The notes beneath the pieces are model-generated. The model was given only the letters and a program-made list of their open reading frames with translations. It was not told the DNA's origin and did not search any database. A stretch of 64,000 bases of DNA from a virus: IMG/VR virus record IMGVR_UViG_3300021371_000004, positions 35,049 through 99,048 of that record; one strand, written 5' to 3'. Positions 1-64,000 of the stretch are shown here, in pieces; the stretch's first letter is position 1; each line of letters begins with the position of its first letter. Made by a program: the position numbers and the translations under genes.

Positions 1-655
1 CCTTTGATTCGGGTACTTCGATGTAAGACTCAACGAACAGTCCTTTCAGACCTTCCATAAAGTTCTCAGCAATCTCGGCACGCAAACCGCTTTCGATAGC
101 AACTTCGTTCTCTGCCATCCAGTTCTCAACAACATAGTTAAGGTAGGAATCGACTTTCTCGACCAACTCTTCAGACTGCGCAGCAGTCTCTTCAGCGAGT
201 TTTTCTTCGTAAGCGGATTCAATTCGCTCGACTTCTTCAGCGAGCTTTGATGCCAATGCTGCTTCAAAGATTACAGCAGTTTTTTCTTTGAACTCTTCTG
301 AAAGAGTTGCTTCGGAATCAACCAGAGCACCCAATTCATCAGAAACAAAGTCATCTACATCTTCAGCAACGAGGTCATCATCGGAAAGATCAACGTCTTC
401 GCCCATGATAGCACCGTATGAAGCGGCAAGATCTACCTTCTTCATACCGCTCAACTTACCGTAAGCGGCAGCGAGCATTGCGCCTTTAGTCTTTGGCATT
501 GGTTCACTGTTACGCTTGTCGCCCTTACGTGCTGGTGCTTGCTTAGTAGCATCACCTGCTTTATCAGTAGCGGCAACAGATTGCGCTTCAGCGTTCTTCA
601 TGTCATGTCCTTCTGCGACGTCATCATGAAGTTCTACACTATTTTCTTCATCCAT
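1..655 (-). CDS. 22: Prohead core scaffold protein, gp22-like (3' end cut by window edge)
   Basis: The reading frame opens with ATG at 655-653, with GGAGTCC just upstream, and runs off the left edge without a stop; 218 codons are visible. The protein is strongly acidic and rich in Ala, Glu and helix-forming residues. From about residue 110 it is an almost continuous alpha-helical, coiled-coil-like stretch, as expected of the main internal scaffold of a T4-like prohead. Position agrees: it lies 12 nt after the gp21 protease gene, and in T4 gene 22 follows 21 and precedes the capsid gene 23, which should lie just outside the window. The scaffold is normally degraded by gp21 during maturation. 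Identity rests on composition and gene order. Confidence 0.82.
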   Translation of the reverse strand, partial: MDEENSVELHDDVAEGHDMKNAEAQSVAATDKAGDATKQAPARKGDKRNSEPMPKTKGAMLAAAYGKLSGMKKVDLAASYGAIMGEDVDLSDDDLVAEDVDDFVSDELGALVDSEATLSEEFKEKTAVIFEAALASKLAEEVERIESAYEEKLAEETAAQSEELVEKVDSYLNYVVENWMAENEVAIESGLRAEIAENFMEGLKGLFVESYIEVPESK

Positions 656-667
656 AATGGACTCCTT

Positions 668-1333
668 TTATAAGGTTTCTTTTAAAGACGAGAGGAAATT
701 TTTGAACTCACGAGTCTGTTCAGCATACGAATATGTCCGTACAGAAGGAGTAACGATTTCAGTCTCTTGTTCTTCACATATTTCCTGAGCGACCAAGATT
801 CCTTTGCTCCACACCCAATCAACGCCTTCCATAATTCCATTAACGAAAGCATTTGGTGCTGATGGATCTTGTACAATATCTATTGTACTTAAAGCAAAGT
901 CTTCTCCGACATACGAGGCACCGCCACGTTGCTCAAGACTACCCATACCACGAGTTGAGACACCAAGGTTGACACCGCCCTCAAGCAAACCCTTTACGAT
1001 TCTGCCCATAGGAGTATCTAATATTGATGCCTTTCCGATCACATCATTACCTTCAAAATGAAGATCAGTGATGAGATGCGAAACTTTGTCGAGGTTGACT
1101 GTTGGACCTTCGGGATGGTTCAACTCGCCAACTGCTCGGTTTTTTGAAACTTGTTCTGTAACGTACTTATCAACGGCAGACTTCATAGTTTTCTTCGGGT
1201 AGATTCGCCCGTTTCTATTCTTCTGCTCTGACTGTGCAAATACGCCTTCGATCTTGAAAGACTTTTCGCCTTTCTCGTTCTTTTCAACGATACATTCAAT
1301 ATTGCTTTCGTTGAACTCAGTAATAAGTTTCAT
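668..1333 (-). CDS. 21: Prohead maturation protease, gp21-like
   Basis: 221 residues, close to T4 gp21. This serine protease family (S77) cleaves the scaffold, portal-vertex and capsid precursors inside the prohead. A His in the motif LNHPE (His73) and a Ser in GVSTRG (Ser126) match the two catalytic positions known for T4 gp21, and the conserved N-terminal pattern NRNGRIYP is at 40-46. The start overlaps the stop of the upstream 66-residue gene by one base, so the two are probably translationally coupled. It is followed by the scaffold gene, its main substrate. The only oddity is a short acidic tail after residue 185. Confidence 0.93.
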   Translation of the reverse strand: MKLITEFNESNIECIVEKNEKGEKSFKIEGVFAQSEQKNRNGRIYPKKTMKSAVDKYVTEQVSKNRAVGELNHPEGPTVNLDKVSHLITDLHFEGNDVIGKASILDTPMGRIVKGLLEGGVNLGVSTRGMGSLEQRGGASYVGEDFALSTIDIVQDPSAPNAFVNGIMEGVDWVWSKGILVAQEICEEQETEIVTPSVRTYSYAEQTREFKNFLSSLKETL

Positions 1334-1533
1334 TAAAACAATTCCTTGATTGCTGCCTCGATAGATTTAACAGCGTCCTTTTCAGAACGGAAGGTGTCGA
1401 GGAGGTCACCATCAATGTAAGCATCAAAACCTTTTTGGGTCTTGTATACAGCACAAGTTACTTTCTTGTGCTTCTTGGTGTATACAACTTTGCCCTTTGG
1501 GGTTTTGTTCCTAAATTCTGAGAAGTATTTCAT
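1333..1533 (-). CDS. Small basic protein in the gene 68 position
   Basis: 66 residues, with Lys/Arg-rich segments (positions 8-28) and a short predicted C-terminal helix. I do not recognise the family. It lies between the acidic gp67-like gene and the gp21 protease, where T4 carries gene 68, a prohead core protein. At 66 residues it is less than half the length of T4 gp68, so orthology is only a positional guess. An exact late promoter element lies 7 nt upstream of the ATG, with AAAGG between them, which makes this gene the first of a late sub-operon 68-21-22. Confidence 0.65.
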   Translation of the reverse strand: MKYFSEFRNKTPKGKVVYTKKHKKVTCAVYKTQKGFDAYIDGDLLDTFRSEKDAVKSIEAAIKELF

Positions 1534-1539
1534 ACCTTT

Positions 1540-1547
1540 TATTTATA
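1540..1547 (-). promoter_or_regulatory. Late promoter element TATAAATA
   Basis: Exact match to the T4 late -10 element on the minus strand, only 7 nt before the ATG at 1533. The expected transcript start would leave almost no leader, so the ribosome site AAAGG would sit at the very 5' end of the RNA. Confidence 0.6.
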
Positions 1548-1553
1548 CCGATT

Positions 1554-2000
1554 CTATTCTTCAGTGTCATCGTCAGAAAGAATATCAGAAATATCTTCTT
1601 CTGCTTCTTCTTCGCCGTAGATGCCAAGTTCGTCTTCGACTTCTTCGTGCTCATCTTCGGGAAGTTCTAAGTCAGTTTCTGCTTCCAATTCTGCTTCGAA
1701 GTCAGTCTCTGCTTCTACTTCGTCGTCTACTTCTGCTTCAACTTCAGCGTCAAACTCTTGTTCGAACTGATCAGAAAAATCTTCTTCGGCATCGTCTTCG
1801 ACTTCTTCTGCTTCGGACTCGCCGTTGTAGACTTCTCCAGCAATTCGAATCTTTTCTTGCTCAAGGGCATCATCTATCCTTCCTGCCATCAGGTCGGCAA
1901 AGATCTGTCCTGTTTGGTGACCTTCGCCATTCTTAATTGAATGTAGCAGGTCATCGATGCTCGGGGTAACAACTTCCACGTCCAGTGTATCGTCGCTCAT
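1554..2000 (-). CDS. Highly acidic prohead core protein, gp67-like by position
   Basis: 148 residues, dominated by Glu and Asp from about residue 60 onward with long EAEAE-type runs; it starts at an ATG with GGAG 7 nt upstream. T4 gp67 is also a small, very acidic prohead core protein encoded immediately after the portal gene 20, which is the case here (44 nt gap). Such proteins pack with gp22 in the scaffold and are cut up by gp21. The low-complexity tail makes sequence homology hard to judge, so the assignment rests on composition, length and gene order. Alternative: an unrelated acidic scaffold accessory protein. Confidence 0.68.
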   Translation of the reverse strand: MSDDTLDVEVVTPSIDDLLHSIKNGEGHQTGQIFADLMAGRIDDALEQEKIRIAGEVYNGESEAEEVEDDAEEDFSDQFEQEFDAEVEAEVDDEVEAETDFEAELEAETDLELPEDEHEEVEDELGIYGEEEAEEDISDILSDDDTEE

Positions 2001-2043
2001 AATAATCTCCAGTTAAATGTTACAGATTTATATAGGTTGGTTC

Positions 2044-3603
2044 TTATTGATCGTCTTCGCCAGCATCTGGGTCAACTTCGCCAGATTCTATCTCAGAAGC
2101 GATCTGCTTTTTCATTTCTTCGTTTTCTACATCATTGAATCGGAAGATGTTTTTCATTACCCAATCTTTACTCAGGTACTCACCAACATACTGTGATGCT
2201 TGGTCGACCAATTGAAGTCGTTGCGCGAGAACCTCGGCATCCTTCAACTCGGTGTAGTGGTTGTCTTTGTAAAAATCAACAGACACTCGGTTGTGGAAAA
2301 GTTCTTTCCAATCTGAGTCAGTGATAACACCACGCAGTATAAGTTGTTGCCGTAGTATATGCAAGAACAACTTGGAGAAGCGTGTGCGCAATCTGGTAAT
2401 GAATTTTTGAAACTTAATTTCTTCTCGGTTAATTTCCGTGGCGCGACCCAAAGAGTATGCCGATTCCTGCTCAAGGCGGGAAACAGGCACATTCAATGCT
2501 TGGTACACTTTTCGTTGGAAGTATTTGACGTCATCAATCTCGCCAAGGTTACTGCCACCTGGAAGTGTAGTCACTTCAGTACCACGACCACCTTCACGGC
2601 GAGGCAACCAGAAGTCGTCCAGCATAGACATATGCTTGCGCTGGTCTTTTAGTTCGCCAGTTGCTTGGTCGTAAACCAGTTTGTTGCGGTAGCGAGTCAT
2701 CAAGGAGTTAACATACTCCTCAGACTTACCCTTGGGCAGGTTGCCCGTATCAACGTAGAAGATTCGACGCTCTGGCGCACGTGCTAAACGATAGATGATA
2801 AGAGAGTCTTCCATCATGCGCAGTTGATTGATTGGGCGCATTGCTTTGTGTAGGTGAGAGACGACCCTTGCTCTGGTTTCATCGAGTAGACCAGAAGTGA
2901 CATAGGAAACGGAGTCGGTACTTAACCGAACGCTGGTGTTCTGGGCATCATGTTGCGCCACTGCACCTTTCTTTGATTGATTAGCAGCTTTCTCGTTGAA
3001 GATGAAAAACTCTTCAACTCGGTCAACAACCTTCACGCCATCTGGGTTCGTCTTTTTCTTGACGTTCTTGACCTTACGGATTTTGAGAGAGTCGATGTGT
3101 CGAATTTCTTTGATGCCTTCGGATTGTTTGGTAGAATCCACAACAAGGTGGTGGTATAGTCTACCGTCAACATACCAAGAACGGAAAATGTCATGAGCAC
3201 GTTCTTCGAAAGAAAGAAGGTTGAGAACTCCTTCGAATTCTTCAACAACCTTTGTTTTTATTTTGGGCGAAACTTTTACATCATCCAAATTGATGTTAAC
3301 AAGTGCTTCGTTTTCTGGGACAACGATTGCTTCGTTCACTATCTCTTCGATTGCCATATCCACTTCGGGGTGGGCAGCATTCATTCGATATTTTTTTATC
3401 AGGTCTGTTTGATCTTTGAAATTGAGGTCGGCATAGATGTCCATGTGCATGCCGTAGTGAAATGATGGTGACGTAACATATCCTGCTCCATCATCGTCTG
3501 TGGGTGGAACGACGGATGCTGACGCTTGAGGAGTAATTGCTTCCTTGTCTTTCTTCGAGCGTTGAATCTCGAATCCAAACAATTTAATTCCATTATCTGC
3601 CAT
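2044..3603 (-). CDS. 20: Portal vertex protein, gp20-like
   Basis: 519 residues, about the length of T4 gp20 (524). The dodecameric portal occupies one capsid vertex, nucleates head assembly, and is the channel through which gp17 pumps DNA. Family-typical features are visible: the N-terminal segment with FGFEIQRS, the RHIDSLKIRKV region near 165, and the conserved block around YVDTGNLPKGKAEEY-like sequence (about 280-295) followed by the MLDDFWLPRREGG motif near 330. It starts with ATG after AGGAAAACAAG. A strong terminator sits between it and gp19, so it may be read mainly by read-through or from a separate start. Confidence 0.95.
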   Translation of the reverse strand: MADNGIKLFGFEIQRSKKDKEAITPQASASVVPPTDDDGAGYVTSPSFHYGMHMDIYADLNFKDQTDLIKKYRMNAAHPEVDMAIEEIVNEAIVVPENEALVNINLDDVKVSPKIKTKVVEEFEGVLNLLSFEERAHDIFRSWYVDGRLYHHLVVDSTKQSEGIKEIRHIDSLKIRKVKNVKKKTNPDGVKVVDRVEEFFIFNEKAANQSKKGAVAQHDAQNTSVRLSTDSVSYVTSGLLDETRARVVSHLHKAMRPINQLRMMEDSLIIYRLARAPERRIFYVDTGNLPKGKSEEYVNSLMTRYRNKLVYDQATGELKDQRKHMSMLDDFWLPRREGGRGTEVTTLPGGSNLGEIDDVKYFQRKVYQALNVPVSRLEQESAYSLGRATEINREEIKFQKFITRLRTRFSKLFLHILRQQLILRGVITDSDWKELFHNRVSVDFYKDNHYTELKDAEVLAQRLQLVDQASQYVGEYLSKDWVMKNIFRFNDVENEEMKKQIASEIESGEVDPDAGEDDQ

Positions 3604-3630
3604 CTTGTTTTCCTGTGTTGTGATATAATA

Positions 3631-3662
3631 TAAAAAAGCAGGAGGAGTTTCCTCCTCCTGCT
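3631..3662 (-). terminator. Intrinsic terminator after gp19
   Basis: A 10-bp perfect stem (3637-3646 with 3653-3662), a 6-nt loop, then six T on the minus strand. It lies 25 nt after the gp19 stop and before the gp20 start, so it should end or reduce the sheath/tube transcript before the portal gene. Confidence 0.85.
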
Positions 3663-3686
3663 TCTACTTATAACGACTCTCCAACC

Positions 3687-4226
3687 TTAGTTGGTGTTGT
3701 CGTTTGTCCAGTAGTCGTACTCAACCGTAACGGTGAACTGCTCAATCTCGCCTACCTGAGAGTAGTCGAGGTCGATAGCAGAAACGTTTACAGGGAAGCA
3801 GTTTTTCAAGAAGTAAGTCTTGACACCGCGACCTGCTTGATCGAGTTGAATGACTTCCATATTAGAAGCATACGTCCCGAAACCAGCGTTATTAGATTGA
3901 ATGCCAACGTTTCCGGCATGAGTATTCATGCCGTCCATCCATGCTTCAAAAGCATCTCGAACTTGGAAGTCAGTGTCATTATAGACAGTGATTGTCCAAG
4001 GTTCAAACGTTCGGTCACCCGCCAGTTTGACGATACGCCCACGGAAAGGGACTTCAACAGGGTTGATTGTGGATGCAGGCAGTTGCGCTGCACGACACAT
4101 GAAGTTGGTTATTTCTTTGCTTCCGCCAGAGTATCCTGGGAAACTAACATTAACCTCGAACATGTTCGAGCGTGCACCGCCACCGGTCAACTTACCTTTG
4201 AAGTCATCTACGCGTAAAATTGCCAT
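3687..4226 (-). CDS. 19: Tail tube protein, gp19-like
   Basis: 179 residues against 163 in T4 gp19. It forms the stacked hexameric rings of the inner tail tube. The N-terminal pattern (short lead, then GGARSNMFEVNVSFPG), the central block around AAQLPASTINPVEVPFRGR, and the C-terminal SQVGEIEQFTVTVEYDYW strand are characteristic of the T4 tube family. It directly follows the sheath gene with a 23-nt gap containing GGAG ahead of the ATG, the same order as in T4. A shorter relative of this fold is encoded at 46455-47036. A terminator follows. Confidence 0.95.
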   Translation of the reverse strand: MAILRVDDFKGKLTGGGARSNMFEVNVSFPGYSGGSKEITNFMCRAAQLPASTINPVEVPFRGRIVKLAGDRTFEPWTITVYNDTDFQVRDAFEAWMDGMNTHAGNVGIQSNNAGFGTYASNMEVIQLDQAGRGVKTYFLKNCFPVNVSAIDLDYSQVGEIEQFTVTVEYDYWTNDNTN

Positions 4227-4249
4227 CTTAATATCTCCTTAGATGATTT

Positions 4250-6040
4250 CTATGAAAGCGTACCAATCACTTCTTCAAAATCAAGTCCGGCGCGAGTAGC
4301 GACAAAGTTGAGAGTGATGAAGTTGATTGCGTAAGCAGGTTTGATGAATACAGAAGCAACCAGTTCATTGCGCGCACGCACTTCTTCTGTGTTGTTTCTT
4401 GCGTCGCACTGAACGTAGAATTCTTCGATACCGCGACGTGCTTGGATCTCACGAAGAAGTGGTTCGACGATTGCTACAAACTCAGAGCGGGTGAATTCAT
4501 CGTTAAACTCGAACATAAAGTTACGAGCAGCGAGCGCGACAGATTTCTCGACCGCGAGGAACAAACGACGAACATTGATGCGATCGAACGCACTTGCTCG
4601 TGATTGCTTAGTCTTGTCTCCGAACAACAGGATACCGCGACCACTGAATTGGACAATGGGGTTTACATTGGCCTTATACAGCGTGTCTCGTTGCGCCTTG
4701 GTAGGAGAGTATGCGATGGAAGTGGCACCGAGGTATTCGCCTCGACGTTCTCCAGCAGGAGAGTACCATGGTCCGTAATTAGCATCAGTAGCAGCAAGCA
4801 GACCAGCAGTACTGGAAGCAGCAGGTACATAGATGTAATTGTCGTTGTACTTATCGTATACACGCAGATAGTTGTTATCAACTATCAGATAGGAACCAGC
4901 AGTTCCGCCTGGAAACTGATTGGTGGTTGCGAGGGTAGATGTAACAGGATCGGTATTGCCTACCACTGCTGCGCGATCAGGGGAAGCCACAACAACGCAG
5001 TCTTTGCGGGTTGCAGATGCGATTCCAGTCAGGTCATTGACAACAGTTACCTGCTCTTCGGAATTAGGCATTCCTGGAGCAATGAGTATTTGTACGTCAA
5101 TTTCGTCTTGGTTCTCGAAGTTGTTGAATGCCTGCGTGTAGTCTGCTGCAACAAGTCCAGTGCTGTTTTTCCCGTTAGACAGAGAAACCTCAGCAGAGTC
5201 CAGAGATGTGTAGAAAACGTTCTGGGCATAGTCCTTAGTTCCTGATGGTTCGGTGCCCCAGTTGGAACCATATATCATGACGTCAGAATCGAAGTCGCCG
5301 AAACGGATGTACTTAGAAGAGTTGTTGATAACAGATCCAAGGTAGTTGTCACCGTTGTCTACTGTCTTTGCGCCCTTCGCAACAGAAACGAATGGGAATA
5401 CTTCCAAAACAGAACCAACTGTTCCAGATATTGCCCCGTCCTCGTCAATTACCGCAACGTGAACTTCGTCATTGGTTATGGTTCCTGCGGGGAATTTCTC
5501 TGATGCCCAGGAACTGGTTCCTGGCTGCGCATCGAAGTTGGCACCGTATGCCCAAGTGTTGAAGTTGTTGACAGTTTCTTGGGAGTTCGCAGAATCTCCT
5601 GACTGAATCGAGAAAATAGAAACTTTCAAAGAGTTGCCCAGAATACCTGGATATTTCGCAATGAACATTTCTGAACTCGTGGCGGTTTCCCACTGTTCGT
5701 CGTTGTAAACCTCTTGGGTAGAAGAACCACTGACGCTGTTATATGCGCGGTTAATTGGAACTGCTGATGAAGTTGTCACTTGTCTGTTTACGATAAGGTT
5801 TCCGGAGTAACGCAGGTACTGCGCAGCAGAGAAGTAGTCAACAGCGTTGAATTCATTCGGAGTTCCGAATACTTCAGCAAGTTGTGCTTCGTCTTGAATG
5901 CGAGTGGGTACGTCTACTGGTCCCCAGTTAAAATCTCCAACCATACCGGACAAAGAAGTTTCGACATTTGGCCCAACGCCAGTGAGGTCGATTTCTTTAA
6001 CAACGATTGCTGGAGAAACTGATGGTGTTGTAAGTGCCAT
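4250..6040 (-). CDS. 18: Contractile tail sheath protein, gp18-like
   Basis: 596 residues (T4 gp18 is 659). It polymerises around the tube and contracts on infection. The N-terminus has the sheath hallmark of Ser/Pro-rich start, VKEIDLTG, then a GPV.VPTRI segment. The C-terminal core domain (about 440-590) has the conserved GILLFGDKT, DRINVRRLFL, and LLREIQARRGIEEFYVQCD-like blocks that form the inner sheath wall. The middle is variable, as in the family, where it faces outward. An exact late promoter element lies about 80 nt upstream. The next gene downstream is the tube protein. Confidence 0.96.
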   Translation of the reverse strand: MALTTPSVSPAIVVKEIDLTGVGPNVETSLSGMVGDFNWGPVDVPTRIQDEAQLAEVFGTPNEFNAVDYFSAAQYLRYSGNLIVNRQVTTSSAVPINRAYNSVSGSSTQEVYNDEQWETATSSEMFIAKYPGILGNSLKVSIFSIQSGDSANSQETVNNFNTWAYGANFDAQPGTSSWASEKFPAGTITNDEVHVAVIDEDGAISGTVGSVLEVFPFVSVAKGAKTVDNGDNYLGSVINNSSKYIRFGDFDSDVMIYGSNWGTEPSGTKDYAQNVFYTSLDSAEVSLSNGKNSTGLVAADYTQAFNNFENQDEIDVQILIAPGMPNSEEQVTVVNDLTGIASATRKDCVVVASPDRAAVVGNTDPVTSTLATTNQFPGGTAGSYLIVDNNYLRVYDKYNDNYIYVPAASSTAGLLAATDANYGPWYSPAGERRGEYLGATSIAYSPTKAQRDTLYKANVNPIVQFSGRGILLFGDKTKQSRASAFDRINVRRLFLAVEKSVALAARNFMFEFNDEFTRSEFVAIVEPLLREIQARRGIEEFYVQCDARNNTEEVRARNELVASVFIKPAYAINFITLNFVATRAGLDFEEVIGTLS

Positions 6041-6119
6041 TTTTGTTTCCTCGTTTTCGATCGAAAAATTATATGTTACATGATAAGTATGACACTCGCC
6101 ATCGAGCGTTCAATGTTCT

Positions 6120-6127
6120 TATTTATA
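6120..6127 (-). promoter_or_regulatory. Late promoter element TATAAATA ahead of gp18
   Basis: Exact T4-type late element in the gap between the gp17 stop (6144) and the gp18 start (6040). It gives an 80-nt leader for an 18-19 transcript that ends at the terminator after gp19. Confidence 0.75.
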
Positions 6128-6143
6128 CTCCCCAGCATTTACG

Positions 6144-7775
6144 CTAAAATTCTCGGTCGTACATGCTCCAAGGATCGAGTTTTTCTTCGTATGTAATTTC
6201 TTCTACAGGGTCTGGGCGGAAACCAAATGGCGGGACATCCTCTTCAATTTCCTGCATCCTTTGGTCAAACATCATCTTCTTTATGTTAATGTCTGTGAGT
6301 TCTTGGAAGAATGTGGTACTTGTCAAGTAACCAAGCAACACAAAGTTCATCACGAGGTCGTCGTGGTTTCCGGGGGATGCTTCATATGAAGCACCCTTGA
6401 CCTCAAATGTGGATATTTCAAGTATAGTATTCTCGTCGACAATGTCGAGTTTGTTTGTTTCCATCAGGTCTTTGAATCCGGAGCAACCTATCCTTTTTGT
6501 TCTGCGGGTCATCTCTACACCAACTCCGCTGGACTTGGTCATGGACTCCATGTGGACGTTTTCATATTCCATCTCATGATAGATTCCATTACAAACCAAG
6601 GCACCTGCATCGTTTGATTCTATGACGACATATGCAGTGTTGTAGGAATTCGCCCACTTATAAATAATGTCAGGAAAGAGCAACGGAGAGATAAGATTGT
6701 TGCGATAGACAGCGACCTGCTTGAATGGTCTGCTACTGATATCGACTACGTTAAACGTACTAAAATCCTGCCCCCTTCCTTTTGCAACGTCAACGCACAT
6801 GACGTATTGCGACCCCTTACGAGGTTCATCGTACACAAGTAGGTCACCGCCTTCTAGTATCTTGATTGGTCTGGAAGTCTTCAGGTTCAACAGAGTTTCT
6901 GGATTGATTAGCGTATCCCCTGTCCCAAAGAACGTATTACCAAACTCTTGGTCAAACTGAATCTGTGAAGTGTTCGCAATGGTCTCTTGCTTCCATGCTT
7001 CATCTCTCCCAGGAACGTCCCACCAATCTACCCTGAATGGTTTGAATTCATTTACTCCCTGAACTGCACCCTCCCATATCTTATGGAATGGATTGCCGAT
7101 ACCATTGGCAGTTGATGTTACGATAACCTTGGTGTTCTTACCAGAAGATACAACAGGATATGTTGACGTGTAGAACTCTGCTGCCTTTTCGACGAAAGCA
7201 AACTCATCCATGAACAGCAGGTTAACAGACTGACCCCGAATAGAGGAACCAGAAGTCGCGGCAGCAAATACTTTTGAGTTGTTACTAAACTCGATCGTGC
7301 CTTTGTTCAGACTCTTACAACCTGGCTGAAGAAAGAATGGAAGGTTCTCAAGCATCAGGGTTATACGAGAGAGCATCTCCCGAGCAGTAGCACCTTTGTT
7401 CGCAACGATGGCAATGTTTTGTTCAGTGTGGAATATGGCATACCAAAGTATGAACCCGACAGAAGAAATAGACTTACCAGATTGGCGGCAAGCAAGGATA
7501 ACAGAGAACCTGTTATTCATGAAGTGGTCAAACATCTTCTCTTGGTATGGGTACAGGTCAAAGGGAACCAGACCATCATTCAAGTTGATAACCTTCAGAT
7601 ATGTCCTCGCAAAGTATGCAGGGTCGGACATGCACTTGGCATATTCCGAAACCATGTCCTTGGTCCAATCCTCCTCAACACCGTCTTTCTTTACATGTGG
7701 GTTGGCAAGATAGTGGGTGTCGGGTTTTAGTTTGGAATCAGGTATCTGTGCTATCTGTAGGGGTGATGTGCTCAT
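6144..7775 (-). CDS. 17: Terminase large subunit, gp17-like
   Basis: 543 residues (T4 610). It is the packaging motor: an N-terminal ATPase that translocates DNA into the prohead through gp20, and a C-terminal nuclease that cuts the concatemer. Visible motifs are Walker A ACRQSGKS (95-102), Walker B LLFMDE (186-191) and coupling motif TSTANG (220-225). The RNase H-like nuclease acids are in CVDVAKGRGQD (Asp329), VIESND and GNHDDLV. The ATG at 7775 overlaps the end of gp16 by 38 nt, an unusually long overlap, although the order 16-17-18 is standard. Confidence 0.96.
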   Translation of the reverse strand: MSTSPLQIAQIPDSKLKPDTHYLANPHVKKDGVEEDWTKDMVSEYAKCMSDPAYFARTYLKVINLNDGLVPFDLYPYQEKMFDHFMNNRFSVILACRQSGKSISSVGFILWYAIFHTEQNIAIVANKGATAREMLSRITLMLENLPFFLQPGCKSLNKGTIEFSNNSKVFAAATSGSSIRGQSVNLLFMDEFAFVEKAAEFYTSTYPVVSSGKNTKVIVTSTANGIGNPFHKIWEGAVQGVNEFKPFRVDWWDVPGRDEAWKQETIANTSQIQFDQEFGNTFFGTGDTLINPETLLNLKTSRPIKILEGGDLLVYDEPRKGSQYVMCVDVAKGRGQDFSTFNVVDISSRPFKQVAVYRNNLISPLLFPDIIYKWANSYNTAYVVIESNDAGALVCNGIYHEMEYENVHMESMTKSSGVGVEMTRRTKRIGCSGFKDLMETNKLDIVDENTILEISTFEVKGASYEASPGNHDDLVMNFVLLGYLTSTTFFQELTDINIKKMMFDQRMQEIEEDVPPFGFRPDPVEEITYEEKLDPWSMYDREF

Positions 7776-8124
7776 ACTCTGCTGTCACTTCTTTCTCATT
7801 GTTTACATCTTGCAGCATTCGTTGCAAGTCAGTGGTGGAACCAATGAAGACATTGGTTTGTCCAGCGGGGAGTTCTTTTGGTTTTGGGGCATCTTCTTTT
7901 TCGAGATCTTTCTTCTGTTGTTGTAGTCTCAACAACTGGTTGGAAACATCAGCGGTGTCCTTCATTAGTTTAGCAAGGACTTCATATGCACGAGGGTGTT
8001 CGGATTCCTTGGCGACCTCGAGCATCTCCTCCATACCCTCACGACCTTTACAGATCATATCGTATAGAGTTTCTCGGGCAAACTCGTAATCATTTTCCTT
8101 GTCGCCGTTTTCTTTACTCATCAC
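7738..8124 (-). CDS. 16: Terminase small subunit, gp16-like
   Basis: 128 residues (T4 gp16 164). The small terminase recognises DNA ends and regulates gp17. The sequence is helical: an acidic N-terminus, a YDMICKGREGMEEMLEVA segment (about 21-40), a central coiled-coil-like region with VSNQLLRLQQQKKDLE (about 76-91), and a Pro-rich tail containing NVFIGSTTDLQ, a motif typical of marine T4-like gp16. It sits 9 nt after gp15 and overlaps gp17, the expected order. Sequence conservation in this family is low, so position contributes to the call. Confidence 0.88.
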   Translation of the reverse strand: MMSKENGDKENDYEFARETLYDMICKGREGMEEMLEVAKESEHPRAYEVLAKLMKDTADVSNQLLRLQQQKKDLEKEDAPKPKELPAGQTNVFIGSTTDLQRMLQDVNNEKEVTAEYEHITPTDSTDT

Positions 8125-8133
8125 AAAACCTTA

Positions 8134-8760
8134 TCACGTAAATGGATGTGGCACGTATTGATCGCTATCAATTATTTCTGTAGTTATCGTATAGTCTGAA
8201 TCAGGAGAAACTGGACTGGGGTCGGTCGACAACTTAATCGTCTCGGTATAGTCAGAATCTCTGGGAGAATCGCCATCCATATTATATAGGTCGATGTCTA
8301 TCCGGTTGATGATCGCGGTGTCGTCTGCTTTCGGTCCATAGAAATTGACTTTCATATCAAACTGTAGAGTGTATATGATAGTCCTTCTAGACTCCATGGC
8401 ACCTTCGAAGTCGTCGCTGAATACAACTGATTGTAGTATAACAGGGACATCTTCTACGATGTCAACACCATCGACAGGTTTGACTGAAAGCGTATACTGG
8501 GGAGCAAAGTATGGAAGTATCTGCTCAACAACCTGCAACGCATCGTCGTGTTGTTTGGCATATATGCTCAACTCAAAAGAAATTATATATGGAGTTGGCG
8601 TATAAAAATTCTTTCCGGTTCCAGCAGTATCTCCAGGTTTACAAAAGGTGTTCATCTTCGGCAACTGGCGTTGTGGGTCATATTGCATGTTGACGATCTC
8701 AAAAGACATGCGTGGTAATTTTATCGCCAGTTGCCTTTCGTTATCTTCTCCATTATTCAT
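8134..8760 (-). CDS. 15: Tail sheath stabiliser gp15, C-terminal part (frameshifted from its N-terminus)
   Basis: 208 residues. The core LPRMSFEIV...YIISFELSIYAK....VEQILPYF matches the body of T4 gp15, the ring that caps the sheath and joins tail to head. The family N-terminus is missing from this frame but is encoded just upstream in a different frame (8757-8930). The upstream continuation of this same frame, before the ATG, reads KFLERIAE, which fits the family, so the ATG at 8760 is probably not the natural start. A -1 shift at the C-run 8790-8794 would join the parts. The ATG does overlap the upstream TGA as ATGA, so a split, coupled gene cannot be excluded. Confidence 0.88.
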   Translation of the reverse strand: MNNGEDNERQLAIKLPRMSFEIVNMQYDPQRQLPKMNTFCKPGDTAGTGKNFYTPTPYIISFELSIYAKQHDDALQVVEQILPYFAPQYTLSVKPVDGVDIVEDVPVILQSVVFSDDFEGAMESRRTIIYTLQFDMKVNFYGPKADDTAIINRIDIDLYNMDGDSPRDSDYTETIKLSTDPSPVSPDSDYTITTEIIDSDQYVPHPFT

Positions 8761-8930
8761 CTCAGCAATACGCTCGAGGAATTTGCGCTGGGGGCATATG
8801 CCAGAGGAACCTTCATCTGGTCATAAGTAGTGCTACCCTTTTTGCGAATTATATAAAGGTTATTGAACATCGCGCCAAATATAGCAACAGACTTTCTGAC
8901 ACGCTCATTATAGAAATGGTCGCCAAAAAT
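8757..8930 (-). CDS. 15: Tail sheath stabiliser gp15, N-terminal part, possible ATT start
   Basis: 57 residues, beginning FGDHFYN after the first codon and continuing through FGAMFNNLYIIR to KVPLAYAP. This is the conserved beginning of gp15-family proteins (T4 gp15 starts MFGYFYN). At exactly the position of the expected Met the codon is ATT (8930-8928), preceded at good spacing by GAGGAGG; an in-frame ATG exists 11 codons earlier (8963) but overlaps the endonuclease gene and adds non-family residues. After KVPLAYAP this frame becomes family-unlike and stops at 8757, while the family sequence continues in the -1 frame. Either a real frameshift element or a one-base deletion in the C-run explains this. 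Confidence 0.72.
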   Translation of the reverse strand: MFGDHFYNERVRKSVAIFGAMFNNLYIIRKKGSTTYDQMKVPLAYAPSANSSSVLLR

Positions 8931-8934
8931 TGTA

Positions 8935-9546
8935 CTACCCTCCTCTTCCGAACGACCAACCAAGACTCAATCTTGCTTCCCATTCTTCCTTCGATACTTT
9001 CTGTGACTTATTATTCAGATACATCCACTTCTGCCCAATTCGTTTCTTCTTGAACTCTGGGTCTGCCCATCGCTTCAGGGCAGCGGTCTTGTAGTTGGTT
9101 GTGTCATCTGGTTTCGAGTATGTTATCTTACCTTCACGATGTGCTTTAGTCAGATTATAGCGAGAACTTTCCCTCTTACGCTCCTTTGATTCTTCGCTCC
9201 AGTCTGCGAATGCTCTTCGGTTTTCAAGATTCTTTATACGATCAAACGCAACCACAGGTATGGCAATGTTGTCTGTGTGGTTCAGGTAGTTGACGTTCTT
9301 GACAAGACCTGCTCGTTTTATAACAGAGCATTCGTGTTGTCTCGCCTTGTCGGTATCTTCACCAAACGTCTTACGAATATCTATAACTTCTGGTGCTCCA
9401 TGCTTCTCTGCATATGCCTGCACGTGCTTCGATGAGGTGAAGTAATTCTTCCACAACTCAGAAGGATCGCAACCCTTGGCGTATCGAACACCATAGTAAG
9501 ACATACCGGTGGACCATCTCAAGAGGTAACAGTAACTGTTCCTCAT
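8935..9546 (-). CDS. GIY-YIG-like homing endonuclease
   Basis: 203 residues. The N-terminus has the pattern YCYLLRW...SYYGVRYAKG (residues 5-25), a divergent GIY-YIG core, followed by a W..YF.SSK block (32-40) and a helical region. The C-terminal 35 residues (KWMYLNN....W...LS.GWSFGR) resemble the small DNA-recognition motif found in phage nuclease-associated (NUMOD-type) domains. It is inserted between neck genes 14 and 15, which adjoin in T4; its ATG overlaps the gp14 stop by one base and it ends 4 nt before the gp15 reading frame. This placement is typical of free-standing homing endonucleases of T4-like phages. Catalytic residues were not fully verifiable. Confidence 0.75.
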   Translation of the reverse strand: MRNSYCYLLRWSTGMSYYGVRYAKGCDPSELWKNYFTSSKHVQAYAEKHGAPEVIDIRKTFGEDTDKARQHECSVIKRAGLVKNVNYLNHTDNIAIPVVAFDRIKNLENRRAFADWSEESKERKRESSRYNLTKAHREGKITYSKPDDTTNYKTAALKRWADPEFKKKRIGQKWMYLNNKSQKVSKEEWEARLSLGWSFGRGG

Positions 9547-10436
9547 TATACGATATCTCCGAATGGATTCTGCTCAGAAAAGTCTAAGAACTCCAAGGCA
9601 GAAACGTCGAATGAAGTGACATTGCCATCGGCACCACCAGGACTTGCTGGTTGAATCTCCTGCAACTCTTCAACGAGAGTTGGGGTAGCGGAAACACCAG
9701 ACTCATCCCCCACTACAGCAACAGCAGGAGTCAGTGCCCTATATTCGCCGGTGTTGTTACCGACATGTGCAAGGTACAACTCATTATCCATAGAGTTGAC
9801 AACCTTTCCGGTCACAACATGGTCTGCGTGGGTCTGTGTGATTGTTTCGCCTTTAATAAACCCAGCAGAAGTATCCATGGTCAACTTGTATTGGTACGCT
9901 GCAAATTCTTCTATGTCGTCTATCTCAGGAACACCAGTATCGAAATCAGCATTAGTGTATTCAAACAATTCACAATTCATTCTGAACAGTGGTAGTTTAC
10001 CCAACTGGTAGAATGGGTTCTCGTCCTCAACCTTCATTATCTCGAAAGTTGAACCGCTGAGAGGGACGTGAATCAGATCCCCTTCCCTCGGTCTGTAGTA
10101 TTTTTCTTCTTCCGTTTCTTGGTGCTTTCGTATCTCGTTGTTCCATCTTCGGCGTGCCATAAGCAGGGTTGCTGCGTCACGAATCTCTACGCCAAACTTG
10201 GAGAATAAATCTCCGTCACCATCAAACCCTTCAATGTTTTCGAGGTAGACTTCTATCCTGTATGCATATGCGAATCGAGACAATTCCTCGTCATTGAAAA
10301 TCATATCACGGGAAACAACCTCGCGAGGCAGATAGTATATGTCTGTACCGAAAAACTTGAGAGACTCTACGATTATGTCTTCGTAGAGGTTCTGCTCGGA
10401 GAGAACATTGTGCCGGAAATGTCGGGAAGTCGCCAT
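9546..10436 (-). CDS. 14: Neck protein gp14-like
   Basis: 296 residues (T4 gp14 256). With gp13 it forms the connector that seals the filled head and accepts the tail. The family N-terminus with SEQNLYEDIIVESLKFFG, YYLPREVVSRD and LFSKFGVEIRD is intact (residues 13-90), and the C-terminus ends in LEFLDFSEQNPFGD, also a family signature. It starts 2 nt after gp13 and is followed by the endonuclease gene. The central part includes a small beta-rich segment around ETITQTHADHVVTGKVV. Confidence 0.93.
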   Translation of the reverse strand: MATSRHFRHNVLSEQNLYEDIIVESLKFFGTDIYYLPREVVSRDMIFNDEELSRFAYAYRIEVYLENIEGFDGDGDLFSKFGVEIRDAATLLMARRRWNNEIRKHQETEEEKYYRPREGDLIHVPLSGSTFEIMKVEDENPFYQLGKLPLFRMNCELFEYTNADFDTGVPEIDDIEEFAAYQYKLTMDTSAGFIKGETITQTHADHVVTGKVVNSMDNELYLAHVGNNTGEYRALTPAVAVVGDESGVSATPTLVEELQEIQPASPGGADGNVTSFDVSALEFLDFSEQNPFGDIV

Positions 10437-10437
10437 A

Positions 10438-11199
10438 TCAACCTACGAAGAAGTCGGGTGGTACTTCTTGCTCCAACCGCATCCGCTCACGTAACTCGGT
10501 TATCTCGGTCTTTGCTTCTTCGAGTATCTGACGACCAGAAATGGTAATACCTCCAGGTAACTGCATGCCTTCAAACTTGGACATGTTCTGACCCCACTGC
10601 TCTTTAATCAAGGCAGTCGTGAAGTCTTTAACGAACATGTCGTTCCAGACAGATGAGTTGGTATCTGGATCAACTGTTTGATAGACTTCAAAGGCAACGT
10701 GTTTGCCTTCGGTCAACTGTCCATCTTCTATATCGCTGTGCAAGAATATCTTGTTTGCTCGTCGAGCAAAAGTTATTAAAGGGAGTCCATTGATCTTCAT
10801 GTCAAGCAGTGCCATATGTTGACGAGTCTGCTCCATATATGCCATACCACCAGTGCCATACATACCGCTCATATTATGCATATCGCTCATTGCCAATTGG
10901 TATTGGAAAGAGAAGAAGTTTGAACTTTGTATGAGAGCATTCGATACAGGAAACATCTTTGTAACATATAAGATGTTGTCTGGTATAGTGATGTACTTAT
11001 TCGCGATATCGGTTGAAGTCATCTGGTATTCATAGTATGCGCGCATAGTGGCATCGCCATGAAACTCTTGGTAGACCTGTAGAGCATCGTCAACCTTATC
11101 TTCTATCTGGTCTTCATCAACGTTTATCTCGATAACGGGTTCGCCCAGTCTTCGGAGACTATAGTCTATCAGACCCTGCCTTGATGTTATTACTGCCAT
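10438..11199 (-). CDS. 13: Neck protein gp13-like
   Basis: 253 residues (T4 gp13 309). It is a head-completion connector protein that binds beneath the portal with gp14. The conserved beginning SRQGLIDYSLRRLGEPVIEINV (residues 5-26) and the acidic EDQIEDKVDDALQVYQEFHGD helix region are clear, as is the C-terminal SGRQILEEAKTEI helix. It leads the 13-14-15-16-17 block and has its own late promoter element 25 nt upstream. Confidence 0.94.
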   Translation of the reverse strand: MAVITSRQGLIDYSLRRLGEPVIEINVDEDQIEDKVDDALQVYQEFHGDATMRAYYEYQMTSTDIANKYITIPDNILYVTKMFPVSNALIQSSNFFSFQYQLAMSDMHNMSGMYGTGGMAYMEQTRQHMALLDMKINGLPLITFARRANKIFLHSDIEDGQLTEGKHVAFEVYQTVDPDTNSSVWNDMFVKDFTTALIKEQWGQNMSKFEGMQLPGGITISGRQILEEAKTEITELRERMRLEQEVPPDFFVG

Positions 11200-11224
11200 T
11201 GGTTTACCCTTCGAAGTTTAGTTC

Positions 11225-11232
11225 TATTTATA
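11225..11232 (-). promoter_or_regulatory. Late promoter element TATAAATA ahead of gp13
   Basis: Exact late element between the 162-residue gene (stop 11238) and the gp13 ATG at 11199, followed by a GAAGGG ribosome site. It would drive the neck and terminase genes. Confidence 0.78.
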
Positions 11233-11237
11233 CCATC

Positions 11238-11726
11238 TCAGAAGTTGTGTATAGATTTCTGCATATTTTCATATAGAATTCCTGTTTCGAATTCCTTCTT
11301 GGTGTAGCACCAGCGTAATAAAGAAACACCCTGATTCGTTATGGTTTCGGTGGTTCCGGCAGCACCGCCATTTATGTCTATTAGTATTCTTCTAACCTTT
11401 GGTTCCCCCTCCTTTATAAAAGAAAAGACTGAATCGTACCCAAGGGTTTCAAAAATCCAGTGGAAAGTTCTATAGATGTGCATATTGCGCAGGGTTCGCC
11501 TTTGTTCTTTGTCGAGACCAGAATCCAATGCAGGACGCCAATTGGCGATTGATTTTAATTCGCAGGAGTTTTCTGGTTCACTGGTGATCATCGCTAAATG
11601 AAACACTTCTTCATTTAACATACTGACAAAGTATTTGTCACAGACCCAGTGATCTAAGTTATGGTTCTGCGCCTTGAGTATCTTTAACCCATTTTCATCC
11701 CAATCATTATGAAAGAATTTGATCAC
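11238..11726 (-). CDS. Unrecognised protein coupled to a structural gene
   Basis: 162 residues; I do not recognise the family. It is a compact globular-looking sequence with many aromatics and a helix-rich middle (LRNMHIYRTFHWIFETLGY, about 81-99). Its ATG overlaps the TGA of the upstream 476-residue structural protein as ATGA, so the two are probably co-translated. A chaperone or attachment role for that protein is possible but is only inferred from the coupling. The alternative of a GNAT-like acetyltransferase is weakly suggested by the helix after residue 80, but no acetyl-CoA loop is evident. Confidence 0.7.
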   Translation of the reverse strand: MIKFFHNDWDENGLKILKAQNHNLDHWVCDKYFVSMLNEEVFHLAMITSEPENSCELKSIANWRPALDSGLDKEQRRTLRNMHIYRTFHWIFETLGYDSVFSFIKEGEPKVRRILIDINGGAAGTTETITNQGVSLLRWCYTKKEFETGILYENMQKSIHNF

Positions 11727-13153
11727 TCTCCGATTAAATCCAGACCTTTATATATTTCAAAGACCGGATCTTTTCCTTTGAGAATCTGCTGCACCCGTTC
11801 GCCCCCTATATACACACCAGTCGATTTCCTTGTCAATATCAGGGCAGCGAAGAAAATCCCTTTATCGGAAGGTCCAGATAACCCAGTTCCAAGATACTGC
11901 CTAATACTGGTGTGGTCTACGGTTGCAGCAGTTGTATAGGTCACATCCCCTCCTGTTCCAGAACCGAAGTCGACGGTGGCCACGCCCCATTTATCTAACC
12001 TTGCTGCAGATACGTCCGAGGTGCTGGTGGATGACCCATGCCCAGAAGACCAAGTGCCTCCTTGTGCGACGCTACCTTTTTGAAATAGAATTGATTGCCC
12101 ATAATCTTGGTCCATCGAGTTTACGCTTCCGTCGCCATCTTCTGATGTATGGATCATCCCGATAACCGCAGCGTCATAACCATTTCTCAGATATTGTGGT
12201 GCTGTGGTAACCTGTTTAGTAAGTTCCGCTCCTGTCATACTATCTGTGACAAGGTTGATGTTTTCGGGGTCTTCTAACTCTATAGAAACCGCTGTTATAG
12301 TGAAGGATGATGCAACCAATCCATCCCCAACTTCGTCAACGACAAATTCACCGGTGCCAAAAGAGGATACTTCCAATGAATTTTCTTGTGTGGGGGTCAC
12401 GGAATATTTTGGGTTTCCACAGATAGCATTATCAAATATTCCGCCGATGGGTCGGGGAGTATTCAGACCAGATGGAGATTGACTACAAAGCGCATACTGT
12501 TTTAGTGTGGTCCCTTGATGCATACCAGCAATGCCGAACGAATAAGTGGCGTCGTCCCCGCCAGTCGTGGCAGTGTTAACTGCCATAGTGCTGACGGCAA
12601 ATAGTAGGTTTGGGTTGCAAGAAGAATTAACAAGTGAGTGGGTGTGCGGAAACGAAGACATGGTTGCCGTGCTCAGAGAATCTAGGCTGGTGGATTTTAT
12701 ACCGTCACCGCCCAAAGCAATGACGTTGAGTTCAATCGCAGTTCCCTGATCATCAGGAGTTATTGTTATGCCACCAGATATCGCAGTGACAAGTCCACTA
12801 CAACTCAGGGAACCTCCGGAGCTGCTCAGAATCCAATAGGACAACTTACCAGCGTTTGCTGGCGCGAAAAAATTCGGGTATCCGTTTGAGGTGTCGCTGA
12901 AACCTTGATTATGCTCTTCATGAACCCAATGGCATACTGGGTTGGCGAATGCAGTTCCTTCATCGCACCAAATTGCTAGTGATTGCGAATTCCTGGACTG
13001 AGTCTGCTGAGCAGTTGATGGTGCCTTGAATGCATGTACTATCAAAACCTTTGGGGTTTCGGTTCCAAAGGCGGCAGAAGTTAAACTCGTTTCAGAATAA
13101 GAAGTAGTGACCCTTGCGCGAAACACATGAGAGAGTATTTGTTTCTGTGCCAA
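11723..13153 (-). CDS. Virion structural or fibre-like protein
   Basis: 476 residues, beta-rich, and rich in Ser, Thr, Gly and Ala with few charged residues, as in phage fibre or surface proteins. The sequence contains several putative beta-strand blocks and an internal HTHS segment, but I recognise no specific family. The only start is TTG (13153), preceded at 9 nt by GGAG; no ATG is available in a suitable place. It lies in a run of five genes between the giant repeat protein and neck gene 13, where T4 has fibre and whisker genes, so a fibre, whisker or decoration role is plausible. The following gene overlaps its stop. Confidence 0.75.
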   Translation of the reverse strand: MAQKQILSHVFRARVTTSYSETSLTSAAFGTETPKVLIVHAFKAPSTAQQTQSRNSQSLAIWCDEGTAFANPVCHWVHEEHNQGFSDTSNGYPNFFAPANAGKLSYWILSSSGGSLSCSGLVTAISGGITITPDDQGTAIELNVIALGGDGIKSTSLDSLSTATMSSFPHTHSLVNSSCNPNLLFAVSTMAVNTATTGGDDATYSFGIAGMHQGTTLKQYALCSQSPSGLNTPRPIGGIFDNAICGNPKYSVTPTQENSLEVSSFGTGEFVVDEVGDGLVASSFTITAVSIELEDPENINLVTDSMTGAELTKQVTTAPQYLRNGYDAAVIGMIHTSEDGDGSVNSMDQDYGQSILFQKGSVAQGGTWSSGHGSSTSTSDVSAARLDKWGVATVDFGSGTGGDVTYTTAATVDHTSIRQYLGTGLSGPSDKGIFFAALILTRKSTGVYIGGERVQQILKGKDPVFEIYKGLDLIGE

Positions 13154-13172
13154 AATGTATCTCCATCATTTA

Positions 13173-13451
13173 TTATGTTAAAAAGTACATCGTGTCACTA
13201 TCAACTGAAGATCCGAACACGAGCAACACGTACTCGGTTGCAGTTAAAACCTGAACTTTGTCGGGTTGGTCGCTGGCAGAGCTTGCTGCGTTATTCACTT
13301 CGACAAGATTCTTCGTGGCATACTTTGCGTCCCAGCGGGAGTCAACTTCCGCCGAGTCTTGTATTTCATTATTCAGGTTCGTGAAGTTATCATCGACCTC
13401 ATCATGAGTGAGGGGTGAACCCTTACCGGATCTCAATGTGATGTTGGCCAT
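13173..13451 (-). CDS. Small structural protein with LTHDEVDDNF N-terminal motif
   Basis: 92 residues. The N-terminus GKGSPLTHDEVDDNFTNLN (residues 9-27) is a short motif often seen at the start of phage tail-fibre and baseplate-associated proteins, which otherwise differ. The remainder is short and ends in a beta-like tail. It is preceded by a good ATG and lies between other small structural genes. It probably encodes a minor virion component or adaptor; no enzymatic motif is visible. Confidence 0.72.
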   Translation of the reverse strand: MANITLRSGKGSPLTHDEVDDNFTNLNNEIQDSAEVDSRWDAKYATKNLVEVNNAASSASDQPDKVQVLTATEYVLLVFGSSVDSDTMYFLT

Positions 13452-13525
13452 TATTGATTACCTCAATTTAAGCATGGAAAGAAGATGGGGTGCGATGCAC
13501 CCCAGAGTAGTGATCCTACTTCTTC

Positions 13526-13903
13526 TTATGCTGGAGCTTCGTACGTGAGGGCAGAGATACTGATCGTGTCTCCGCCGCCAATAGCAGTAGAAGACAGGAT
13601 AATGTCTCCGCCGCCACCAGTTGCAGTTACATCTCCTTGGAATATAATATCTGTTCCATTACTGGCCTTGGCTACGAACTTTGTCACAGTTCCAGGATTA
13701 CAAGAGTCGTCTGCTGTGATCGCAGCTGCGGTAGCAATTCCCGCGCCTGCAGTTCCTGCAGCATCGAAAGCAGTGGCGGAAAACGTTAGTGTTGCGACCT
13801 CCGCGTCGCCAGATGTTAGGAATTCAATTGTTCCACCATCCAGTTGTTCGACCACGTGGTCTGCAATACCATTACGGATTGCGGTTGGGTGAGTTACTGC
13901 CAT
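13526..13903 (-). CDS. Small beta-rich structural protein
   Basis: 125 residues, rich in Ala, Gly, Thr and Ile, with the alternating pattern of a small beta-barrel. The opening MAVTHPTAIRNGIADHVVEQ followed by a GTIEFLTSGDAEVATLTFS strand pair resembles small virion proteins common in marine phages; I cannot name a function. It starts 2 nt after the upstream 58-residue gene. A decoration or fibre-associated role is inferred from neighbours only. Confidence 0.72.
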   Translation of the reverse strand: MAVTHPTAIRNGIADHVVEQLDGGTIEFLTSGDAEVATLTFSATAFDAAGTAGAGIATAAAITADDSCNPGTVTKFVAKASNGTDIIFQGDVTATGGGGDIILSSTAIGGGDTISISALTYEAPA

Positions 13904-13904
13904 T

Positions 13905-14081
13905 TTACTTCTCCTTGATTATAGAATCACTATTTTTATTTGCGTTCGATTGTTCGAACGACTTGAGTTGCTCTTCGGAAACAGGAACATCAATTTGGAC
14001 CTCTTCCTTTGTACCGTTTTTACGAACGATTGTAGCAGTCCCAGTAAGTTTTCCAAAACTGCCCTTCGCTTCTGTACCCAT
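13905..14081 (-). CDS. 58-residue small protein
   Basis: An ORF of 58 codons with ATG at 14081 and an AAAGGAG ribosome site. It begins MGTEAKGSFGKLTGTATIVR, then becomes rich in Lys and Glu and ends with a hydrophilic Asn/Lys tail. It fills the gap between the 120- and 125-residue genes with only 1 nt to the next start. An exact TATAAATA abuts its ATG. Function unknown; probably a virion or assembly component given the location. Confidence 0.7.
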   Translation of the reverse strand: MGTEAKGSFGKLTGTATIVRKNGTKEEVQIDVPVSEEQLKSFEQSNANKNSDSIIKEK

Positions 14082-14089
14082 TATTTATA
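14082..14089 (-). promoter_or_regulatory. TATAAATA merged with ribosome site and start codon
   Basis: The late element is immediately followed by the ATG of the 58-residue gene (TATAAATAATG) and preceded by AAAGGAG. If it acts as a promoter the ATG would fall upstream of or at the transcript start, so it may serve the 125-residue gene at 13903 instead, or be only spacer sequence. Confidence 0.45.
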
Positions 14090-14102
14090 CTCCTTTGAAT
14101 CC

Positions 14103-14465
14103 TCAATCAAATTTAGTTACACTTCGAGAAACTATAAGGTTGCCCTCAAGTACTCTCTCAACTGTAGTTAGTCCAGTTCCTTGATCGACAAACTCGACCT
14201 CGAGGTCATAGACATACCTTCTTCGGGACATAGAATCTGTTTGCGTGTTCGTCAACATGAACTCAAACATTCCCTCGGACAGCGGAGGCAACAAACTTGT
14301 GGTGAATGATACAGAGTCGCTTGAGTCTGCATCATAACTCCTGTTTGCCCTGCCCCTGACTGTATATCCGGTAAGGTCCCTTGGCGTCCCATCCGAGGAC
14401 AACATCTTGACCTGCCACTTAATGTCGGATCCTTGGTCAACTTCTAAATCTTCGTACTGTGCCAT
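14103..14465 (-). CDS. Small virion-associated beta protein
   Basis: 120 residues. The N-terminus YEDLEVDQGSDIKWQVKM followed by DGTPRDLTGYTVRGRANRS resembles small immunoglobulin-like or BppU-like fibre-attachment modules of phages that begin with the same D.G.T..W.....G...DLTGY pattern. It probably serves as a structural adaptor. It has an ATG with a late promoter element 28 nt upstream, and lies directly after the giant repeat protein. Confidence 0.72.
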   Translation of the reverse strand: MAQYEDLEVDQGSDIKWQVKMLSSDGTPRDLTGYTVRGRANRSYDADSSDSVSFTTSLLPPLSEGMFEFMLTNTQTDSMSRRRYVYDLEVEFVDQGTGLTTVERVLEGNLIVSRSVTKFD

Positions 14466-14492
14466 TGTAGATTCAATCTCTTGTTTGTTATC

Positions 14493-14500
14493 TATTTATA
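14493..14500 (-). promoter_or_regulatory. Late promoter element TATAAATA ahead of the 120-residue gene
   Basis: Exact late element in the 42-nt gap after the giant repeat gene; well placed for the ATG at 14465 and the small structural genes that follow. Confidence 0.75.
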
Positions 14501-14507
14501 CTGGGTT

Positions 14508-17500
14508 TTATTCTACGTCAGAAACTCTACAGTTTATCGATCTTATTTTCTGCTTTCTAATATCTATGCTTCTCGAAACCTTTCTGCTAATGATTGTTCG
14601 GGTGTCCTTCTTCTTAACAACCATTTTCTTGCTGAGAGGGATATCTCTATTCTGGCGAAGGACTTCCAAGGCAGCACTTATCTCAGAAGAAGATGCCACC
14701 AAGGAACCGGATGCTGTAACTTCTTTCTCGAAGAAGGGTGTTACAACAACTACAGAGTTTCCTGCTTGGGCATTACCTACCCCAGACACCACCCTCTCGG
14801 AAGAACCGGAAGATTGCGCATCACCACAGATAAGGACACCGCCAGCAACCAAAACCTTACTGGCAGAACCAGTAACAGAAGAATTTTGGGAAACTGATTC
14901 GCCGGAACCAGAAACCGCCCTCTCAGATACACCAACAACGGAGGATTCTTCAGAAACAATCTCGCCTTGTCCCTGTCCAGAGATCGCAGCAGAGATGTCA
15001 GAATTCGATGTTTGTAAAGAAGCACTCTCTGAGACGACAGTTCTTTCGGTGTCCGCGTTAGCAACAGAAGATTGAGCAGATAATTCGACTAGGGCAGTGA
15101 CGACAGACCTTTCTCCGTCACCAGCAACTACAACCAATCCGATCTCTTCTGCGGTCAGGTCTGTATCTATTCCCACCACAGTTCTGTTTGCTGTAGAGGA
15201 AACAGACGAACTACCAGAAACAACGTTTGAATCGGAAGTTATTATCCTTTCAGCAGATGAGGCAACTTGGGAATTTTGAGAAGATAGTGCTACTGAGGTT
15301 CTTAATTCTCTCTCGGTAACAACGTTGACCTGCGAACCAACAACTTCTAACTCGCCCGAAGATACCACAGAGCGTTCTGCTGAACCCGACAAATTAGATT
15401 GTTGAGAAACAAGTTCTTGCGGTGGGTTTACTCCTAAATTTTCTCTTTCCGCAACTCCGGAAACTCCGGAAACTTGGGATTGAATATCGGCAGATATAGA
15501 ATTAACAGTTCGCCCAACAGAAGCGGTAGCAATTGCATCTGTCGGTTGAATAGAAACAGAAGGGGATATTACCCTCTCTGCGACGCCAGAAACAATATTC
15601 TCTGGCGTTACTATAAAATCAGAAGTTCCATCTTGGGTGATGACCCTCTCCGCTACTGCGGAAACCGAGGAATTTCCTGTAACTATTTCTTGCGGTGGGT
15701 CTATGCCCAACGATTCTCTTTCTGCAACACCAGATACTTCGGAAACTTGTGATTCGATTTGGGGTGAAGTTACTCGACCAATGTTCGAGGTTTCTGTAAC
15801 AACAGAAGAACCAGCAGAAGGAGATTCAACAAGAACAATAGTTCTTTTACCAACGCCAACAATCTCTGAATCGGTCGTAGTGGAGACGGAGGTTGTGGTG
15901 GAATTGGTTAGTGCGCTTGGGAAACCAGAAATTGCATCCCCTGCTGCGATATTGGCGGCATCGTCGAACCCTTCAGTAAGCAGTATCCAACGAGACACGC
16001 CTATGTCTGGGTCCGTTGAGTACACTATAATGTTATACTCACTGCCATCTATTCTCTGCCAAACAGAGAAACCTGCGCCCGAGACATATGTCGGGGTGTC
16101 GTCATACTCTACAGTAAACTGTACACCTTCTACAAGGTCGTATCTACCGTTTCTACCAGACGCCAGTCCGGTCAAGACAATTGTGTCGCCTTCATAGTTG
16201 ATGTTAGAACTAGATTGAGGTATGTTAAGCGGTTCACCGACACCTTCCTCTAGAACAATAATACGCTCGGCAACACCGGAAGAAATATGAGCGGTGTTTG
16301 GTCGTATTTCTATGGGTTCCGCAGAATGTATTTGTTGGACGGAAGCATCTGATGTGGTCAGATCCGCCGATGTCGTATAAGATCTGTTGGCGGAGACGGA
16401 TATTCCCGAGGGTTGGACTTCTACATCACCCGAACCAGAAACAGTCCGATCTACATCAGCAGATATTGTCGATGATTGCGACTGAATATCTGCCGAAACC
16501 TCAACAACGGTTCTTAGTGCAGATGCAACAACCTCAGATTCTCCGGAGACGGTCGATCCTCTTGCGAGTTTACCAGATATAATGTCAACTTCTATTGTCG
16601 AATTATCTGCTTGAATGCTCGCGTCAATGGAATTAGAAGTTCTGAATCCAACGGATACTACCTGCGATTCAGAAACTTCTAAATCCGCGTCACCATTAAA
16701 CGCCCATTCTGCTGTTCCTGTGACGATAGAATCGCCTGTAACTATTTCTTGCGGTGGGTCTATACCCAACAATTCTCTTTCCGCAAGTCCATCTACAGAG
16801 GATCCTTCTGTTTCTATATTACCAGAACCAGTGATATTCCTTTCAGAGACACCAGATAAATTAGAACCAGATGTTTCTAAAGAAACAGAGGATATTATTC
16901 CTCTTTCACCAGTACCAGTAGAAACAGACTCTGCGTTTTCTATTGAAACTGTAGAACGGATTTCCCTCTCAGCAGTACCGGAAGAAAGGTTTTGTTCCGT
17001 TGGTCTTATAGAGATTGCTTCGGAAGTTATTAACCTAGTGGCAGAACCGTCGACCGAAACAGAATTTGCTTCGAGGGTTGCTTCAGGAGAGACAATTGTT
17101 CTCTCTGCTAGAGAAACTATGGATGATTCTGAAGAAGTCAATTCTGCCTGTATCGAATTCACTGTACGTCCGACAGTTGCTTCGACTTCGGAAGGCGAGG
17201 TTTGTTCTACACCAGAACCAACAACCACAATTCTTTCGCCAACCCCTGCAACAACGGCGAGACCGATCTCTTCTGCTGTTAAGTCTGCCTCTATTGCAAT
17301 GACAGTCCTAGAAACAGAAGATGATACTATGCTATTGCTGACAGTGTCTAGCGTCGATTGTACAGAAACAACTGTCCTCTCTGCTGTGCCAGATGTTTCT
17401 GAACTACCTGCTTCCAAGGAAGAAGATTGTTGCACGACAGTCCGTTCAGATGTTCCCGAGGCAGAAGAATTTGTCGTGATGTCGCCTTGTGCGGTGACCT

Positions 17501-18866
17501 CTCTTTCAGACAATCCAACCGATTCCGATTCACCTGTTACCAGGGATCCTTGTGCAGTAAGTTCTCTTTCAGAAGTACCGGAGATAGAAGAAGAACCAAT
17601 TGAGATAGAAATCGATTCAGTCGGTATTATCCTCTCAGAAACCCCAGATATTTCGGATGAAGAAGATACCAAGGTTCCGGTTGCTGGGTTTATTCTTTCA
17701 ACGTTTCCGGATACAGAAGACTCCCCCGTAACCATACCGCCTGATACATTGATCGTTCTCTCTGCTGTACCAGAAGCAGCGGAGGGTTGTGCAGAAAGGG
17801 TCTGTGTAACTCCTCCCTCTTCAACCTCTCTTTCAGCAATGCCAGAAATAACCGAGGAAGCGGAAGTTAGTGTACCCGAAGAAGTTGAGTGCCTTTCGCT
17901 GGAGGAAGATAACTCAGAAGACTGAGACTGTATGGTTCCTGTGCCAGTTATCTCGTTCTCAGAAATACCAGCGACAGAAGAAGCAGAGGATTCTATTGTT
18001 CCTGTGCCAGTTATCTCATTCTCAGAAACGCCAGAGACAGAAGAAGCAGAGGATTCTATTGTTCCTGTGGCGTCTATCTGTCTTTCAGAAGCACCTGAAA
18101 CGGATGATACAGGTGCACCTAAAGTCCCAGTGCCGGTTATCTCGTTCTCAGAAGTACCAGTGACAGAAGAAGCAGAGGATTCTATGGTTCCAGTGGCATC
18201 TATCTGTCGTTCAGAAGCGCCAGTGGCAGAAGAAGCAGATAAGACTAAAGTCCCGCTTGCAGAAAATTCTTGAGTAGCATCGAGAGTTGCCGAGACAGTT
18301 ATCGAAGAAGCAGAGGATTCTAAGGTTCCAGTACCAGTTATCTCGTTCTCAGAAATACCAGCGACAGAAGAAGCAGAGGATTCTATGGTTCCGGTGCCTG
18401 TTATCTCATTCTCAGAAGTACCAGTGACAGAAGAAGCGGAAGCAGTTAAGGTTCCTGTGCCAGTTATCTCGTTCTCAGAAATACCAGTGACAGAAGAAGC
18501 GGATAAGACTAAAGTCCCGCTTGCAGAAAATTCTTGAGTAGCATCGAGAGTTGCCGAGACAGTTATCGAAGAAGCAGATGAGACTAAAGTCCCAGTGCCT
18601 GTTATCTCATTCTCAGAAGTACCAGTGGCAGAAGAACTGGACGCTTCTATGGTTCCTGTGGCATCTATCTGTCGTTCAGAAGTACCGGAGACATCAACTT
18701 GTCCCGCCCCTAACGTGCCTGATCCAGAACGAATAACCTCGGTTGTAGAACCAACCGTTGCTTCTTGACTAGAAACTTCGCAGGACAGTTCTTGGGTACT
18801 GACTGCATATCCAGCAACAACGTATCCGTCAACAGCGTATCTGGTAATTGTGGAAGATGATGCCAA
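14508..18866 (-). CDS. Giant Ser/Thr-rich repeat protein, likely fibre or adhesin
   Basis: 1452 residues built almost wholly of imperfect units of about 20-22 residues, consensus like SSxSxVxGxxERxIxxxGxLxx; the N-terminal third holds near-identical 21-residue units around ENEITGTGT. The regularity suggests a solenoid or extended beta fibre. A non-repeat insert of about 110 residues (roughly 880-990, with ENINYEGDT-like and RWILLTEGF segments) interrupts it, and the last 50 residues are basic. Composition is extreme: mostly Ser, Thr, Val, Glu, Gly, with almost no Cys or Trp. The only start is TTG at 18866 with AGGA upstream. The nearby glycosyltransferase gene could modify it, which is only an inference. 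Confidence 0.85.
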   Translation of the reverse strand: MASSSTITRYAVDGYVVAGYAVSTQELSCEVSSQEATVGSTTEVIRSGSGTLGAGQVDVSGTSERQIDATGTIEASSSSATGTSENEITGTGTLVSSASSITVSATLDATQEFSASGTLVLSASSVTGISENEITGTGTLTASASSVTGTSENEITGTGTIESSASSVAGISENEITGTGTLESSASSITVSATLDATQEFSASGTLVLSASSATGASERQIDATGTIESSASSVTGTSENEITGTGTLGAPVSSVSGASERQIDATGTIESSASSVSGVSENEITGTGTIESSASSVAGISENEITGTGTIQSQSSELSSSSERHSTSSGTLTSASSVISGIAEREVEEGGVTQTLSAQPSAASGTAERTINVSGGMVTGESSVSGNVERINPATGTLVSSSSEISGVSERIIPTESISISIGSSSISGTSERELTAQGSLVTGESESVGLSEREVTAQGDITTNSSASGTSERTVVQQSSSLEAGSSETSGTAERTVVSVQSTLDTVSNSIVSSSVSRTVIAIEADLTAEEIGLAVVAGVGERIVVVGSGVEQTSPSEVEATVGRTVNSIQAELTSSESSIVSLAERTIVSPEATLEANSVSVDGSATRLITSEAISIRPTEQNLSSGTAEREIRSTVSIENAESVSTGTGERGIISSVSLETSGSNLSGVSERNITGSGNIETEGSSVDGLAERELLGIDPPQEIVTGDSIVTGTAEWAFNGDADLEVSESQVVSVGFRTSNSIDASIQADNSTIEVDIISGKLARGSTVSGESEVVASALRTVVEVSADIQSQSSTISADVDRTVSGSGDVEVQPSGISVSANRSYTTSADLTTSDASVQQIHSAEPIEIRPNTAHISSGVAERIIVLEEGVGEPLNIPQSSSNINYEGDTIVLTGLASGRNGRYDLVEGVQFTVEYDDTPTYVSGAGFSVWQRIDGSEYNIIVYSTDPDIGVSRWILLTEGFDDAANIAAGDAISGFPSALTNSTTTSVSTTTDSEIVGVGKRTIVLVESPSAGSSVVTETSNIGRVTSPQIESQVSEVSGVAERESLGIDPPQEIVTGNSSVSAVAERVITQDGTSDFIVTPENIVSGVAERVISPSVSIQPTDAIATASVGRTVNSISADIQSQVSGVSGVAERENLGVNPPQELVSQQSNLSGSAERSVVSSGELEVVGSQVNVVTERELRTSVALSSQNSQVASSAERIITSDSNVVSGSSSVSSTANRTVVGIDTDLTAEEIGLVVVAGDGERSVVTALVELSAQSSVANADTERTVVSESASLQTSNSDISAAISGQGQGEIVSEESSVVGVSERAVSGSGESVSQNSSVTGSASKVLVAGGVLICGDAQSSGSSERVVSGVGNAQAGNSVVVVTPFFEKEVTASGSLVASSSEISAALEVLRQNRDIPLSKKMVVKKKDTRTIISRKVSRSIDIRKQKIRSINCRVSDVE
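17932..18710 (-). repeat. 63-bp tandem coding repeats with two perfect 77-bp copies
   Basis: In the first 250 codons of the giant gene, 63-bp units (21 residues) recur with high nucleotide identity. Two stretches of 77 bp, 18238-18314 and 18502-18578, are identical and lie 264 bp apart. Such direct repeats invite recombination and length variation. Confidence 0.88.
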
Positions 18867-18900
18867 GATGATTCCTAAGAATAAGAAAGACTGAACTTAT

Positions 18901-19551
18901 TTAGGACTCAGAAATTTCCTCGATCAACATCTCTGCCATTTGTTTTCCTGATTCGTCTCCGTTGAAAACGAACGCGACCGTAGAACGCAGGCAGTTTGTT
19001 CTTGCAGCGTGGTACAGTACTTTATCCGGTTCATCATAAGATCCATAATAACCAAACTTACACTGCCAACCCTTAACGTCTGGGGTCACCACATGCTCCT
19101 TCGTCGCAGGATCCATATGCTCAAAATATCCATCTCCTGTTTCAGACCAAGTGAACAGGACATTGTACCCAGGAGCATTTGCATTTGTGTGCCAAGAGAT
19201 GTATCCACCAGGAGGATAGACTGCTGCCAACGCGTTGTTTCTCGCATTCGCCCAAGATTGCAGACTTTCTACGAAACTTTCGAAGGAAGATGTGGTGCTT
19301 TGCCAAAGTTCCTGATTATTTGTAGAGAAACCTTTAGAGGAAATGTCAACGCCCAATAACTTTTCTGGGAACCCATCATGTGCTGTGGAACGATAGATAA
19401 TTTGTTCCCTATATTTTTCACCACACCAACGTTCAACTTCTCCCATCCCACCGCAAAGGTTAACTTGATCAAAATCTATGTTGTGGAATGTGGGAACAAT
19501 TGATTCGAGAAGTTCTATAAGTTCTTCATTTTTTATCGGAATATTTCTCAC
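18901..19551 (-). CDS. 2OG-Fe(II) oxygenase-like protein with atypical metal site
   Basis: 216 residues. The second half looks like a double-stranded beta-helix oxygenase: a YPPGGYISWHTN segment (112-123), a central GYFEHMDPAT turn, and a distal YHAARTNCLRSTVAFVF strand (180-196). In the usual HxD...H...R set, His121, His181 and Arg189 are in place, but the Asp is replaced by Asn123. The protein may therefore use a two-His site, as some hydroxylases do, or be inactive. It is coupled to the upstream glycosyltransferase gene by an ATGA overlap and precedes the Ser/Thr-rich giant gene. Substrate unknown. Confidence 0.6.
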   Translation of the reverse strand: MRNIPIKNEELIELLESIVPTFHNIDFDQVNLCGGMGEVERWCGEKYREQIIYRSTAHDGFPEKLLGVDISSKGFSTNNQELWQSTTSSFESFVESLQSWANARNNALAAVYPPGGYISWHTNANAPGYNVLFTWSETGDGYFEHMDPATKEHVVTPDVKGWQCKFGYYGSYDEPDKVLYHAARTNCLRSTVAFVFNGDESGKQMAEMLIEEISES

Positions 19552-20315
19552 AATTTTATTTTACTCAGGTCTCTTTCTATTCTAGAGGAAAGGTGGACAA
19601 GTACTGCGTTATCCCTCGGCCAATCTGTTACATTTAGACTCGCCCAGTGGTTCCACCGAAGGTTATCTTTAAAACCTTCGACGATAAGGGGTTTGTATTT
19701 AGGTTCCTTGTTCACCAACCACCAAAGGGTGAACTGGTCCCAACGCGCCAGACTCTTTGGGTAGAGTTCATAGTCAAATTGCCCATTTTCGTTAATAGGC
19801 CACCAGTCTCCGTTATGCTGCTGTACATATTTATCATACCATTCTTGCATAAACTGCATGACAAGTTCAGACTTACGGTAAAGGCAGACCCCGCCGCACA
19901 GTTCAAAGGTTCCTCCAGGAAACTCAACCTCAGCGAATATATGCCAGTGTTCTCTTTGCAGTTTAGCGAAAACCATATCTGCTTCGCCCAACTCGTCAAA
20001 CACCTTAGATATGTCTTCGTGCATAACTTCCATATCAACGTCGAGATAGAAGGTTGTGTCCCATGGGGTGTTTGCCATGCCCCAAAGTTTCGCCCTGACA
20101 TGGTCATCGCAGAAAATAACTTTGTCAGCCTCATCTGCCCTGTGATCAAGAAACCTTTCCTCGGTCACCAAGCAGATATTTGCTTCGGGGTGGAAGTCTC
20201 TTATTCCTTCGATTAGGTTGCATGCCCAACTGTAGTAGATTTCTTTAGTGGAAGCGACCAGGAGATATCCTTCGGACTTTTTACTCGGCATCATAAGTGA
20301 CAAAACCGATTCCAT
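19548..20315 (-). CDS. GT-A type glycosyltransferase
   Basis: 255 residues. It shows a nucleotide-sugar-binding fold with YLLVASTKEIYYSWACNLIEGIRD at the start (17-40) and the metal-binding DxD motif in FYLDVDMEV (Asp92-Val-Asp94). Downstream are the GG(V)CLYRKSELVMQF helix and a final HWASLNVTDWPRD segment, reminiscent of family 8-like transferases. It transfers a sugar to an unknown acceptor; host surface glycan, phage DNA and virion protein are all possible. The ATG at 20315 overlaps the upstream gene by 35 nt; in-frame ATG codons at 20294 and 20291 are alternative starts. Confidence 0.78.
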   Translation of the reverse strand: MESVLSLMMPSKKSEGYLLVASTKEIYYSWACNLIEGIRDFHPEANICLVTEERFLDHRADEADKVIFCDDHVRAKLWGMANTPWDTTFYLDVDMEVMHEDISKVFDELGEADMVFAKLQREHWHIFAEVEFPGGTFELCGGVCLYRKSELVMQFMQEWYDKYVQQHNGDWWPINENGQFDYELYPKSLARWDQFTLWWLVNKEPKYKPLIVEGFKDNLRWNHWASLNVTDWPRDNAVLVHLSSRIERDLSKIKL

Positions 20316-20751
20316 TTTCTTCCATCATAATAAGTTGTGCGTACATGTACAACTCAACTTGCGTCTTGGACCTACGCAACTTCTTCTTGAGTTCTTTGTT
20401 TTTTGTTTTAGAGATGCATTCTATTTCTAGAATTTTTATCTTTGAATTGAACAGGTGTTCTAGATCTCGAGCAGATTCTTCAGACTTCTTTCTGGCGAGG
20501 TGCAGCTGCCTTTCATTTTCCTTCCTTTCCTTTCTTTCTTTGGTGTTAGAATCAATCTTTTCGATTCCCAAAGAATCTATCAGTTCTTCATAGTCTGCGT
20601 TGACCGCGCCTTGCGGAGAAAATTTGCGGACGGTCAAGACCTGTGTAATTTTTCTCCCATCATCATCCTCAATATTGAGGATTGCCTCGGCGACCTCTTT
20701 AGTATCATTGTGCCAAAATGCATTATCCTGCCAAGTTCTTTTCGAGGCCAC
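20281..20751 (-). CDS. Coiled-coil protein of unknown function
   Basis: 156 residues. The N-terminal half (to about 60) looks globular with TWQDNAFWHND and the strand pair around ITQVLTVRKF. Residues 65-145 form a charged, heptad-like helix with ERKERKENERQLHLARKK and a second segment KNKELKKKLRRSKTQVELYMYAQL. The start is GTG (20751) with GGAG 8 nt upstream. It is located between a structural gene and the glycosyltransferase. It may be an assembly chaperone or trimerisation factor for the adjacent fibre-like proteins, but that is inference from location and coiled coil only. Confidence 0.7.
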   Translation of the reverse strand: MASKRTWQDNAFWHNDTKEVAEAILNIEDDDGRKITQVLTVRKFSPQGAVNADYEELIDSLGIEKIDSNTKERKERKENERQLHLARKKSEESARDLEHLFNSKIKILEIECISKTKNKELKKKLRRSKTQVELYMYAQLIMMEENGIGFVTYDAE

Positions 20752-20791
20752 GTTAAATCTCCATAATTAACTGTTACTGATTATATGTATA

Positions 20792-22714
20792 TTACTCTGA
20801 AACTTTGACCCACAGAGTATATGAGTTTATTGTTTCTGTTGGATTCGTCACAGTACTGCCATCATACGAAATAGTGAACTGTTCTGTGAAACTTGCGTTC
20901 GAATATCCAGTATACTGTCCAGTGAAATTACCTGTGTACGGAACCTGTATTATTGACGGTCTTTGTATAGGTGTTGGTCCGGTGTATTGTCCATCAAACT
21001 GACGTTCTCCGGTGTATTGTCCGTCAAAGGTTCTCTGTCCGGTGTACGGCGACAACCATTGGCGTTGTCCATCAAACTGACGTTCTCCAGCAAAGGGGCG
21101 GTTGACCTGTATAGTACCATAGGTGGTCAAGTATACAACGAAGTACTGCGTGTATTGACCCGTAAACTGGCGAGTTCCCGCGTACGAGACCACCCTGGAG
21201 AAGTATCCAGTACCAATGTAGTACCGGGCGAAGGATTTGTTAACAAGTTGATACTTTCCCGAACCTTGGAACCCGCGTCCGCCAAGGAAACCATTGAAGT
21301 AACTTGCTGTCACATAGTTTATGAACCTGTTCGCGTCTATTCGAAGGTACTGTCCGGTATAATATCTCACATAAGCGGCAGGACCGGAGCGGTTGATGTA
21401 GATCAGGAAATTTTGTAAAGGTCCTTCGAAGGATCGATTGGCCTGCGCAGTGATGATGTATTTGTCTTCACCATAGGACGTTGTGTTTACTTGTTTGTAG
21501 ACATCAACAAACCTTGTATATTGTCCGGCATAGTTTGTTTGTTTTTGATGTACAATTTCTTTTTGCACTGAACCGGCAAATAGAGAATTAGTTCCTTTTT
21601 GAAAGTTTGTCCTAAACCCGTCAAATTGGGTCTGACGAAAACCATCGTATTGTATCGGCGTAGGTTCTTGTCGAATACTGGTATATTCTCCATCGTACTG
21701 AGCACTATATTCCTCTACTCTGGTGGAACCGTCTATTGGTTCACTGTTGTATTGTAAGTTTTCTACGGTGTTTCTTGTGTCAAGTATTGTGCCTCTCTCC
21801 GACCAAACGCCCGTTTCTCCTTCGCCATTCGGTGTTTCGTTATCCACCAAAAGTCTATACCTACCGATGTCAGTATACTTTCTTGCATGGCGCACACACT
21901 GAGTTATTGCTATACTTTCTTCAGAGCTGGACAATTGTCGAAGACTGACCCCAGTTCCGGTTGTGTCTATTACGGCGAGTCCGTATCCTGTTCCCACAAG
22001 GTCGCCCACATCGAGTGCAGGGGTAGAAGGGTATGGGGTGCCAGTAAGGGGTGTGTTGTTGATAACAGATTCTTCTAAAGAAGAGTTTGCCAACTTTCTC
22101 CAAAGACTGTATCTGGTTGTTCCTCCAGCAGTCTCGTCTTGATATACCTGGTCATTCCACATTTCCCAAGTTCCGTCGGTAGGGGAATTTAATGCAAGAC
22201 GAAAAGCACCAGCATACTCTTGATTGAGGTGTTCAGAGAGTATACGTTTACCGAACCTCACAATACTGTCTGAATCCATCTCACGAATGTCCCCATTACC
22301 ATCTTGGTAACACAAGCGGAGGTCGGGGTCGGGATAGTTCATTCGCGGTTTAGTGGTCGCAGAATCGGTGCTCTGTTTAATAGAACGACCAGTTGTTTGA
22401 ATTGTTAGGGTAGTTCCGTTATGCCCCTCATGATCACCCACAGCGTTGTCATAATTGGTGTTAGTATATGTGCCGATGTTGATGTTATCCATACTGGTGT
22501 CGACAGTGGTGCCGAGGTATGCGTCAAGAGAACCGTGATAGTTCCTGTCACCAGAAGCAGGTTTTGGATATTGAGAAAGAAGATACTCCTCCGCGATAGA
22601 AGAATAATGTTTCTCTACTATTTCATCAAGGGGCCAGAGCGTATCAACCGGCGTCGACAACGATCCATTAAGTGTGGTCGATATCGCCAGAGGTGTATCA
22701 GAATCAGTTCTCAT
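20792..22714 (-). CDS. Structural or fibre protein with aromatic FDGQYTG repeats
   Basis: 640 residues. The first 300 look like a normal phage structural protein, with EIVEKHYSSIAEEYLLSQYP (31-50) and MDSDSIVRFGKRILSEHL (about 147-164). The C-terminal half (about 330-600) is dominated by short units with an aromatic-x-Gly-x-aromatic pattern: many copies of QFDGQ, QYTGQ, YTGERQF and QYDG. Such aromatic repeats suggest a beta-strand fibre rich in stacking or sugar-binding surface. The gene encodes ATG after a weak ribosome site and lies downstream of a 219-residue fibre-like gene. I assign tail-fibre or baseplate-fibre with moderate confidence. Confidence 0.78.
   Translation of the reverse strand: MRTDSDTPLAISTTLNGSLSTPVDTLWPLDEIVEKHYSSIAEEYLLSQYPKPASGDRNYHGSLDAYLGTTVDTSMDNINIGTYTNTNYDNAVGDHEGHNGTTLTIQTTGRSIKQSTDSATTKPRMNYPDPDLRLCYQDGNGDIREMDSDSIVRFGKRILSEHLNQEYAGAFRLALNSPTDGTWEMWNDQVYQDETAGGTTRYSLWRKLANSSLEESVINNTPLTGTPYPSTPALDVGDLVGTGYGLAVIDTTGTGVSLRQLSSSEESIAITQCVRHARKYTDIGRYRLLVDNETPNGEGETGVWSERGTILDTRNTVENLQYNSEPIDGSTRVEEYSAQYDGEYTSIRQEPTPIQYDGFRQTQFDGFRTNFQKGTNSLFAGSVQKEIVHQKQTNYAGQYTRFVDVYKQVNTTSYGEDKYIITAQANRSFEGPLQNFLIYINRSGPAAYVRYYTGQYLRIDANRFINYVTASYFNGFLGGRGFQGSGKYQLVNKSFARYYIGTGYFSRVVSYAGTRQFTGQYTQYFVVYLTTYGTIQVNRPFAGERQFDGQRQWLSPYTGQRTFDGQYTGERQFDGQYTGPTPIQRPSIIQVPYTGNFTGQYTGYSNASFTEQFTISYDGSTVTNPTETINSYTLWVKVSE
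20987..21088 (-). repeat. Short direct repeats encoding FDGQ units
   Basis: The 24-bp string at 20987-21010 recurs exactly at 21065-21088, with related copies between them. They encode QFDGQ/TGERQ units of the 640-residue fibre-like protein and indicate recent unit duplication. Confidence 0.8.
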
Positions 22715-22722
22715 TTAAAACC

Positions 22723-23382
22723 TTATGGGTTTAACAACGTGCCAGATGCATCATATATATTAGGTATACGGGCGTTTACCTCATCAATTGCGCCATGTAC
22801 CGTGTTGGCAGATATTTCAGTGCTGGTTATACTACCAGTGCCCGAAGATGGCAGAGTGACCGAACCATAGAACTCCGCGTTGGCGTCAGTGAATCTGAGG
22901 GCATTCGTACCGCTTGCGCCTGACCGAATCCTTAATTGACCTGACGCGTTGGTGGAGAGTTGTCCAAAGTTGACCCCATTATCTCGTAGTACGATGTCAT
23001 TGCCTGTTGCATCAAGGACGATATCGTTTGGGGTGATAATCTGGAAAGTTCCAGAGGCATTGATTCTGTTGGCACTGGCATCAAACACTGTTTCTATTTC
23101 ATTGACAGCAGCAACCAAGCTGGACTTATCGGTGGTGGCCAGGGATGACAGAACACCTATGTCGCCATCAAGTTCATTGATGGCGTCGACCAAAGATTTG
23201 CCTGTGGTCGTCAAACCAGAAAGTTCGAAAGAAGAACCGGAGAGGGGTCCAAATGCAGAATCGAGGTATGCAAGGTCAGAGTCTAACTGAGTTCTTCCAA
23301 GGTTGAGTTTATCTACCAGTTGCTGGAAAGTGTCCGTGTTCTGATATATTGGTTGCGCTTTTGGTTGCCATTCGATAGTCAT
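22723..23382 (-). CDS. Tail-fibre or structural protein
   Basis: 219 residues. The N-terminus contains a predicted helix with TFQQLVDKLNLGRTQLDSDL, followed by twin segments LVDAINELDGDIGVLSSL and LVAAVNEIETVF (typical connector helices of phage fibres), then a beta-rich region with GTFQIITPNDIVLDATGND that resembles repetitive fibre domains annotating a virtual pixel-like strand pattern. The ORF starts with ATG 2 nt after the 75-residue gene and ends 9 nt before the aromatic-repeat protein. Its partner is probably the latter. No enzyme motif is seen. Confidence 0.78.
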   Translation of the reverse strand: MTIEWQPKAQPIYQNTDTFQQLVDKLNLGRTQLDSDLAYLDSAFGPLSGSSFELSGLTTTGKSLVDAINELDGDIGVLSSLATTDKSSLVAAVNEIETVFDASANRINASGTFQIITPNDIVLDATGNDIVLRDNGVNFGQLSTNASGQLRIRSGASGTNALRFTDANAEFYGSVTLPSSGTGSITSTEISANTVHGAIDEVNARIPNIYDASGTLLNP

Positions 23383-23383
23383 G

Positions 23384-23611
23384 TTATCTTCCTACGAGTT
23401 CTTTTATCAGTTCTTTTAGTTCTGTTATTTCTGATTTGAGATTAGAGACTTCTGCCTCGATACTTTCCTTTCGCGCTTCCTCAAGAATACGATTCTCCTT
23501 GCGCTTTCGAGCAAGGAGAATCTCTTCTTCGTTCGTATTTATAACAGTCCCCGTTTCTGGGTTCTTATATAATCCAGAACCACCATCAACCTTTAGGTAA
23601 TCCCGAATCAT
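23384..23611 (-). CDS. Small coiled-coil protein next to the giant structural gene
   Basis: 75 residues. The first 30 contain LKVDGGSGLYKNPETGTVINTN, a pattern seen in small conserved proteins beside large baseplate genes of marine T4-like phages. The remainder is a Lys/Glu-rich helix ending with LKSEITELKELIKELV, a likely leucine-zipper-like coiled coil. Its ATG overlaps the stop of the 1886-residue gene by 4 nt, so it is translationally coupled. A role in assembly of that protein is inferred from coupling. A TATAAATA motif inside it (23536-23543) could serve the next gene. Confidence 0.75.
   Translation of the reverse strand: MIRDYLKVDGGSGLYKNPETGTVINTNEEEILLARKRKENRILEEARKESIEAEVSNLKSEITELKELIKELVGR
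23536..23543 (-). promoter_or_regulatory. Intragenic late-type element TATAAATA
   Basis: Exact late element within the 75-residue coding region, about 155 nt upstream of the 219-residue fibre gene. It may be a real internal promoter or chance. Confidence 0.35.
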
Positions 23612-26600
23612 ATCAGAGCAATTGCCCTAATAGATTCGATAACAGGAGACTGACAAGTGTTGGATGATTTCAAAACCAACTTCACTTGAAAGGAAACAAA
23701 GTCCGGAAGGTCTCCGTTTTCTCCGCCAATGAGGTAACGATATTCACTGAAAGTCAGATCATCTTCATTATTAACCCAGACAGACTTCGCGGGGTCGTTT
23801 TGCGGAGTAACAAGTACCCAATCTTTCTGGTAAAGGTTTTCGTCTGCCTCAGCGCCAGTCCTATAATACAGGTCGAAATCTGCACTTGGGGGAACATACA
23901 TATCGCAAAGAACTTTAAGACCAGACGCTGCTTGTTGCAACTGAACAACCTTCGTTATGTGCTTAGAAGGACTGGTTCCCAGAGTTGGGTGCGTCTCCGC
24001 CACAAAGTTTGCTGGCTTGTTCTTAACGAGGGTTGCTGCTTCTCCCGCAGAATCAACTTGGTTATCGATAACGTTATTCATGACAATCATGCCAAGAGAC
24101 TGTGTATCGATGACAGGCGAAACGTCAGAAACATATCCATTACCAGCAGCAGATGCAGCCAGGGTTCCGCCGAAAGACGATATTTGATCGGAGAACAATT
24201 CTGCTCCGATGATTATCGAGGGCGCTGAATCATTCAGGTTCGCTATTTCAGAGTACTCTTGCTCGGCGTTGCCGACATACTTCGGAGTTTCAAAGTAGTG
24301 TGTCCCGCCATTTTCAAGGGAAGTTGTTTGGTTATCAATGTCAAACCTGGGGTCACTAACTCCAGTTGAAGAGATTTGAGAATGATTCACTCCGCTAACG
24401 AATGAACCGGAATATTTGATTCCGCAACGTTCGAATTGCATGTCTTGAAAGAGCAACGTGGCGTTATCTAAAGGCATTGCCCTGTTGGTCTCAATTGCGC
24501 TGGAACCAAATGACCCAGAACTGTCAAAACTCCCAGAAGAAAGTGCAACATAGTAACCGTTCACATCAGGGTCAACAACCTCATTGGATGCATCGGAGAT
24601 AACAGAAGAAGTAATTCCTTTGTAAGTTCCTGAAGGAAGACCTTCCATCGAAACGAGGTCGCCCACGCCTAGTCCATGATTGGGGTGCTCGACCCTGAAT
24701 CGGGTGGGGTCGTCAGAATCTACGCTCAAAGAAGTACTGTAGTTGTGCATGTATTTCTCTAGAGGATTGTTATAGAAATTCGCTCCGCCAAGTTGTTTAA
24801 ATTTAGCGGTGTAGATACGGTACGTCAAATCTTGATTCTGTTTCGGGGTCCAGGTGGAACCGTTCTGCGAGAGAAACAAGGAACCCTTCGAGGGTTGTTT
24901 GTTGATCCTTCTGCCCGTTGAACCCAAACTCAAATCATATGTAGAAGCAACGTATGCTTCATAGTTGTCTGTCTCTGCGAGAAGAACAAATGCATACTCG
25001 TCGCCGGAGCGCAGATACACTGGTTCTTTGAACTTCATTTTAACAGGGCGTTCCAGAACTTTGCTTCTGCGATCGAGGTCGTACCCAGCAGCAAAGGTTG
25101 CATCATATGCGGAATCCGCGCTGATAAAGACTGAGTGCTGTTCGCTAATAGCGTCTCTGTCAGGAACACCATTATCAACGCTCCTAATCTGGAGTTGAAG
25201 AGGTATCGCGAGGTCAGTACCGCCTTTGTTTGATGTTATTGGCGTTTTGTGTAAGAAAATATCAATTTCCGTTACAAAGACGCCAGGAACCCCAGAACCT
25301 CCATCTACAGTAAATGTCTGGGCAAGGGGATCCCTTGGTTGCCACATACCCCAGTTGACAGTGTTTGTCGTACTCGTAGAAATAGTATCGCTTCTCGATT
25401 CCAGAGTGCTCCTGAAGGCGATTGTTCTGGTTGTCTTGAGTTCCCGTTGCCTCACATTAACATTACCCTGAGCGGTGTATGTGGAACGCGCCATAGAAAG
25501 GGCATTCCCTTCCTTGTCGATAGAAACATCTAAAAGTTTAACAGGCAGTGTTCCGCATCGAAACTTCCAACCGGTCGCGTTCAAAGCATTGACAGACTTC
25601 ACAGAACCGTATTCTTTCGCATTCCTTCTACTGTTCTTCTGCCATTGTTCCCACTCTTTAACAGAATTGAACCGAGAAGATTTTGGCACAGGTACAGCAG
25701 CGTTATTGGGTATCCACAACTCAAAGTATAACTCGCCCCGTTCATCGGTAATGAGTTTCTGGGAAGCAGCATCAACATAAAATGGGTGGCGTACAATGTT
25801 CACATTGGAAGGAGAATATTCTTTCCTGTGTTGCCCGTTGTCTATATCTTGCTGCCATGCAGTCTTGGTTCGAACCTTCGTCCACTGCTGCATAGCAACA
25901 CCGTCCATGAATGCCCAGTAGCGAGTGTTTGGTCGCAAACCTTCTGCCATGGCATATACACGTCTTTGGCGCATAAACGGAACAGAAAGAATAGCAACTC
26001 TCTTGTCGCCGACAACCGTTGTGGCAGAGGTATCGGAAACCAACTCGTTTCGTACCCTTTGGGTCAATCGAACAACCGAGGTGGTTGTCGTAGTTACCCT
26101 TCTCTGTTGGAACCAGCGTCCACTCCACCGACCACCACCAGCGTTTCTTGTACGCGAAGAAGTTCTGGAAAATGTTGTTGTACGTGGGATGACAGGTTCG
26201 CCGACTCTACGGAAAATCAACTCAGCATTTGTTTGTTTGTCGGGCAACCTTCTGTTGTCGAACCATATGTCTCGAGCAGGGTTCAGTCGAAGAACACCTT
26301 CTCCCATAAACACGTTGAATGGGTTTACGTTATAGTAACCACTTTCTTCGTAGTCGGCACCTGGACCTTTCCAAGAGATCATCTCCTGTTTCATCGTTGG
26401 GTCGAGAACGCTGACATAGTCTAGCATTACGTTGTCGCCGGCAACCTTGGTGTTTTCTGCAGTAACAGGTCTTCGGGAAGATTGTGTTATGCCGTTCTTG
26501 TCTAATACAAACCCTACGTTTTCTTGGGCGAGTTTACTATGCATAGTAAAATTGCCCTCGTCGAGAGAAGAAGTTGCGAAGGAAGCATCGTCAATGAATT

Positions 26601-29268
26601 CGTTTTCAATCGTGGAAGCAGTGAATGCAACTCCTTTTGAAAAGTCGTCGACAAAGAAACCAGTCTTACTTCGAATTTCTCCAGAGGAATTCAACTCAAC
26701 AAGGTTGGCCGCTTCATTTTCGAGCGTGGATAACGAAACAGTTTCTTCCAATTGCGAAACACGTTTGCTAATCTCGTTAATGTCTGTCATTTTGTAAGAA
26801 CGATAAGTCCTGCGATTGAACCCGATGTCGGTGACACCCTTGGTGTTACCGCGCATCAATACATCAAACAGAACCATCTCGTTCACCTTCTCAGAAGGTG
26901 CGGTTGGTTGTAGTGCCTCTTCTCCTGAATTAACTACAACAAGTGCCTTCAAGTTTTCGTCGTAAGTCACAGCAATGTGGTCTATTCGATTGTTATAAAA
27001 ATCGACATTATAATTGATGTTGGATCCATCCAGAGGCATTTCAAACCTTTGAGCGGAATTTGAGGTGTCGCTCAATGGATCTAGCGTAGGACGAAAGTCT
27101 AAGCAGTTATGCAGTTCCAGTACTTCTCCAGTTGCCTTAGAAGTATAAGAAGGAATATCTCCATAAGAGAAAAAGTCTGAATCCAATTGATAGGAATTGA
27201 CAGAAAAGTAATCTCCCGATGTACCGTGTTCGAAGTAACCAACTTTGCAGTAGACTGTATTCACCGAAGAACTTATTCCGTCTGGACGGAGAACTGTCGG
27301 AGCATAATAGTTGTCGCGTGCGCCACCATCAAATTCTAAAGCGTCTCCATAGTCTTCAGATCCATTAGCACTATCTTTCGCTTCTAGGAGTTCAACTCCG
27401 TCATACAGCGAGGTAAAGGCAAAGTGTTCGCCGGAAGAATCGAATGTCCTTGTTGCGGTGAAGTAATCTTCTCGGTAAATTTTACTCCTAACGGCAGGGG
27501 CATTTTTCTGGACAAGATAGAAAACTCGATAAGTATTGCCGTTGATGCCACTAGTGGTTACTGTTGCGGTTTTTCCGACAATAGAGATATTGCCGGTCGG
27601 GATGTCGTCCACAGAATTGGTTGCCTGGTTTATGAACAACCATTGACCCTCGTTGATCAGGTCTTCGTCAGATCCACATGTGATAGTTATTTCGTTACCT
27701 ATTGCGTTGATTGCCAAATACCTTTGGACAGTAACCTCTGTAGGAACGATTTGTTTAACCCTTCCTCCTGGGATCTCGAACAAGGAGGTGTTCACCGTGG
27801 GATCGGTGAGGTAGAGGTTGCCGTCTTCTAGAACAGGTACAATCCCGCCAGAGACTTCGTCGTATGCCCTAATTGTTCTCGTGTCCCTAAAATTATTGGA
27901 ACCATCCATCTTAACATCATAAAGGTGTACCCGATATGAATCACTATCGGCAGTATTCCTGTTGACAATGGACTTCATTCTGGCACTACCGATTATATCG
28001 CCGCCAGTATTGATGAGGTTCAATTTCTTCTGAGTTGCCAGTCCATTCGTTAACTTTAAAGAACCGAGGGAATTGTCCTTTGCTGCTTGATCTTCTCCCG
28101 CAAAAGAAACATAGTTCTTGTATCCAGTTTGCAGAGTTTGATTCGAAATAGAAGTGAAAGATTTAGGTTTAGCAGAATTGAACTGTACAGGAACTTGATG
28201 CTCAAGACGATAACCATCGAGGTATGCGATGGGATTAGAACCCAATTGGTTAGCAGGTATCTCATAAACCATGTTGGCGGAGTCGTCGCCTTCGAAAAAC
28301 TGTACATCAAAATCATTTACGATGAAGTTGCCGTGTGTATCAGAGTGGCGTGTCGCCATTCGTTTTTCTAATTGGTTGAAATTATCGGTTCCGCCCTTTA
28401 TCTGTACAATCTTTGAGGCACGAACGGAAGCAAATGTAACGAAGTCTTCGGGGTCTGCAACCTGATCCCTGGTCGACAAAAACATCTGTATTCGATATCG
28501 GTCTGCTCCTGGGGAAGAAAGGTTTGGTCGACTGCCTTGGTTGTCATAAAGGTCTTCAGTATCTGCCGTTGTCACTATGTCTTGCACAACAAGGAAACCC
28601 ACCTCGGCGTCTACGTTGTCGATATACTTTCCTATAACAATGGTTTGCTTGGGTGCATAGACAAAGTGTCCCTGCACATAGAACTCGGCACTCTGCATAG
28701 AAAAGAGAACGCCCTTTCCGGTGGAAGTTATCGAGGAACCAATTGGTTGGGTTCTAACGACAAGCGCAGGAAGATTGCCGTCAACTTCCGTCAGGTCTTC
28801 TGCCTCCGAAAAGACCGGAGTAGATGTTTGAACGTCCGTAGAACTGGAAGACTGCTCAGAAGAAACATACTTACCGTACAGGGTGGGGTAGTCAGAACCA
28901 GATGCGTCAACAACATACGATACTTGGAACTTGAGTCCAGAAGTTCCTGTTTTGGCCGTTCCGTAGAAAGTTTTGCCGATGAAATCGGAAGCAGTTAAAC
29001 CAGACGTGAGGTTAAGCGATTCTACAATGACGTAGTCGACAATGTCTGTTCCTGCGCCAGAAGATTTCGGCGTTACAGCAGCACCATCTTGAAAGATGTT
29101 GTTTGCCATTCGGGTAATTTGTTTCTGCAGAATAGTCTGCAACTGGTTGAGTTCCCTTCCTTGGAGATATCTACCAGAGTTGAACAAGACTTTATGGTAA
29201 CCATCACTGTCACTATAGTCGTCTTTATATACACCCGAAAATGTAGTCCCTGTAAACTGATTAGGCAT
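23608..29268 (-). CDS. Giant virion structural protein, DUF4815-like, gp9/gp10 position
   Basis: 1886 residues, the largest protein here. The N-terminal part, with FSGVYKDDYSDSDGYHKVLFNSGRYLQGRELNQLQ (split over residues 9-44) and QITRMANNIFQDGA, is the beginning of the DUF4815 family, large structural proteins of marine T4-like phages. The middle has a low-complexity Arg/Thr-rich stretch (around 1060-1090), and the C-terminal 600 residues are beta-rich. It follows gp8 in the place of T4 baseplate genes 9 and 10, so it probably forms the baseplate periphery or connects the fibres. Exact function is unproven. Confidence 0.88.
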   Translation of the reverse strand: MPNQFTGTTFSGVYKDDYSDSDGYHKVLFNSGRYLQGRELNQLQTILQKQITRMANNIFQDGAAVTPKSSGAGTDIVDYVIVESLNLTSGLTASDFIGKTFYGTAKTGTSGLKFQVSYVVDASGSDYPTLYGKYVSSEQSSSSTDVQTSTPVFSEAEDLTEVDGNLPALVVRTQPIGSSITSTGKGVLFSMQSAEFYVQGHFVYAPKQTIVIGKYIDNVDAEVGFLVVQDIVTTADTEDLYDNQGSRPNLSSPGADRYRIQMFLSTRDQVADPEDFVTFASVRASKIVQIKGGTDNFNQLEKRMATRHSDTHGNFIVNDFDVQFFEGDDSANMVYEIPANQLGSNPIAYLDGYRLEHQVPVQFNSAKPKSFTSISNQTLQTGYKNYVSFAGEDQAAKDNSLGSLKLTNGLATQKKLNLINTGGDIIGSARMKSIVNRNTADSDSYRVHLYDVKMDGSNNFRDTRTIRAYDEVSGGIVPVLEDGNLYLTDPTVNTSLFEIPGGRVKQIVPTEVTVQRYLAINAIGNEITITCGSDEDLINEGQWLFINQATNSVDDIPTGNISIVGKTATVTTSGINGNTYRVFYLVQKNAPAVRSKIYREDYFTATRTFDSSGEHFAFTSLYDGVELLEAKDSANGSEDYGDALEFDGGARDNYYAPTVLRPDGISSSVNTVYCKVGYFEHGTSGDYFSVNSYQLDSDFFSYGDIPSYTSKATGEVLELHNCLDFRPTLDPLSDTSNSAQRFEMPLDGSNINYNVDFYNNRIDHIAVTYDENLKALVVVNSGEEALQPTAPSEKVNEMVLFDVLMRGNTKGVTDIGFNRRTYRSYKMTDINEISKRVSQLEETVSLSTLENEAANLVELNSSGEIRSKTGFFVDDFSKGVAFTASTIENEFIDDASFATSSLDEGNFTMHSKLAQENVGFVLDKNGITQSSRRPVTAENTKVAGDNVMLDYVSVLDPTMKQEMISWKGPGADYEESGYYNVNPFNVFMGEGVLRLNPARDIWFDNRRLPDKQTNAELIFRRVGEPVIPRTTTFSRTSSRTRNAGGGRWSGRWFQQRRVTTTTTSVVRLTQRVRNELVSDTSATTVVGDKRVAILSVPFMRQRRVYAMAEGLRPNTRYWAFMDGVAMQQWTKVRTKTAWQQDIDNGQHRKEYSPSNVNIVRHPFYVDAASQKLITDERGELYFELWIPNNAAVPVPKSSRFNSVKEWEQWQKNSRRNAKEYGSVKSVNALNATGWKFRCGTLPVKLLDVSIDKEGNALSMARSTYTAQGNVNVRQRELKTTRTIAFRSTLESRSDTISTSTTNTVNWGMWQPRDPLAQTFTVDGGSGVPGVFVTEIDIFLHKTPITSNKGGTDLAIPLQLQIRSVDNGVPDRDAISEQHSVFISADSAYDATFAAGYDLDRRSKVLERPVKMKFKEPVYLRSGDEYAFVLLAETDNYEAYVASTYDLSLGSTGRRINKQPSKGSLFLSQNGSTWTPKQNQDLTYRIYTAKFKQLGGANFYNNPLEKYMHNYSTSLSVDSDDPTRFRVEHPNHGLGVGDLVSMEGLPSGTYKGITSSVISDASNEVVDPDVNGYYVALSSGSFDSSGSFGSSAIETNRAMPLDNATLLFQDMQFERCGIKYSGSFVSGVNHSQISSTGVSDPRFDIDNQTTSLENGGTHYFETPKYVGNAEQEYSEIANLNDSAPSIIIGAELFSDQISSFGGTLAASAAGNGYVSDVSPVIDTQSLGMIVMNNVIDNQVDSAGEAATLVKNKPANFVAETHPTLGTSPSKHITKVVQLQQAASGLKVLCDMYVPPSADFDLYYRTGAEADENLYQKDWVLVTPQNDPAKSVWVNNEDDLTFSEYRYLIGGENGDLPDFVSFQVKLVLKSSNTCQSPVIESIRAIALI

Positions 29269-29280
29269 TCTTAATATCCT

Positions 29281-30765
29281 TTATAGATCGATTACGACCT
29301 TAATGTCTTCTGTTTGATCGTTGTCTCTTGAAACTGCTGCTCTATTGTCTATGTATATGACATCTCCGGTGTGGACATCAACCTCGGCGGGGCGCAGTGA
29401 AGGGATACCAGTAGGTGGAGCCAGAAGAGTTGCAGTACCACCACCACCTGAGATATTGATCCCATCTATATCTCCGAATTCGTCAAACCCAGTTTCTCTT
29501 GTTTGATGGACATACAAGATACCATTTCCATCATAGTAGTCGACAACAGCTTTGGCATTTCCTCCAGTGGACTGGGAAACTATTTGATCTCCTGTGATAT
29601 TTTCTGGGGACAAACTTCCAGTGGTCACATATAATTTCTTGAGAGCAGAAAGTGTTGCTTCTGTCGCTTCTGGCGTTCCAGGGAAACCAGGTAGAGTGGC
29701 AGAATCTTTATGAGGGTTTCGATAAATTCCTATTTGACGAAAATCATTCGTCACTTGGAAATCGCCATTCTCCGTGCCGTCAAGGAGTACGTTGAACATC
29801 ATGGCAGAAGAGTTCAAAGACAAAACTGGGTTACCAGCAACACCGGAATCCCCCGAAAGAATTGCGCGAAGTTTTGCGTTGCCCGAAACACTTATAGAAG
29901 CATCTCGGTAGTTTTGTCCGAACTCGAAGTCGGGGTCTGTAGAATCTGCTTTCATGATAACATCAGTTATGACGCCTCCGGAAACTTTAGCAGAAGCAGA
30001 AGCAGATACAATAGTGTTCGAACCAAGCGGAACACCCGTGATAGTTATGGTCGGAGCAGAAGTGTACGAACTCCCTGCGTTGTCAATTGCGATGCCAAGA
30101 ATTTGTCCTGGAACAGATGCGTTCTGTATTGACCTCTGTTGTAATCGGGAAACAGAAAGTTGGTCATCTGCTGGTCCACCCGCTGATACATCGATAATTC
30201 TTTCGACGGGCATATATGTTGACGTGAGAAACTTCCGCGCTTCTGCTGTACCAACATTGTAAAGGAATTGCCAGTAATAATCATCACCGCCAGTAAAAAC
30301 CTCACCAGTGGTGTTATTTGGTTTGAAGAGAGAAGACTTTGGTGCGCCTGCAGATGTCTTACCCTGAGCGACACAAATGAAGACGTTGTTGTCGTCCGTT
30401 AAAACGTAATATGGGTCAGGGGATGCTGCGCCAGAAGAAGTAACGCCAGAAACAACCTCTGTGTTGGAACCATATTTGCTGTCCCAAGCACTGTAAGAAT
30501 TGCCAGCAACCCAAGGGAATCTTGGGACAACGTATGAGACATCTGGGACAAGTTTCATTGACTGGACAGAAGAACGAAAGGTCAACTCATCATCAATGCC
30601 AGAATAGGGAATGGGCGGAGTTGCTTCATCATCCCACTCCTGAGAACGCCCGATAGCAATGTAGTGCCTATCAGAGTCCCCAACAGGTGTTCCTATATTT
30701 TGCGTCCTATTAAAGACAGAGAGAAGGAGGTCTCTCTTAAATTGGTCTGTTATCGTGGCACTCAT
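29281..30765 (-). CDS. 8: Baseplate wedge protein gp8-like
   Basis: 494 residues, against 334 in T4. It is recognisable as gp8 by IAIGRSQEWDDEATPP at the N-terminus (about 32-47), KLVPDVSYVVPRFPW (69-84), GDDYYWQFLYNV (about 160), RQIGIYRNPHKD and the C-terminal GDVIYIDNRAAVSR....TEDIKVVIDL, each of which corresponds to a T4 gp8 block in the same order. The extra length lies in a beta-rich insert (about 200-310). gp8 forms part of the wedge with gp10, gp7, gp6, gp53 and gp25. A late promoter element precedes it. Confidence 0.88.
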   Translation of the reverse strand: MSATITDQFKRDLLLSVFNRTQNIGTPVGDSDRHYIAIGRSQEWDDEATPPIPYSGIDDELTFRSSVQSMKLVPDVSYVVPRFPWVAGNSYSAWDSKYGSNTEVVSGVTSSGAASPDPYYVLTDDNNVFICVAQGKTSAGAPKSSLFKPNNTTGEVFTGGDDYYWQFLYNVGTAEARKFLTSTYMPVERIIDVSAGGPADDQLSVSRLQQRSIQNASVPGQILGIAIDNAGSSYTSAPTITITGVPLGSNTIVSASASAKVSGGVITDVIMKADSTDPDFEFGQNYRDASISVSGNAKLRAILSGDSGVAGNPVLSLNSSAMMFNVLLDGTENGDFQVTNDFRQIGIYRNPHKDSATLPGFPGTPEATEATLSALKKLYVTTGSLSPENITGDQIVSQSTGGNAKAVVDYYDGNGILYVHQTRETGFDEFGDIDGINISGGGGTATLLAPPTGIPSLRPAEVDVHTGDVIYIDNRAAVSRDNDQTEDIKVVIDL

Positions 30766-30795
30766 TGTTTGTTTATTCCTCGCAAATTGTATCTT

Positions 30796-30803
30796 TATTT
30801 ATA
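30796..30803 (-). promoter_or_regulatory. Late promoter element TATAAATA ahead of gp8
   Basis: Exact late element 31 nt before the gp8 ATG, overlapping the gap after the 427-residue wedge-region gene. Confidence 0.75.
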
Positions 30804-30810
30804 ACAGATC

Positions 30811-32094
30811 TCAGTCGTTATATCCGTATATTGGTGTTCTATTACCGGCACCGTCTGAATCCACTGGATGTAGATAGTCATAATGCCAAACGTCTTCGTC
30901 AATAAGGTTAATGGTGTTTGACATATCAGCGTATGTATCGTCTAATGTTCTGGAGTTTATGTCGTCAGCATCAGACATGGAACCGTATTGCGTGTGCCAG
31001 TTTTCCACTGTCTGCGGTCTAACTTGATCATTGATTCTAGAAAGGACTTTATAACCATTGGGACCAGGACCAATTTCTGCATACGAAGTAGTGTGTAGTC
31101 CCATGCCACCCTGCGCCAACATAACAGGAGCAGAAGCTTCGAGAAGAACAGGAGGTGGTGGTTGTATAGTCGCGTCGGGCATAGAACCCAGTTTTGAACT
31201 AACCCACCAAGAAGGCAGCGGTGTCTGGTCGCCAAATCCATATACAGAAGAAAGACCCACTTGACCAGAAAGAAACATCCCAGCTGGGTGCACGAAAGTT
31301 TTGTACGCTTCGCGCCAGAGATTAACCGAGATGGGAGTATTTATCTCTATGCCATAGCGTTGGTAAAATCCATTATCGGTTATTTTCCTGTCAGTAACAT
31401 CCGAACCGATTGCGCTCGACCCAGGAACAGATGTCACAACACGAATCTTATTACCTTCTGGCAAGAAACCGCTTTGAGTATTAAAATCTGCATCGTTGTG
31501 TTCGAGGAGAACAACCTGCTTTGAGTCATACAAAACATCATAGTGTGTGCCTTGTGTCATAGGTTGCAGGTCGTCACCGAATAGAACATCGACCACCCCG
31601 TTCGCGAAAGTGAAATCAAAGTAACTTTCTTCTTGACCCGAACCAGTATACTCGAGATTTTCTTCGCTCGGTCTACCGATTGAAAAAGTCGCATCGTCTC
31701 CGTATGTCACTTCTACATCAACAGAGAAGAATGTACGAAAAAATTGTTTGATAGAAAACTCCGTACCCTTAGAACGATATAACAAACTCGAGAACTGGAG
31801 GGCGGAACGCTTATCATCAAATGCTTCGAAATATGGTTTTCCTAAAAGTAGTTCGTTTGATATGAACGAAAGAAACTCTTCTTTTGTCTGGGTTATGTCT
31901 CTTACAGACATTACATCGCGTATATTAGAAACTGGGTTACTTGGTTCTTCTAGACTCTCGTAGTATTTTTCCAGAAAGTTTACTAATTTCGTATACTTAT
32001 CATCAAAGTGTTCGGGCAGAGCACCATAAACTTCATAACGATCGAGTTTGAGGTCGCGGCGATAAGTATCTGTTATAGTTTTGTCAAGAGACAT
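30811..32094 (-). CDS. Baseplate or tail structural protein in the gp7 position
   Basis: 427 residues between gp6 and gp8, the position of T4 gene 7, although T4 gp7 is more than twice as long. The N-terminal YTKLVNFLEKYYESLE and the LQFSSLLYRSKGTEFSIKQFFRTFFSVDVEV segment (about 105-135) are conserved in structural proteins of marine T4-like phages. The latter half is beta-rich and has a Pro-rich stretch around PPPPVLLEASAPVM. A wedge or peripheral role is inferred from the gene order. Homology with T4 gp7 was not established. Confidence 0.75.
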   Translation of the reverse strand: MSLDKTITDTYRRDLKLDRYEVYGALPEHFDDKYTKLVNFLEKYYESLEEPSNPVSNIRDVMSVRDITQTKEEFLSFISNELLLGKPYFEAFDDKRSALQFSSLLYRSKGTEFSIKQFFRTFFSVDVEVTYGDDATFSIGRPSEENLEYTGSGQEESYFDFTFANGVVDVLFGDDLQPMTQGTHYDVLYDSKQVVLLEHNDADFNTQSGFLPEGNKIRVVTSVPGSSAIGSDVTDRKITDNGFYQRYGIEINTPISVNLWREAYKTFVHPAGMFLSGQVGLSSVYGFGDQTPLPSWWVSSKLGSMPDATIQPPPPVLLEASAPVMLAQGGMGLHTTSYAEIGPGPNGYKVLSRINDQVRPQTVENWHTQYGSMSDADDINSRTLDDTYADMSNTINLIDEDVWHYDYLHPVDSDGAGNRTPIYGYND

Positions 32095-32098
32095 GTGA

Positions 32099-34006
32099 TT
32101 ACCTAGTGTCTACAAGAATTTCTTGGTTAAATGACTCTTCTGCGTCATATCGGATTATATTGTTTCTGACGGAATCTATCACTGACTGGTTTGCGGGAAC
32201 CGCAAAAACTTTGATATAGTTGATCGATGAGGGAATAGATTGTACACTCAGGGAATTTATCGTAACCCTTCCCGTGGAAGTATCATAAGAACCTATATTA
32301 TCTATAATAACCTCGCCATCAGAAGACCGAACCATCTCCAAGGTTGTCGTTGGCACTTCCTCAAACACAACCGGACTTGCTCCTTCTTCAGATATTATGA
32401 CTCTTTGGTTTAGTTTATTTCTTATATACGCTTCTTCGTTCTCATAATTAAAAGAGGAAGTGTAGACAGTTTTGTCAGAAGAAACTTCCGGGTCGCGAAT
32501 GTTTGATGGGAAATAGACATCATAATCCTTAGTGGTACCAAGTTGCGGAACAATTCTCCTACTAAGTATAACATTTGCTCGGGAAGAAAGAACAGAAGGA
32601 TCTGTCGCATCGACGGCAGTCAACATGTTTGATTGGCGAAACACCTGAGAAAACTTACCAGTATTCTCTTCGAAATAATTGTTCACTGAGTTCTCGACAG
32701 ATTCCCTAATTGTAGCAGCAGATAAACCAGACAAAGCAGGGTTGAACTGAAAGAAAACTTCTGTCGATATATATGTCACGACAGGATCTACAAACGTGAG
32801 GGAAAACGAGGCAATTTGGAACTGGTCTGATAGGGAAAGTATACCCTGTCTCGTGTTTGATATTGTTGTTGACGGCAGGTCTTCTTGCCAAACAATGGAG
32901 GTGAAAACTGTCCCGAAGTCTGGTTCGGGATTATCTTCCCCGCCCCAAGATTGTATATCTTCTATGAATGCAGAATACTTCTTTAGAATCAGGGTGGAGT
33001 AGTCATCGGCAGTAACCATTCTATTTTGCGCTGCGAATTGGAATGGCGCATTCTTGCGAATTGATTCGATACCCTCCTTTTCACCGCCACCCGAAGACCT
33101 TGCCGAAGAAGAAATTGTTACGTTGTCAGGATCAACCTCTATGCCGTTGAGGGATATCGAAGAAGTGAGAGTCAGCGTAGAAATTCCGTTTGCGATTTCT
33201 CCATTCGCTCGAAGATATTCAACCTCAACAACATTACCTGCATCAGGCGAAATGCCCAAGGAGGTTCCGTTTCCGAAAGACAACTCATAAAAACCGTTGG
33301 GCGACTCTCGTAACACATAGAGTCTTGATAAAGAACTAATGTTGCTGGCATTGAGTAGATTCGTATAAACAGAAAACTCAGCATTTTCTGTTATTGCCGA
33401 ACCTTGGTTCTCATAAACTTTGACAATTGCTGTTGAGGTGTCAATATCTGTGTCAGGGATAACATAAACATCATCAGAAGAATTGCCTACGATAAACTGA
33501 CTCTTTCTTTTTTCCCCCTCGTATACAATTACGGGTTCATCAGGAGAAGCGGAAGGGAAGAAAGTGTATATCCCGTCAGACCTGTTTGCCTTTAGCGCAA
33601 CCCTGTTTGTGAAGGTGTAGTCTCTATCGTCCCTTTCTCCGCGCAGAACTAACTCGCCTGGCTGCAGGGTGTAATTTTCTAGCGTCCCAGGAACCCCGAT
33701 CAAATTCGCCGAGAAACTTATAGGAATCTCGGAAGACTTCTTAGAGTCTGGCACATAACCAAGGGACTCTGCGAGAGATATAACAGATGGACGTAACTGT
33801 GCTGTCACGAGAAAAGATTCGTTCAGGGCAAAGTTTGCCTCAAGAGCATTGTAGTGGGTGTTGTACGCCAAAACGTCCAGTATGTTAGAGATACCAGATG
33901 CTTCGAAGTCGTAATCATTGAATTCCCCAGTACCCTTTAAGTATGTCTTGAGGTTTTCTTTAATCGTTTGGAAGTCTAGTTCAGTTGACCGAATTGTTGT
34001 GGACAT
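32099..34006 (-). CDS. 6: Baseplate wedge protein gp6-like
   Basis: 635 residues (T4 660). gp6 forms the continuous inner ring of the baseplate and is the best conserved wedge protein. The N-terminal DFQTIKENLKTYLKG...DFEASGISNILDVLAYNTHYNALEANFALNE region (11-65, broken here) is the family signature, followed by LRPSVISLAESLGYVP. The C-terminus shows the typical two-domain layout ending in the DSVRNNIIRYDAEES helix. It directly follows gp25 with a 4-nt gap, as in many T4-like phages. Confidence 0.96.
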   Translation of the reverse strand: MSTTIRSTELDFQTIKENLKTYLKGTGEFNDYDFEASGISNILDVLAYNTHYNALEANFALNESFLVTAQLRPSVISLAESLGYVPDSKKSSEIPISFSANLIGVPGTLENYTLQPGELVLRGERDDRDYTFTNRVALKANRSDGIYTFFPSASPDEPVIVYEGEKRKSQFIVGNSSDDVYVIPDTDIDTSTAIVKVYENQGSAITENAEFSVYTNLLNASNISSLSRLYVLRESPNGFYELSFGNGTSLGISPDAGNVVEVEYLRANGEIANGISTLTLTSSISLNGIEVDPDNVTISSSARSSGGGEKEGIESIRKNAPFQFAAQNRMVTADDYSTLILKKYSAFIEDIQSWGGEDNPEPDFGTVFTSIVWQEDLPSTTISNTRQGILSLSDQFQIASFSLTFVDPVVTYISTEVFFQFNPALSGLSAATIRESVENSVNNYFEENTGKFSQVFRQSNMLTAVDATDPSVLSSRANVILSRRIVPQLGTTKDYDVYFPSNIRDPEVSSDKTVYTSSFNYENEEAYIRNKLNQRVIISEEGASPVVFEEVPTTTLEMVRSSDGEVIIDNIGSYDTSTGRVTINSLSVQSIPSSINYIKVFAVPANQSVIDSVRNNIIRYDAEESFNQEILVDTR

Positions 34007-34010
34007 ATGT

Positions 34011-34505
34011 TTACCTAAACCTATTCATGTTTACGGATGTCTTAAATCCTTTATTATTTATTTCGAATTCAACCACTATCCGGACGTTGTTGTTGACATA
34101 GGATCCTATATTCGCAATACCAGCAGAGATCAATTCTTCGCCGGAATAGAACTTAACGTCAGTTATAACTGCTCTCGGTTCCCAACGCTTGACCGAAGTC
34201 TCTATCCTGTCTTTAAGGTATGATACAGAATATTCCGCTGAATGTTCGAACAACATCTCACGAAGATTTGCACCAAAAGAAGGTTCGAATGGTTTCTCGA
34301 GAGTATTCGTGAGCAAAAGATTCTCGACCGATTGTTGTACTGCGCGGTAATCCAATTTCTTATAAATGTCACCGCTGAAATTTCCTTCTGTGTCCGGACT
34401 ACCGACTTTGGGCGTAAAGGAGAGGTCTATATCGGAATAGAATTTCTTCTTTGCCGTTACCTTGGTTCCTTTCGAAAGTCCAGGAGTTACTCTTTGCAGT
34501 GCCAT
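34011..34505 (-). CDS. 25: Baseplate wedge protein gp25-like
   Basis: 164 residues (T4 132). The gp25 family, homologous with type VI secretion TssE, joins the wedge to the sheath. It shows the family core: a SDIDLSF lead (24-30), DYRAVQQSVENLLLTN (52-67), EPSFGANLREMLFE (73-86), with the conserved EPR-like motif as WEPRAVITDV (112-121). It has ATG and a late promoter element 28 nt upstream, and lies immediately before gp6. Confidence 0.95.
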   Translation of the reverse strand: MALQRVTPGLSKGTKVTAKKKFYSDIDLSFTPKVGSPDTEGNFSGDIYKKLDYRAVQQSVENLLLTNTLEKPFEPSFGANLREMLFEHSAEYSVSYLKDRIETSVKRWEPRAVITDVKFYSGEELISAGIANIGSYVNNNVRIVVEFEINNKGFKTSVNMNRFR

Positions 34506-34532
34506 CTTGCGCTCCAGTTAATCTGCTGTATC

Positions 34533-34540
34533 TATTTATA
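34533..34540 (-). promoter_or_regulatory. Late promoter element TATAAATA ahead of gp25
   Basis: Exact late element between the needle gene (stop 34547) and the gp25 ATG, suiting a 25-6-7 transcript. Confidence 0.78.
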
Positions 34541-34546
34541 CGCAGA

Positions 34547-36841
34547 TCAACCAACTATTTCAACAAGATCATATCCGCCGAACATCCTTCTGTTGTAGTA
34601 AGAACATACTTTCATCTCAAAGGTTGCTTCGAATGAACTGGTCACCTTCGGCATAACAACAATCAATTGCTGCGAAAGAGTTCCGTCCGGTCTCGTCATA
34701 TCGTAATCCAGACTGAGTTGGTCGAAGAAGAAGGTGTCTCGGATATACAAAGCAAGGTCAAATGTTGCACTGTAGTCAACCTTTCCTGCCTTGTTGTATA
34801 GCGTGTAAACTACTGCACGACCTTCGTTCTTCAATTCGTTTATTGTTGGGCGACCAGAAACTATTGAGCGTTGACTTTTACAATTGCCGTCTGTTGCTTT
34901 ATATGGTTCTCTCCACAAACGACTTTCGACAGGTTCTTCGGGAGTATATGCTTCCCTGATTCCATTAGATGGTTTATAATAACCTTCAGTTACCTGCAAC
35001 CTGTATGAGGAAAATTCTTTAAGAGAAGATACTCCTTCCATCAACCATGCGTGCAGGTACCATTGCCTTGCCAGATCTTGGCGAACATTTATGAGAGGGA
35101 TTGAATCCAAAGAGCATCTTGAACCAGGACAACCAAGGAACTTCGAAATTGTCGTAGACTTTGACAACTTGGTTGAACTTGTTATGGGTGCGCTATGTCT
35201 GTCTGGGTTATAGACTGGATCAGCGAGGATAGTTCTCTTGTCGCTCCCTCTGTTCTTTGGAGTGAACTTCTTCGACAACCTTTCAAGTGGGTTGCCCAGT
35301 AAGGTGTACCCAAAGCGAGGTGTTGGTTCTGCTTGCCCTGTCCTTGTCACCTTATACTGCCCAGTTGGCAGGGGTTGCGAGTAAGAAGCATGAACACGAT
35401 TTTCCGCGACGAGGTTCTTTATACAAAGGGCACCATCGGTCTGCCTCTCTGGAGAAGTGGATAAATCATCTGCCCCGTCCATGGTTCTTAGTTTGGAACG
35501 AATCTCTGGAGTTGAAGGAGTCCAATGAAAGTAATTGGTGTATGTGTCAAACTTGGATATCTTTGACTCGATTGTTCCATCTGGGTCAACAATGACCGTT
35601 CTCACTGCATATGGGGAGACTTTATTATAAACCTCCCACCAGTCTGCGGATGTAGAATATTTTCCGGCGAGATTGTCAGGCAATCTATTTTTGGATTGGT
35701 TCCATGCTGGTCGAGGGTTCCAACCCCAACCACCATCTGCTTCGTCAAACACGTAGTCTGGTTTTGTTGTGAGTAATGTAGGGGTAAACGCCTGGATATC
35801 CACCGAGGTCTCGTTCGCAGCGAATGCTTCTGATGCATATTCTGCATATTTCGAAACATGTGCTTCCTCGGAAAACTTTGCATACTTGCAAGTCCATGAT
35901 TCAAGCGCACGACCTATAAGGTTTCCTTGGAAGGTGGTGTCCTTTCCATTATCGCCGCCCTCGCCACCGCCAGTGAACAACGAACCTATGTGGTGCCAAC
36001 CTTCGCCGCCTATCTTACCAGTTGCTCCTGTGACAACGACATCCTTACCTGAAATGACTGCGTTCTGTCCAGAGGAAGTGCTGAAAGTATCCTGTGCTGT
36101 CAGACGATTATTTCTTCCCGCGTTGACGATGAAGTCTTTAGCGACAATTGTACGAACGTCTTTCTTGGCGACAACCTTCAACTCGGAGGAATAGAACTCG
36201 AAAGCATCACCCCAGACGCGCACGTCTTTGTTTCCACGAACCAAGGTGCTGTGTATGTCACCAACTTCTGTTATGTGGGAACCATTGACAGAGTGGTTGA
36301 AGTTTGAACCAACGCGCAGGTTATAGGTGCCACCGACATCGACGTTATAGTCTCCGTTGACAGTCAGGTTCAGGTCACCGTCATAAGTTAAGTTGCCTTG
36401 CCCTGTGACGACCAGTTCATCATCTGCGCCAACCACGCGAACTTGGTTTGCTCGAGAGGCAACAACAACAGAACCGTCTTGCTTTAACTCAACCCCTGCT
36501 CCGGTGCGATGCTTTATCAGAACCCTTTCGTTTCCTGGGGTGTCATCTATCTCGAAGGAATGTCCGGTTGGGGTAGTGTTTGACTGGTTGAACGGATAAA
36601 TCGAAGAAGTCGGAAAGGGCACATCAAAACTAACGCCTATGGAAGAACCACCAACCCAGAGTTCGTTTATAGTAACACCCCGAGCAGTACTGCTGATGCT
36701 AGATGAGAACCAGTTTTCTCTATAAGGGTATTCTCCGGTCGGGTCTGCCATGCCGTCACGAGAAATACCCAATGTAGATTCTTTCGCAATGCCGTCTTCC
36801 TTGGCAAGGCGATTTTCAATTTTATTATCAATTGTGGTCAA
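34547..36841 (-). CDS. Baseplate needle protein with gp5C-like beta-helix
   Basis: 764 residues. Residues about 95-290 form a run of short regular strands (for example TVNGDYNVDVGGTYNLRVGS, 160-179) like the intertwined beta-helix of the T4 gp5 C-terminal domain and of VgrG spikes. The segment before it (ERVLIKHRTGAGVELKQDGS) matches the transition into that helix. The C-terminal 450 residues are of unknown fold with several Cys. The lysozyme domain of T4 gp5 is absent here; OB fold and wall hydrolases are encoded by neighbouring genes. The start is TTG overlapping the upstream stop as TTGA; an in-frame ATG at codon 31 is an alternative. Confidence 0.82.
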   Translation of the reverse strand: MTTIDNKIENRLAKEDGIAKESTLGISRDGMADPTGEYPYRENWFSSSISSTARGVTINELWVGGSSIGVSFDVPFPTSSIYPFNQSNTTPTGHSFEIDDTPGNERVLIKHRTGAGVELKQDGSVVVASRANQVRVVGADDELVVTGQGNLTYDGDLNLTVNGDYNVDVGGTYNLRVGSNFNHSVNGSHITEVGDIHSTLVRGNKDVRVWGDAFEFYSSELKVVAKKDVRTIVAKDFIVNAGRNNRLTAQDTFSTSSGQNAVISGKDVVVTGATGKIGGEGWHHIGSLFTGGGEGGDNGKDTTFQGNLIGRALESWTCKYAKFSEEAHVSKYAEYASEAFAANETSVDIQAFTPTLLTTKPDYVFDEADGGWGWNPRPAWNQSKNRLPDNLAGKYSTSADWWEVYNKVSPYAVRTVIVDPDGTIESKISKFDTYTNYFHWTPSTPEIRSKLRTMDGADDLSTSPERQTDGALCIKNLVAENRVHASYSQPLPTGQYKVTRTGQAEPTPRFGYTLLGNPLERLSKKFTPKNRGSDKRTILADPVYNPDRHSAPITSSTKLSKSTTISKFLGCPGSRCSLDSIPLINVRQDLARQWYLHAWLMEGVSSLKEFSSYRLQVTEGYYKPSNGIREAYTPEEPVESRLWREPYKATDGNCKSQRSIVSGRPTINELKNEGRAVVYTLYNKAGKVDYSATFDLALYIRDTFFFDQLSLDYDMTRPDGTLSQQLIVVMPKVTSSFEATFEMKVCSYYNRRMFGGYDLVEIVG

Positions 36842-38370
36842 AAGGTTTTCTCCAAAACATCAGTTTCTTTATTTAGAGCAGAAGGAGTTGACAAGATTAC
36901 ACCTTTTCTGGATACCTGGGGTTCCTCCAGTCTTTTTATTACTTCTGTTGGGGAAAACGCCGTTTGTTTATACGGGTTCGTGTAGAGACTACTTTTGTTG
37001 AAGTTGTTGAACACATAGTCTCTGACGTCGAACCCAGGATCCTCTTGATTGGGGTCGATGTCCATGTGTCCAAGTGCTTGTCCGCCAGGAAATTGTTGAA
37101 AGAAAGTTCTCATTATTTGATAGAAAGAATTATATTGAGAAAGAGTTATAGAACGAGAAGAAGCAACTTCATATAGGTTCTCAGAACCACTTGACGTATT
37201 CAATCCGCCAACAAAGCAAACCCCGATGGAATACCTATTGTGTCCGAGGGTGTTGCAGTGATTTCCTTGCGCATTTAAGGGCAGTCCTCTCTCTACGGAA
37301 CCATCACGTCGAATTATAAAGTGGTAAGCATTATCTCCCGCTCCCGTGAGTTCGGTTAGTTGCGCAGCACTCAGGTTTGCGTTAGTATAGGTTTCTGACC
37401 AATGAACAATTATCTCAGAGACTTCTCTGGTGATACTCGACATTTCTGCCTCAAGTTCCTCTACAGAAGATATGAAACTTCCTTCGGGATTTATGGTGTC
37501 TGCGTCTATGAGAAATGCGTTGGGAGAAGGAAGTTCTTCTGTCTGCTCTATAGTTCCCGCTATGGTCCCACGAATCTGCCCAGAAGTTTTGGTCAAGGAA
37601 TTCATAGAAACTTCGGTTTCGCTCGCGCCTTTAATGTAAGCAGCTGCGTATGTGTCTCTTTGTTGTTCGGACAAGGAGTCCAGTTCAACATTACCAAACT
37701 CATCTGCAGTGGAGTCAACGAGACTCCTAACCAGAGGGTTTTCGGAAACAGAAGAAATTTGAGGAAGATCTTCTGCGATATTAAATGTCCCGCTTCCTTG
37801 AAGGAATGTGGCAACTAAATCCGGAGATACGTTTGACAGTTCGGATTGAGAAAGAACAGAACCCAAAGAAGCATCTACAACCGCCTTAACGTTTCCTGTT
37901 AGTTGACTAACCATCCCAGCAAGGTTGTCTCCGATACCGAACTTACCGAGAACAGCATCAAACCCTCCGGTCATTTCTAACAGTTTTCTCTCATACTGAT
38001 TTATAAACATATTCAGTTGGTCGTCTATAACAGAACCGACATCGAAAGTGCCCGAAGAAATGTTACCAAACACGCTGTTGGATTTTAAAACAGATGTCAA
38101 AGAATCTAACGACAAAGAAGGGGTGAAGGGAAGCATTATTCCTGCAACTATATCATACACCTCGGTAGGGATATTCCCTGGAATGTCTGTATCGATGTCA
38201 GAAAGATATTCGCTTATGGTGTTTACTATCTCGTTTCGAATAGGTTCGGGCATAGTGCCGCCCGACAAAATAGAGAGGTCTTCCACGGCACCGGTAGCAC
38301 TTTGAATCCCTGTTGCAACGATGTTGTTAAATTCTGATTGAAAAGGAATTGCCATATTAAGAATTACCAT
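36838..38370 (-). CDS. Tail protein with C-terminal N-acetylmuramoyl-L-alanine amidase domain
   Basis: 510 residues. Residues about 315-455 are an Amidase_2 (PGRP/T7-lysozyme) domain: zinc ligands His323 in EIIVHWSET, His435 in LGHMDIDP, and Asp444 in the DPGFD motif, with His371 in the GNHCN loop, YHFIIRRDG and SIGVCFVGG strands typical of the family. The Cys of T7 lysozyme is Asp here, as in AmpD-type enzymes, and the nearby Lys is Gln442. It should cut peptide stems from peptidoglycan. The N-terminal 300 residues are helical and probably attach to the hub. It lies between needle and hub genes, suggesting a tail-borne wall lysin. ATG at codon 6 (38355) is a possible start. Confidence 0.88.
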   Translation of the reverse strand: MVILNMAIPFQSEFNNIVATGIQSATGAVEDLSILSGGTMPEPIRNEIVNTISEYLSDIDTDIPGNIPTEVYDIVAGIMLPFTPSLSLDSLTSVLKSNSVFGNISSGTFDVGSVIDDQLNMFINQYERKLLEMTGGFDAVLGKFGIGDNLAGMVSQLTGNVKAVVDASLGSVLSQSELSNVSPDLVATFLQGSGTFNIAEDLPQISSVSENPLVRSLVDSTADEFGNVELDSLSEQQRDTYAAAYIKGASETEVSMNSLTKTSGQIRGTIAGTIEQTEELPSPNAFLIDADTINPEGSFISSVEELEAEMSSITREVSEIIVHWSETYTNANLSAAQLTELTGAGDNAYHFIIRRDGSVERGLPLNAQGNHCNTLGHNRYSIGVCFVGGLNTSSGSENLYEVASSRSITLSQYNSFYQIMRTFFQQFPGGQALGHMDIDPNQEDPGFDVRDYVFNNFNKSSLYTNPYKQTAFSPTEVIKRLEEPQVSRKGVILSTPSALNKETDVLEKTF

Positions 38371-39175
38371 TTGTCGGGGATATGTAGTCGAGTATCTTTT
38401 TTCTATCGTCCTCTGATACTGTCATGCCTTTCTTTGGACCGAAGGATGACATAGAAACCGAGGGGGTGGAACCATCATACATACCAGTCTGTCCGTCGAT
38501 ATTATCTCGCAGTAACCTGTTAATACTCTCTGGAGCAGCAGAATTTATTATGATCATAGGATAATTGTTTCTCTCGTTATCAAGGTGGTACAGAGAAGAA
38601 TCGTTAAATTCACTAGGCGTTGTTGCAGAAGCAGAAGGCGTAGAAGTAGAAGGTTGAACATTGATGCCAGAAACGCTCTCAACTATCTGGGTGTATGAAT
38701 AAGTTGCCGTCGACGTTTGCTCGAATTCCCATTCAATGCCAAAAAGTGGTCCGGCATCGGAGAATAAAAGCGCACCGTCTCTTGCGCCAACCACGCTCTC
38801 GAATTTTTCACCGCCATTGGCGTCATGCGAGGAAAAACCGCTGTTCTTGATGAGGTTACCTTGTCCAGGAACCTCCATCTCTCCGTGAATATAAACAATG
38901 CCAGTGCCATAGGTGACATTGTCTATGTCAGTGACTTCTTCTGTGACAGAAACCCAACCGTCTTGTCTACCCTGTTGCTCTGGGTCACCAGAAGTGGAGT
39001 AGAAGTTTCCGAATCTCTCGAAGTCCCTGTTCGAATACCTGCCAATCTTCGACATATTGGCGATAAACCAAGCACGTATTGTCGCCGCATGGGTGTTGAC
39101 CAGACCACTGAGGTCGACTTGGTCGTATATGCTTCTAACGTATGAATTTACTTCTGATAATCTTATCTTTGCCAT
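38357..39175 (-). CDS. Tail or hub-associated protein of unknown function
   Basis: 272 residues; not recognised. The first 50 residues contain a helix pair with VNSYVRSIYDQVDLSGL and IRAWFIANMSKIGRYSNRDF, the middle is beta-rich (around VTYGTGIVYIHGEMEVPGQGN), and a Ser/Thr-rich linker lies near 175-195. Placed between the gp5 OB-fold gene and the amidase gene, with overlaps or abutments on both sides (14 nt at its end, one base at its start), it is probably part of the baseplate hub or central spike. Confidence 0.75.
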   Translation of the reverse strand: MAKIRLSEVNSYVRSIYDQVDLSGLVNTHAATIRAWFIANMSKIGRYSNRDFERFGNFYSTSGDPEQQGRQDGWVSVTEEVTDIDNVTYGTGIVYIHGEMEVPGQGNLIKNSGFSSHDANGGEKFESVVGARDGALLFSDAGPLFGIEWEFEQTSTATYSYTQIVESVSGINVQPSTSTPSASATTPSEFNDSSLYHLDNERNNYPMIIINSAAPESINRLLRDNIDGQTGMYDGSTPSVSMSSFGPKKGMTVSEDDRKKILDYISPTNGNS

Positions 39176-40089
39176 TACCTACCACCAAGGGACTTGAATA
39201 TACTTTCCGCTTTAGATTCTGCGGTTGCTTGATCGCAAACAGTGTTTGGGTGGACAAAATTCTTAACGAGGATGGCCACTTGGCCATTGCCATTTTGTTC
39301 TATGCCGTCGACCACCTGGCCATATTCTGTACCCTTTATAGAACGACACCTCGTCATCTTAGAGTAGGCGACAGAATTACTGGTCTTTATCTCTTGCAGT
39401 ATATACATTAGTTGCCCAGAAAAATCTTCCACTGTGCGCGAAGGCGATAACCTCTGAATATATGCAGTGAATCTGGCGAATCTCGGAGAATTATTCGGCC
39501 AACCAGCAAGACCGAAACCATTTTCGGTTTGATTCGAGCGCAACCCGCTTATGGTTTCCAATACCCCAGTCACAGAAGAAGCTTCTTTCGCAGACAACCC
39601 ATTATCTATAAAGAAAGCAGCGACATCATATGCCCCAAGTGGTTCAGAGTTTTCTGGTTCTTGTCCCTGATTAAAAACAGGATCTTGCATCTGAGAATTT
39701 GATTGTTGAAACTCGTAAGAAAATGGGTTTGCTGCTATGTCTGTTCTCCCAGAAGCTTGCACGGAGGATGGGTATTCCACTCTCGGCAGGGAACCAAGTA
39801 CCATCGGAAGTTGAGAATGTTTTCCATCAAGGAACATCCCGAACACAAGGGTTCCAGGAAGTATTTGGCAATGTGTACCGAAACCAGAACCACCAAAGGT
39901 GTCGCTTGGCGTCATAACCTGCGCCCAAGGGAGGTCGACTTGGGGGATGTCGTTGACGTCTCTCGAGTGTATGCCGTGAACGCGAACTTGTATTCTGCCT
40001 TCCAATCCATACGGCGGGGAATTATCTATTACTGTAGCAACGAACCAACGAAAATCGTCCCCATAATACTCATGATTGAAAACGCTCAT
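39175..40089 (-). CDS. 5: gp5-like hub protein: OB fold plus lysozyme-like domain
   Basis: 304 residues. Residues 11-103 match the N-terminal OB fold of T4 gp5, the domain that sits on gp27: DDFRWFVATVIDNSPP, GRIQVRVHGIHS, DLPWAQVM, GTLVFGMFLDG and MVLGSLPR are all in order. Residues about 151-290 resemble the phage tail lysozyme family, with FIDNGLSAKEASSVTGVLETISGL and GFGLAGWPNNSPRFARF; Glu178 is the candidate catalytic acid. The beta-helix part of T4 gp5 is missing and lies in a separate gene (34547-36841). Overlaps with the hub gene by 4 nt. Confidence 0.85.
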   Translation of the reverse strand: MSVFNHEYYGDDFRWFVATVIDNSPPYGLEGRIQVRVHGIHSRDVNDIPQVDLPWAQVMTPSDTFGGSGFGTHCQILPGTLVFGMFLDGKHSQLPMVLGSLPRVEYPSSVQASGRTDIAANPFSYEFQQSNSQMQDPVFNQGQEPENSEPLGAYDVAAFFIDNGLSAKEASSVTGVLETISGLRSNQTENGFGLAGWPNNSPRFARFTAYIQRLSPSRTVEDFSGQLMYILQEIKTSNSVAYSKMTRCRSIKGTEYGQVVDGIEQNGNGQVAILVKNFVHPNTVCDQATAESKAESIFKSLGGR

Positions 40090-41480
40090 ATAGTGGCACC
40101 CTTTGATGCTATCTTCGAAATACTCACAACAATCTCGTGTTTGGTGTCGATGAACACATTCCTACACTTATGTATCAAATACTTACCAGACAACTCTGAG
40201 TTGTAAGCACCTCCCGCATCTTCGTCTACATTAGAATTCAAGAAATCGATCATAACAGTATCTCCCACAGAGACACCCGAATTACCTTCCGCCATTGCTT
40301 GGAAAAATGTTATGCCAGGAATAACGATGTCAATCATATTTTTATTGAACATGCTTTTCACGGAATTAGAACGAACCTTATTCAATGCCTCAGAAGCGTC
40401 TTGCGCATCGTGGTAACTGTTTATTGAACCATATGTACCATAAGAAGTGAGGATACTGAAGTGCCTTGAGTTCCATTCGTGGGGAGACTTAGTTTCGCCC
40501 GCAAAGGTTAATTCTTGTTTATCATCGTACACATTTTGATTAGCATAATCTGGTATGACTTTGAGTCTTTCTAAATTTTCTATGTTATCTTTTATAGAAT
40601 AGTGTTTTGTAAACTCTTGACTCGTGTATGTGTCAACACTACCAAGTTCAGAACCAATCGCGCCTTCATGCATCATCTTCAACGTGTCTTGTATATTTTC
40701 TGCCACAATTGTTTTCACAGAAACGCCTTGGTATGATAGGTCTTTGCTCGCTACGCTCTGCGCTGATGCTGCAGAGTATGTGAGGGGCAGAAGTTCATTA
40801 AACGTTGGCGCGGTCATCATATATTCCAAACTACCGAAGCGGAGTTTGTCCCGACCTTCTGCCTGATCGAATATTGTTTGCCAAACATAAAATGGGGCAC
40901 CAATTCTCGTTGTTGCTCGATCAAGCAACCACTCAACAGACTCAAGGGGACTTATATATGGTATGAGAACCTTCACTGGTTCTTGTACGGAAGGAAACCC
41001 TCCGGTGTAAGAAATATCCACGTCAACGTCAAGGTGGTTTTTTAATATCGCTTCCGATATTAACTCAAGTTTTCCGGTGTATGACCTAGAGACCTTGGTA
41101 TTAGCATCCCTGTATGCATGAGGGGATATCAGGTTTATGTGATACACCTCAGAGCGATCCCCAACTTTGTTGGTTTGTACGATAGAAACGATACTCAACT
41201 CAAGGGTGAAACTTAGATTGCCGACAGAACTCTCTACGCTCGATATAGTGAACCTAATTTTTTCAGAACCGAGGATTTTTATTTCTTCGAACAACCCAAT
41301 ATCGTCCATGCAAACCAGTTGCGCAGTAACATAAGGTTTTTCTATGTCCTCAAAAAAAGACAACTCTTTGATGTAGTTGGTTATGTTATATTCTTCCTCT
41401 TCCGCAAATCTGTCGGCGAAGATAGAGGCTTCGTCGATCTTATACTCTTGCCCGAGGTTTTGTGTTTGTCTGCCCGTCAT
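40086..41480 (-). CDS. Baseplate hub protein, gp27-like candidate
   Basis: 464 residues (T4 gp27 391). Structural features fit hub proteins of the gp27/VgrG type: N-terminal beta barrel with EYNITNYIKELSFFEDIEKPYVTAQLVC (splitting into strands at 29-57), EKIRFTISSV, SFTLELSIVSI, and the middle region (170-215) with LIPYISPLESVEWLLDRAT, a helical element seen in the corresponding marine T4-like hub proteins. It directly precedes the OB-fold gene, and in T4 gp27 forms a trimeric ring that binds the gp5 OB fold. Sequence identity with T4 gp27 could not be judged, so the call rests on fold pattern and gene order. Confidence 0.8.
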   Translation of the reverse strand: MTGRQTQNLGQEYKIDEASIFADRFAEEEEYNITNYIKELSFFEDIEKPYVTAQLVCMDDIGLFEEIKILGSEKIRFTISSVESSVGNLSFTLELSIVSIVQTNKVGDRSEVYHINLISPHAYRDANTKVSRSYTGKLELISEAILKNHLDVDVDISYTGGFPSVQEPVKVLIPYISPLESVEWLLDRATTRIGAPFYVWQTIFDQAEGRDKLRFGSLEYMMTAPTFNELLPLTYSAASAQSVASKDLSYQGVSVKTIVAENIQDTLKMMHEGAIGSELGSVDTYTSQEFTKHYSIKDNIENLERLKVIPDYANQNVYDDKQELTFAGETKSPHEWNSRHFSILTSYGTYGSINSYHDAQDASEALNKVRSNSVKSMFNKNMIDIVIPGITFFQAMAEGNSGVSVGDTVMIDFLNSNVDEDAGGAYNSELSGKYLIHKCRNVFIDTKHEIVVSISKIASKGATI

Positions 41481-42343
41481 TACAGTCTCTGCTTCAACAA
41501 TGCATTATAATCAGAAACCAGTTTTATGACATTTTCTGGGCGAATAATAGATATTGTTCGCATTTCGTCATTCAATTCGACCATTCTCTGGTAGTATGAT
41601 ACCGATTGAACGGTGTTGACGCTAGTCCAATCAACGGGGTATGGGGTGGTTGATTGGTAGGTGGGGTATACCCAGTCGCCGGAAGAATTCTCGTAGTGGT
41701 GTATTGCATCCCAACCATTATACACGCTCTGAATAAATGTTTGGTCGATAACCGCAGGGGTGTATGATGGGTCTGCAATCAAGGAAGATACTTCGGAAGC
41801 AGAAATGCTATTGACTACATCCCCCGTGGAATAACTGCCAGTTGTACCGACCGTTGTTATCGTTTCGCTGTCTAGGTGTAGGGCGAAGAGATTTTGGTCG
41901 ACCTTCAGTATTTTCGCAACAATGCCGCCTGCAGGTATGTGTATCCAAGAACCAACTTCGAAGTTGGGACTCGTGGAAATTGGTCTTGTTCCGAATCCTA
42001 CATCCAAAGAAACTCCGTTGGTGGTAATGACTTTGTTTGGATAATACTTCTGCGCCTTGGCATACAGTTCTGAATTATCCAGAGGCCAACCATTTATTCT
42101 CAGGTGTTCGTTGTTCAGAAACAGGGTCCAATAGTGGTCAGTCGTGCCATAAACCTCGTATGAGAGTTGGTCAGGTCTTTGGTTGTTTTGTATATAATAC
42201 GATTGATAGAAAACCTGTTCCTCCCTGATTTGGTCAAAGATGTCGATGTAAACAGACAGGTTTTGAAAATTTACCGGCAATTCTTGGTCGCCGAACCTGT
42301 AGGGAACTGACGGGAAGTTTTGGAAAAATTTAGTGCCTGACAT
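41480..42343 (-). CDS. 53: Baseplate wedge protein gp53-like
   Basis: 287 residues (T4 196). gp53 joins wedge units around the hub. The N-terminal SVYIDIFDQIREEQVFYQSYYIQNNQRPDQLSYEVYGTTDHYW region (about 30-72, interrupted here) is the LysM-like family core, and the final VIKLVSDYNALL helix is also conserved. It overlaps its neighbours by one base on each side, as expected of a tightly coupled baseplate operon, and sits between the gp48-like cap gene and the hub gene. Confidence 0.92.
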   Translation of the reverse strand: MSGTKFFQNFPSVPYRFGDQELPVNFQNLSVYIDIFDQIREEQVFYQSYYIQNNQRPDQLSYEVYGTTDHYWTLFLNNEHLRINGWPLDNSELYAKAQKYYPNKVITTNGVSLDVGFGTRPISTSPNFEVGSWIHIPAGGIVAKILKVDQNLFALHLDSETITTVGTTGSYSTGDVVNSISASEVSSLIADPSYTPAVIDQTFIQSVYNGWDAIHHYENSSGDWVYPTYQSTTPYPVDWTSVNTVQSVSYYQRMVELNDEMRTISIIRPENVIKLVSDYNALLKQRL

Positions 42344-43128
42344 TAGTATCCCTTCCCTATGCTTTCTCTATTCAAGGTCTTAGATTCTATAAAGGTCATC
42401 GCAATATCTATCTCAGAGTGGTACGGTTTACCGTCCTTTCCCCTAAAAAATGATTGCGCTGTAGTATTGTAGTTTGTGGTGAAAGAGTCTAGGTATGCTG
42501 GTTCTATCTTCTGTGCTGTAGACAATTCGCCATCATAAATTTGTTCTATCTTGAACCTGTTCGGGAACTTATAACCCAATTTCAGGGAAAGATCTCCAAC
42601 ATCGAAGGGTATCTCCTCGGGATATAACTCGGTACGAAATAACTTTATGATAGAAGCGATTAAATTTGCTTCATCTTCATTGACTGGTATCAGTTTAAAT
42701 TGGAACGCAAACGACCTCAGTCCAACCTGCTTGAACAGTGCCCTTGTGTTTGGATTCGGGGATGTTCTGGATCTTGCTCGCGCCGTGGTACCTGCTGTTT
42801 CGTTGAGTTTTGCTGTTACGCTGCTTATTACGGAATTCTGAACCTCTTTATTTTTAAGGGAGTCCGAAGGAAGGGCAAGGCTTTCGTCTTTATAATCTAC
42901 AAATCCTGCGCCAGCCGCGCCCAGTTCGGCGTTTTCATATTCAACTTTATCTGCATACTGAACGCCTTGGGGCAGGAACAGGTTTACCTGGCCACCTAAT
43001 GGAGTGTCGAACTCGTTGACCAATGTGAATCTCAACTGCCCCTTATATGACAAGGTGTCTTGCGGGAAGGTTAGGGTAGTCCCTCGCCTCTTCGCGGATA
43101 CTGTTATTTCTCCTAATTCTTCTGGCAT
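42343..43128 (-). CDS. 48: Tail tube cap protein of the gp48/gp54 family
   Basis: 261 residues. The C-terminal half matches the gp48/gp54 baseplate-tube junction family: SFAFQFKLIPVNEDEANLIASIIKLFR (about 145-171), a PNRFKIEQI segment, then a closing SEIDIAMTFIESKTLNRESI (233-252), all corresponding in order to the C-terminal blocks of T4 gp48. These proteins cap the hub and start tube polymerisation. The N-terminus is shorter than in T4 and differs. A late promoter element lies 33 nt upstream. Whether it is the gp48 or gp54 orthologue is undecided; gp48 is preferred from the closing motif. Confidence 0.8.
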   Translation of the reverse strand: MPEELGEITVSAKRRGTTLTFPQDTLSYKGQLRFTLVNEFDTPLGGQVNLFLPQGVQYADKVEYENAELGAAGAGFVDYKDESLALPSDSLKNKEVQNSVISSVTAKLNETAGTTARARSRTSPNPNTRALFKQVGLRSFAFQFKLIPVNEDEANLIASIIKLFRTELYPEEIPFDVGDLSLKLGYKFPNRFKIEQIYDGELSTAQKIEPAYLDSFTTNYNTTAQSFFRGKDGKPYHSEIDIAMTFIESKTLNRESIGKGY

Positions 43129-43160
43129 GCCTTTGACCTAAATATGTTTATCTTTGACTC

Positions 43161-43168
43161 TATTTATA
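43161..43168 (-). promoter_or_regulatory. Late promoter element TATAAATA ahead of gp48-like gene
   Basis: Exact minus-strand late element, 33 nt before the ATG at 43128 and only 5 bp from the start codon of the divergent gp4 gene. Confidence 0.78.
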
Positions 43169-43172
43169 CTCC

Positions 43173-43679
43173 ATGAACAAGACTTATAAAGGCAAATACA
43201 AAGTCAAGAACCCCAGCAAGTACAAGGGTGACACATCAAACGTGGTCTACAGAAGCAGTTGGGAAAGAGATGTTATGTCCTACCTTGACGACCACGCTAG
43301 TGTCTCCGAGTGGAATAGCGAAGACTTCATAATAAAATACTTCTATGATGTAGATAAAAAATATCACAACTACCACATGGACTTCTGGATAAAGTTCACT
43401 AATGGAACTGTTCTCCTGGTCGAAGTTAAACCCGAGAAACAAACAAGACCACCAAAGTCAAAGAACCCTCGTTCGAAGCGAGGTCTGAATGAAGCATTTG
43501 CTTATATCAAGAACCGCAACAAGTGGGAAGCAGCAGAGAAGGTAGCGAAAGATAACGGTTATGGTTTCGTTATCTGGACCGAGATTGAGTTGACCGAGAT
43601 GGGAATACTCAAGAAGTCTCCAGGGAAAATCAAGAAACTAAAACCGCATCCACCATTCAAAAAGAAAAAGAAAACCTAA
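43173..43679 (+). CDS. 4: Head completion nuclease-like protein gp4
   Basis: 168 residues (T4 gp4 150). It is the only plus-strand gene of the window. The core matches gp4 (head completion, also called gene 50/65): YKGKYKVKNPSKYKGDTSNVVYRSSWERDVMSYLD (split over 5-39) and a nuclease-like motif with HMDFWIKF...VLLVEVKPE (68-88), where Asp69, Glu85 and Lys87 form the PD-(D/E)xK-type set. The strongly basic C-terminus may bind DNA. It diverges from the gp48-like gene and its stop overlaps convergently with the tape measure stop by 3 bp. Confidence 0.93.
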   Translation: MNKTYKGKYKVKNPSKYKGDTSNVVYRSSWERDVMSYLDDHASVSEWNSEDFIIKYFYDVDKKYHNYHMDFWIKFTNGTVLLVEVKPEKQTRPPKSKNPRSKRGLNEAFAYIKNRNKWEAAEKVAKDNGYGFVIWTEIELTEMGILKKSPGKIKKLKPHPPFKKKKKT

Positions 43680-45502
43680 CGCCGCCCAGTTCGAGACGAA
43701 GTCCGGTCACTCTTATCAACAGCAGAAGGTGCACCAGAGTTCACAGTTGTATTATTCGAAACATTGCTTGTCGATGGTGCGTTGATGGCGACCGTTCCTC
43801 CCGAGTTACCTTGTGCGAGTCTCGCGTTACCGTCATTCATCTTGGTCGTTCCGGTCGCCATTTGCTGTGATGCCATGGCAGCATTTCCGAATCCAGAAAT
43901 AGGCGATGCTGCGAAGTCATTATATGTTATAATTTCTCCGCTGGTAGGATCCATTTGGTTGGAGTGTTGCGCCATGGGCATCCCAGTTGCGGGGTCACGA
44001 CCGATAGCGGTTTTGATTGTACCCGTCTTTGCTCTGCGTCTAGGGTTAGATGGAGTCTGATTGGACTCCCTAACCGCAGCAGCTGCTGCTTCTGCGGGAG
44101 ACATATCTGGGTGCACCCTGTGGAGCAGTTCTAGTTCATGGGCGGTCAGAGGTGGTGGTTCATATAGCGGATCGTCTGGGTGTCTGGTATCACCTGCGGG
44201 TGCATACACGCCAGTTTGGGTAATTTTTTGGTATTGCGTTTTGACTGTTCGCATATCTTCATCAGAAAGATCGTCGTCTTCGATTATTGCCTGCAGTTGT
44301 TCTGCTGTGGCAGTTTCCAATCCTTCCTCATTCAAGCTGCTGTTTACACGAGGCAGCCAGGTTTTATCATACAGATTACTCTTCTTCGCCTGTTCCATTC
44401 CGCTCAATTCTGTAAGATCTTCTTCAGATAACTCTTTGATCTTTGCCTTACCTAGGATGTCATCTATTCCGAACAAAGAAAATGCGCCAGTAATCAATCC
44501 CCGAATGAGGTCTTCAATACCGTCGACAATTTTAGCAAACAACTCTGTGAAACTAAAACTATCGAGTAGTGTCTCAACCTGATCAAACCCCATCTTTCCT
44601 GCCAACCAAGAGATGGCACTCTTCACCAGATCCATAGGAATTGTGATGATTTTACCGATACCTTTGATTGCGCCCGCCATTCCGGCAATGATTTTCGAAA
44701 AGAGGTTTCCGCTGTCGTTCATGAATCCATCAATTGCGCCGGTAATGGTATCCCATGCGACAAGAAACACTCCTAGGAAAGGCACAAATCTACCCAGTCC
44801 CTTCCCTATTTGGAAAAATATCTTAAAGAACGTTTGTGCAAATTCGAAAATGGTACCAAACAAGCTGGTGACCAGTTTTAATGGAGCGAATATTCCCTTA
44901 GAACTACTTTTTATCGACTCTATAAATGGAGAGATTGATTTTCCGAGGTTTTTGAATTCATCGAGTACTGTACCTAACTTCTTAATAAACTTATTCTTTG
45001 TGAATGCCTGTTTGATGGATTTAGCGATTTTCGAGACTTGCTTTCCGATCATTTCTGGCACTGCTTTTATAGTATTTGCTATGGCACCAAAGTAGGATTT
45101 TACAGAGTTTCTGAGTTGGGATGCAAGTTTTTTTACGTTCTCGGGCATAAACTTTGCTATGACCGTGGCAATCGAAGCAGATACTCCGGCGATAACACCC
45201 GCTGCAAGTCCCGACAGAGCACCGAGCAACATACCAGACATCTTTGCTGGGTCGTCTACCACCAAATCGGGGTCATCTATAACTATATCCTTTTTTGCCC
45301 CACTAGATTTTCCTAATTGAGGTGTTGTCCGACTCGCCAATAAAGCGTTCTTCTTCGCTTCATCGAACATAGCGTTTAGCGTATAGTTTATGCGACCCAA
45401 TTCCTGTAGAATATCATATAGAATGCTACTCTGGTCTTGTTCTATAGCAACAAGTTCATTAGAGATCTGTAGTTCTTCTACGATGGCAGTTAATGTCGAC
45501 AT
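43676..45502 (-). CDS. 29: Tape measure / tail length protein, gp29-like
   Basis: 608 residues, nearly the length of T4 gp29 (590). It is rich in Ala, Ile, Lys and Phe, with long amphipathic helices and several hydrophobic stretches: SGMLLGALSGLAAGVIAGVSASIATVIA at about 88-115, GRFVPFLGVFLVAWDTITGAIDGF around 240-263. Such features are usual in tape measures, which fill the tail tube and set its length. The C-terminal 180 residues are Gly/Ser/Thr/Asn-rich. It has a late promoter element 26 nt upstream and follows the chaperone pair gp26-gp51, as expected for a tape measure. Confidence 0.88.
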   Translation of the reverse strand: MSTLTAIVEELQISNELVAIEQDQSSILYDILQELGRINYTLNAMFDEAKKNALLASRTTPQLGKSSGAKKDIVIDDPDLVVDDPAKMSGMLLGALSGLAAGVIAGVSASIATVIAKFMPENVKKLASQLRNSVKSYFGAIANTIKAVPEMIGKQVSKIAKSIKQAFTKNKFIKKLGTVLDEFKNLGKSISPFIESIKSSSKGIFAPLKLVTSLFGTIFEFAQTFFKIFFQIGKGLGRFVPFLGVFLVAWDTITGAIDGFMNDSGNLFSKIIAGMAGAIKGIGKIITIPMDLVKSAISWLAGKMGFDQVETLLDSFSFTELFAKIVDGIEDLIRGLITGAFSLFGIDDILGKAKIKELSEEDLTELSGMEQAKKSNLYDKTWLPRVNSSLNEEGLETATAEQLQAIIEDDDLSDEDMRTVKTQYQKITQTGVYAPAGDTRHPDDPLYEPPPLTAHELELLHRVHPDMSPAEAAAAAVRESNQTPSNPRRRAKTGTIKTAIGRDPATGMPMAQHSNQMDPTSGEIITYNDFAASPISGFGNAAMASQQMATGTTKMNDGNARLAQGNSGGTVAINAPSTSNVSNNTTVNSGAPSAVDKSDRTSSRTGRR

Positions 45503-45527
45503 ATTATTATCCTATGCTGTCGGAGTC

Positions 45528-45535
45528 TATTTATA
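45528..45535 (-). promoter_or_regulatory. Late promoter element TATAAATA ahead of the tape measure
   Basis: Exact late element directly after the stop of the gp51-like frame (45536) and 26 nt before the tape measure ATG; the tape measure can therefore be transcribed separately from its chaperones. Confidence 0.78.
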
Positions 45536-45727
45536 CTACCGCATGGCATTTCTTTGTTCGATCTTTTCGTTTTCTTCTTTGATGTATTCTATAAGAAGTG
45601 CAACATAGACTGCCCTCTCCCAAGGTAACATATTATCCAACTCCGTTAAACTATAGTTATGATGCTGCATCAAAGAGAAGTTGGTCTTGTAATGGTTTAC
45701 AAGGTTATCATGGGACAGGGTTACTAG
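45536..45727 (-). CDS. 51: gp51-like tail chaperone extension made by -1 frameshift
   Basis: 63 codons in the -1 frame relative to the gp26-like gene, from the shift site to a TAG at 45538. The sequence (NHYKTNFSLMQHHNY...LPWERAVYVALLIEYI) is compact and conserved in type with small proteins following gp26 in marine T4-like phages. The first ATG is 19 codons in, lacks a ribosome site and would remove the N-terminal helix, so I infer that it is expressed as a gp26-gp51 fusion of 299 residues. The arrangement mirrors the lambda G/G-T chaperones of the tape measure. The shift itself is unproven. Confidence 0.75.
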   Translation of the reverse strand, partial: LVTLSHDNLVNHYKTNFSLMQHHNYSLTELDNMLPWERAVYVALLIEYIKEENEKIEQRNAMR

Positions 45728-46434
45728 AAAAAATCAGATAACCCTTTCAGTTGCAGAGAATTCTCTGCACCGCATTCTTTGCAGTTGAATTTAATATCTT
45801 GTTTTAAGGCGGGGACATTTTCCAGAAATTTCGTCAAACCAGATAACTGATCAGCGGTCATAGATTCTACGAATTCTAGAAGTTCCTCTTTGGTTTGACT
45901 CGCGGCATCGATACGTTCTTCTGTTGTCATTACAGATGCTATGCAAGCGACAATGGTTTCCAATGCAGCACCCATGTCTCCCTCATCCGCGGAATGCATG
46001 CCGGAAAGTGAATCATATGTCGGGTACTTCATCTCGACAGATATAGTATCGGTCAACTGCACAATATTCGAACCCTTCGGTACATCAACATTCAGGGAGT
46101 CGAGGTCAACGGTGTATTCGTTTTGCTCTTCGCAGGAATTACATTTGATGAGAATAGTAGAAGTTTCGCCGACAGACTTTGCCCGAACCTGAGTAAACAG
46201 GTACTCAATATCAAAGGTGGCGAGTTTTTCCACAGAGATGTTTGACTTCGGGTCTATGCACGCATTCAGGGTGTCGCTCATAGCAGACAAACACATTTGC
46301 ATGTCTTTGGACTCAAACGCCTGTAGCAGAATCTTTTCTTCTTTGACCAGGTATGGTCGGTATTTGACGCGCTGTCCCGTTGAAGGGATTGTCACAGAAA
46401 AATTTAGGGTTTCGTTAATCTTGGGTAATGCCAT
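45724..46434 (-). CDS. 26: Baseplate hub assembly protein / tail chaperone gp26-like
   Basis: 236 residues (T4 gp26 208). The family pattern is seen with RVKYRPYLVKEEKILLQAFES (22-42), a CxxC pair at Cys98/Cys101 and another at Cys218/Cys221, which probably bind a zinc. The middle has DSLSGMHSADEGDMG and a helical C-terminus. It ends in GAT TTT TTC TAG, where the last codons form a -1 slippery heptamer. It precedes the gp51-like frame and the tape measure, so I interpret it as a tape-measure chaperone. In T4, gp26 and gp51 are separate genes that act in hub assembly. Confidence 0.87.
   Translation of the reverse strand: MALPKINETLNFSVTIPSTGQRVKYRPYLVKEEKILLQAFESKDMQMCLSAMSDTLNACIDPKSNISVEKLATFDIEYLFTQVRAKSVGETSTILIKCNSCEEQNEYTVDLDSLNVDVPKGSNIVQLTDTISVEMKYPTYDSLSGMHSADEGDMGAALETIVACIASVMTTEERIDAASQTKEELLEFVESMTADQLSGLTKFLENVPALKQDIKFNCKECGAENSLQLKGLSDFF
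45727..45733 (-). promoter_or_regulatory. -1 ribosomal slippery heptamer T TTT TTC
   Basis: Minus-strand T TTT TTC, phased as X XXY YYZ with the gp26 frame and followed immediately by the gp26 stop TAG. Slipping back one base gives TTT TTT CTA GTA and enters the open gp51-like frame. No strong downstream hairpin is obvious by eye. Confidence 0.75.
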
Positions 46435-46454
46435 TATAATAGACTCCAGTTCAA

Positions 46455-47036
46455 TTATTTAATAAGGTAGTTCGAGTATGTCAATGATACTGTAAACTCT
46501 AGCGCAGCAGTCTGTGCTTGGTTATTTAGGTCGATCTCTGCCAAGGATGTTGGGTATGCTTTCACCAACTCTGCAGCATACGCAATATTGCCCAACTTAT
46601 CAAGTTGGTGTATTGTAACGCTCTTTGCATAGTTGCCGTGAAATCCTGCCGTGAATGGTGGCGTGGGCGATATGATACAATCCATCCACTCTTGGAAGTA
46701 TTTTCTTGCAGTGTATCTATTAGTCAGGTAGAAAGTCAAGTTAATATCACCAAGGGCATAACCATTGGCGACTTTGATTTGTTCCATGCCGATATTCCTA
46801 TCAGCAACAGAAAGGTTCTTCCCAGGGATTCTAGCAGAGGTGCAAAGATCTGTTAATTCACTTCTCCCCAATGTGTCTTCTGCTCTCGACCCATCTGGTT
46901 TTTGGGTGCCAGCAAGGTTCGGGAGCAGGACGCGATAACGGTTGCTTGATGCAATTCCGCCTTGATCCTCTATAAGACTCCGCAGGTTATTTGTGCTGAA
47001 CCTTCTGTAATCGTTTGGACCGTAGTCTATGCTCAT
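46455..47036 (-). CDS. Tail tube-like protein (gp19/gp54 fold)
   Basis: 193 residues, a second relative of the tail tube family. YRVLLPNLAG (33-42), a LCTSARIPGKNLSVADRNIGMEQIKVANGYALGDINLTFYLTNRYTARKYFQEW region (65-118, broken here), and the closing QTAALEFTVSLTYSNY strand match the layout of gp19-like proteins. T4 gp54 is a tube initiator with a related fold, encoded near gp48 and gp29, so this is a candidate tube initiator or terminator. It overlaps the preceding gene as ATGA and lies just before gp26. Confidence 0.78.
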   Translation of the reverse strand: MSIDYGPNDYRRFSTNNLRSLIEDQGGIASSNRYRVLLPNLAGTQKPDGSRAEDTLGRSELTDLCTSARIPGKNLSVADRNIGMEQIKVANGYALGDINLTFYLTNRYTARKYFQEWMDCIISPTPPFTAGFHGNYAKSVTIHQLDKLGNIAYAAELVKAYPTSLAEIDLNNQAQTAALEFTVSLTYSNYLIK

Positions 47037-47632
47037 AGCGGTTTCCTTGCTTGTATCCGCGTTTCTTTATGTACCTTAGTCTCGGTCGCCTTTCTGAAGT
47101 ATGCTGTCGGTAGGTGCACAGCAACCTCCCATTCATTCCCAGGGACGTTAGCAACCTTGCCCACTATCTGCGAGTAGAGGTATCTCTTGACGCAGGGACG
47201 GTGTTCACGGAGAAAGGTTTTGCCAAGCAGGTATTCGTAGTCTATTTTGAGTCTCGTTGTTCTGTCGAACTTTGTGTTGCTTACTCTTCGAAGCAGATTG
47301 TAATACAGTTTCTGCCTCAGGTCTATTGGTAGATAGTGCAGGTTCAAACCCAAGAAACCCTTCTTGTATCTATCTAGTATGATGACAAGTGGAAACCTGT
47401 CATAGTATTTCATGTCTAAGATGTTGAGTGGTTTATAGAAGAACATATACATCCTTCCGATAAAATATGTTCCCGTGACGGGCAACTGGGATTTTGTTCT
47501 GTTCCTATTGACAGTCAGTCCGCCAATCTCGTCCATCTTGTCGAAGAACCAATCGCGGGATGCCTTTGTGTTGGCGTCAAGACCCTCTGCCTCGAGTTGA
47601 TCTTTGTATACTTTGAATAGGTTCTCGTCCAT
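47033..47632 (-). CDS. Conserved T4-like protein, possibly DNA end protector gp2
   Basis: 199 residues from the ATG at 47632; longer open frame upstream is excluded because it runs through the gp32 terminator and gene. It contains GRMYMFFYKPLNI (54-66), YYDRFPLVIILDRYKKGFLGLNLHYLPIDLRQ (split at 72-104) and a basic C-terminus with FLREHRPCVKRYL. Proteins with this FLGLNLHYLP motif are widespread in T4-like phages of marine origin, and my recollection is that some carry the annotation gp2 (DNA end protector). I cannot verify homology with T4 gp2. A late promoter element lies 6 nt before the ATG. Confidence 0.7.
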   Translation of the reverse strand: MDENLFKVYKDQLEAEGLDANTKASRDWFFDKMDEIGGLTVNRNRTKSQLPVTGTYFIGRMYMFFYKPLNILDMKYYDRFPLVIILDRYKKGFLGLNLHYLPIDLRQKLYYNLLRRVSNTKFDRTTRLKIDYEYLLGKTFLREHRPCVKRYLYSQIVGKVANVPGNEWEVAVHLPTAYFRKATETKVHKETRIQARKPL

Positions 47633-47637
47633 ATGTT

Positions 47638-47645
47638 TATTTATA
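47638..47645 (-). promoter_or_regulatory. Late promoter element TATAAATA at head of the late region
   Basis: Exact late element between the gp32 terminator and the gene starting at 47632, the rightmost such element found. It marks the start of late transcription. Only 5 nt separate it from the ATG, so the leader would be very short, unless the natural start is further downstream. Confidence 0.72.
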
Positions 47646-47671
47646 CAGCGACGAGGATGTTTTTCGAGAAT

Positions 47672-47698
47672 AAAAAAAGCACCCCGCAGGGTGCTTAA
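47672..47698 (-). terminator. Intrinsic terminator after gp32
   Basis: A perfect 8-bp stem AAGCACCC/GGGTGCTT with a TGCG tetraloop and seven T on the minus strand, 20 nt after the gp32 stop. It should separate the replication transcript from the late tail genes. Confidence 0.92.
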
Positions 47699-47717
47699 AG
47701 TTTGAACCCATCGGGGT

Positions 47718-48638
47718 TTAGTCGTCAGCGTTTGCCAACTTCTGGAAGTAGGAGAACGCATCCTCGTCACCGCCATCCCCTGCTTCCTCAGCAGTTGCAG
47801 CAGCAGCACTGACAGCAACCTCGGGAGCGGGAGCAGCGGGAGCAGCAGGTGCTTCCTCTACCTTGATGTCCGCAGCAACTTCACTGGCGATAGTCGAGGG
47901 AGCAGAAACGCCCAGAACTTCCGACAGTTTTGCTTGCAGCGCATCATACGACTTGTAGTTTGCTGGATCAACAAACTGGTTAATGTCGTGGAGTCCGTTC
48001 AAGACGGTCTGCAGTTTAGTCTCGTCTCCGTCAAGCAACTGCGAGGGTTGCTTAAACTCAGAACGGTCATAGTTGCGATAACCTTCGACCTGACGAATCT
48101 TCAACTGGAAGTCGGCACCTTCCCACAGGTTGAACGGGTCAACAGGAGTTTCTCCAGGGAACTGGGGAGACATCATGTCGTTAATCTTATCAAAGATCTT
48201 CTTACCGAACTGGTACATGAATACCTTGCCTTCGTTTTCGGGGGCAGAAGGGTCAGAGATGACCAAGATGTTGCAGACGTAGTGAAGTCGACGCTTCTGC
48301 TTACGAACTGTCTCTCGGTCTTCCTCGTTACCGGAGTTCCACAACTTGGTGTTGTGCTCGCCCAGAGGGTCTTGTTCACCGAGGGAGGTCAGAGACTTCT
48401 CGATGTACCACTTTCCGGTTGGACCTTTGAAACCGTGGTCCCAGTATCGAACCCAAGGCACTTCGCTTTCGGAGGGGAGAAAACGGATAACAGCATAACC
48501 ATTCTGTGCTTTGTCCACAGTAGGTTTCCAGATATCGGGGTTGTCTCGGTTAGTTTTTTCGCCACCACCCGCTTCTTGCGCGGCAGTAACCAGTTTGCTG
48601 ATGTCAGAACGACGTGATTTTAATTGTGATAAATCCAT
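47718..48638 (-). CDS. 32: Single-stranded DNA-binding protein gp32-like
   Basis: 306 residues (T4 gp32 301). gp32 coats single-stranded DNA and organises replication and recombination. Family features: the N-terminal cooperative segment MDLSQLKSRRSDISKLV, core motif around AVIRFLPSESEVPWVRYWDHGFKG (49-72), and the acidic C-terminal tail, here with a long Ala/Pro linker before EDAFSYFQKL. The zinc-binding His-Cys-Cys-Cys set of T4 is missing; only one Cys remains (in YVCNILVIS). It has its own sigma70-like promoter and a terminator, so is expressed independently. Confidence 0.95.
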   Translation of the reverse strand: MDLSQLKSRRSDISKLVTAAQEAGGGEKTNRDNPDIWKPTVDKAQNGYAVIRFLPSESEVPWVRYWDHGFKGPTGKWYIEKSLTSLGEQDPLGEHNTKLWNSGNEEDRETVRKQKRRLHYVCNILVISDPSAPENEGKVFMYQFGKKIFDKINDMMSPQFPGETPVDPFNLWEGADFQLKIRQVEGYRNYDRSEFKQPSQLLDGDETKLQTVLNGLHDINQFVDPANYKSYDALQAKLSEVLGVSAPSTIASEVAADIKVEEAPAAPAAPAPEVAVSAAAATAEEAGDGGDEDAFSYFQKLANADD

Positions 48639-48676
48639 GTTTGTTTCCTTGTATAACTGAAGTATTAAAAGTTTAT

Positions 48677-48693
48677 ATGGCAGTATGCGCCAT
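48677..48693 (-). promoter_or_regulatory. Hairpin at 5' end of the gp32 leader
   Basis: A 5-bp stem ATGGC/GCCAT with a 7-nt loop near the expected 5' end of the gp32 mRNA. T4 gp32 represses its own translation through a structured leader; this could be the equivalent, but the stem is short and no pseudoknot partner is evident. Confidence 0.35.
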
Positions 48694-48699
48694 TAGTAT

Positions 48700-48728
48700 A
48701 TAGTACAGCAATGGGATTGAGATGTCAA
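48700..48728 (-). promoter_or_regulatory. Sigma70-like promoter of gp32
   Basis: TTGACA (48728-48723), 17-nt spacer, TACTAT (48705-48700) on the minus strand, in the 97-nt gap before gp32. The -35 is a perfect consensus and spacing is ideal, so gp32 can be read by unmodified host polymerase. Confidence 0.82.
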
Positions 48729-48735
48729 CAACTGC

Positions 48736-48978
48736 CTATTCAACAGGCAGTTGTGCAGACTTCTCGAGGAAATTGAGACTCATCGCCTCTGCTTCCAACT
48801 TGGATTTAACCACAGTCGAAACATACTTCTTGGCGTCCTCGAGTTCTATCTTATTTTCTTCGCAACAATACAGAACAGCATCCATGTAGGACAGTCGGTG
48901 TTGTTGTACTGCGGACTCAACAAGTTTGCTGAACTTGGACTTGGTGAGGAATTCGAGTTGGTTCGGTTCGTCACTCAT
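48736..48978 (-). CDS. 33: Late transcription co-activator gp33-like
   Basis: 80 residues from the ATG at 48978, chosen because GGAGGAG lies 8 nt upstream and because the ORF extension above it overlaps another small gene. gp33 links the late sigma factor gp55 and the sliding clamp to RNA polymerase. The helix pattern SKFSKLVESAVQQHRLSYMDAVLYCCEENKIELEDAKKYV (broken at 14-55) resembles the gp33 beta-flap-binding region found in marine T4-like phages. Located between small ORFs and gp32. It fits the abundant TATAAATA late promoters in the window. gp55 is not encoded here. Confidence 0.85.
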   Translation of the reverse strand: MSDEPNQLEFLTKSKFSKLVESAVQQHRLSYMDAVLYCCEENKIELEDAKKYVSTVVKSKLEAEAMSLNFLEKSAQLPVE

Positions 48979-49141
48979 CGGGGGTCTCCTCCGGAACGTC
49001 AACACGGATAATTCGAGTATTCTGCTCGAGTTCATCCATAAGAGTTCTTACTTCCCCATATGGTCTTTCTCTGAGATAGGTAATAATCCAATCGAATGTT
49101 GCGCGGGATAACCCTACCAGTTCCTCTCGTTCTTCTGTCAT
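48971..49141 (-). CDS. 56-residue coupled small protein
   Basis: An ORF of 56 codons, ATG at 49141 overlapping the TGA of the upstream gene as ATGA, and its own TGA overlapping the gp33 start. It is acidic with one amphipathic helix pair (LVGLSRATFDWIITYLRERPYGE, split at 8-30). Translational coupling at both ends suggests it is a true gene of the gp33 transcript. I do not recognise the family. Confidence 0.75.
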   Translation of the reverse strand: MTEEREELVGLSRATFDWIITYLRERPYGEVRTLMDELEQNTRIIRVDVPEETPDE

Positions 49142-49713
49142 GCATACTCCTTTGCGAGTTCATGGGTCCAAACTTCATCGATATCCGAATAGTAAGTTCC
49201 GATGGTTCTCTTAATTGTACCGTCTGGGTTCTTTGCGGGAACCAAACAGATGGTGTTCATAACCCCTTCTCGGTCTGCACCATATTTGTGGTCCAGATAA
49301 ACACCGTCTTTGATGTAAGTAGAAAGGTTCTTAACATACGCCTGTGCGATCTGGTATTCTGCTCGCGCAGCAGACTCTTTCGAATCCTTTTGGTGACGCA
49401 TTGCGCGCAACTTATCTCTCCAGTCCTTCAAGATTTGCTTGGTCTTCGCATAATTCAAAGGGTGGGAGTCGTCAAGGACAGCAACGTCAGGGTGGCAGTT
49501 TGGTGCCTTGCCTTCGTTCTTCTTCGCTCTTGCTGCTGCCAAACGTTCAACCGCTGCTGCTTTCTGCTCAGGAGACATCGGTTTACGAGTTCGCTTGACC
49601 TTGGTCTTCTCCCGAGGGGCAACGCCCATTTCTTCGAGCATCGCGTTTTTCTTTTCTTCTTTCTTTCGTGCGCGTTTTTGCGCGGGGGTCAGAAGGTGAT
49701 CTAAATCACTCAT
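49138..49713 (-). CDS. Conserved phage protein of unknown function, basic N-terminus
   Basis: 191 residues. The first 65 are Lys/Arg/Ala/Glu-rich, helical and highly basic (KRARKKEEKKNAM, VKRTRKPMSPEQKAAAVERLAAARA), suggesting nucleic-acid binding. The rest is a compact domain with a DWRDKLRAMRHQKD helix and a NLSTYIKDGVYLDHKYGADREG segment. Similar two-part proteins occur beside gp33/gp59 in marine T4-like phages, but no function is known to me. It overlaps the next gene as ATGA and the previous one by one base. Confidence 0.75.
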   Translation of the reverse strand: MSDLDHLLTPAQKRARKKEEKKNAMLEEMGVAPREKTKVKRTRKPMSPEQKAAAVERLAAARAKKNEGKAPNCHPDVAVLDDSHPLNYAKTKQILKDWRDKLRAMRHQKDSKESAARAEYQIAQAYVKNLSTYIKDGVYLDHKYGADREGVMNTICLVPAKNPDGTIKRTIGTYYSDIDEVWTHELAKEYA

Positions 49714-49997
49714 TACAATGCTCCATTATATTCGGTGAGGGTGCTGAGTTTGAACGAACGCCATCCGCCAGCATCAACGTCCCAACAAACAACGAGGTCG
49801 GGCGAATTTGTTGGAGGGTTGGGTGATGTCTCTTTGTGTTGTTTCGGGTCAATCGCCGTGTTCTGTAGAGTAGCGTTCATCTCTCGCAACTCCCCGTTCG
49901 CCTTCTCAAACTTGAAGTTTACCACTCCACGCTTCATTTGTCCCACAACCACTTCCTTCGTGGGCGTGTTCGCTAAAGTTAATTTCTCTTCACTCAT
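49713..49997 (-). CDS. Small SH3-like barrel protein (DUF2693-like)
   Basis: 94 residues. The MKRGVVNFKFEKANGELREMNATLQ strand block (21-45) and VCWDVDAGGWRSFKLSTL near the C-terminus (69-86) form the two halves of a small beta-barrel family found in many T4-like phages (DUF2693/SH3-fold type). Function is unknown. It has ATG with GGAG upstream and is coupled to the next gene by a one-base overlap. Confidence 0.7.
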   Translation of the reverse strand: MSEEKLTLANTPTKEVVVGQMKRGVVNFKFEKANGELREMNATLQNTAIDPKQHKETSPNPPTNSPDLVVCWDVDAGGWRSFKLSTLTEYNGAL

Positions 49998-50050
49998 GCA
50001 CTTTCTCCTTAATCATACATCTATTATCGTCAACCGGATTGAAAAGGCAA

Positions 50051-51148
50051 CTACAGGTCATCTCGCCACTGCAATGCTATCGGCAATTGCGGTATATTGT
50101 CCTTCGACATATTGTGGAACTTGACTGTCAGCATATTACCAACGCACTCGTCTCGGTTTTCCCACTCAACTGCTTTCTCATGCATGTTCCCTGCTGCTGT
50201 GACATTGAATGTCCCACCGGACTCGGTCTCACAGATCCAGACAGGGACACGATATTTCTTGTTACCGCGAATGTATGGTTTGCCTTCTTCATATCCGATG
50301 ACCTTGAACTCTGCGTCATGAAACTCTTTGACCTTGAGTAGTTTGCGTGACCGTTTGTCAGTCCCGTAACCATCTTCGCCAAAGCGCAACATGGTGCCTT
50401 CGTAACCTTCTTCGCGCCATTGCTTATGGTGCCCCATAACTTCTTCCATGCAATCGACAGAGAATGTTGGATTGACAACAATCTTCGGATGGAACTCGAA
50501 TCCACTTCCTTCCTCAAAGTCCTCAGTCCTCTCGGAGAAAGTTGCGTTCTCGTCTACAACATCATAGATGTGGTATTCGACCTGCTCGGACTCCGGAGTC
50601 AACTTCTTGATGAGAGATCCCAGTTCCTGTAGCGTCTTGCCATGCAGGTACAACTCACCGTCGAGGTGTAGACCCTGACACCCTGATTCATTGATAGCAT
50701 CAACGATGTGGGGCAGGTTAATAACCTTGCCCGAGCGAGAATACAGAACACCATCGACAAACAATGCACGGTGCCCGTCCAACTTGGGTTGGACGTATGC
50801 AGTTTCCCACTCAATGCTTTCTGGTTTGACCTTATCCAGAGAGGTCGCCAGCATGGGTTTCTTCAGACCAAGCGCATTAGTTGCGGGTGCTTCCGCTGCC
50901 TTCTTCGTCTTGACATACCCTTTGTCGATCTTTCGCTTTGACTTGCTGATGTTCTCGAGAACTGCCTGTTCTTCGGGTGTGGTCTCATTCGACCGCCCGA
51001 TGTTCTTTCCGACAGCAGTGTACTTAGTAGTGACCCACTTCCCGCCAAGTTTGGTTACAGAAGAACTATAGACAACTGCGCCTTCTGTCCAACCTTCCCA
51101 CGAACCAATGGACTTACCGTGGTTCTTGTACAACGTAATTTTACTCAT
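50051..51148 (-). CDS. 30: ATP-dependent DNA ligase with WGR-like N-terminus
   Basis: 365 residues from the ATG at 51148, which has GGAGTTGAAT upstream; the open frame extends 12 codons more but without a ribosome site. The nucleotidyltransferase lysine is in KLDGHR (Lys122), with later motifs YHIYDVV, EGYEGTMLRFG and LLKVKEF, and a C-terminal OB fold with NMLTVKFHNMS. It seals nicks in DNA. Residues 1-80 resemble a WGR domain (AVGKNIGRSN and a final KIDKGYV), unlike T4 gp30, which is 487 residues, so it is shorter and of a different architecture. Gene symbol by function only. Confidence 0.88.
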   Translation of the reverse strand: MSKITLYKNHGKSIGSWEGWTEGAVVYSSSVTKLGGKWVTTKYTAVGKNIGRSNETTPEEQAVLENISKSKRKIDKGYVKTKKAAEAPATNALGLKKPMLATSLDKVKPESIEWETAYVQPKLDGHRALFVDGVLYSRSGKVINLPHIVDAINESGCQGLHLDGELYLHGKTLQELGSLIKKLTPESEQVEYHIYDVVDENATFSERTEDFEEGSGFEFHPKIVVNPTFSVDCMEEVMGHHKQWREEGYEGTMLRFGEDGYGTDKRSRKLLKVKEFHDAEFKVIGYEEGKPYIRGNKKYRVPVWICETESGGTFNVTAAGNMHEKAVEWENRDECVGNMLTVKFHNMSKDNIPQLPIALQWRDDL

Positions 51149-51225
51149 ATATTCAACTCCAAACACATCCACACGATTATGCAAACATAACCAACATAAA
51201 ACAATTCATTCTTTTCTTCTTTCAT
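51145..51225 (-). CDS. 26-residue membrane peptide upstream of ligase
   Basis: An ORF of 26 codons with ATG at 51225, 2 nt after the stop of the preceding membrane-protein gene, and a TGA that overlaps the ligase ATG as ATGA. The sequence has a charged head MKEEKNE followed by a hydrophobic stretch of about 15 residues (LFYVGYVCIIVWMCL). It may be a tiny membrane protein or a translational coupler. Reality is supported only by the overlaps. Confidence 0.5.
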   Translation of the reverse strand: MKEEKNELFYVGYVCIIVWMCLELNI

Positions 51226-51226
51226 A

Positions 51227-51484
51227 TCACAACACCAATGGTATAATGGATGACGCGAGGATACACGCCATGACAGCATTGAGTAGAATTAGTGCGCGGT
51301 CTTTCCAGATAATGGAAACAACCAACCAACCAATGCTGGCACTGAATCCTAACACCAGATCGAATTCCCTATACTCCGCGCCAGCAGCGCGGAACGCTAC
51401 ACTCGCGAGCACAAGAAAGGTTGATACCCATTTCAAGTACCAGTCGAATCCCCTCTTCGGGGTCTCAATGTGGGTTGTTGTCAT
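51227..51484 (-). CDS. Small membrane protein (DUF6552-like)
   Basis: 85 residues with three hydrophobic segments: WVSTFLVLASVAFRAAG (19-35), FDLVLGFSASIGWLVVSII (41-59) and ILLNAVMACILASSIIPLVL (66-85). The layout and KWVSTF and RALI motifs match a small phage and bacterial membrane family (DUF6552-type). It probably sits in the host inner membrane; function is unknown. ATG overlaps the upstream stop as ATGA. Confidence 0.75.
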   Translation of the reverse strand: MTTTHIETPKRGFDWYLKWVSTFLVLASVAFRAAGAEYREFDLVLGFSASIGWLVVSIIWKDRALILLNAVMACILASSIIPLVL

Positions 51485-51741
51485 CGGTTGTATCTCTCAT
51501 AAACATAAACATCAAACCGCGTGGCGCAATCCAGACCACCCACAATGTTACCACACCAATCATACTTCGAACCTTTGATGGGTACTCGTCCTCGAACCAA
51601 TACACGTTTGCGTTCGGGAATTCCCATCCGTTTGTGAGTCGCGTTGACCCACTTTATGTGCGCCTTGATTTTTAACAACTCGGGGTCGTTGCGGTCATGG
51701 GTGGTCATTCGCCAAAATTCGCTTCGTTGTTTATTCACCAC
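51481..51741 (-). CDS. Unrecognised 86-residue protein, GTG start
   Basis: 86 residues if started at GTG 51741, which overlaps the upstream TAG and has GAGGAG at proper distance; a second GTG follows and an ATG lies ten codons later. The frame is open further upstream but lacks a ribosome site. It is basic, with HIKWVNATHKRMGIPERKR and VRGRVPIKGSKYDWC segments. Family unknown. The DNA-replication gene neighbourhood is the only context. Confidence 0.62.
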   Translation of the reverse strand: MVNKQRSEFWRMTTHDRNDPELLKIKAHIKWVNATHKRMGIPERKRVLVRGRVPIKGSKYDWCGNIVGGLDCATRFDVYVYERYNR

Positions 51742-51881
51742 TATACTCCTCGCTTCTTCAGTTCTGCCTTGAGTTCGTCCAACCGCTGGCACTCCTCGAG
51801 CGAAACGGTCTTGTTCATGGGCAGAGAATCCAGCATACGATAAAACTGGCGTATTTCGGTCTGCAGTTCTTGAATAGTCAC
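51741..51881 (-). CDS. 46-residue coiled-coil-like small protein
   Basis: The open frame begins further upstream at a TTG, but GTG at 51881 has GAGGAG 6 nt before it and gives 46 residues: VTIQELQTEIRQFYRMLDSL then SLEECQRLDELKAELKK, two amphipathic helices. It is coupled to the next gene by a one-base overlap. Function unknown; probably a small regulatory or adaptor protein. Confidence 0.6.
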   Translation of the reverse strand: MTIQELQTEIRQFYRMLDSLPMNKTVSLEECQRLDELKAELKKRGV

Positions 51882-51964
51882 ATCATTCTCCTCAATCAGA
51901 ACACCTATTATGGAGCAAATAGGGTCCAAAGACAATATCGAGAAACCTGAATAAAATCAATAAC

Positions 51965-52594
51965 TTACGAGGAGGTCACAAACCGCACATTGGGAGGAGT
52001 CTGTATTTTGGGGTTGGCGTGTTTATGGTATAGGACAAATTCTACTTGGGTGAACTCATTGAATATCCCATTCCAGATAGGACGCCAAATATCGAGAAGG
52101 CGAAAGTTGTTTCCTCCACTTCGGTCGCTATTGAGTACGACGTCAGTGTAGGAGCGCATGTTGTGGTCAAATATTGAATCAAACCCAAACATGTGAATTT
52201 CTTCCGGTTGGTGCCTTGTGGCGGCATAGTGGGTTGCCAAGTGACCGCAGTTGAAGTTTGTTGCGCCTTGGGGTCCATCTCCCGCATATTTGGGGACAGT
52301 GGTATAGAACTCGCGTATTTGATGAGAGTGTTTCATATGGAACGATGCGTTTGCTTCCATGAAGGTTTTTGGTCTTGTACCGCAAACCCAGTGGTATGAG
52401 TCAAGAGAAATAGAACCCTCGGCAAGGGCAAAGCACATCTTGAAATCGACGATGCAGGTGGTATATGGGTTACGCACCGCAAATGGCGGTTGGTTGCAGA
52501 TTATAAGTTTTCCTTCTCGGTCACCTTGCCGAATGGATTCTGGCATCATTTGTGCCATGTCCCCGTTGCCCAGAATATATAACTTCTTCGTCAT
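51965..52594 (-). CDS. Conserved protein of glycosylation cluster, possible sugar transferase
   Basis: 209 residues. It begins with a Rossmann-like strand-loop LYILGNGDMAQ (5-15) followed by IRQGDREGKLIICNQPPFAV, and has NCGHLATHYAA (114-124) and IHMFGFDSIFDHNMRSYTD (133-151), a pattern of sialyltransferase-like or DUF115-like phage proteins. Catalytic type is uncertain. It is the last gene of the run of overlapping sugar-related genes and overlaps the previous one by 4 nt, which supports a role in the same pathway. Confidence 0.62.
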   Translation of the reverse strand: MTKKLYILGNGDMAQMMPESIRQGDREGKLIICNQPPFAVRNPYTTCIVDFKMCFALAEGSISLDSYHWVCGTRPKTFMEANASFHMKHSHQIREFYTTVPKYAGDGPQGATNFNCGHLATHYAATRHQPEEIHMFGFDSIFDHNMRSYTDVVLNSDRSGGNNFRLLDIWRPIWNGIFNEFTQVEFVLYHKHANPKIQTPPNVRFVTSS

Positions 52595-53235
52595 AGTCCT
52601 ATCTGTTTCCGTATTTCTTGGTTTCCTTTCTCGCCAGTCCAGTGCATGATAACTCCACCCTCTGGCACGTTGTTGTCGACCACGTCAAGTCTCAGTACGT
52701 TGTACTTGTGCGGAGCGACAGAGATTGTACTTATACGTTTAATCGGGCAACCTCCGATGTAGTCGTGTAATGCCTCTTGGTCGCCTCTGTAGTTGCCGTC
52801 TCGCGAACGTTCTAACCACTGGGGTAAGACTATGGGGGTTCCTTCCACAGCAACCACGCCAGAGTTGTACCACTCGCCGAGTTGGGGTCTGCGCGTAGAC
52901 CAAGGGTGGTCAACGACCATTGTCAGTTTATTCTTCTCAGTGTACCGAAAGATTCCCGTCGGATCCGACGTTACCTGACAATCCGTGTCTAACCAACAGA
53001 CCTTATCATACTTTCTGCTGGCGCGCAGAATTGCTTCTATCTTCGAGAACCAACCCGCGCGAGCAGTTGGGAACGATGCTTCTGCGAATGAAGAAATGTT
53101 CGTGAGCATATCCTCAGACATACCAAAGTCTGCGATAACCAGCGGGAGTTTGCAGTGCTTCTTATAGTTGTCTATGAACCACGGCAATTGCCACTCAGTG
53201 TTCTTATCACAACCTGTCAAGAATACTTCTTTCAT
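52591..53235 (-). CDS. GT-A type glycosyltransferase
   Basis: 214 residues. The start MKEVFLTGCDKNTEWQLPWF resembles GT-A transferases of phage and bacterial surface loci; the DxD metal motif is in CWLDTDCQV (Asp83-Thr-Asp85), with GWFSKIEAIL before it and WYNSGVVAVEG after, which match family-8-like folds. It probably transfers a hexose to an unknown acceptor. It overlaps the neighbours by 4 nt (ATGA) on both sides. Confidence 0.78.
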   Translation of the reverse strand: MKEVFLTGCDKNTEWQLPWFIDNYKKHCKLPLVIADFGMSEDMLTNISSFAEASFPTARAGWFSKIEAILRASRKYDKVCWLDTDCQVTSDPTGIFRYTEKNKLTMVVDHPWSTRRPQLGEWYNSGVVAVEGTPIVLPQWLERSRDGNYRGDQEALHDYIGGCPIKRISTISVAPHKYNVLRLDVVDNNVPEGGVIMHWTGEKGNQEIRKQIGL

Positions 53236-53873
53236 ATCAATTCGTAGGTCTCATTATAATTGTGTTTGGCGAGACAACCCTGCTGCTGCTGTATTGTGGA
53301 GAAAGAGTCCCTCGCTTCAACCGGCCAGGGGTAGTATTCCTCAATACATTCAAAATTCTTATTGCTGATAAAAATGTCGGTTGGTCCAGCACACTCCTTT
53401 GCTTTGGCGATTAATTTTCCTGCGCCATATGGAGTGACTGCATATGCATGTGCGCCAGGAAGGTATTGTTTCGAGATGAGTTTGTTTCGACCAATCAATT
53501 GTGGGGTGACATACTTTCCATAACTTGGTTTGCCGAAAGACATAATTCCGCCGAAAGCATTGGAAGGAATCTCGTCGACGAAATATGCATCGTGTTCAAG
53601 CACCATCAAAGTTTCGTTTTCTTCATACGACTTTTGCCACAACCTGTAGTGAGAACAAAAAGCGGCGAGGCAATTTATGTATCGAGAATAAACTTCTTTA
53701 AAACCTTCGGTGGGTATCCCTTCTGATGCAGCAAACTGTTCGACGCCATGGCGAGGAGAAGTCGCCCAGAACGGTTGGACTTCAAAACCAACTCTCTGCG
53801 CTGATTTGATGCAACGCTTTGCCACCTGCTCAGATTGCGGGACATCGCTGATAGTTATCACATATCCTTTCAT
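53232..53873 (-). CDS. Family 25-like glycosyltransferase
   Basis: 213 residues. Family 25 features are an N-terminal YVITISD strand, CLAAFCSHYRLWQKS (68-82) and the acidic metal motif VLEHDAYF (91-98), then a GAHAYAVTPYGAGKLIA helix (139-155) and a final acceptor-site region. Such enzymes add galactose or related sugars to lipopolysaccharide cores. It overlaps both neighbours by 4 nt. Confidence 0.84.
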   Translation of the reverse strand: MKGYVITISDVPQSEQVAKRCIKSAQRVGFEVQPFWATSPRHGVEQFAASEGIPTEGFKEVYSRYINCLAAFCSHYRLWQKSYEENETLMVLEHDAYFVDEIPSNAFGGIMSFGKPSYGKYVTPQLIGRNKLISKQYLPGAHAYAVTPYGAGKLIAKAKECAGPTDIFISNKNFECIEEYYPWPVEARDSFSTIQQQQGCLAKHNYNETYELI

Positions 53874-54607
53874 GATGTAGTGGTCGAACCCATCCTTCTA
53901 ACCTTTGTTGCATACGGATACAAAACTTTCAGTTCGGGAAATAACTGGCGGCACATAACAGCATCGTTTGGCCACATCCCTATGCGTTGAACTTCATCAA
54001 GAAGTTTCTTCGCGAATGCGGGTCTGATAAGATATGCGCTGTTGCCAGCAAGTCCCATTGGTAGAGGTAAGTCTGTCGGTTCGTCGATGATGGGTACTCG
54101 GTGAATACCTTCCCCACACTGTGCGACTTTTGCATGGAACGTCTGCCCCTTGCGAGTATTTCCTCTCGGGTCATTTAACCCAACAGCACCCCATTTAGGA
54201 TCTAGCATAATAGAAGATATGTCAAAGTCTCGAAAGAATTCTGCATCGTGCTCAAGTACCATAATCGGTTCGTTGGATTCCGCACATAATTTCCATAGAC
54301 GGTAATGACTCAGCGCACACGCCACGACCTTGTTCTGGTCTGCTGCTTGGTAAGTCCTTTTATACAACCCAGTGTACAAGCAGTATCCATCATCTACTGT
54401 TCGAGTCGGCCAAGTCCAAGCAACCTGTTTACCAAAGACTTCTTGTATGTGGGGATATATGTCTATTGGTTGTGTTGCTTCAAACGTTTGGAACCGCAGA
54501 GTGTCGTTGACCTGCCTTATCCAACGGTGTGCTTTGTATCGAGTCGTGTGACTACCTTGGAAGGAAGTTTCGTTGTCCGACATTGTTATGATGTAAGCAT
54601 TTATCAT
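53870..54607 (-). CDS. Family 25-like glycosyltransferase
   Basis: 245 residues. It starts INAYIITMSDN; CALSHYRLWKLC (97-108) precedes the acidic motif VLEHDAEFF (117-125), and GLAGNSAYLIRPAFAKKLLD resembles the sugar-donor helix. It is clearly related to the adjacent family 25-like genes, so a recent or older gene duplication is likely. There is one nucleotide between it and the next upstream gene, and it overlaps the downstream gene by 4 nt. Confidence 0.84.
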   Translation of the reverse strand: MINAYIITMSDNETSFQGSHTTRYKAHRWIRQVNDTLRFQTFEATQPIDIYPHIQEVFGKQVAWTWPTRTVDDGYCLYTGLYKRTYQAADQNKVVACALSHYRLWKLCAESNEPIMVLEHDAEFFRDFDISSIMLDPKWGAVGLNDPRGNTRKGQTFHAKVAQCGEGIHRVPIIDEPTDLPLPMGLAGNSAYLIRPAFAKKLLDEVQRIGMWPNDAVMCRQLFPELKVLYPYATKVRRMGSTTTS

Positions 54608-54608
54608 T

Positions 54609-55292
54609 TCAGAATCCGTGGGATGTCTTCAGGTTCTTGCTATTAAACTTCACGGGAGCAGGAGAAATATAATCCATATCCACGTTCATACTATTTATGA
54701 AGAAATCAGACTGGTCGAGTCCGTGAGTTTCTAATGCATACAACAACCTTCCGGCACCTTTCGGTGTGAGCGCATATGCAGCAGTTCCAGGTGCCATGTC
54801 ACTAAATTTGAAAACATTTTCTTTGTAATATTTTAGTGGGTACGATATCGGGAACCTTCCTGCACCTTCAGGAAATTCATATCCCAAGAATTGACTCAGC
54901 GCGAGTGGACTTGGTGCTTTGAACACGTGGTCGCAGTTTAGCAGAAGATATTCAGAGAATTTAATTTTGGGTGGAGGGGACACGCATATAGAATCGTGTT
55001 CGAAGAAACACATCCTCTTATTACCAGCAGCGACTTCTTCCCAGAAGTTGATGTGGTTGGTGAAGCAACTCATCTTGGTATCGAATATTGCTTTGTCTTG
55101 TTTCTTAAAACCATCCAGTCTACCATTGGGGACGAGAGGTTTGTTATAATGTTCGCTTTGGGAAACTGTCTTCGGTGTCACACCTGCGTGGAGTTCAACG
55201 TCCCAACCGTGAGAAATAAAACTCTTCAGCGAGTCATTTGCTTGCTGTGTAGATTCTGCGTGACCTTCGATGTATATGATACGACCTTTCAC
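54609..55292 (-). CDS. Family 25-like glycosyltransferase, GTG start
   Basis: 227 residues starting at GTG 55292, which overlaps the upstream stop as GTGA. Motifs: RIIYIEGHAEST N-terminus, MSCFTNHINFWEEV (74-87), acidic motif FFEHDSICV (96-104), GTAAYALTPKGAGRLLYAL near residue 170. The ExD pattern is kept with Ser in place of Ala. Role as for its neighbours, with acceptor unknown. Confidence 0.82.
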   Translation of the reverse strand: MKGRIIYIEGHAESTQQANDSLKSFISHGWDVELHAGVTPKTVSQSEHYNKPLVPNGRLDGFKKQDKAIFDTKMSCFTNHINFWEEVAAGNKRMCFFEHDSICVSPPPKIKFSEYLLLNCDHVFKAPSPLALSQFLGYEFPEGAGRFPISYPLKYYKENVFKFSDMAPGTAAYALTPKGAGRLLYALETHGLDQSDFFINSMNVDMDYISPAPVKFNSKNLKTSHGF

Positions 55293-55840
55293 TTTCGTAC
55301 CACCACAGTGGACTTCATGAAATACAAAGACTTATCGACACCAACCTGCTGCGCCATAGACAGGAACTGAGAACTGCCTCTATCCTTTGGGTGATCTATG
55401 GCATGCTTCACCATGTCTGCGTTTCCAGATCTATGCTTCAATAGGACTTCTTCGAACCCAGCATTTTCAGTCAGACAGAGAAGTCCTTCTGGGGTAAACC
55501 TGAAGAAGTCTCCTGGCCAGTCATGAACCTGATACATGAAAGGGGATGACGCGATGAGCATGCCACCTTTGTTAAGAACTCGGTATGCTTCTTCTACACA
55601 CAACCATGGTTTCTTGCAGTGCTCGAGAACCTGATTCATTATAACGCAATCGAAAGACTCGTCTTCGTACGGAAGATCATCTGCGCTGACTTCAGGGAAT
55701 TGCGAGATAGTAACCTTATCAAACTTGGACAACCATTCTTTGGTCTGACCGCTGATCTCGAGGACGGAGTTGGTCGGGTATTGGTTGTTTTCAAGAAACG
55801 ACCCAACAACCCGCATGTACTCGAGTCGAGTCGCTTTCAT
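55289..55840 (-). CDS. SAM-dependent methyltransferase
   Basis: 183 residues from ATG 55840, chosen because it overlaps the upstream TGA as ATGA; the open frame extends 10 codons further upstream. It is a class I methyltransferase: SVLEISGQ occupies the SAM-binding strand position, DLPYEDESFDCVIMNQVLEH is the characteristic motif of the type 11 family, followed by AYRVLNKGGMLIASSPF. It may methylate a sugar or a sugar nucleotide, given its place among glycosyltransferases, but the substrate is not evident. Confidence 0.82.
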   Translation of the reverse strand: MKATRLEYMRVVGSFLENNQYPTNSVLEISGQTKEWLSKFDKVTISQFPEVSADDLPYEDESFDCVIMNQVLEHCKKPWLCVEEAYRVLNKGGMLIASSPFMYQVHDWPGDFFRFTPEGLLCLTENAGFEEVLLKHRSGNADMVKHAIDHPKDRGSSQFLSMAQQVGVDKSLYFMKSTVVVRK

Positions 55841-56418
55841 GCAATTCTCTCGATGACAGTACATCCACACTTTCCGAGAGGAAGATCAGCAACAACCTTC
55901 CATGTGTTGGGTTGCACCTTTTCGATAAACTGGGTCACAACCATGAACAGTTCCCTGCCCTTTTGGTTCACATCATGGAATGCAATCCTTTTTGAAACAC
56001 TGCTGGCGTGAAGCATGAGTTCGTTCATCAGATAAACTGGATCATGTAGACTGTCGATGTGCAGAAAGTCGCAGGGAGTAACGGAAGCGGTATCTGTTGA
56101 ACTCATCTCAAGTAGCGTGACCGTCTTACCAGAAGACTCTGCATAATCGTCGACCAACTTCTGCATAGATTGGCGATACTTATTATAGTCAATGTCAACA
56201 CCAACAACTTCTTCTACACCATCAAGTGTGAGGAACATGGCGAATGTGCCACCTTGCCATACACCCAACTCTTTTACAACAGCACAACCAGTTGCATACT
56301 CTGCGAGCATTTTGTCTCGATCGTTTTCGTGTACGTTGTGGGACATACAGTGTTGTAGTCTAACTTCGAAGCAATCTTCGAGGGTCTTGCACTTTGAATA
56401 ATCTAATGGTGCTGCCAT
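55837..56418 (-). CDS. Class I methyltransferase-like protein
   Basis: 193 residues. VVKELGVWQGGTFAMFL (48-64) and EVVGVDIDYNKY (69-80) form the SAM-binding loop and acidic strand end of a methyltransferase of the CmcI / methyltransferase-24 type; CDFLHIDSLHDPVYLMNEL and KRIAFHDVNQKG match its metal-site region with conserved Asp and His. It overlaps the next gene as ATGA and starts 8 nt after the previous one. Sugar or peptide methylation is possible. Confidence 0.78.
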   Translation of the reverse strand: MAAPLDYSKCKTLEDCFEVRLQHCMSHNVHENDRDKMLAEYATGCAVVKELGVWQGGTFAMFLTLDGVEEVVGVDIDYNKYRQSMQKLVDDYAESSGKTVTLLEMSSTDTASVTPCDFLHIDSLHDPVYLMNELMLHASSVSKRIAFHDVNQKGRELFMVVTQFIEKVQPNTWKVVADLPLGKCGCTVIERIA

Positions 56419-56426
56419 GGTAATTC

Positions 56427-57221
56427 CTATATTTGACTCATTAATGTGTCGACGTCTTCACCCTGATCAGGCAGTTTATCTTTGAGGAAGAAGTGCACGA
56501 AATAAGCGTCGACTATGCTTTCGTCCGTCACACCTTTATATAGTGCGTTGAATTTCCACTCCATCTCCTGCAGCTGCAATGGGACTTTCTTCACCCACCA
56601 GTTGAGCAGGGTCTGGTCGGTCGACCATTTCCACGCACCGTCACCGTCTATAAATCGTTTGAACTCGACTCGGTTCAGAAACTCTCGAGCATTCTGACCC
56701 TTGAAGTGTTTGACGATAGACTCGTTCATGACAATCATGCCCATGTTATAGAACTTCGCGCCCAGACTATTCCAGTGCCACTCGACATCTTTCAAATTGC
56801 TGTACTGCATCCGAGAGTAGTTCTGTATCTTCTGCGCGTACTCAGGAGTAATCGGCATATCTCTTTCGACAGCAGCACCAAAATCATAGGCAGAACTATC
56901 AAAGTGTTCAAAGATATTTGGCGCGTCTGGGCGAATGTAGATGTCTGCGTCGATTATAGCAATGTCGTTAAACCGATCAAAGTAATCAAATGCATTTTCT
57001 TTTTCGTAGATGGGAAGAAACCCACCGTGTTTCTTGTAGGATTCAGTAGACCTGTTCGTAGCGAATATGTCGGGGCATATCCGGAGGATAGGTTCGCGCT
57101 GCACGATGTGTTCAATACCATACTTCTTGCAGTACTTGGCAACGGAATCTATGCAATGTTCGTAGAGTTTAGACTTTGGTCCAACTGCGACCTGATATAT
57201 CATTCGAAATTTTATGTTCAT
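56427..57221 (-). CDS. GT-A type glycosyltransferase
   Basis: 264 residues. The N-terminus is FRMIYQVAVGPKSKLYEHCIDSV; the metal motif DADIYIRPDAP (Asp91-Ala-Asp93) follows DIAIIDADI, with the FYNMGMIVMNE strand at about 157-167 and the STDQTLLNWWV motif near 200. These are typical of family 8-like glycosyltransferases. It lies upstream of the methyltransferase genes, with 8 nt between them and the same spacing to the next gene. Confidence 0.8.
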   Translation of the reverse strand: MNIKFRMIYQVAVGPKSKLYEHCIDSVAKYCKKYGIEHIVQREPILRICPDIFATNRSTESYKKHGGFLPIYEKENAFDYFDRFNDIAIIDADIYIRPDAPNIFEHFDSSAYDFGAAVERDMPITPEYAQKIQNYSRMQYSNLKDVEWHWNSLGAKFYNMGMIVMNESIVKHFKGQNAREFLNRVEFKRFIDGDGAWKWSTDQTLLNWWVKKVPLQLQEMEWKFNALYKGVTDESIVDAYFVHFFLKDKLPDQGEDVDTLMSQI

Positions 57222-57229
57222 AATATAAC

Positions 57230-57967
57230 CTATTCGTAATGCGTTATAGTGGTGCCTATATCTTTAGAATATAATTGAAAACAACATGCGTTCGATTTAC
57301 AGAACATTTGAAAATGGTCTTTATACCAGGTTCGAACATCATTTGATTCGTGGCACCCTGCTCCACAATGCCCGCTTTCAATGTAGTCTACAACTCCATA
57401 GTAGAAGAGATAACCGTCGACGTTAATTGTAATCTCGCAATTAACGTCGACCACGCGGGGAGTAAATGTTTTTGGCCAAAGTTTTGGGTCGGTTTTAGTT
57501 GGCGGTGGGTTTAGGAGCACCCTTGCAAACTCTGGAGTTATATAGTAACCGCAAGCAACAGCAAGGTATCCGGTTTGACCGCTTTCTTTAGAGTGTGGAA
57601 AAAACCCGAAAAAAGCACTGCGCATATGTGAAAAATCTGGAATATTTCTGTGCGAATATGAATCGTGCTCGATTATGTGTATGGGGGAGTCTATCTCAAC
57701 GCAATGCTTCCAGAGTCTGTAGTGACTATACCAAACGGCAATCTCTGTATCCGAGAATTCCCTACCTTCTGGCGAACTAGCAGAGTATAGATTGCCGAAT
57801 TTGAGTTCGCCATTTCTAACGTCCCCGTAATCCTTCCGTAGAGTTTCTGGGGTTGATGCTTCGAACCAATTTATGTTATATCCAAGCGATTCCCATGAGG
57901 GTATGCAAAGGGAAGAATAGTACTGCGATTTAGGGCAATTTGATATGCCTATCATCTGTATGTTCAC
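57230..57967 (-). CDS. Family 25-like glycosyltransferase, GTG start
   Basis: 245 residues from GTG 57967, overlapping the holin stop as GTGA. MIGISNCPKSQYYSSLCIPSW is the lead; WYSHYRLWKHCVE (79-91) and the acidic motif IIEHDSYSH (98-106) follow; GYLAVACGYYITPEFARVLL matches the donor-binding helix. The C-terminus has an unusual run of Cys and His (HCGAGCHE) that may bind a metal. It is the first gene of the glycosylation cassette. Confidence 0.82.
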   Translation of the reverse strand: MNIQMIGISNCPKSQYYSSLCIPSWESLGYNINWFEASTPETLRKDYGDVRNGELKFGNLYSASSPEGREFSDTEIAVWYSHYRLWKHCVEIDSPIHIIEHDSYSHRNIPDFSHMRSAFFGFFPHSKESGQTGYLAVACGYYITPEFARVLLNPPPTKTDPKLWPKTFTPRVVDVNCEITINVDGYLFYYGVVDYIESGHCGAGCHESNDVRTWYKDHFQMFCKSNACCFQLYSKDIGTTITHYE

Positions 57968-58317
57968 TTATCACCACCGTCTCCATTTGAGCGGGTGTAC
58001 AATCCAAACCATGCAGCACCTGCTCCGATAACAGTACTTATAAGTCCTGCTTGAGACAGTTCTGGTTCGTCTAAATCCATAAACCACATAGTACAGTAGT
58101 ACAAGAGAAACATGTACACGGTGATGAATGCTCGAGGAAATATCCTCCAAGCGTCAACAGTTCTTGCGATGTGCACCCAGTACTGGTGCGGGTTGTGTTC
58201 AGACTTGCTCTTGAGTTCTCGAATTTCGTCTTTAAGTTTTGAGTTCTCTTCGACAATTTGCATGAATGTGTCGAGTTTTACCTCAACATCGCCTTCTATT
58301 ATTTTATTTTCATCCAC
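57964..58317 (-). CDS. Holin candidate
   Basis: 117 residues. A charged coiled-coil-like N-terminus (10-42) is followed by two hydrophobic segments, about 63-80 (AFITVYMFLLYYCTMWFM) and 90-107 (AGLISTVIGAGAAWFGLY), and a short polar tail. It overlaps the endolysin gene by 8 nt, and the endolysin has no export signal, so a membrane-permeabilising partner is expected here. Similar two-TM proteins with a helical head are found beside endolysins of marine phages. Function is inferred, not motif-proven. Confidence 0.72.
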   Translation of the reverse strand: MDENKIIEGDVEVKLDTFMQIVEENSKLKDEIRELKSKSEHNPHQYWVHIARTVDAWRIFPRAFITVYMFLLYYCTMWFMDLDEPELSQAGLISTVIGAGAAWFGLYTRSNGDGGDK

Positions 58318-58765
58318 GGAATTCCTCCATGCGAGTCATGAGTCGCTCTGCGCGATTGCCGACTTGCTTGTACCAACGGCTGTCTCGACCTTCCTTTGCT
58401 GCCTCTTTCCAGTCGCCTTCGGCAATTGCCTTGTTCATCTTCTTGAACTTGCTCAGTCGAGTGCGACCCAGATTGAATGACATGTTGACAAGTATTTCTT
58501 GGATATCGCCAGGAAGTGTCCACCAAAGATCTTCTCCGTACAGCACCACGGCATCGATGATTGCTGCGTCTAGATCTTCTTCGAAGCAACTCTCGATTCT
58601 CGCATCGCTGACTGGCGTTCCTTCGGGCAGTCCGTATTCTTGGTCTGTCTCAAGAACAAGGTGACCTATGCCAAAAGTCTTATGACCCAGACTACAACTG
58701 TAGATCTCGTCAACCCTTCCTTCGTCTCGCGTGATATCCATCTTCAGTCTTCGTTCGTCCATCAT
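58310..58765 (-). CDS. Endolysin, T4-lysozyme-type (GH24) with Glu-Cys-Thr triad
   Basis: 151 residues from ATG 58765, overlapping the PhoH stop as ATGA; the longer open frame inside phoH is not needed. It hydrolyses the glycan strands of peptidoglycan. The catalytic pattern is Glu15, Cys24, Thr30 (E-8-C-5-T), followed by FGIGH; the C-terminus shows NMSFNLGRTRLSKFKKM and SRWYKQVGNRAERL, like T4 lysozyme. Cys in place of the usual Asp occurs in some phage lysozymes such as P1 Lyz and retains activity in T4 variants. No signal peptide, so the holin is needed for release. Confidence 0.92.
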   Translation of the reverse strand: MMDERRLKMDITRDEGRVDEIYSCSLGHKTFGIGHLVLETDQEYGLPEGTPVSDARIESCFEEDLDAAIIDAVVLYGEDLWWTLPGDIQEILVNMSFNLGRTRLSKFKKMNKAIAEGDWKEAAKEGRDSRWYKQVGNRAERLMTRMEEFRG

Positions 58766-59472
58766 TTCTCTTCCCTCTGAATCATTTCTTTGGTCATGAT
58801 GTAATCTCTTACAAAGTCTGACCGTATAATATCCTGCCAACCAAATTCTACGATTGAGAAGTTCTTAAGAACCTCAATTATCTCTAAGAATTTGTGCACC
58901 CCGTTTCGATCTCCTGCCTTTACAAAGTCCGACTGATAGTAGTCGCCAGAAAACATAATCCTTGATTCGATACCAACCCGCGTGATGACAGAATCAAGTT
59001 CATGGAATGTTAAGTTCTGCATCTCGTCGACAACTATGATTGAATTGTCGAAGGTAGTTCCCCTTATAAAGGAGGTTGAATGAAACTCGATAATGCCTTG
59101 CTCAACCAATTGGTCGTAGGATCCCGCTTGGGAGAACAGATCGTTGGTTATTGCCATGTATGGTGTTATGAACGGAAGTAATTTTTCTTCTGCTGTCCCA
59201 GGGAGAAACCCAACTTCTCTTGTTGGTACGACAGAGCGTATGAGGTGAATTTTCTCGTATGGAGTAGACTTGTCCATCACATCTTGTAGAGCAAGGTATA
59301 ATGCGGTGAACGTCTTTCCTGTGCCGGCAGAACCACTGAGAACGAGGTTGTCCCCTTCCTTCCATGACTCGCGAGCAACCATCTGGTTGTCTGTCAGCGG
59401 GTCAAATACTCCGAGGTCATCTATTCTTAGTTTGCGTGGTGCGTCGTTTCTTTTTCTTTTAACTGACTGCAT
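58762..59472 (-). CDS. phoH: PhoH-like ATPase
   Basis: 236 residues. Walker A GSAGTGKT (47-54) and Walker B IIVVDEMQN (145-153), with FLPGTAEEKLLPFITP (89-104) and GIESRIMFSGDYYQSD in the family order, identify the PhoH (phosphate-starvation-inducible) ATPase, a helicase-like fold. PhoH is very common in marine phages; its function in infection is unknown and RNA metabolism has been proposed. It overlaps the endolysin gene as ATGA and follows the FmdB-like gene. Confidence 0.96.
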   Translation of the reverse strand: MQSVKRKRNDAPRKLRIDDLGVFDPLTDNQMVARESWKEGDNLVLSGSAGTGKTFTALYLALQDVMDKSTPYEKIHLIRSVVPTREVGFLPGTAEEKLLPFITPYMAITNDLFSQAGSYDQLVEQGIIEFHSTSFIRGTTFDNSIIVVDEMQNLTFHELDSVITRVGIESRIMFSGDYYQSDFVKAGDRNGVHKFLEIIEVLKNFSIVEFGWQDIIRSDFVRDYIMTKEMIQREEK

Positions 59473-59481
59473 AACAAAACC

Positions 59482-59715
59482 TTAATTGTGGATTGTGTTG
59501 TCTCTTCCTGAACCTTTCTTTATTGATTTGAGTAAGTCCTTCCAACCATCAGAAGTTTTACTCAAAGTGCCTCCAACTCCCGTGACAGTCATAGCAGCAG
59601 ACTTATGAACGATCTCAATTTCTCCTGCGTCGACCCTTTCCTTGAGAGAAGAATATGTGCACATCAATTCTTTTTCTTCCCCTGTTTTCAAAACTCGAAC
59701 ATCATACAATGGCAT
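59482..59715 (-). CDS. FmdB-like small protein lacking zinc cysteines
   Basis: 77 residues from ATG 59715 with GGAG upstream; the track-like extension of four codons starts at a poor site. MPLYDVRVLKTGEEKELMC at the start and GGTLSKTSDGWKDLLKSIKKG at the end match FmdB-type phage proteins, which usually carry two CxxC zinc pairs; here only one Cys (19) remains. It therefore probably does not bind zinc. It is the first gene after a promoter and is followed by phoH. Regulatory role suggested by the family name is unproven. Confidence 0.7.
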   Translation of the reverse strand: MPLYDVRVLKTGEEKELMCTYSSLKERVDAGEIEIVHKSAAMTVTGVGGTLSKTSDGWKDLLKSIKKGSGRDNTIHN

Positions 59716-59811
59716 TACAAACTCCAATAAAATAAAGGTACAAGAGTAGATAGTATAATTAGAAACAGAAGAAAAAGAATAGAATGTAGTAGCGGGCAGA
59801 CGATGTTCTTT

Positions 59812-59839
59812 ATTATACAGATATAGATTCAGAAGACAA
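59812..59839 (-). promoter_or_regulatory. Sigma70-like promoter of FmdB-phoH-lysis group
   Basis: TTGTCT (59839-59834), 16-nt spacer, TATAAT (59817-59812) on the minus strand. The -10 is perfect; the -35 matches 4 of 6. It would drive the FmdB-like, phoH, endolysin and holin genes and probably the glycosylation cassette. Confidence 0.68.
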
Positions 59840-59848
59840 CAACTTTCG

Positions 59849-59911
59849 AAAAAACTTATAGAGGTGACGACACCTCACCCTTTCGAGTGAGGTGCGAGAT
59901 ATGATCACCTC
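59849..59911 (-). terminator. Stem-loop array with T6, terminator or attenuator
   Basis: On the minus strand GAGGTG (59911), CACCTCAC (59894), GTGAGGTG (59878), CACCTC (59866) alternate, so 2:3 forms an 8-bp stem with an 8-nt loop and 3:4 a 6-bp stem with a TCGT tetraloop, followed 6 nt later by T6. Pairings exclude one another. Confidence 0.6.
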
Positions 59912-60091
59912 CTAATTGCTTACTTTATTTGATTGGAGTTCAAGTTCATTGATGTGGTCATCAAGGAACATTCGCTTTCTTTCAACTTTATGGGCAAGTT
60001 CCTCCTTGCCCTTTCTTGTTAGTTTATGAACGTAATGGGACAATTCTGTGCTGTCCTTTCTTAAACGTTCTAGTTGATTTTGTGTTACCAT
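59912..60091 (-). CDS. 59-residue helical small protein
   Basis: An ORF of 59 codons with ATG 60091, preceded by CCGGAG at good spacing, and a TAG at 59914. It is a single charged amphipathic helix with heptad-like leucines (LERLRKDSTELSHYVHKL, KERKRMFLDDHINELELQ parts). It lies between the DUF6433-like gene and the inverted repeat array, which begins right after its stop. No family is recognised. Confidence 0.65.
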   Translation of the reverse strand: MVTQNQLERLRKDSTELSHYVHKLTRKGKEELAHKVERKRMFLDDHINELELQSNKVSN

Positions 60092-60128
60092 AGGCGACTC
60101 CGGTCTTTAAAGTAAGTTTAAGGACGAA

Positions 60129-60575
60129 TCATAACAAATTAGGCATTGCCTCCTTCACGTTTTTTACGGTCAACCCCTTGGTCGTATTCTTCTTGCAGAT
60201 CATATCTACCAAGAGTTCTGCGTCCTTGGGGTGGACAGATTCTAAGACTCCAATAAAAATTGACTCTCTTCGCATAGGTTGCATTTTGTCTGCTTTGCCA
60301 CCCTTAACGAAGTATTGAAGTTTGACGTTTTGCTTATTCCAACTTGATGGGAACGAGTTTTCTTCCGCTGGTGTAAATGGGGGTCTACTGTCGGGGAGAA
60401 GAAACTGAATTCTTTTGTCGAATAGGCATCGAACGTAGTCTGAGAAAGAAGCATACTGCTCCAAGTACCTTCGGATAAGGTCGACTCGCTCTGCTGGTTT
60501 TGCTTGAGAAATGTTTTCGAGGATCTGGTGCAATTCTATGCGCTTGACCCTTCCTTGTTGCTTTTCAGTTATCAT
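60129..60575 (-). CDS. Conserved phage protein, DUF6433-like
   Basis: 148 residues from ATG 60575, chosen because AAGGAG lies 6 nt before it; the frame extends 17 codons upstream. The block MQPMRRESIFIGVLESVHPKDAELLVDMICKK (split at 100-130) followed by LTVKNVKEAMP is the signature of a family widespread in T4-like phages of marine origin (DUF6433-type). Function unknown. It lies about 90 nt after the GIY-YIG-like gene, with no clear consensus promoter. Confidence 0.8.
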   Translation of the reverse strand: MITEKQQGRVKRIELHQILENISQAKPAERVDLIRRYLEQYASFSDYVRCLFDKRIQFLLPDSRPPFTPAEENSFPSSWNKQNVKLQYFVKGGKADKMQPMRRESIFIGVLESVHPKDAELLVDMICKKNTTKGLTVKNVKEAMPNLL

Positions 60576-60667
60576 AAAATAACTCCTTACACTTTTATAT
60601 AGGAAAGAAATGGTTCGGAGACACAATTGGATTAAGTGGTTATACTTACCCGTTTAACATTCCAGAC

Positions 60668-61090
60668 TCACTTCTTATTTTGCGAGAGGTGTTTTCGACT
60701 AATTCTACAATTGATTATTCCGTTGTAGTATTCTTCTTTTAACAACACTTCTCTGTCGAACTGCTCTTTCGTTTCATAGTACGCGCAATCACCCTTGGTT
60801 TTGCACAGACGGATAATTTCTCTTTCGAATGCATCCGCGCCAAACTCTTCCCTCAATTCTTGGACCTTGACCGAACTACCGAAGTAGTCTTTCCAATCAG
60901 ACTCCACCCTTGTGTGCTTTCTGCGTTTGCGCGTTTTCGTGATTGGCAGTGTTTTCTTTCTGTGGAAGAACTTTTTACCGACATATTTCATGCCAGTATT
61001 TTTCTCTGTTATGACGTAAACGAATCCGACCCAGTCTTCTAGAAACTCATATCCTGGGTCGAATTGTTTTCCCTCATACAACCAACTCAT
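60668..61090 (-). CDS. GIY-YIG-like nuclease domain protein
   Basis: 140 residues from ATG 61090, which overlaps the stop of the zinc-ribbon gene as ATGA; an upstream GTG is less likely. GFVYVITEKNTGMKYVGKKFF (22-42) matches the GIY-YIG start, followed by a basic insert, SDWKDYFGSS (62-71), FEREIIRLCKTKGDC, and a final YYN...RIS. Arg, Glu and Tyr positions are compatible with a nuclease. Unlike the insert beside gp14, it lacks a C-terminal DNA-binding module and is coupled to neighbouring genes, so it may be a resident nuclease instead of a homing enzyme. Confidence 0.72.
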   Translation of the reverse strand: MSWLYEGKQFDPGYEFLEDWVGFVYVITEKNTGMKYVGKKFFHRKKTLPITKTRKRRKHTRVESDWKDYFGSSVKVQELREEFGADAFEREIIRLCKTKGDCAYYETKEQFDREVLLKEEYYNGIINCRISRKHLSQNKK

Positions 61091-61212
61091 GAAGGTAGGG
61101 TCGGGGTGCCGCACATGGGGCAGAACTCAGGTTCTGAACCTTCTGAGGAATCTATAATCACTTCGGTTACAGATTCACAGAGGTCGCATTCTACCGTGTA
61201 ATGGTTGTCCAT
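61087..61212 (-). CDS. 41-residue zinc-ribbon protein
   Basis: An ORF of 41 codons with ATG 61212 preceded by GGAG, stop overlapping the next ATG. It contains two CxxC pairs, Cys9/Cys12 and Cys32/Cys35, typical of a small zinc ribbon (rubredoxin or FmdB-like). It follows nrdB by 12 nt, and may act as a small electron carrier or as a regulator, but no function can be assigned. Confidence 0.7.
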   Translation of the reverse strand: MDNHYTVECDLCESVTEVIIDSSEGSEPEFCPMCGTPTLPS

Positions 61213-61224
61213 ATTTTCTCCAAA

Positions 61225-62205
61225 CTACTTAACTGCGCCCCAAACATCTTTCCAGTCGCCGCTCGTTGCTCCACGAGCATAATCTGTGCTTCTGTTCTCA
61301 AAGAAGTTGGTGTGCGTTGGTGCATTTATCATTTCTTCAACCCAAGGCAACGGGTTCTTCTTCACCCTGAAAATGCCTTTCATCCCGAGACTAATAAGTC
61401 TGCGGTCTGCTATGTAGCGGATGTACTTCTTGACTTCTTCCGAAGACAACCCCTCCATTGGACCCATTGCAAAGGCGAGGTCGATAAACTTATCCTCAAG
61501 TTCGACCATTTTTTCTGCAATAGTATATATCCTTCCTTTAAGTTCGTCATTCCAAATGCCGAGGTTCTCCTCAACATATGTCCGAAACAACTTGATCATA
61601 GACTCGGCATGCATTGTCTCGTCGACGATAGACCAAGTGACAATCTGCCCCATACCCTTCATCTTGCCATGGCGCGGAAAGTTCAGCAACATAATGAACG
61701 ACGAGAACAATTGCATACCCTCGGTGAATGCAGAGAATGCTGCGATGTTAGTCGCCACTGACTCCGGTGTCCCGTTGTCCGCAGAAAGATCCATGAAGTA
61801 GTCGTGCTTTTCCCTCATCGCTTCATATTCAAAGAACTCGTTGTATGTGGACTCTGGCATACCGAGTGTTTCGATTAGGTGAGAATATGCAGCAACGTGT
61901 AGTGCTTCGCGCGCAGCGAAACCCATAAGCATCATTCGTACTTCTGGTTGGGGAAAGTACGGAAGATAGTTGTTGACATAACCACCCGCAACGTCAATAT
62001 CGCCTTGGGTGAAGAACCGAAAGATGTTTGTTAAGAATCCCTTCTCTTCAGGAGTAACCTTGTGTTGCCAGTCCTTTATATCTTCTGCCATAGGAACTTC
62101 TGTGTGCAACCAATGGGACTGCTCGTGCTTCAACCAAGCATCATATGCCCATGGATAGTTGAATGGTTTGAAGTATTCTCTTTCGTCTGTCAACTTTAAT
62201 TTCAT
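61225..62205 (-). CDS. nrdB: Ribonucleotide reductase small subunit, class Ia-like
   Basis: 326 residues. The diiron ligands Asp69 (or nearby), Glu100 and His103 in REALHVAAY, Glu162 in FTEGMQLF, and Glu196/His199 in DETMHAE are present, and Tyr107 is in the radical position four residues after the first His. It makes the tyrosyl radical used by NrdA to reduce ribonucleotides for phage DNA synthesis. Starts at ATG 62205 with GAAGGCGAAG upstream; overlaps the oxygenase gene as ATGA. Its first 8 codons are duplicated 597 bp upstream. Confidence 0.97.
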   Translation of the reverse strand: MKLKLTDEREYFKPFNYPWAYDAWLKHEQSHWLHTEVPMAEDIKDWQHKVTPEEKGFLTNIFRFFTQGDIDVAGGYVNNYLPYFPQPEVRMMLMGFAAREALHVAAYSHLIETLGMPESTYNEFFEYEAMREKHDYFMDLSADNGTPESVATNIAAFSAFTEGMQLFSSFIMLLNFPRHGKMKGMGQIVTWSIVDETMHAESMIKLFRTYVEENLGIWNDELKGRIYTIAEKMVELEDKFIDLAFAMGPMEGLSSEEVKKYIRYIADRRLISLGMKGIFRVKKNPLPWVEEMINAPTHTNFFENRSTDYARGATSGDWKDVWGAVK

Positions 62206-62216
62206 TCTTCGCCTTC
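62182..62216 (-). repeat. 35-bp direct repeat, copy at nrdB start
   Basis: Ribosome site and first codons of nrdB. Identical with 62779-62813; the two copies flank the oxygenase gene. Confidence 0.95.
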
Positions 62217-62768
62217 TCCTTTATCCTTAAACCAAGCAACTAGAACTAATCGCTCTCCTCCGTAAACTTTCGAAACCCCGTGTTTTAAATCCGGACCATA
62301 CACCAAACTTTCTCCTGGTCCTATGGGGATAACATCGGGGACAATTTCTTCTCCATATGGCGGATTCTCCCTTTCACCTTTATGCCTCGAGCAGATTTCT
62401 TTTACTGGCCTTGCCCGTTCCTCATATCTAGCACTTACGATTGATTGCCCTCCAACCAGATCCTTGTCATCCAAGAGAGTGACGATAGTCATAGTCGATT
62501 TATCGTCATGGTGCATTCTGGTGAAGGATCCTTTTATATATTTTAGAAAATAAAATCCAATACATGCATCCTTTCTCGAATACTTGAGAAGGGTATTGGC
62601 AAACCCAAGACCCTTTCCCTTATCGTAACCTATGTCTGACCGCTTTAGGTGGAAGATATTATACATCTGAAATACGTCGATCCAATCGCTGCGTTCAGCA
62701 TAATCCTTCGCCTCCTGTAGTTCTTTTTCTGACAAGATCCTTTCTTTTATGTAACCACTGGTGGACAC
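62202..62768 (-). CDS. 2OG-Fe(II) oxygenase inserted between nrdA and nrdB
   Basis: 188 residues from GTG 62768. It has a prolyl-hydroxylase-like core: iron-binding HxD in MHHDD (86-89), the GGQ turn (106-108), His163 in LKHGVSKV and Arg173 in GGERLVLVAWF for 2-oxoglutarate. Family members oxidise peptides, nucleic acids or small molecules; substrate here is unknown. A 35-bp copy of the nrdB start flanks it upstream and encodes a 9-codon remnant ending 4 nt before its GTG, so the gene seems inserted and translated by coupling. Its stop overlaps nrdB as ATGA. Confidence 0.86.
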   Translation of the reverse strand: MSTSGYIKERILSEKELQEAKDYAERSDWIDVFQMYNIFHLKRSDIGYDKGKGLGFANTLLKYSRKDACIGFYFLKYIKGSFTRMHHDDKSTMTIVTLLDDKDLVGGQSIVSARYEERARPVKEICSRHKGERENPPYGEEIVPDVIPIGPGESLVYGPDLKHGVSKVYGGERLVLVAWFKDKGEGEE

Positions 62769-62772
62769 TAAA

Positions 62773-62802
62773 TCAACCTTCGTCTGTCAACTTTAATTTC
62801 AT
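62773..62802 (-). pseudogene. Nine-codon remnant of nrdB start
   Basis: ATG plus the next seven codons of nrdB (MKLKLTDE), then GGT and TGA. It has the nrdB ribosome site. It cannot make NrdB and stops 4 nt before the oxygenase GTG, so it may act as a coupling leader. Confidence 0.85.
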
Positions 62803-62813
62803 TCTTCGCCTTC
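62779..62813 (-). repeat. 35-bp direct repeat, copy after nrdA
   Basis: Identical with 62182-62216, spaced 597 bp, between the nrdA stop and the oxygenase start. Confidence 0.95.
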
Positions 62814-62821
62814 CCTCACAG

Positions 62822-64000
62822 TTACCCTTCGCACGCTAAACAAGTTTCTTCATCTATAACGGCACCGAGGTCGATTTCCTTAATGACTTCTCTTTCAATA
62901 CGCTTTGAAACTCGGTCTGCTTTGCCCAGTTTTTCAGAACGACAATAGTACATAGTCTTCACTCCGCGCTTCCATGCGAGGAAGTGTACGGTGTGGATGT
63001 ACAGGATGTTTGCGTCTGGTCGAAAGAATACGTTGAGCGATTGTGCTTGGTCAACGTGACCCTGTCTGTCCGCTGCGTGTTCGATAACCCACCTCTGGTC
63101 TATCTCCATAGCAGTTTTGAAAACATCCTTTTCCTCCGGTTGCAAGAAGCGTAGGTGCTGAACAGAACCATCGTTCGCGATAATGCTTGACCAGATTTCG
63201 TCGTAGTCCTGCTTTGTTCCGCCAAGTTCAATCTTTTTCTTTATCAGTTCATCAAGATATTTGTTCTTATTGAGAAACGCTCCCGAGAGAGTGTCTTGCC
63301 TATACGCATTCGCGCGATAGGGTTCGATGCTCGGCGAGGTGTTACCCATGATGATGCTGCTGGATGCATTGGGCGCAATTGCCATAGTATGACTGAACCT
63401 TTGCCCTGTACCCGCAGCGTCAGGTGCTTCTCCGCGTTCTGCTCCCAGTTGCAGACTTGCTTCCATCAACTTATTTTCTATGTGCGAAAATATGCGATTG
63501 TTCCAAACCTTCGCCATTGCACACTCAAAGGGCATTGATTTCTTCTGGAGGTATGCGTGCCACCCAAGTGCACCAACACCAATAGATCGTTCTCTCATGG
63601 CGGAGAACTTTGCTCTCTTAACACTATCAGGAGCATTGTCGATGAAGTATTGTAATACATTGTCCAGCATTTCTGCCATGTCCCGAAGAAAAACTTGGTT
63701 CTTGCTCCATGAATCGTAGTATTCCAAATTGACTGACGATAAGCAACAGACTGCGGTGCGTTCTTCGTTCGTTGGGAGAATAATTTCGGAGCATAAGTTT
63801 GACTGGTGGATCTTCAAACCCAAGTCTTTTTGAAACTGCGGCATCGCTCGGTTGCTCGTATCAATGTAGTGGAGGTACGGTTCGCCCGTTTCCATACGCA
63901 ACTCAAGTATCTTCTGCCACAGTGCTTTGGCAGATACTGTCTCGCGTATCTCTCCGCTAGATGGGTCAGTCAGATTCCAACCATCGTCTGCATCTTCGTC
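62822..64000 (-). CDS. nrdA: Ribonucleotide reductase large subunit, class Ia (5' part outside window)
   Basis: 392 C-terminal codons are visible; the frame is open through the right edge, so the ATG-like start inside is not real. Active-site parts seen: NLCSEI (radical Cys with Glu), CCLSSVNL (partner Cys), the radical-transfer Tyr pair in KTMYYCRSEKL, and the C-terminal redox CLACEG. It reduces ribonucleoside diphosphates with NrdB. Upstream residues ending TVSAKALWQKILEL fit the family. Downstream lie the repeat, oxygenase and nrdB. Confidence 0.96.
   Translation of the reverse strand, partial: DEDADDGWNLTDPSSGEIRETVSAKALWQKILELRMETGEPYLHYIDTSNRAMPQFQKDLGLKIHQSNLCSEIILPTNEERTAVCCLSSVNLEYYDSWSKNQVFLRDMAEMLDNVLQYFIDNAPDSVKRAKFSAMRERSIGVGALGWHAYLQKKSMPFECAMAKVWNNRIFSHIENKLMEASLQLGAERGEAPDAAGTGQRFSHTMAIAPNASSSIIMGNTSPSIEPYRANAYRQDTLSGAFLNKNKYLDELIKKKIELGGTKQDYDEIWSSIIANDGSVQHLRFLQPEEKDVFKTAMEIDQRWVIEHAADRQGHVDQAQSLNVFFRPDANILYIHTVHFLAWKRGVKTMYYCRSEKLGKADRVSKRIEREVIKEIDLGAVIDEETCLACEG

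Follow-up and report, generated by a model that had tools for sequence, protein, structure and literature searches.

A probable -1 programmed frameshift joining the gp26 and gp51-type frames of a tail assembly chaperone gene in a T4-like phage

Genes and features of the locus

The window, by which we mean the whole 64,000-nt stretch of DNA analyzed here, comes from an IMG/VR virus record of 99 kb and looks like DNA of a T4-like marine myophage. Read along the minus strand, a tail tube-type gene is followed by a gp26-like gene, by a 63-codon extension in the -1 frame, and by a tape-measure-like gene. The tail tube-type gene (gp19/gp54-like; 46455..47036) matches the phrog_45 tail tube profile (E = 3.8e-33) and lies directly upstream of gp26. 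The gp26-like gene (45724..46434), the candidate short tail assembly chaperone (TAC-N), encodes 236 amino acids, and matches both PF12322 T4_baseplate (E = 8.1e-57) and phrog_150 (E = 8.8e-60). The tape-measure-like gene (43676..45502; 608 aa) starts 33 nt past the -1 ORF with a ribosome site of dG -4.0. Its matches to two "tail length tape measure" profiles, phrog_167 (E = 5.2e-7) and phrog_1272 (E = 1.7e-6), are weak, and gp26 has a tape-measure gene downstream on the strength of those matches (E 5e-7), with the tail tube gene upstream. As a separate observation, gp26 (window 45727-46434) has two invariant CxxC pairs that may form a zinc site, one at residues 98/101 and the other at 218/221.

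The 3′ end of gp26, read directly on the minus strand, is ...CTG AAA GGG TTA TCT GAT TTT TTC TAG. This places the heptamer T TTT TTC (45733-45727) in the phase that tandem -1 slippage needs, as the first-pass annotation had it, and the zero-frame stop TAG (45724..45726) comes immediately 3′ of it. From the heptamer to a stop at 45538-45536, the -1 frame (45536..45733, minus strand) reads FF plus 63 codons, LVTLSHDNLVNHYKTNFSLMQHHNYSLTELDNMLPWERAVYVALLIEYIKEENEKIEQRNAMR. This gp51-type extension (TAC-C) matches phrog_634 over its residues 2-62 with E = 1.7e-27, which confirms the earlier description of an open, compact and family-like frame of 63 codons; the label of the phrog_634 profile is "baseplate hub assembly catalyst". 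Also as previously described, there is no start with a ribosome site before codon 20; the first start-like codons are the TTG and ATG at codons 20 and 21, and these lack a ribosome site too (duplex dG about -0.6). Hexamers of TTTTTT in this phase are rare in the window: we find only 5 in the 19,132 codons of its long ORFs, and the one in the heptamer is the only one near a gene end.

Conservation of the heptamer in relatives

The loci of relatives were fetched from IMG/VR using gp26 patterns that exclude the gp26 3′ end, and thus ignore the site. After removing sequences with >80% identity, we retained a non-redundant set of 96 loci, window included. An in-phase T TTT TTN is present at the gp26 end in 96/96 loci, versus 0/450 within ten codons of the ends of other ORFs in the same loci. 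The offset from stop to heptamer goes from 0 to 9 codons: the heptamer ends at the gp26 stop in 59 loci, one codon earlier in 36, and nine codons earlier in 1. The expectation that heptamer and stop position would both be conserved among relatives is borne out, the stop keeping close to the heptamer.

The codon before the Phe codon of the heptamer is GAT in 57 loci, AGT in 25, AAT in 6, TCT in 4, and GCT in 4. That is, the base preceding the Phe codon is always a T, even though three other amino acids substitute for Asp; and the second codon of the heptamer may also encode Leu (TTA/TTG). Because the residue before Phe and the second Phe both vary while the T persists, neither of them explains the pattern. 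By codon usage, TTT makes up 66% of Phe codons and GAT 72% of Asp codons. The probability of the pattern by synonymous chance is ~10^-38 over the 96 loci, a naive and only indicative figure that assumes independence and ignores phylogeny, and 10^-8.4 over 23 clusters with <45% identity, also indicative and assuming independence.

A run of Ts invites another explanation, in which it is the RNA polymerase that slips, leaving some transcripts a base longer or shorter. Slippage on T runs is indeed used by phages and bacteria in other genes, and over half of the relatives have TTTTTTT or longer. However, in the window and in 38 further loci of the set of 96, the run stops at 6 Ts and the next base is C, A or G, which is short for efficient slipping. 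Moreover, what is conserved tracks the ribosomal phase X XXY YYZ, the third base of the codon ahead being invariably T, and the SD-like element described below, at a dnaX-like spacing, suits a ribosomal shift. We consider transcriptional slippage extremely improbable.

Coding and starts of the -1 frame

In the -1 frame, pN/pS is 0.093 for codons 3-19 of the ORF, which precede the usual first ATG, and 0.108 for codons 22-45, while it is >1.4 in the other frames. Judged from these substitutions, purifying selection on the -1 frame is the same ahead of its usual first ATG as in the remainder.

This result bears on the possibility that gp51 is a separate short protein, made from an internal ATG at codon 21 or 34 of the -1 frame, and that the heptamer is there by chance. 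GenBank does annotate gp51 as its own CDS. And in the window, the ATG at codon 34 is the first one with a fair ribosome site (dG -6.1), a GGAG 9 nt upstream of it; site and ATG together occupy 45629-45644. On the other hand, protein-level selection reaches all the way up to the heptamer, which is itself present in all of the relatives, and the ribosome site is absent at the candidate ATGs in 99% of relatives. At codon 34, only 12% of relatives have a fair ribosome site, and 88% lack it. The first ATG of the -1 ORF wanders from codon 3 to codon 34 across relatives, and is absent in one locus; the mean dG of the ribosome-site duplex at these ATGs is -0.4, compared with -5.8 at the gp26 starts, in agreement with the earlier suggestion that relatives would lack a well-formed downstream start. 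Even the annotated starts differ among phages, placed in GenBank at codon 4, 5, 6, 8, 12, 18, 21 or 28 of the -1 ORF, and some records omit gp51. From the sequence comparison, an internal start is disfavoured by conservation upstream of every start, and we regard it as very unlikely.

Two side observations concern these starts. The codon-34 ATG of the window, which is not conserved in relatives, could initiate a 31-aa product. In S-WAM1 (L232, 1500-1700) and other cyanophage records, gp51 is unannotated despite an intact -1 domain.

Ribosomes could also complete gp26, terminate, and start again close by, which would yield two proteins whose ratio is coupled. In S-PM2, P-SSM2, S-SSM2 and some IMG/VR relatives there is an ATG within ~5 codons of the heptamer, and since that ATG comes a few codons past it in S-PM2 and P-SSM2, reinitiation is possible there. 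But the window and most relatives have no ATG until codon 20 or later, and yet these loci share one conserved protein sequence starting at the heptamer. We give reinitiation almost no weight relative to a frameshift.

Possible stimulators of the shift

An SD-like AAAGGG (45742..45747, minus strand), 8 nt upstream of the heptamer, is a proposed stimulator. In 83/96 loci there is an AGG whose end lies 9 or 10 nt ahead of the heptamer. The SD-like stretch has a mean dG against the anti-SD of -6.05, compared to -4.9 in synonymous recodings. Within this stretch, GAG accounts for 23/36 Glu codons versus a background of 26% (p = 2e-6), and GGA/GGG for 57/94 Gly codons versus 43% (p = 5e-4), p-values that are both inflated by relatedness. 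The objection that the SD-like element is a coding artefact is partly true, as the dG of the synonymous null indicates, yet GAG and GGA/GGG are still enriched. The SD-like element with its synonymous codon bias is possibly a new detail. The site resembles that of E. coli dnaX, where an SD-like element precedes an X XXY YYZ heptamer by ~10 nt. It differs in that dnaX is another gene with another heptamer, and in that the strong hairpin close to the dnaX site has no clear counterpart here.

Downstream, the 66 nt 3′ of the site fold more stably than synonymous recodings, with a mean z of -1.31 versus -0.11 and -0.62 for controls. The window has a perfect 7-bp hairpin, CTTGTAA-ACCA-TTACAAG (45686..45703, minus strand), 23 nt 3′ of the heptamer, as a possible, unproven stimulator. 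We discarded the view that a conserved hairpin downstream is a proven stimulator: the one in the window appears in a subset only (~25/95 MFE folds), and lies 23 nt from the heptamer. RNAalifold found no consensus structure in the relatives for the region 3′ of the heptamer. Pair counts in the hairpin region are larger than in slid controls, but the region also encodes a conserved peptide.

From the sequence, we infer the SD-like element and the 3′ fold as possible stimulators. We put at about even odds a reading in which, across T4-like phages, the shift is driven in the manner of dnaX by a conserved internal SD-like element (RGG ending 9-10 nt before the heptamer), possibly helped by 3′ RNA structure.

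Other phages and exceptions

The -1 domain is carried by >600 GenBank records, plus many metagenomic contigs. We observe the heptamer and the layout also in S-PM2, P-SSM2, P-RSM6, S-SSM2, S-RIM2, S-WAM1, Melnitz, Mosig and C48C1, as well as in phiM12, RHph_I1_18, Vibrio QD01, Aeromonas AS-szw, Cronobacter LPCS28, OLIVR6 and RL38J1, and in the GC-rich (56%) PhiW-14. In Mosig and RHph_I1_18, gp26 extends 8-9 codons past the heptamer, and the heptamer is still at the start of the -1 domain. That selection keeps the heptamer where the -1 domain begins, and not at the gp26 stop, is a joint reading with the SD-like drive, and it could equally well turn out either way.

We did not find this heptamer in Ackermannviridae (Maynard, PP35), Vibrio K362, or RHph_TM39. 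In Ackermannviridae (L058 3770-3960, L227 ~3290) and Vibrio K362 (L064 ~3710), the last residues of gp26 before its stop are ATTTTCATT or CTTTTCAAG, and there is no heptamer of the X XXY YYZ form. In Maynard and K362 the -1 frame is open and includes a PWH motif, and perhaps a weaker slip site is used. In the Bacillus phage SP-15 (L065, 3700-3930), the gp51-type domain follows gp26 in the +1/-2 frame, past a GAA TTT TTT CAC run, which suggests a -2 or +1 shift instead of a -1 shift.

T4 gp26 and gp51

In T4, gp26 and gp51 both match PF12322, gp51 over its residues 1-201, and residues 147-246 of gp51 match phrog_634. On these profile matches, T4 gp51 consists of a domain of the gp26 type joined, in one frame, to the C-terminal domain that the -1 extension also encodes. 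Thus, T4 makes from two genes what this phage would make from one. The hhalign comparison of our gp26 alignment with T4 gp26 has E = 3.9e-12, and that of the -1 frame alignment with T4 gp51 206-245 has E = 1.2e-5. In addition, positions 232-278 of the phrog_150 (gp26) profile match the -1 ORF (E = 3.9e-6); a profile that runs into the -1 extension indicates natural fusions in the gp26 family. The proposal that gp26/gp51 is the equivalent of lambda G and G-T finds support in the gene order and in the T4 gp51 fusion.

An AF2 model of gp26 (pLDDT 84) has strong structural matches only inside the gp26 family. With Foldseek, the HK97 tail assembly chaperone 2ob9, a protein of the expected kind, is one of the few PDB hits to reach a fair probability (0.60-0.63), but its E-value of 0.46-1.2 is not significant, and searches of PDB sequences with the gp26 profile or the -1 frame profile gave no matches.

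Proposed mechanism

The heptamer is in phase and conserved, the -1 frame is selected upstream of its starts, ribosome sites are absent, the gene order fits, and T4 gp51 is naturally fused in frame; because of these observations, we favor a programmed -1 frameshift. The gp26 and "gp51" frames are very probably a single tail assembly chaperone gene, with a short and a long product. Most ribosomes would end at the gp26 stop and produce TAC-N, of 236 aa. A minority, slipping back by a base at T TTT TTC, would continue for 63 codons, producing TAC-NC, of ~299 aa, whose C-terminal domain is the one named gp51. The fusion would span the junction ...LKGLSDFFLVTLSHDN... If lambda gpG/gpGT is a guide, the tape measure protein, encoded by the next gene, would be coated by TAC-N in many copies and TAC-NC in few, with the C-terminal domain bringing in tail tube subunits, and both forms would depart before the tail is completed. 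We infer the slip itself, its efficiency, its stimulators and the chaperone role from the patterns given above.

Relation to known systems

The conserved frameshift of siphophages was reportedly described by Xu, Hendrix and Duda in 2004. The lambda gpG/gpGT system is similar to the one proposed here in that a chaperone gene located between tail tube and tape measure genes has a -1 shift close to its end, and in its short and long products (PMC5009743). It differs in the slippery site, which here is T TTT TTC; a sequence relationship is not expected. In that 2016 paper (PMC5009743), T4 is named as the exception. The TAC locus of Pakpunavirus and Vandenendeviridae is also that of a myophage TAC-N/TAC-NC, with a -1 shift at a polyT proposed and argued from conservation, but it belongs to another phage family, and has GTTTTT instead of TTTTTT (PMC12846349).

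The phage in the window is a new member of the T4-like chaperone group. Vladimirov, Gautam and Davidson are said to have found in 2022 that frameshifting is conserved in several T4-like groups, and that T4 uses genes 26 and 51. The T4-like tail assembly chaperone mechanism is already published (Vladimirov, Gautam and Davidson, Virology 2022, 566:9-15). Hence, recasting gp26 and gp51 as tape-measure chaperones, as the first-pass annotation did, is a supported reading but not a new one. A passage of the PRFect paper cites Vladimirov 2022 for T4-like phages with short and long forms as separate genes, and a passage of the Adele paper refers to it on -1 signals of the polyT kind within TAC-N genes of T4-like phages. 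Our locus shares with the chaperones of that work the families PF12322, phrog_150 and phrog_634, and the short/long pair; it differs from T4 itself, where the long form is a separate in-frame gene (51), in having it as a -1 extension of gene 26.

What this means is that a very large set of T4-like phages would have one frameshifted chaperone gene in place of the separate "baseplate hub assembly catalyst" shown in databases, and that the annotated starts of gp51 are probably wrong in most of the GenBank records that carry the -1 domain.
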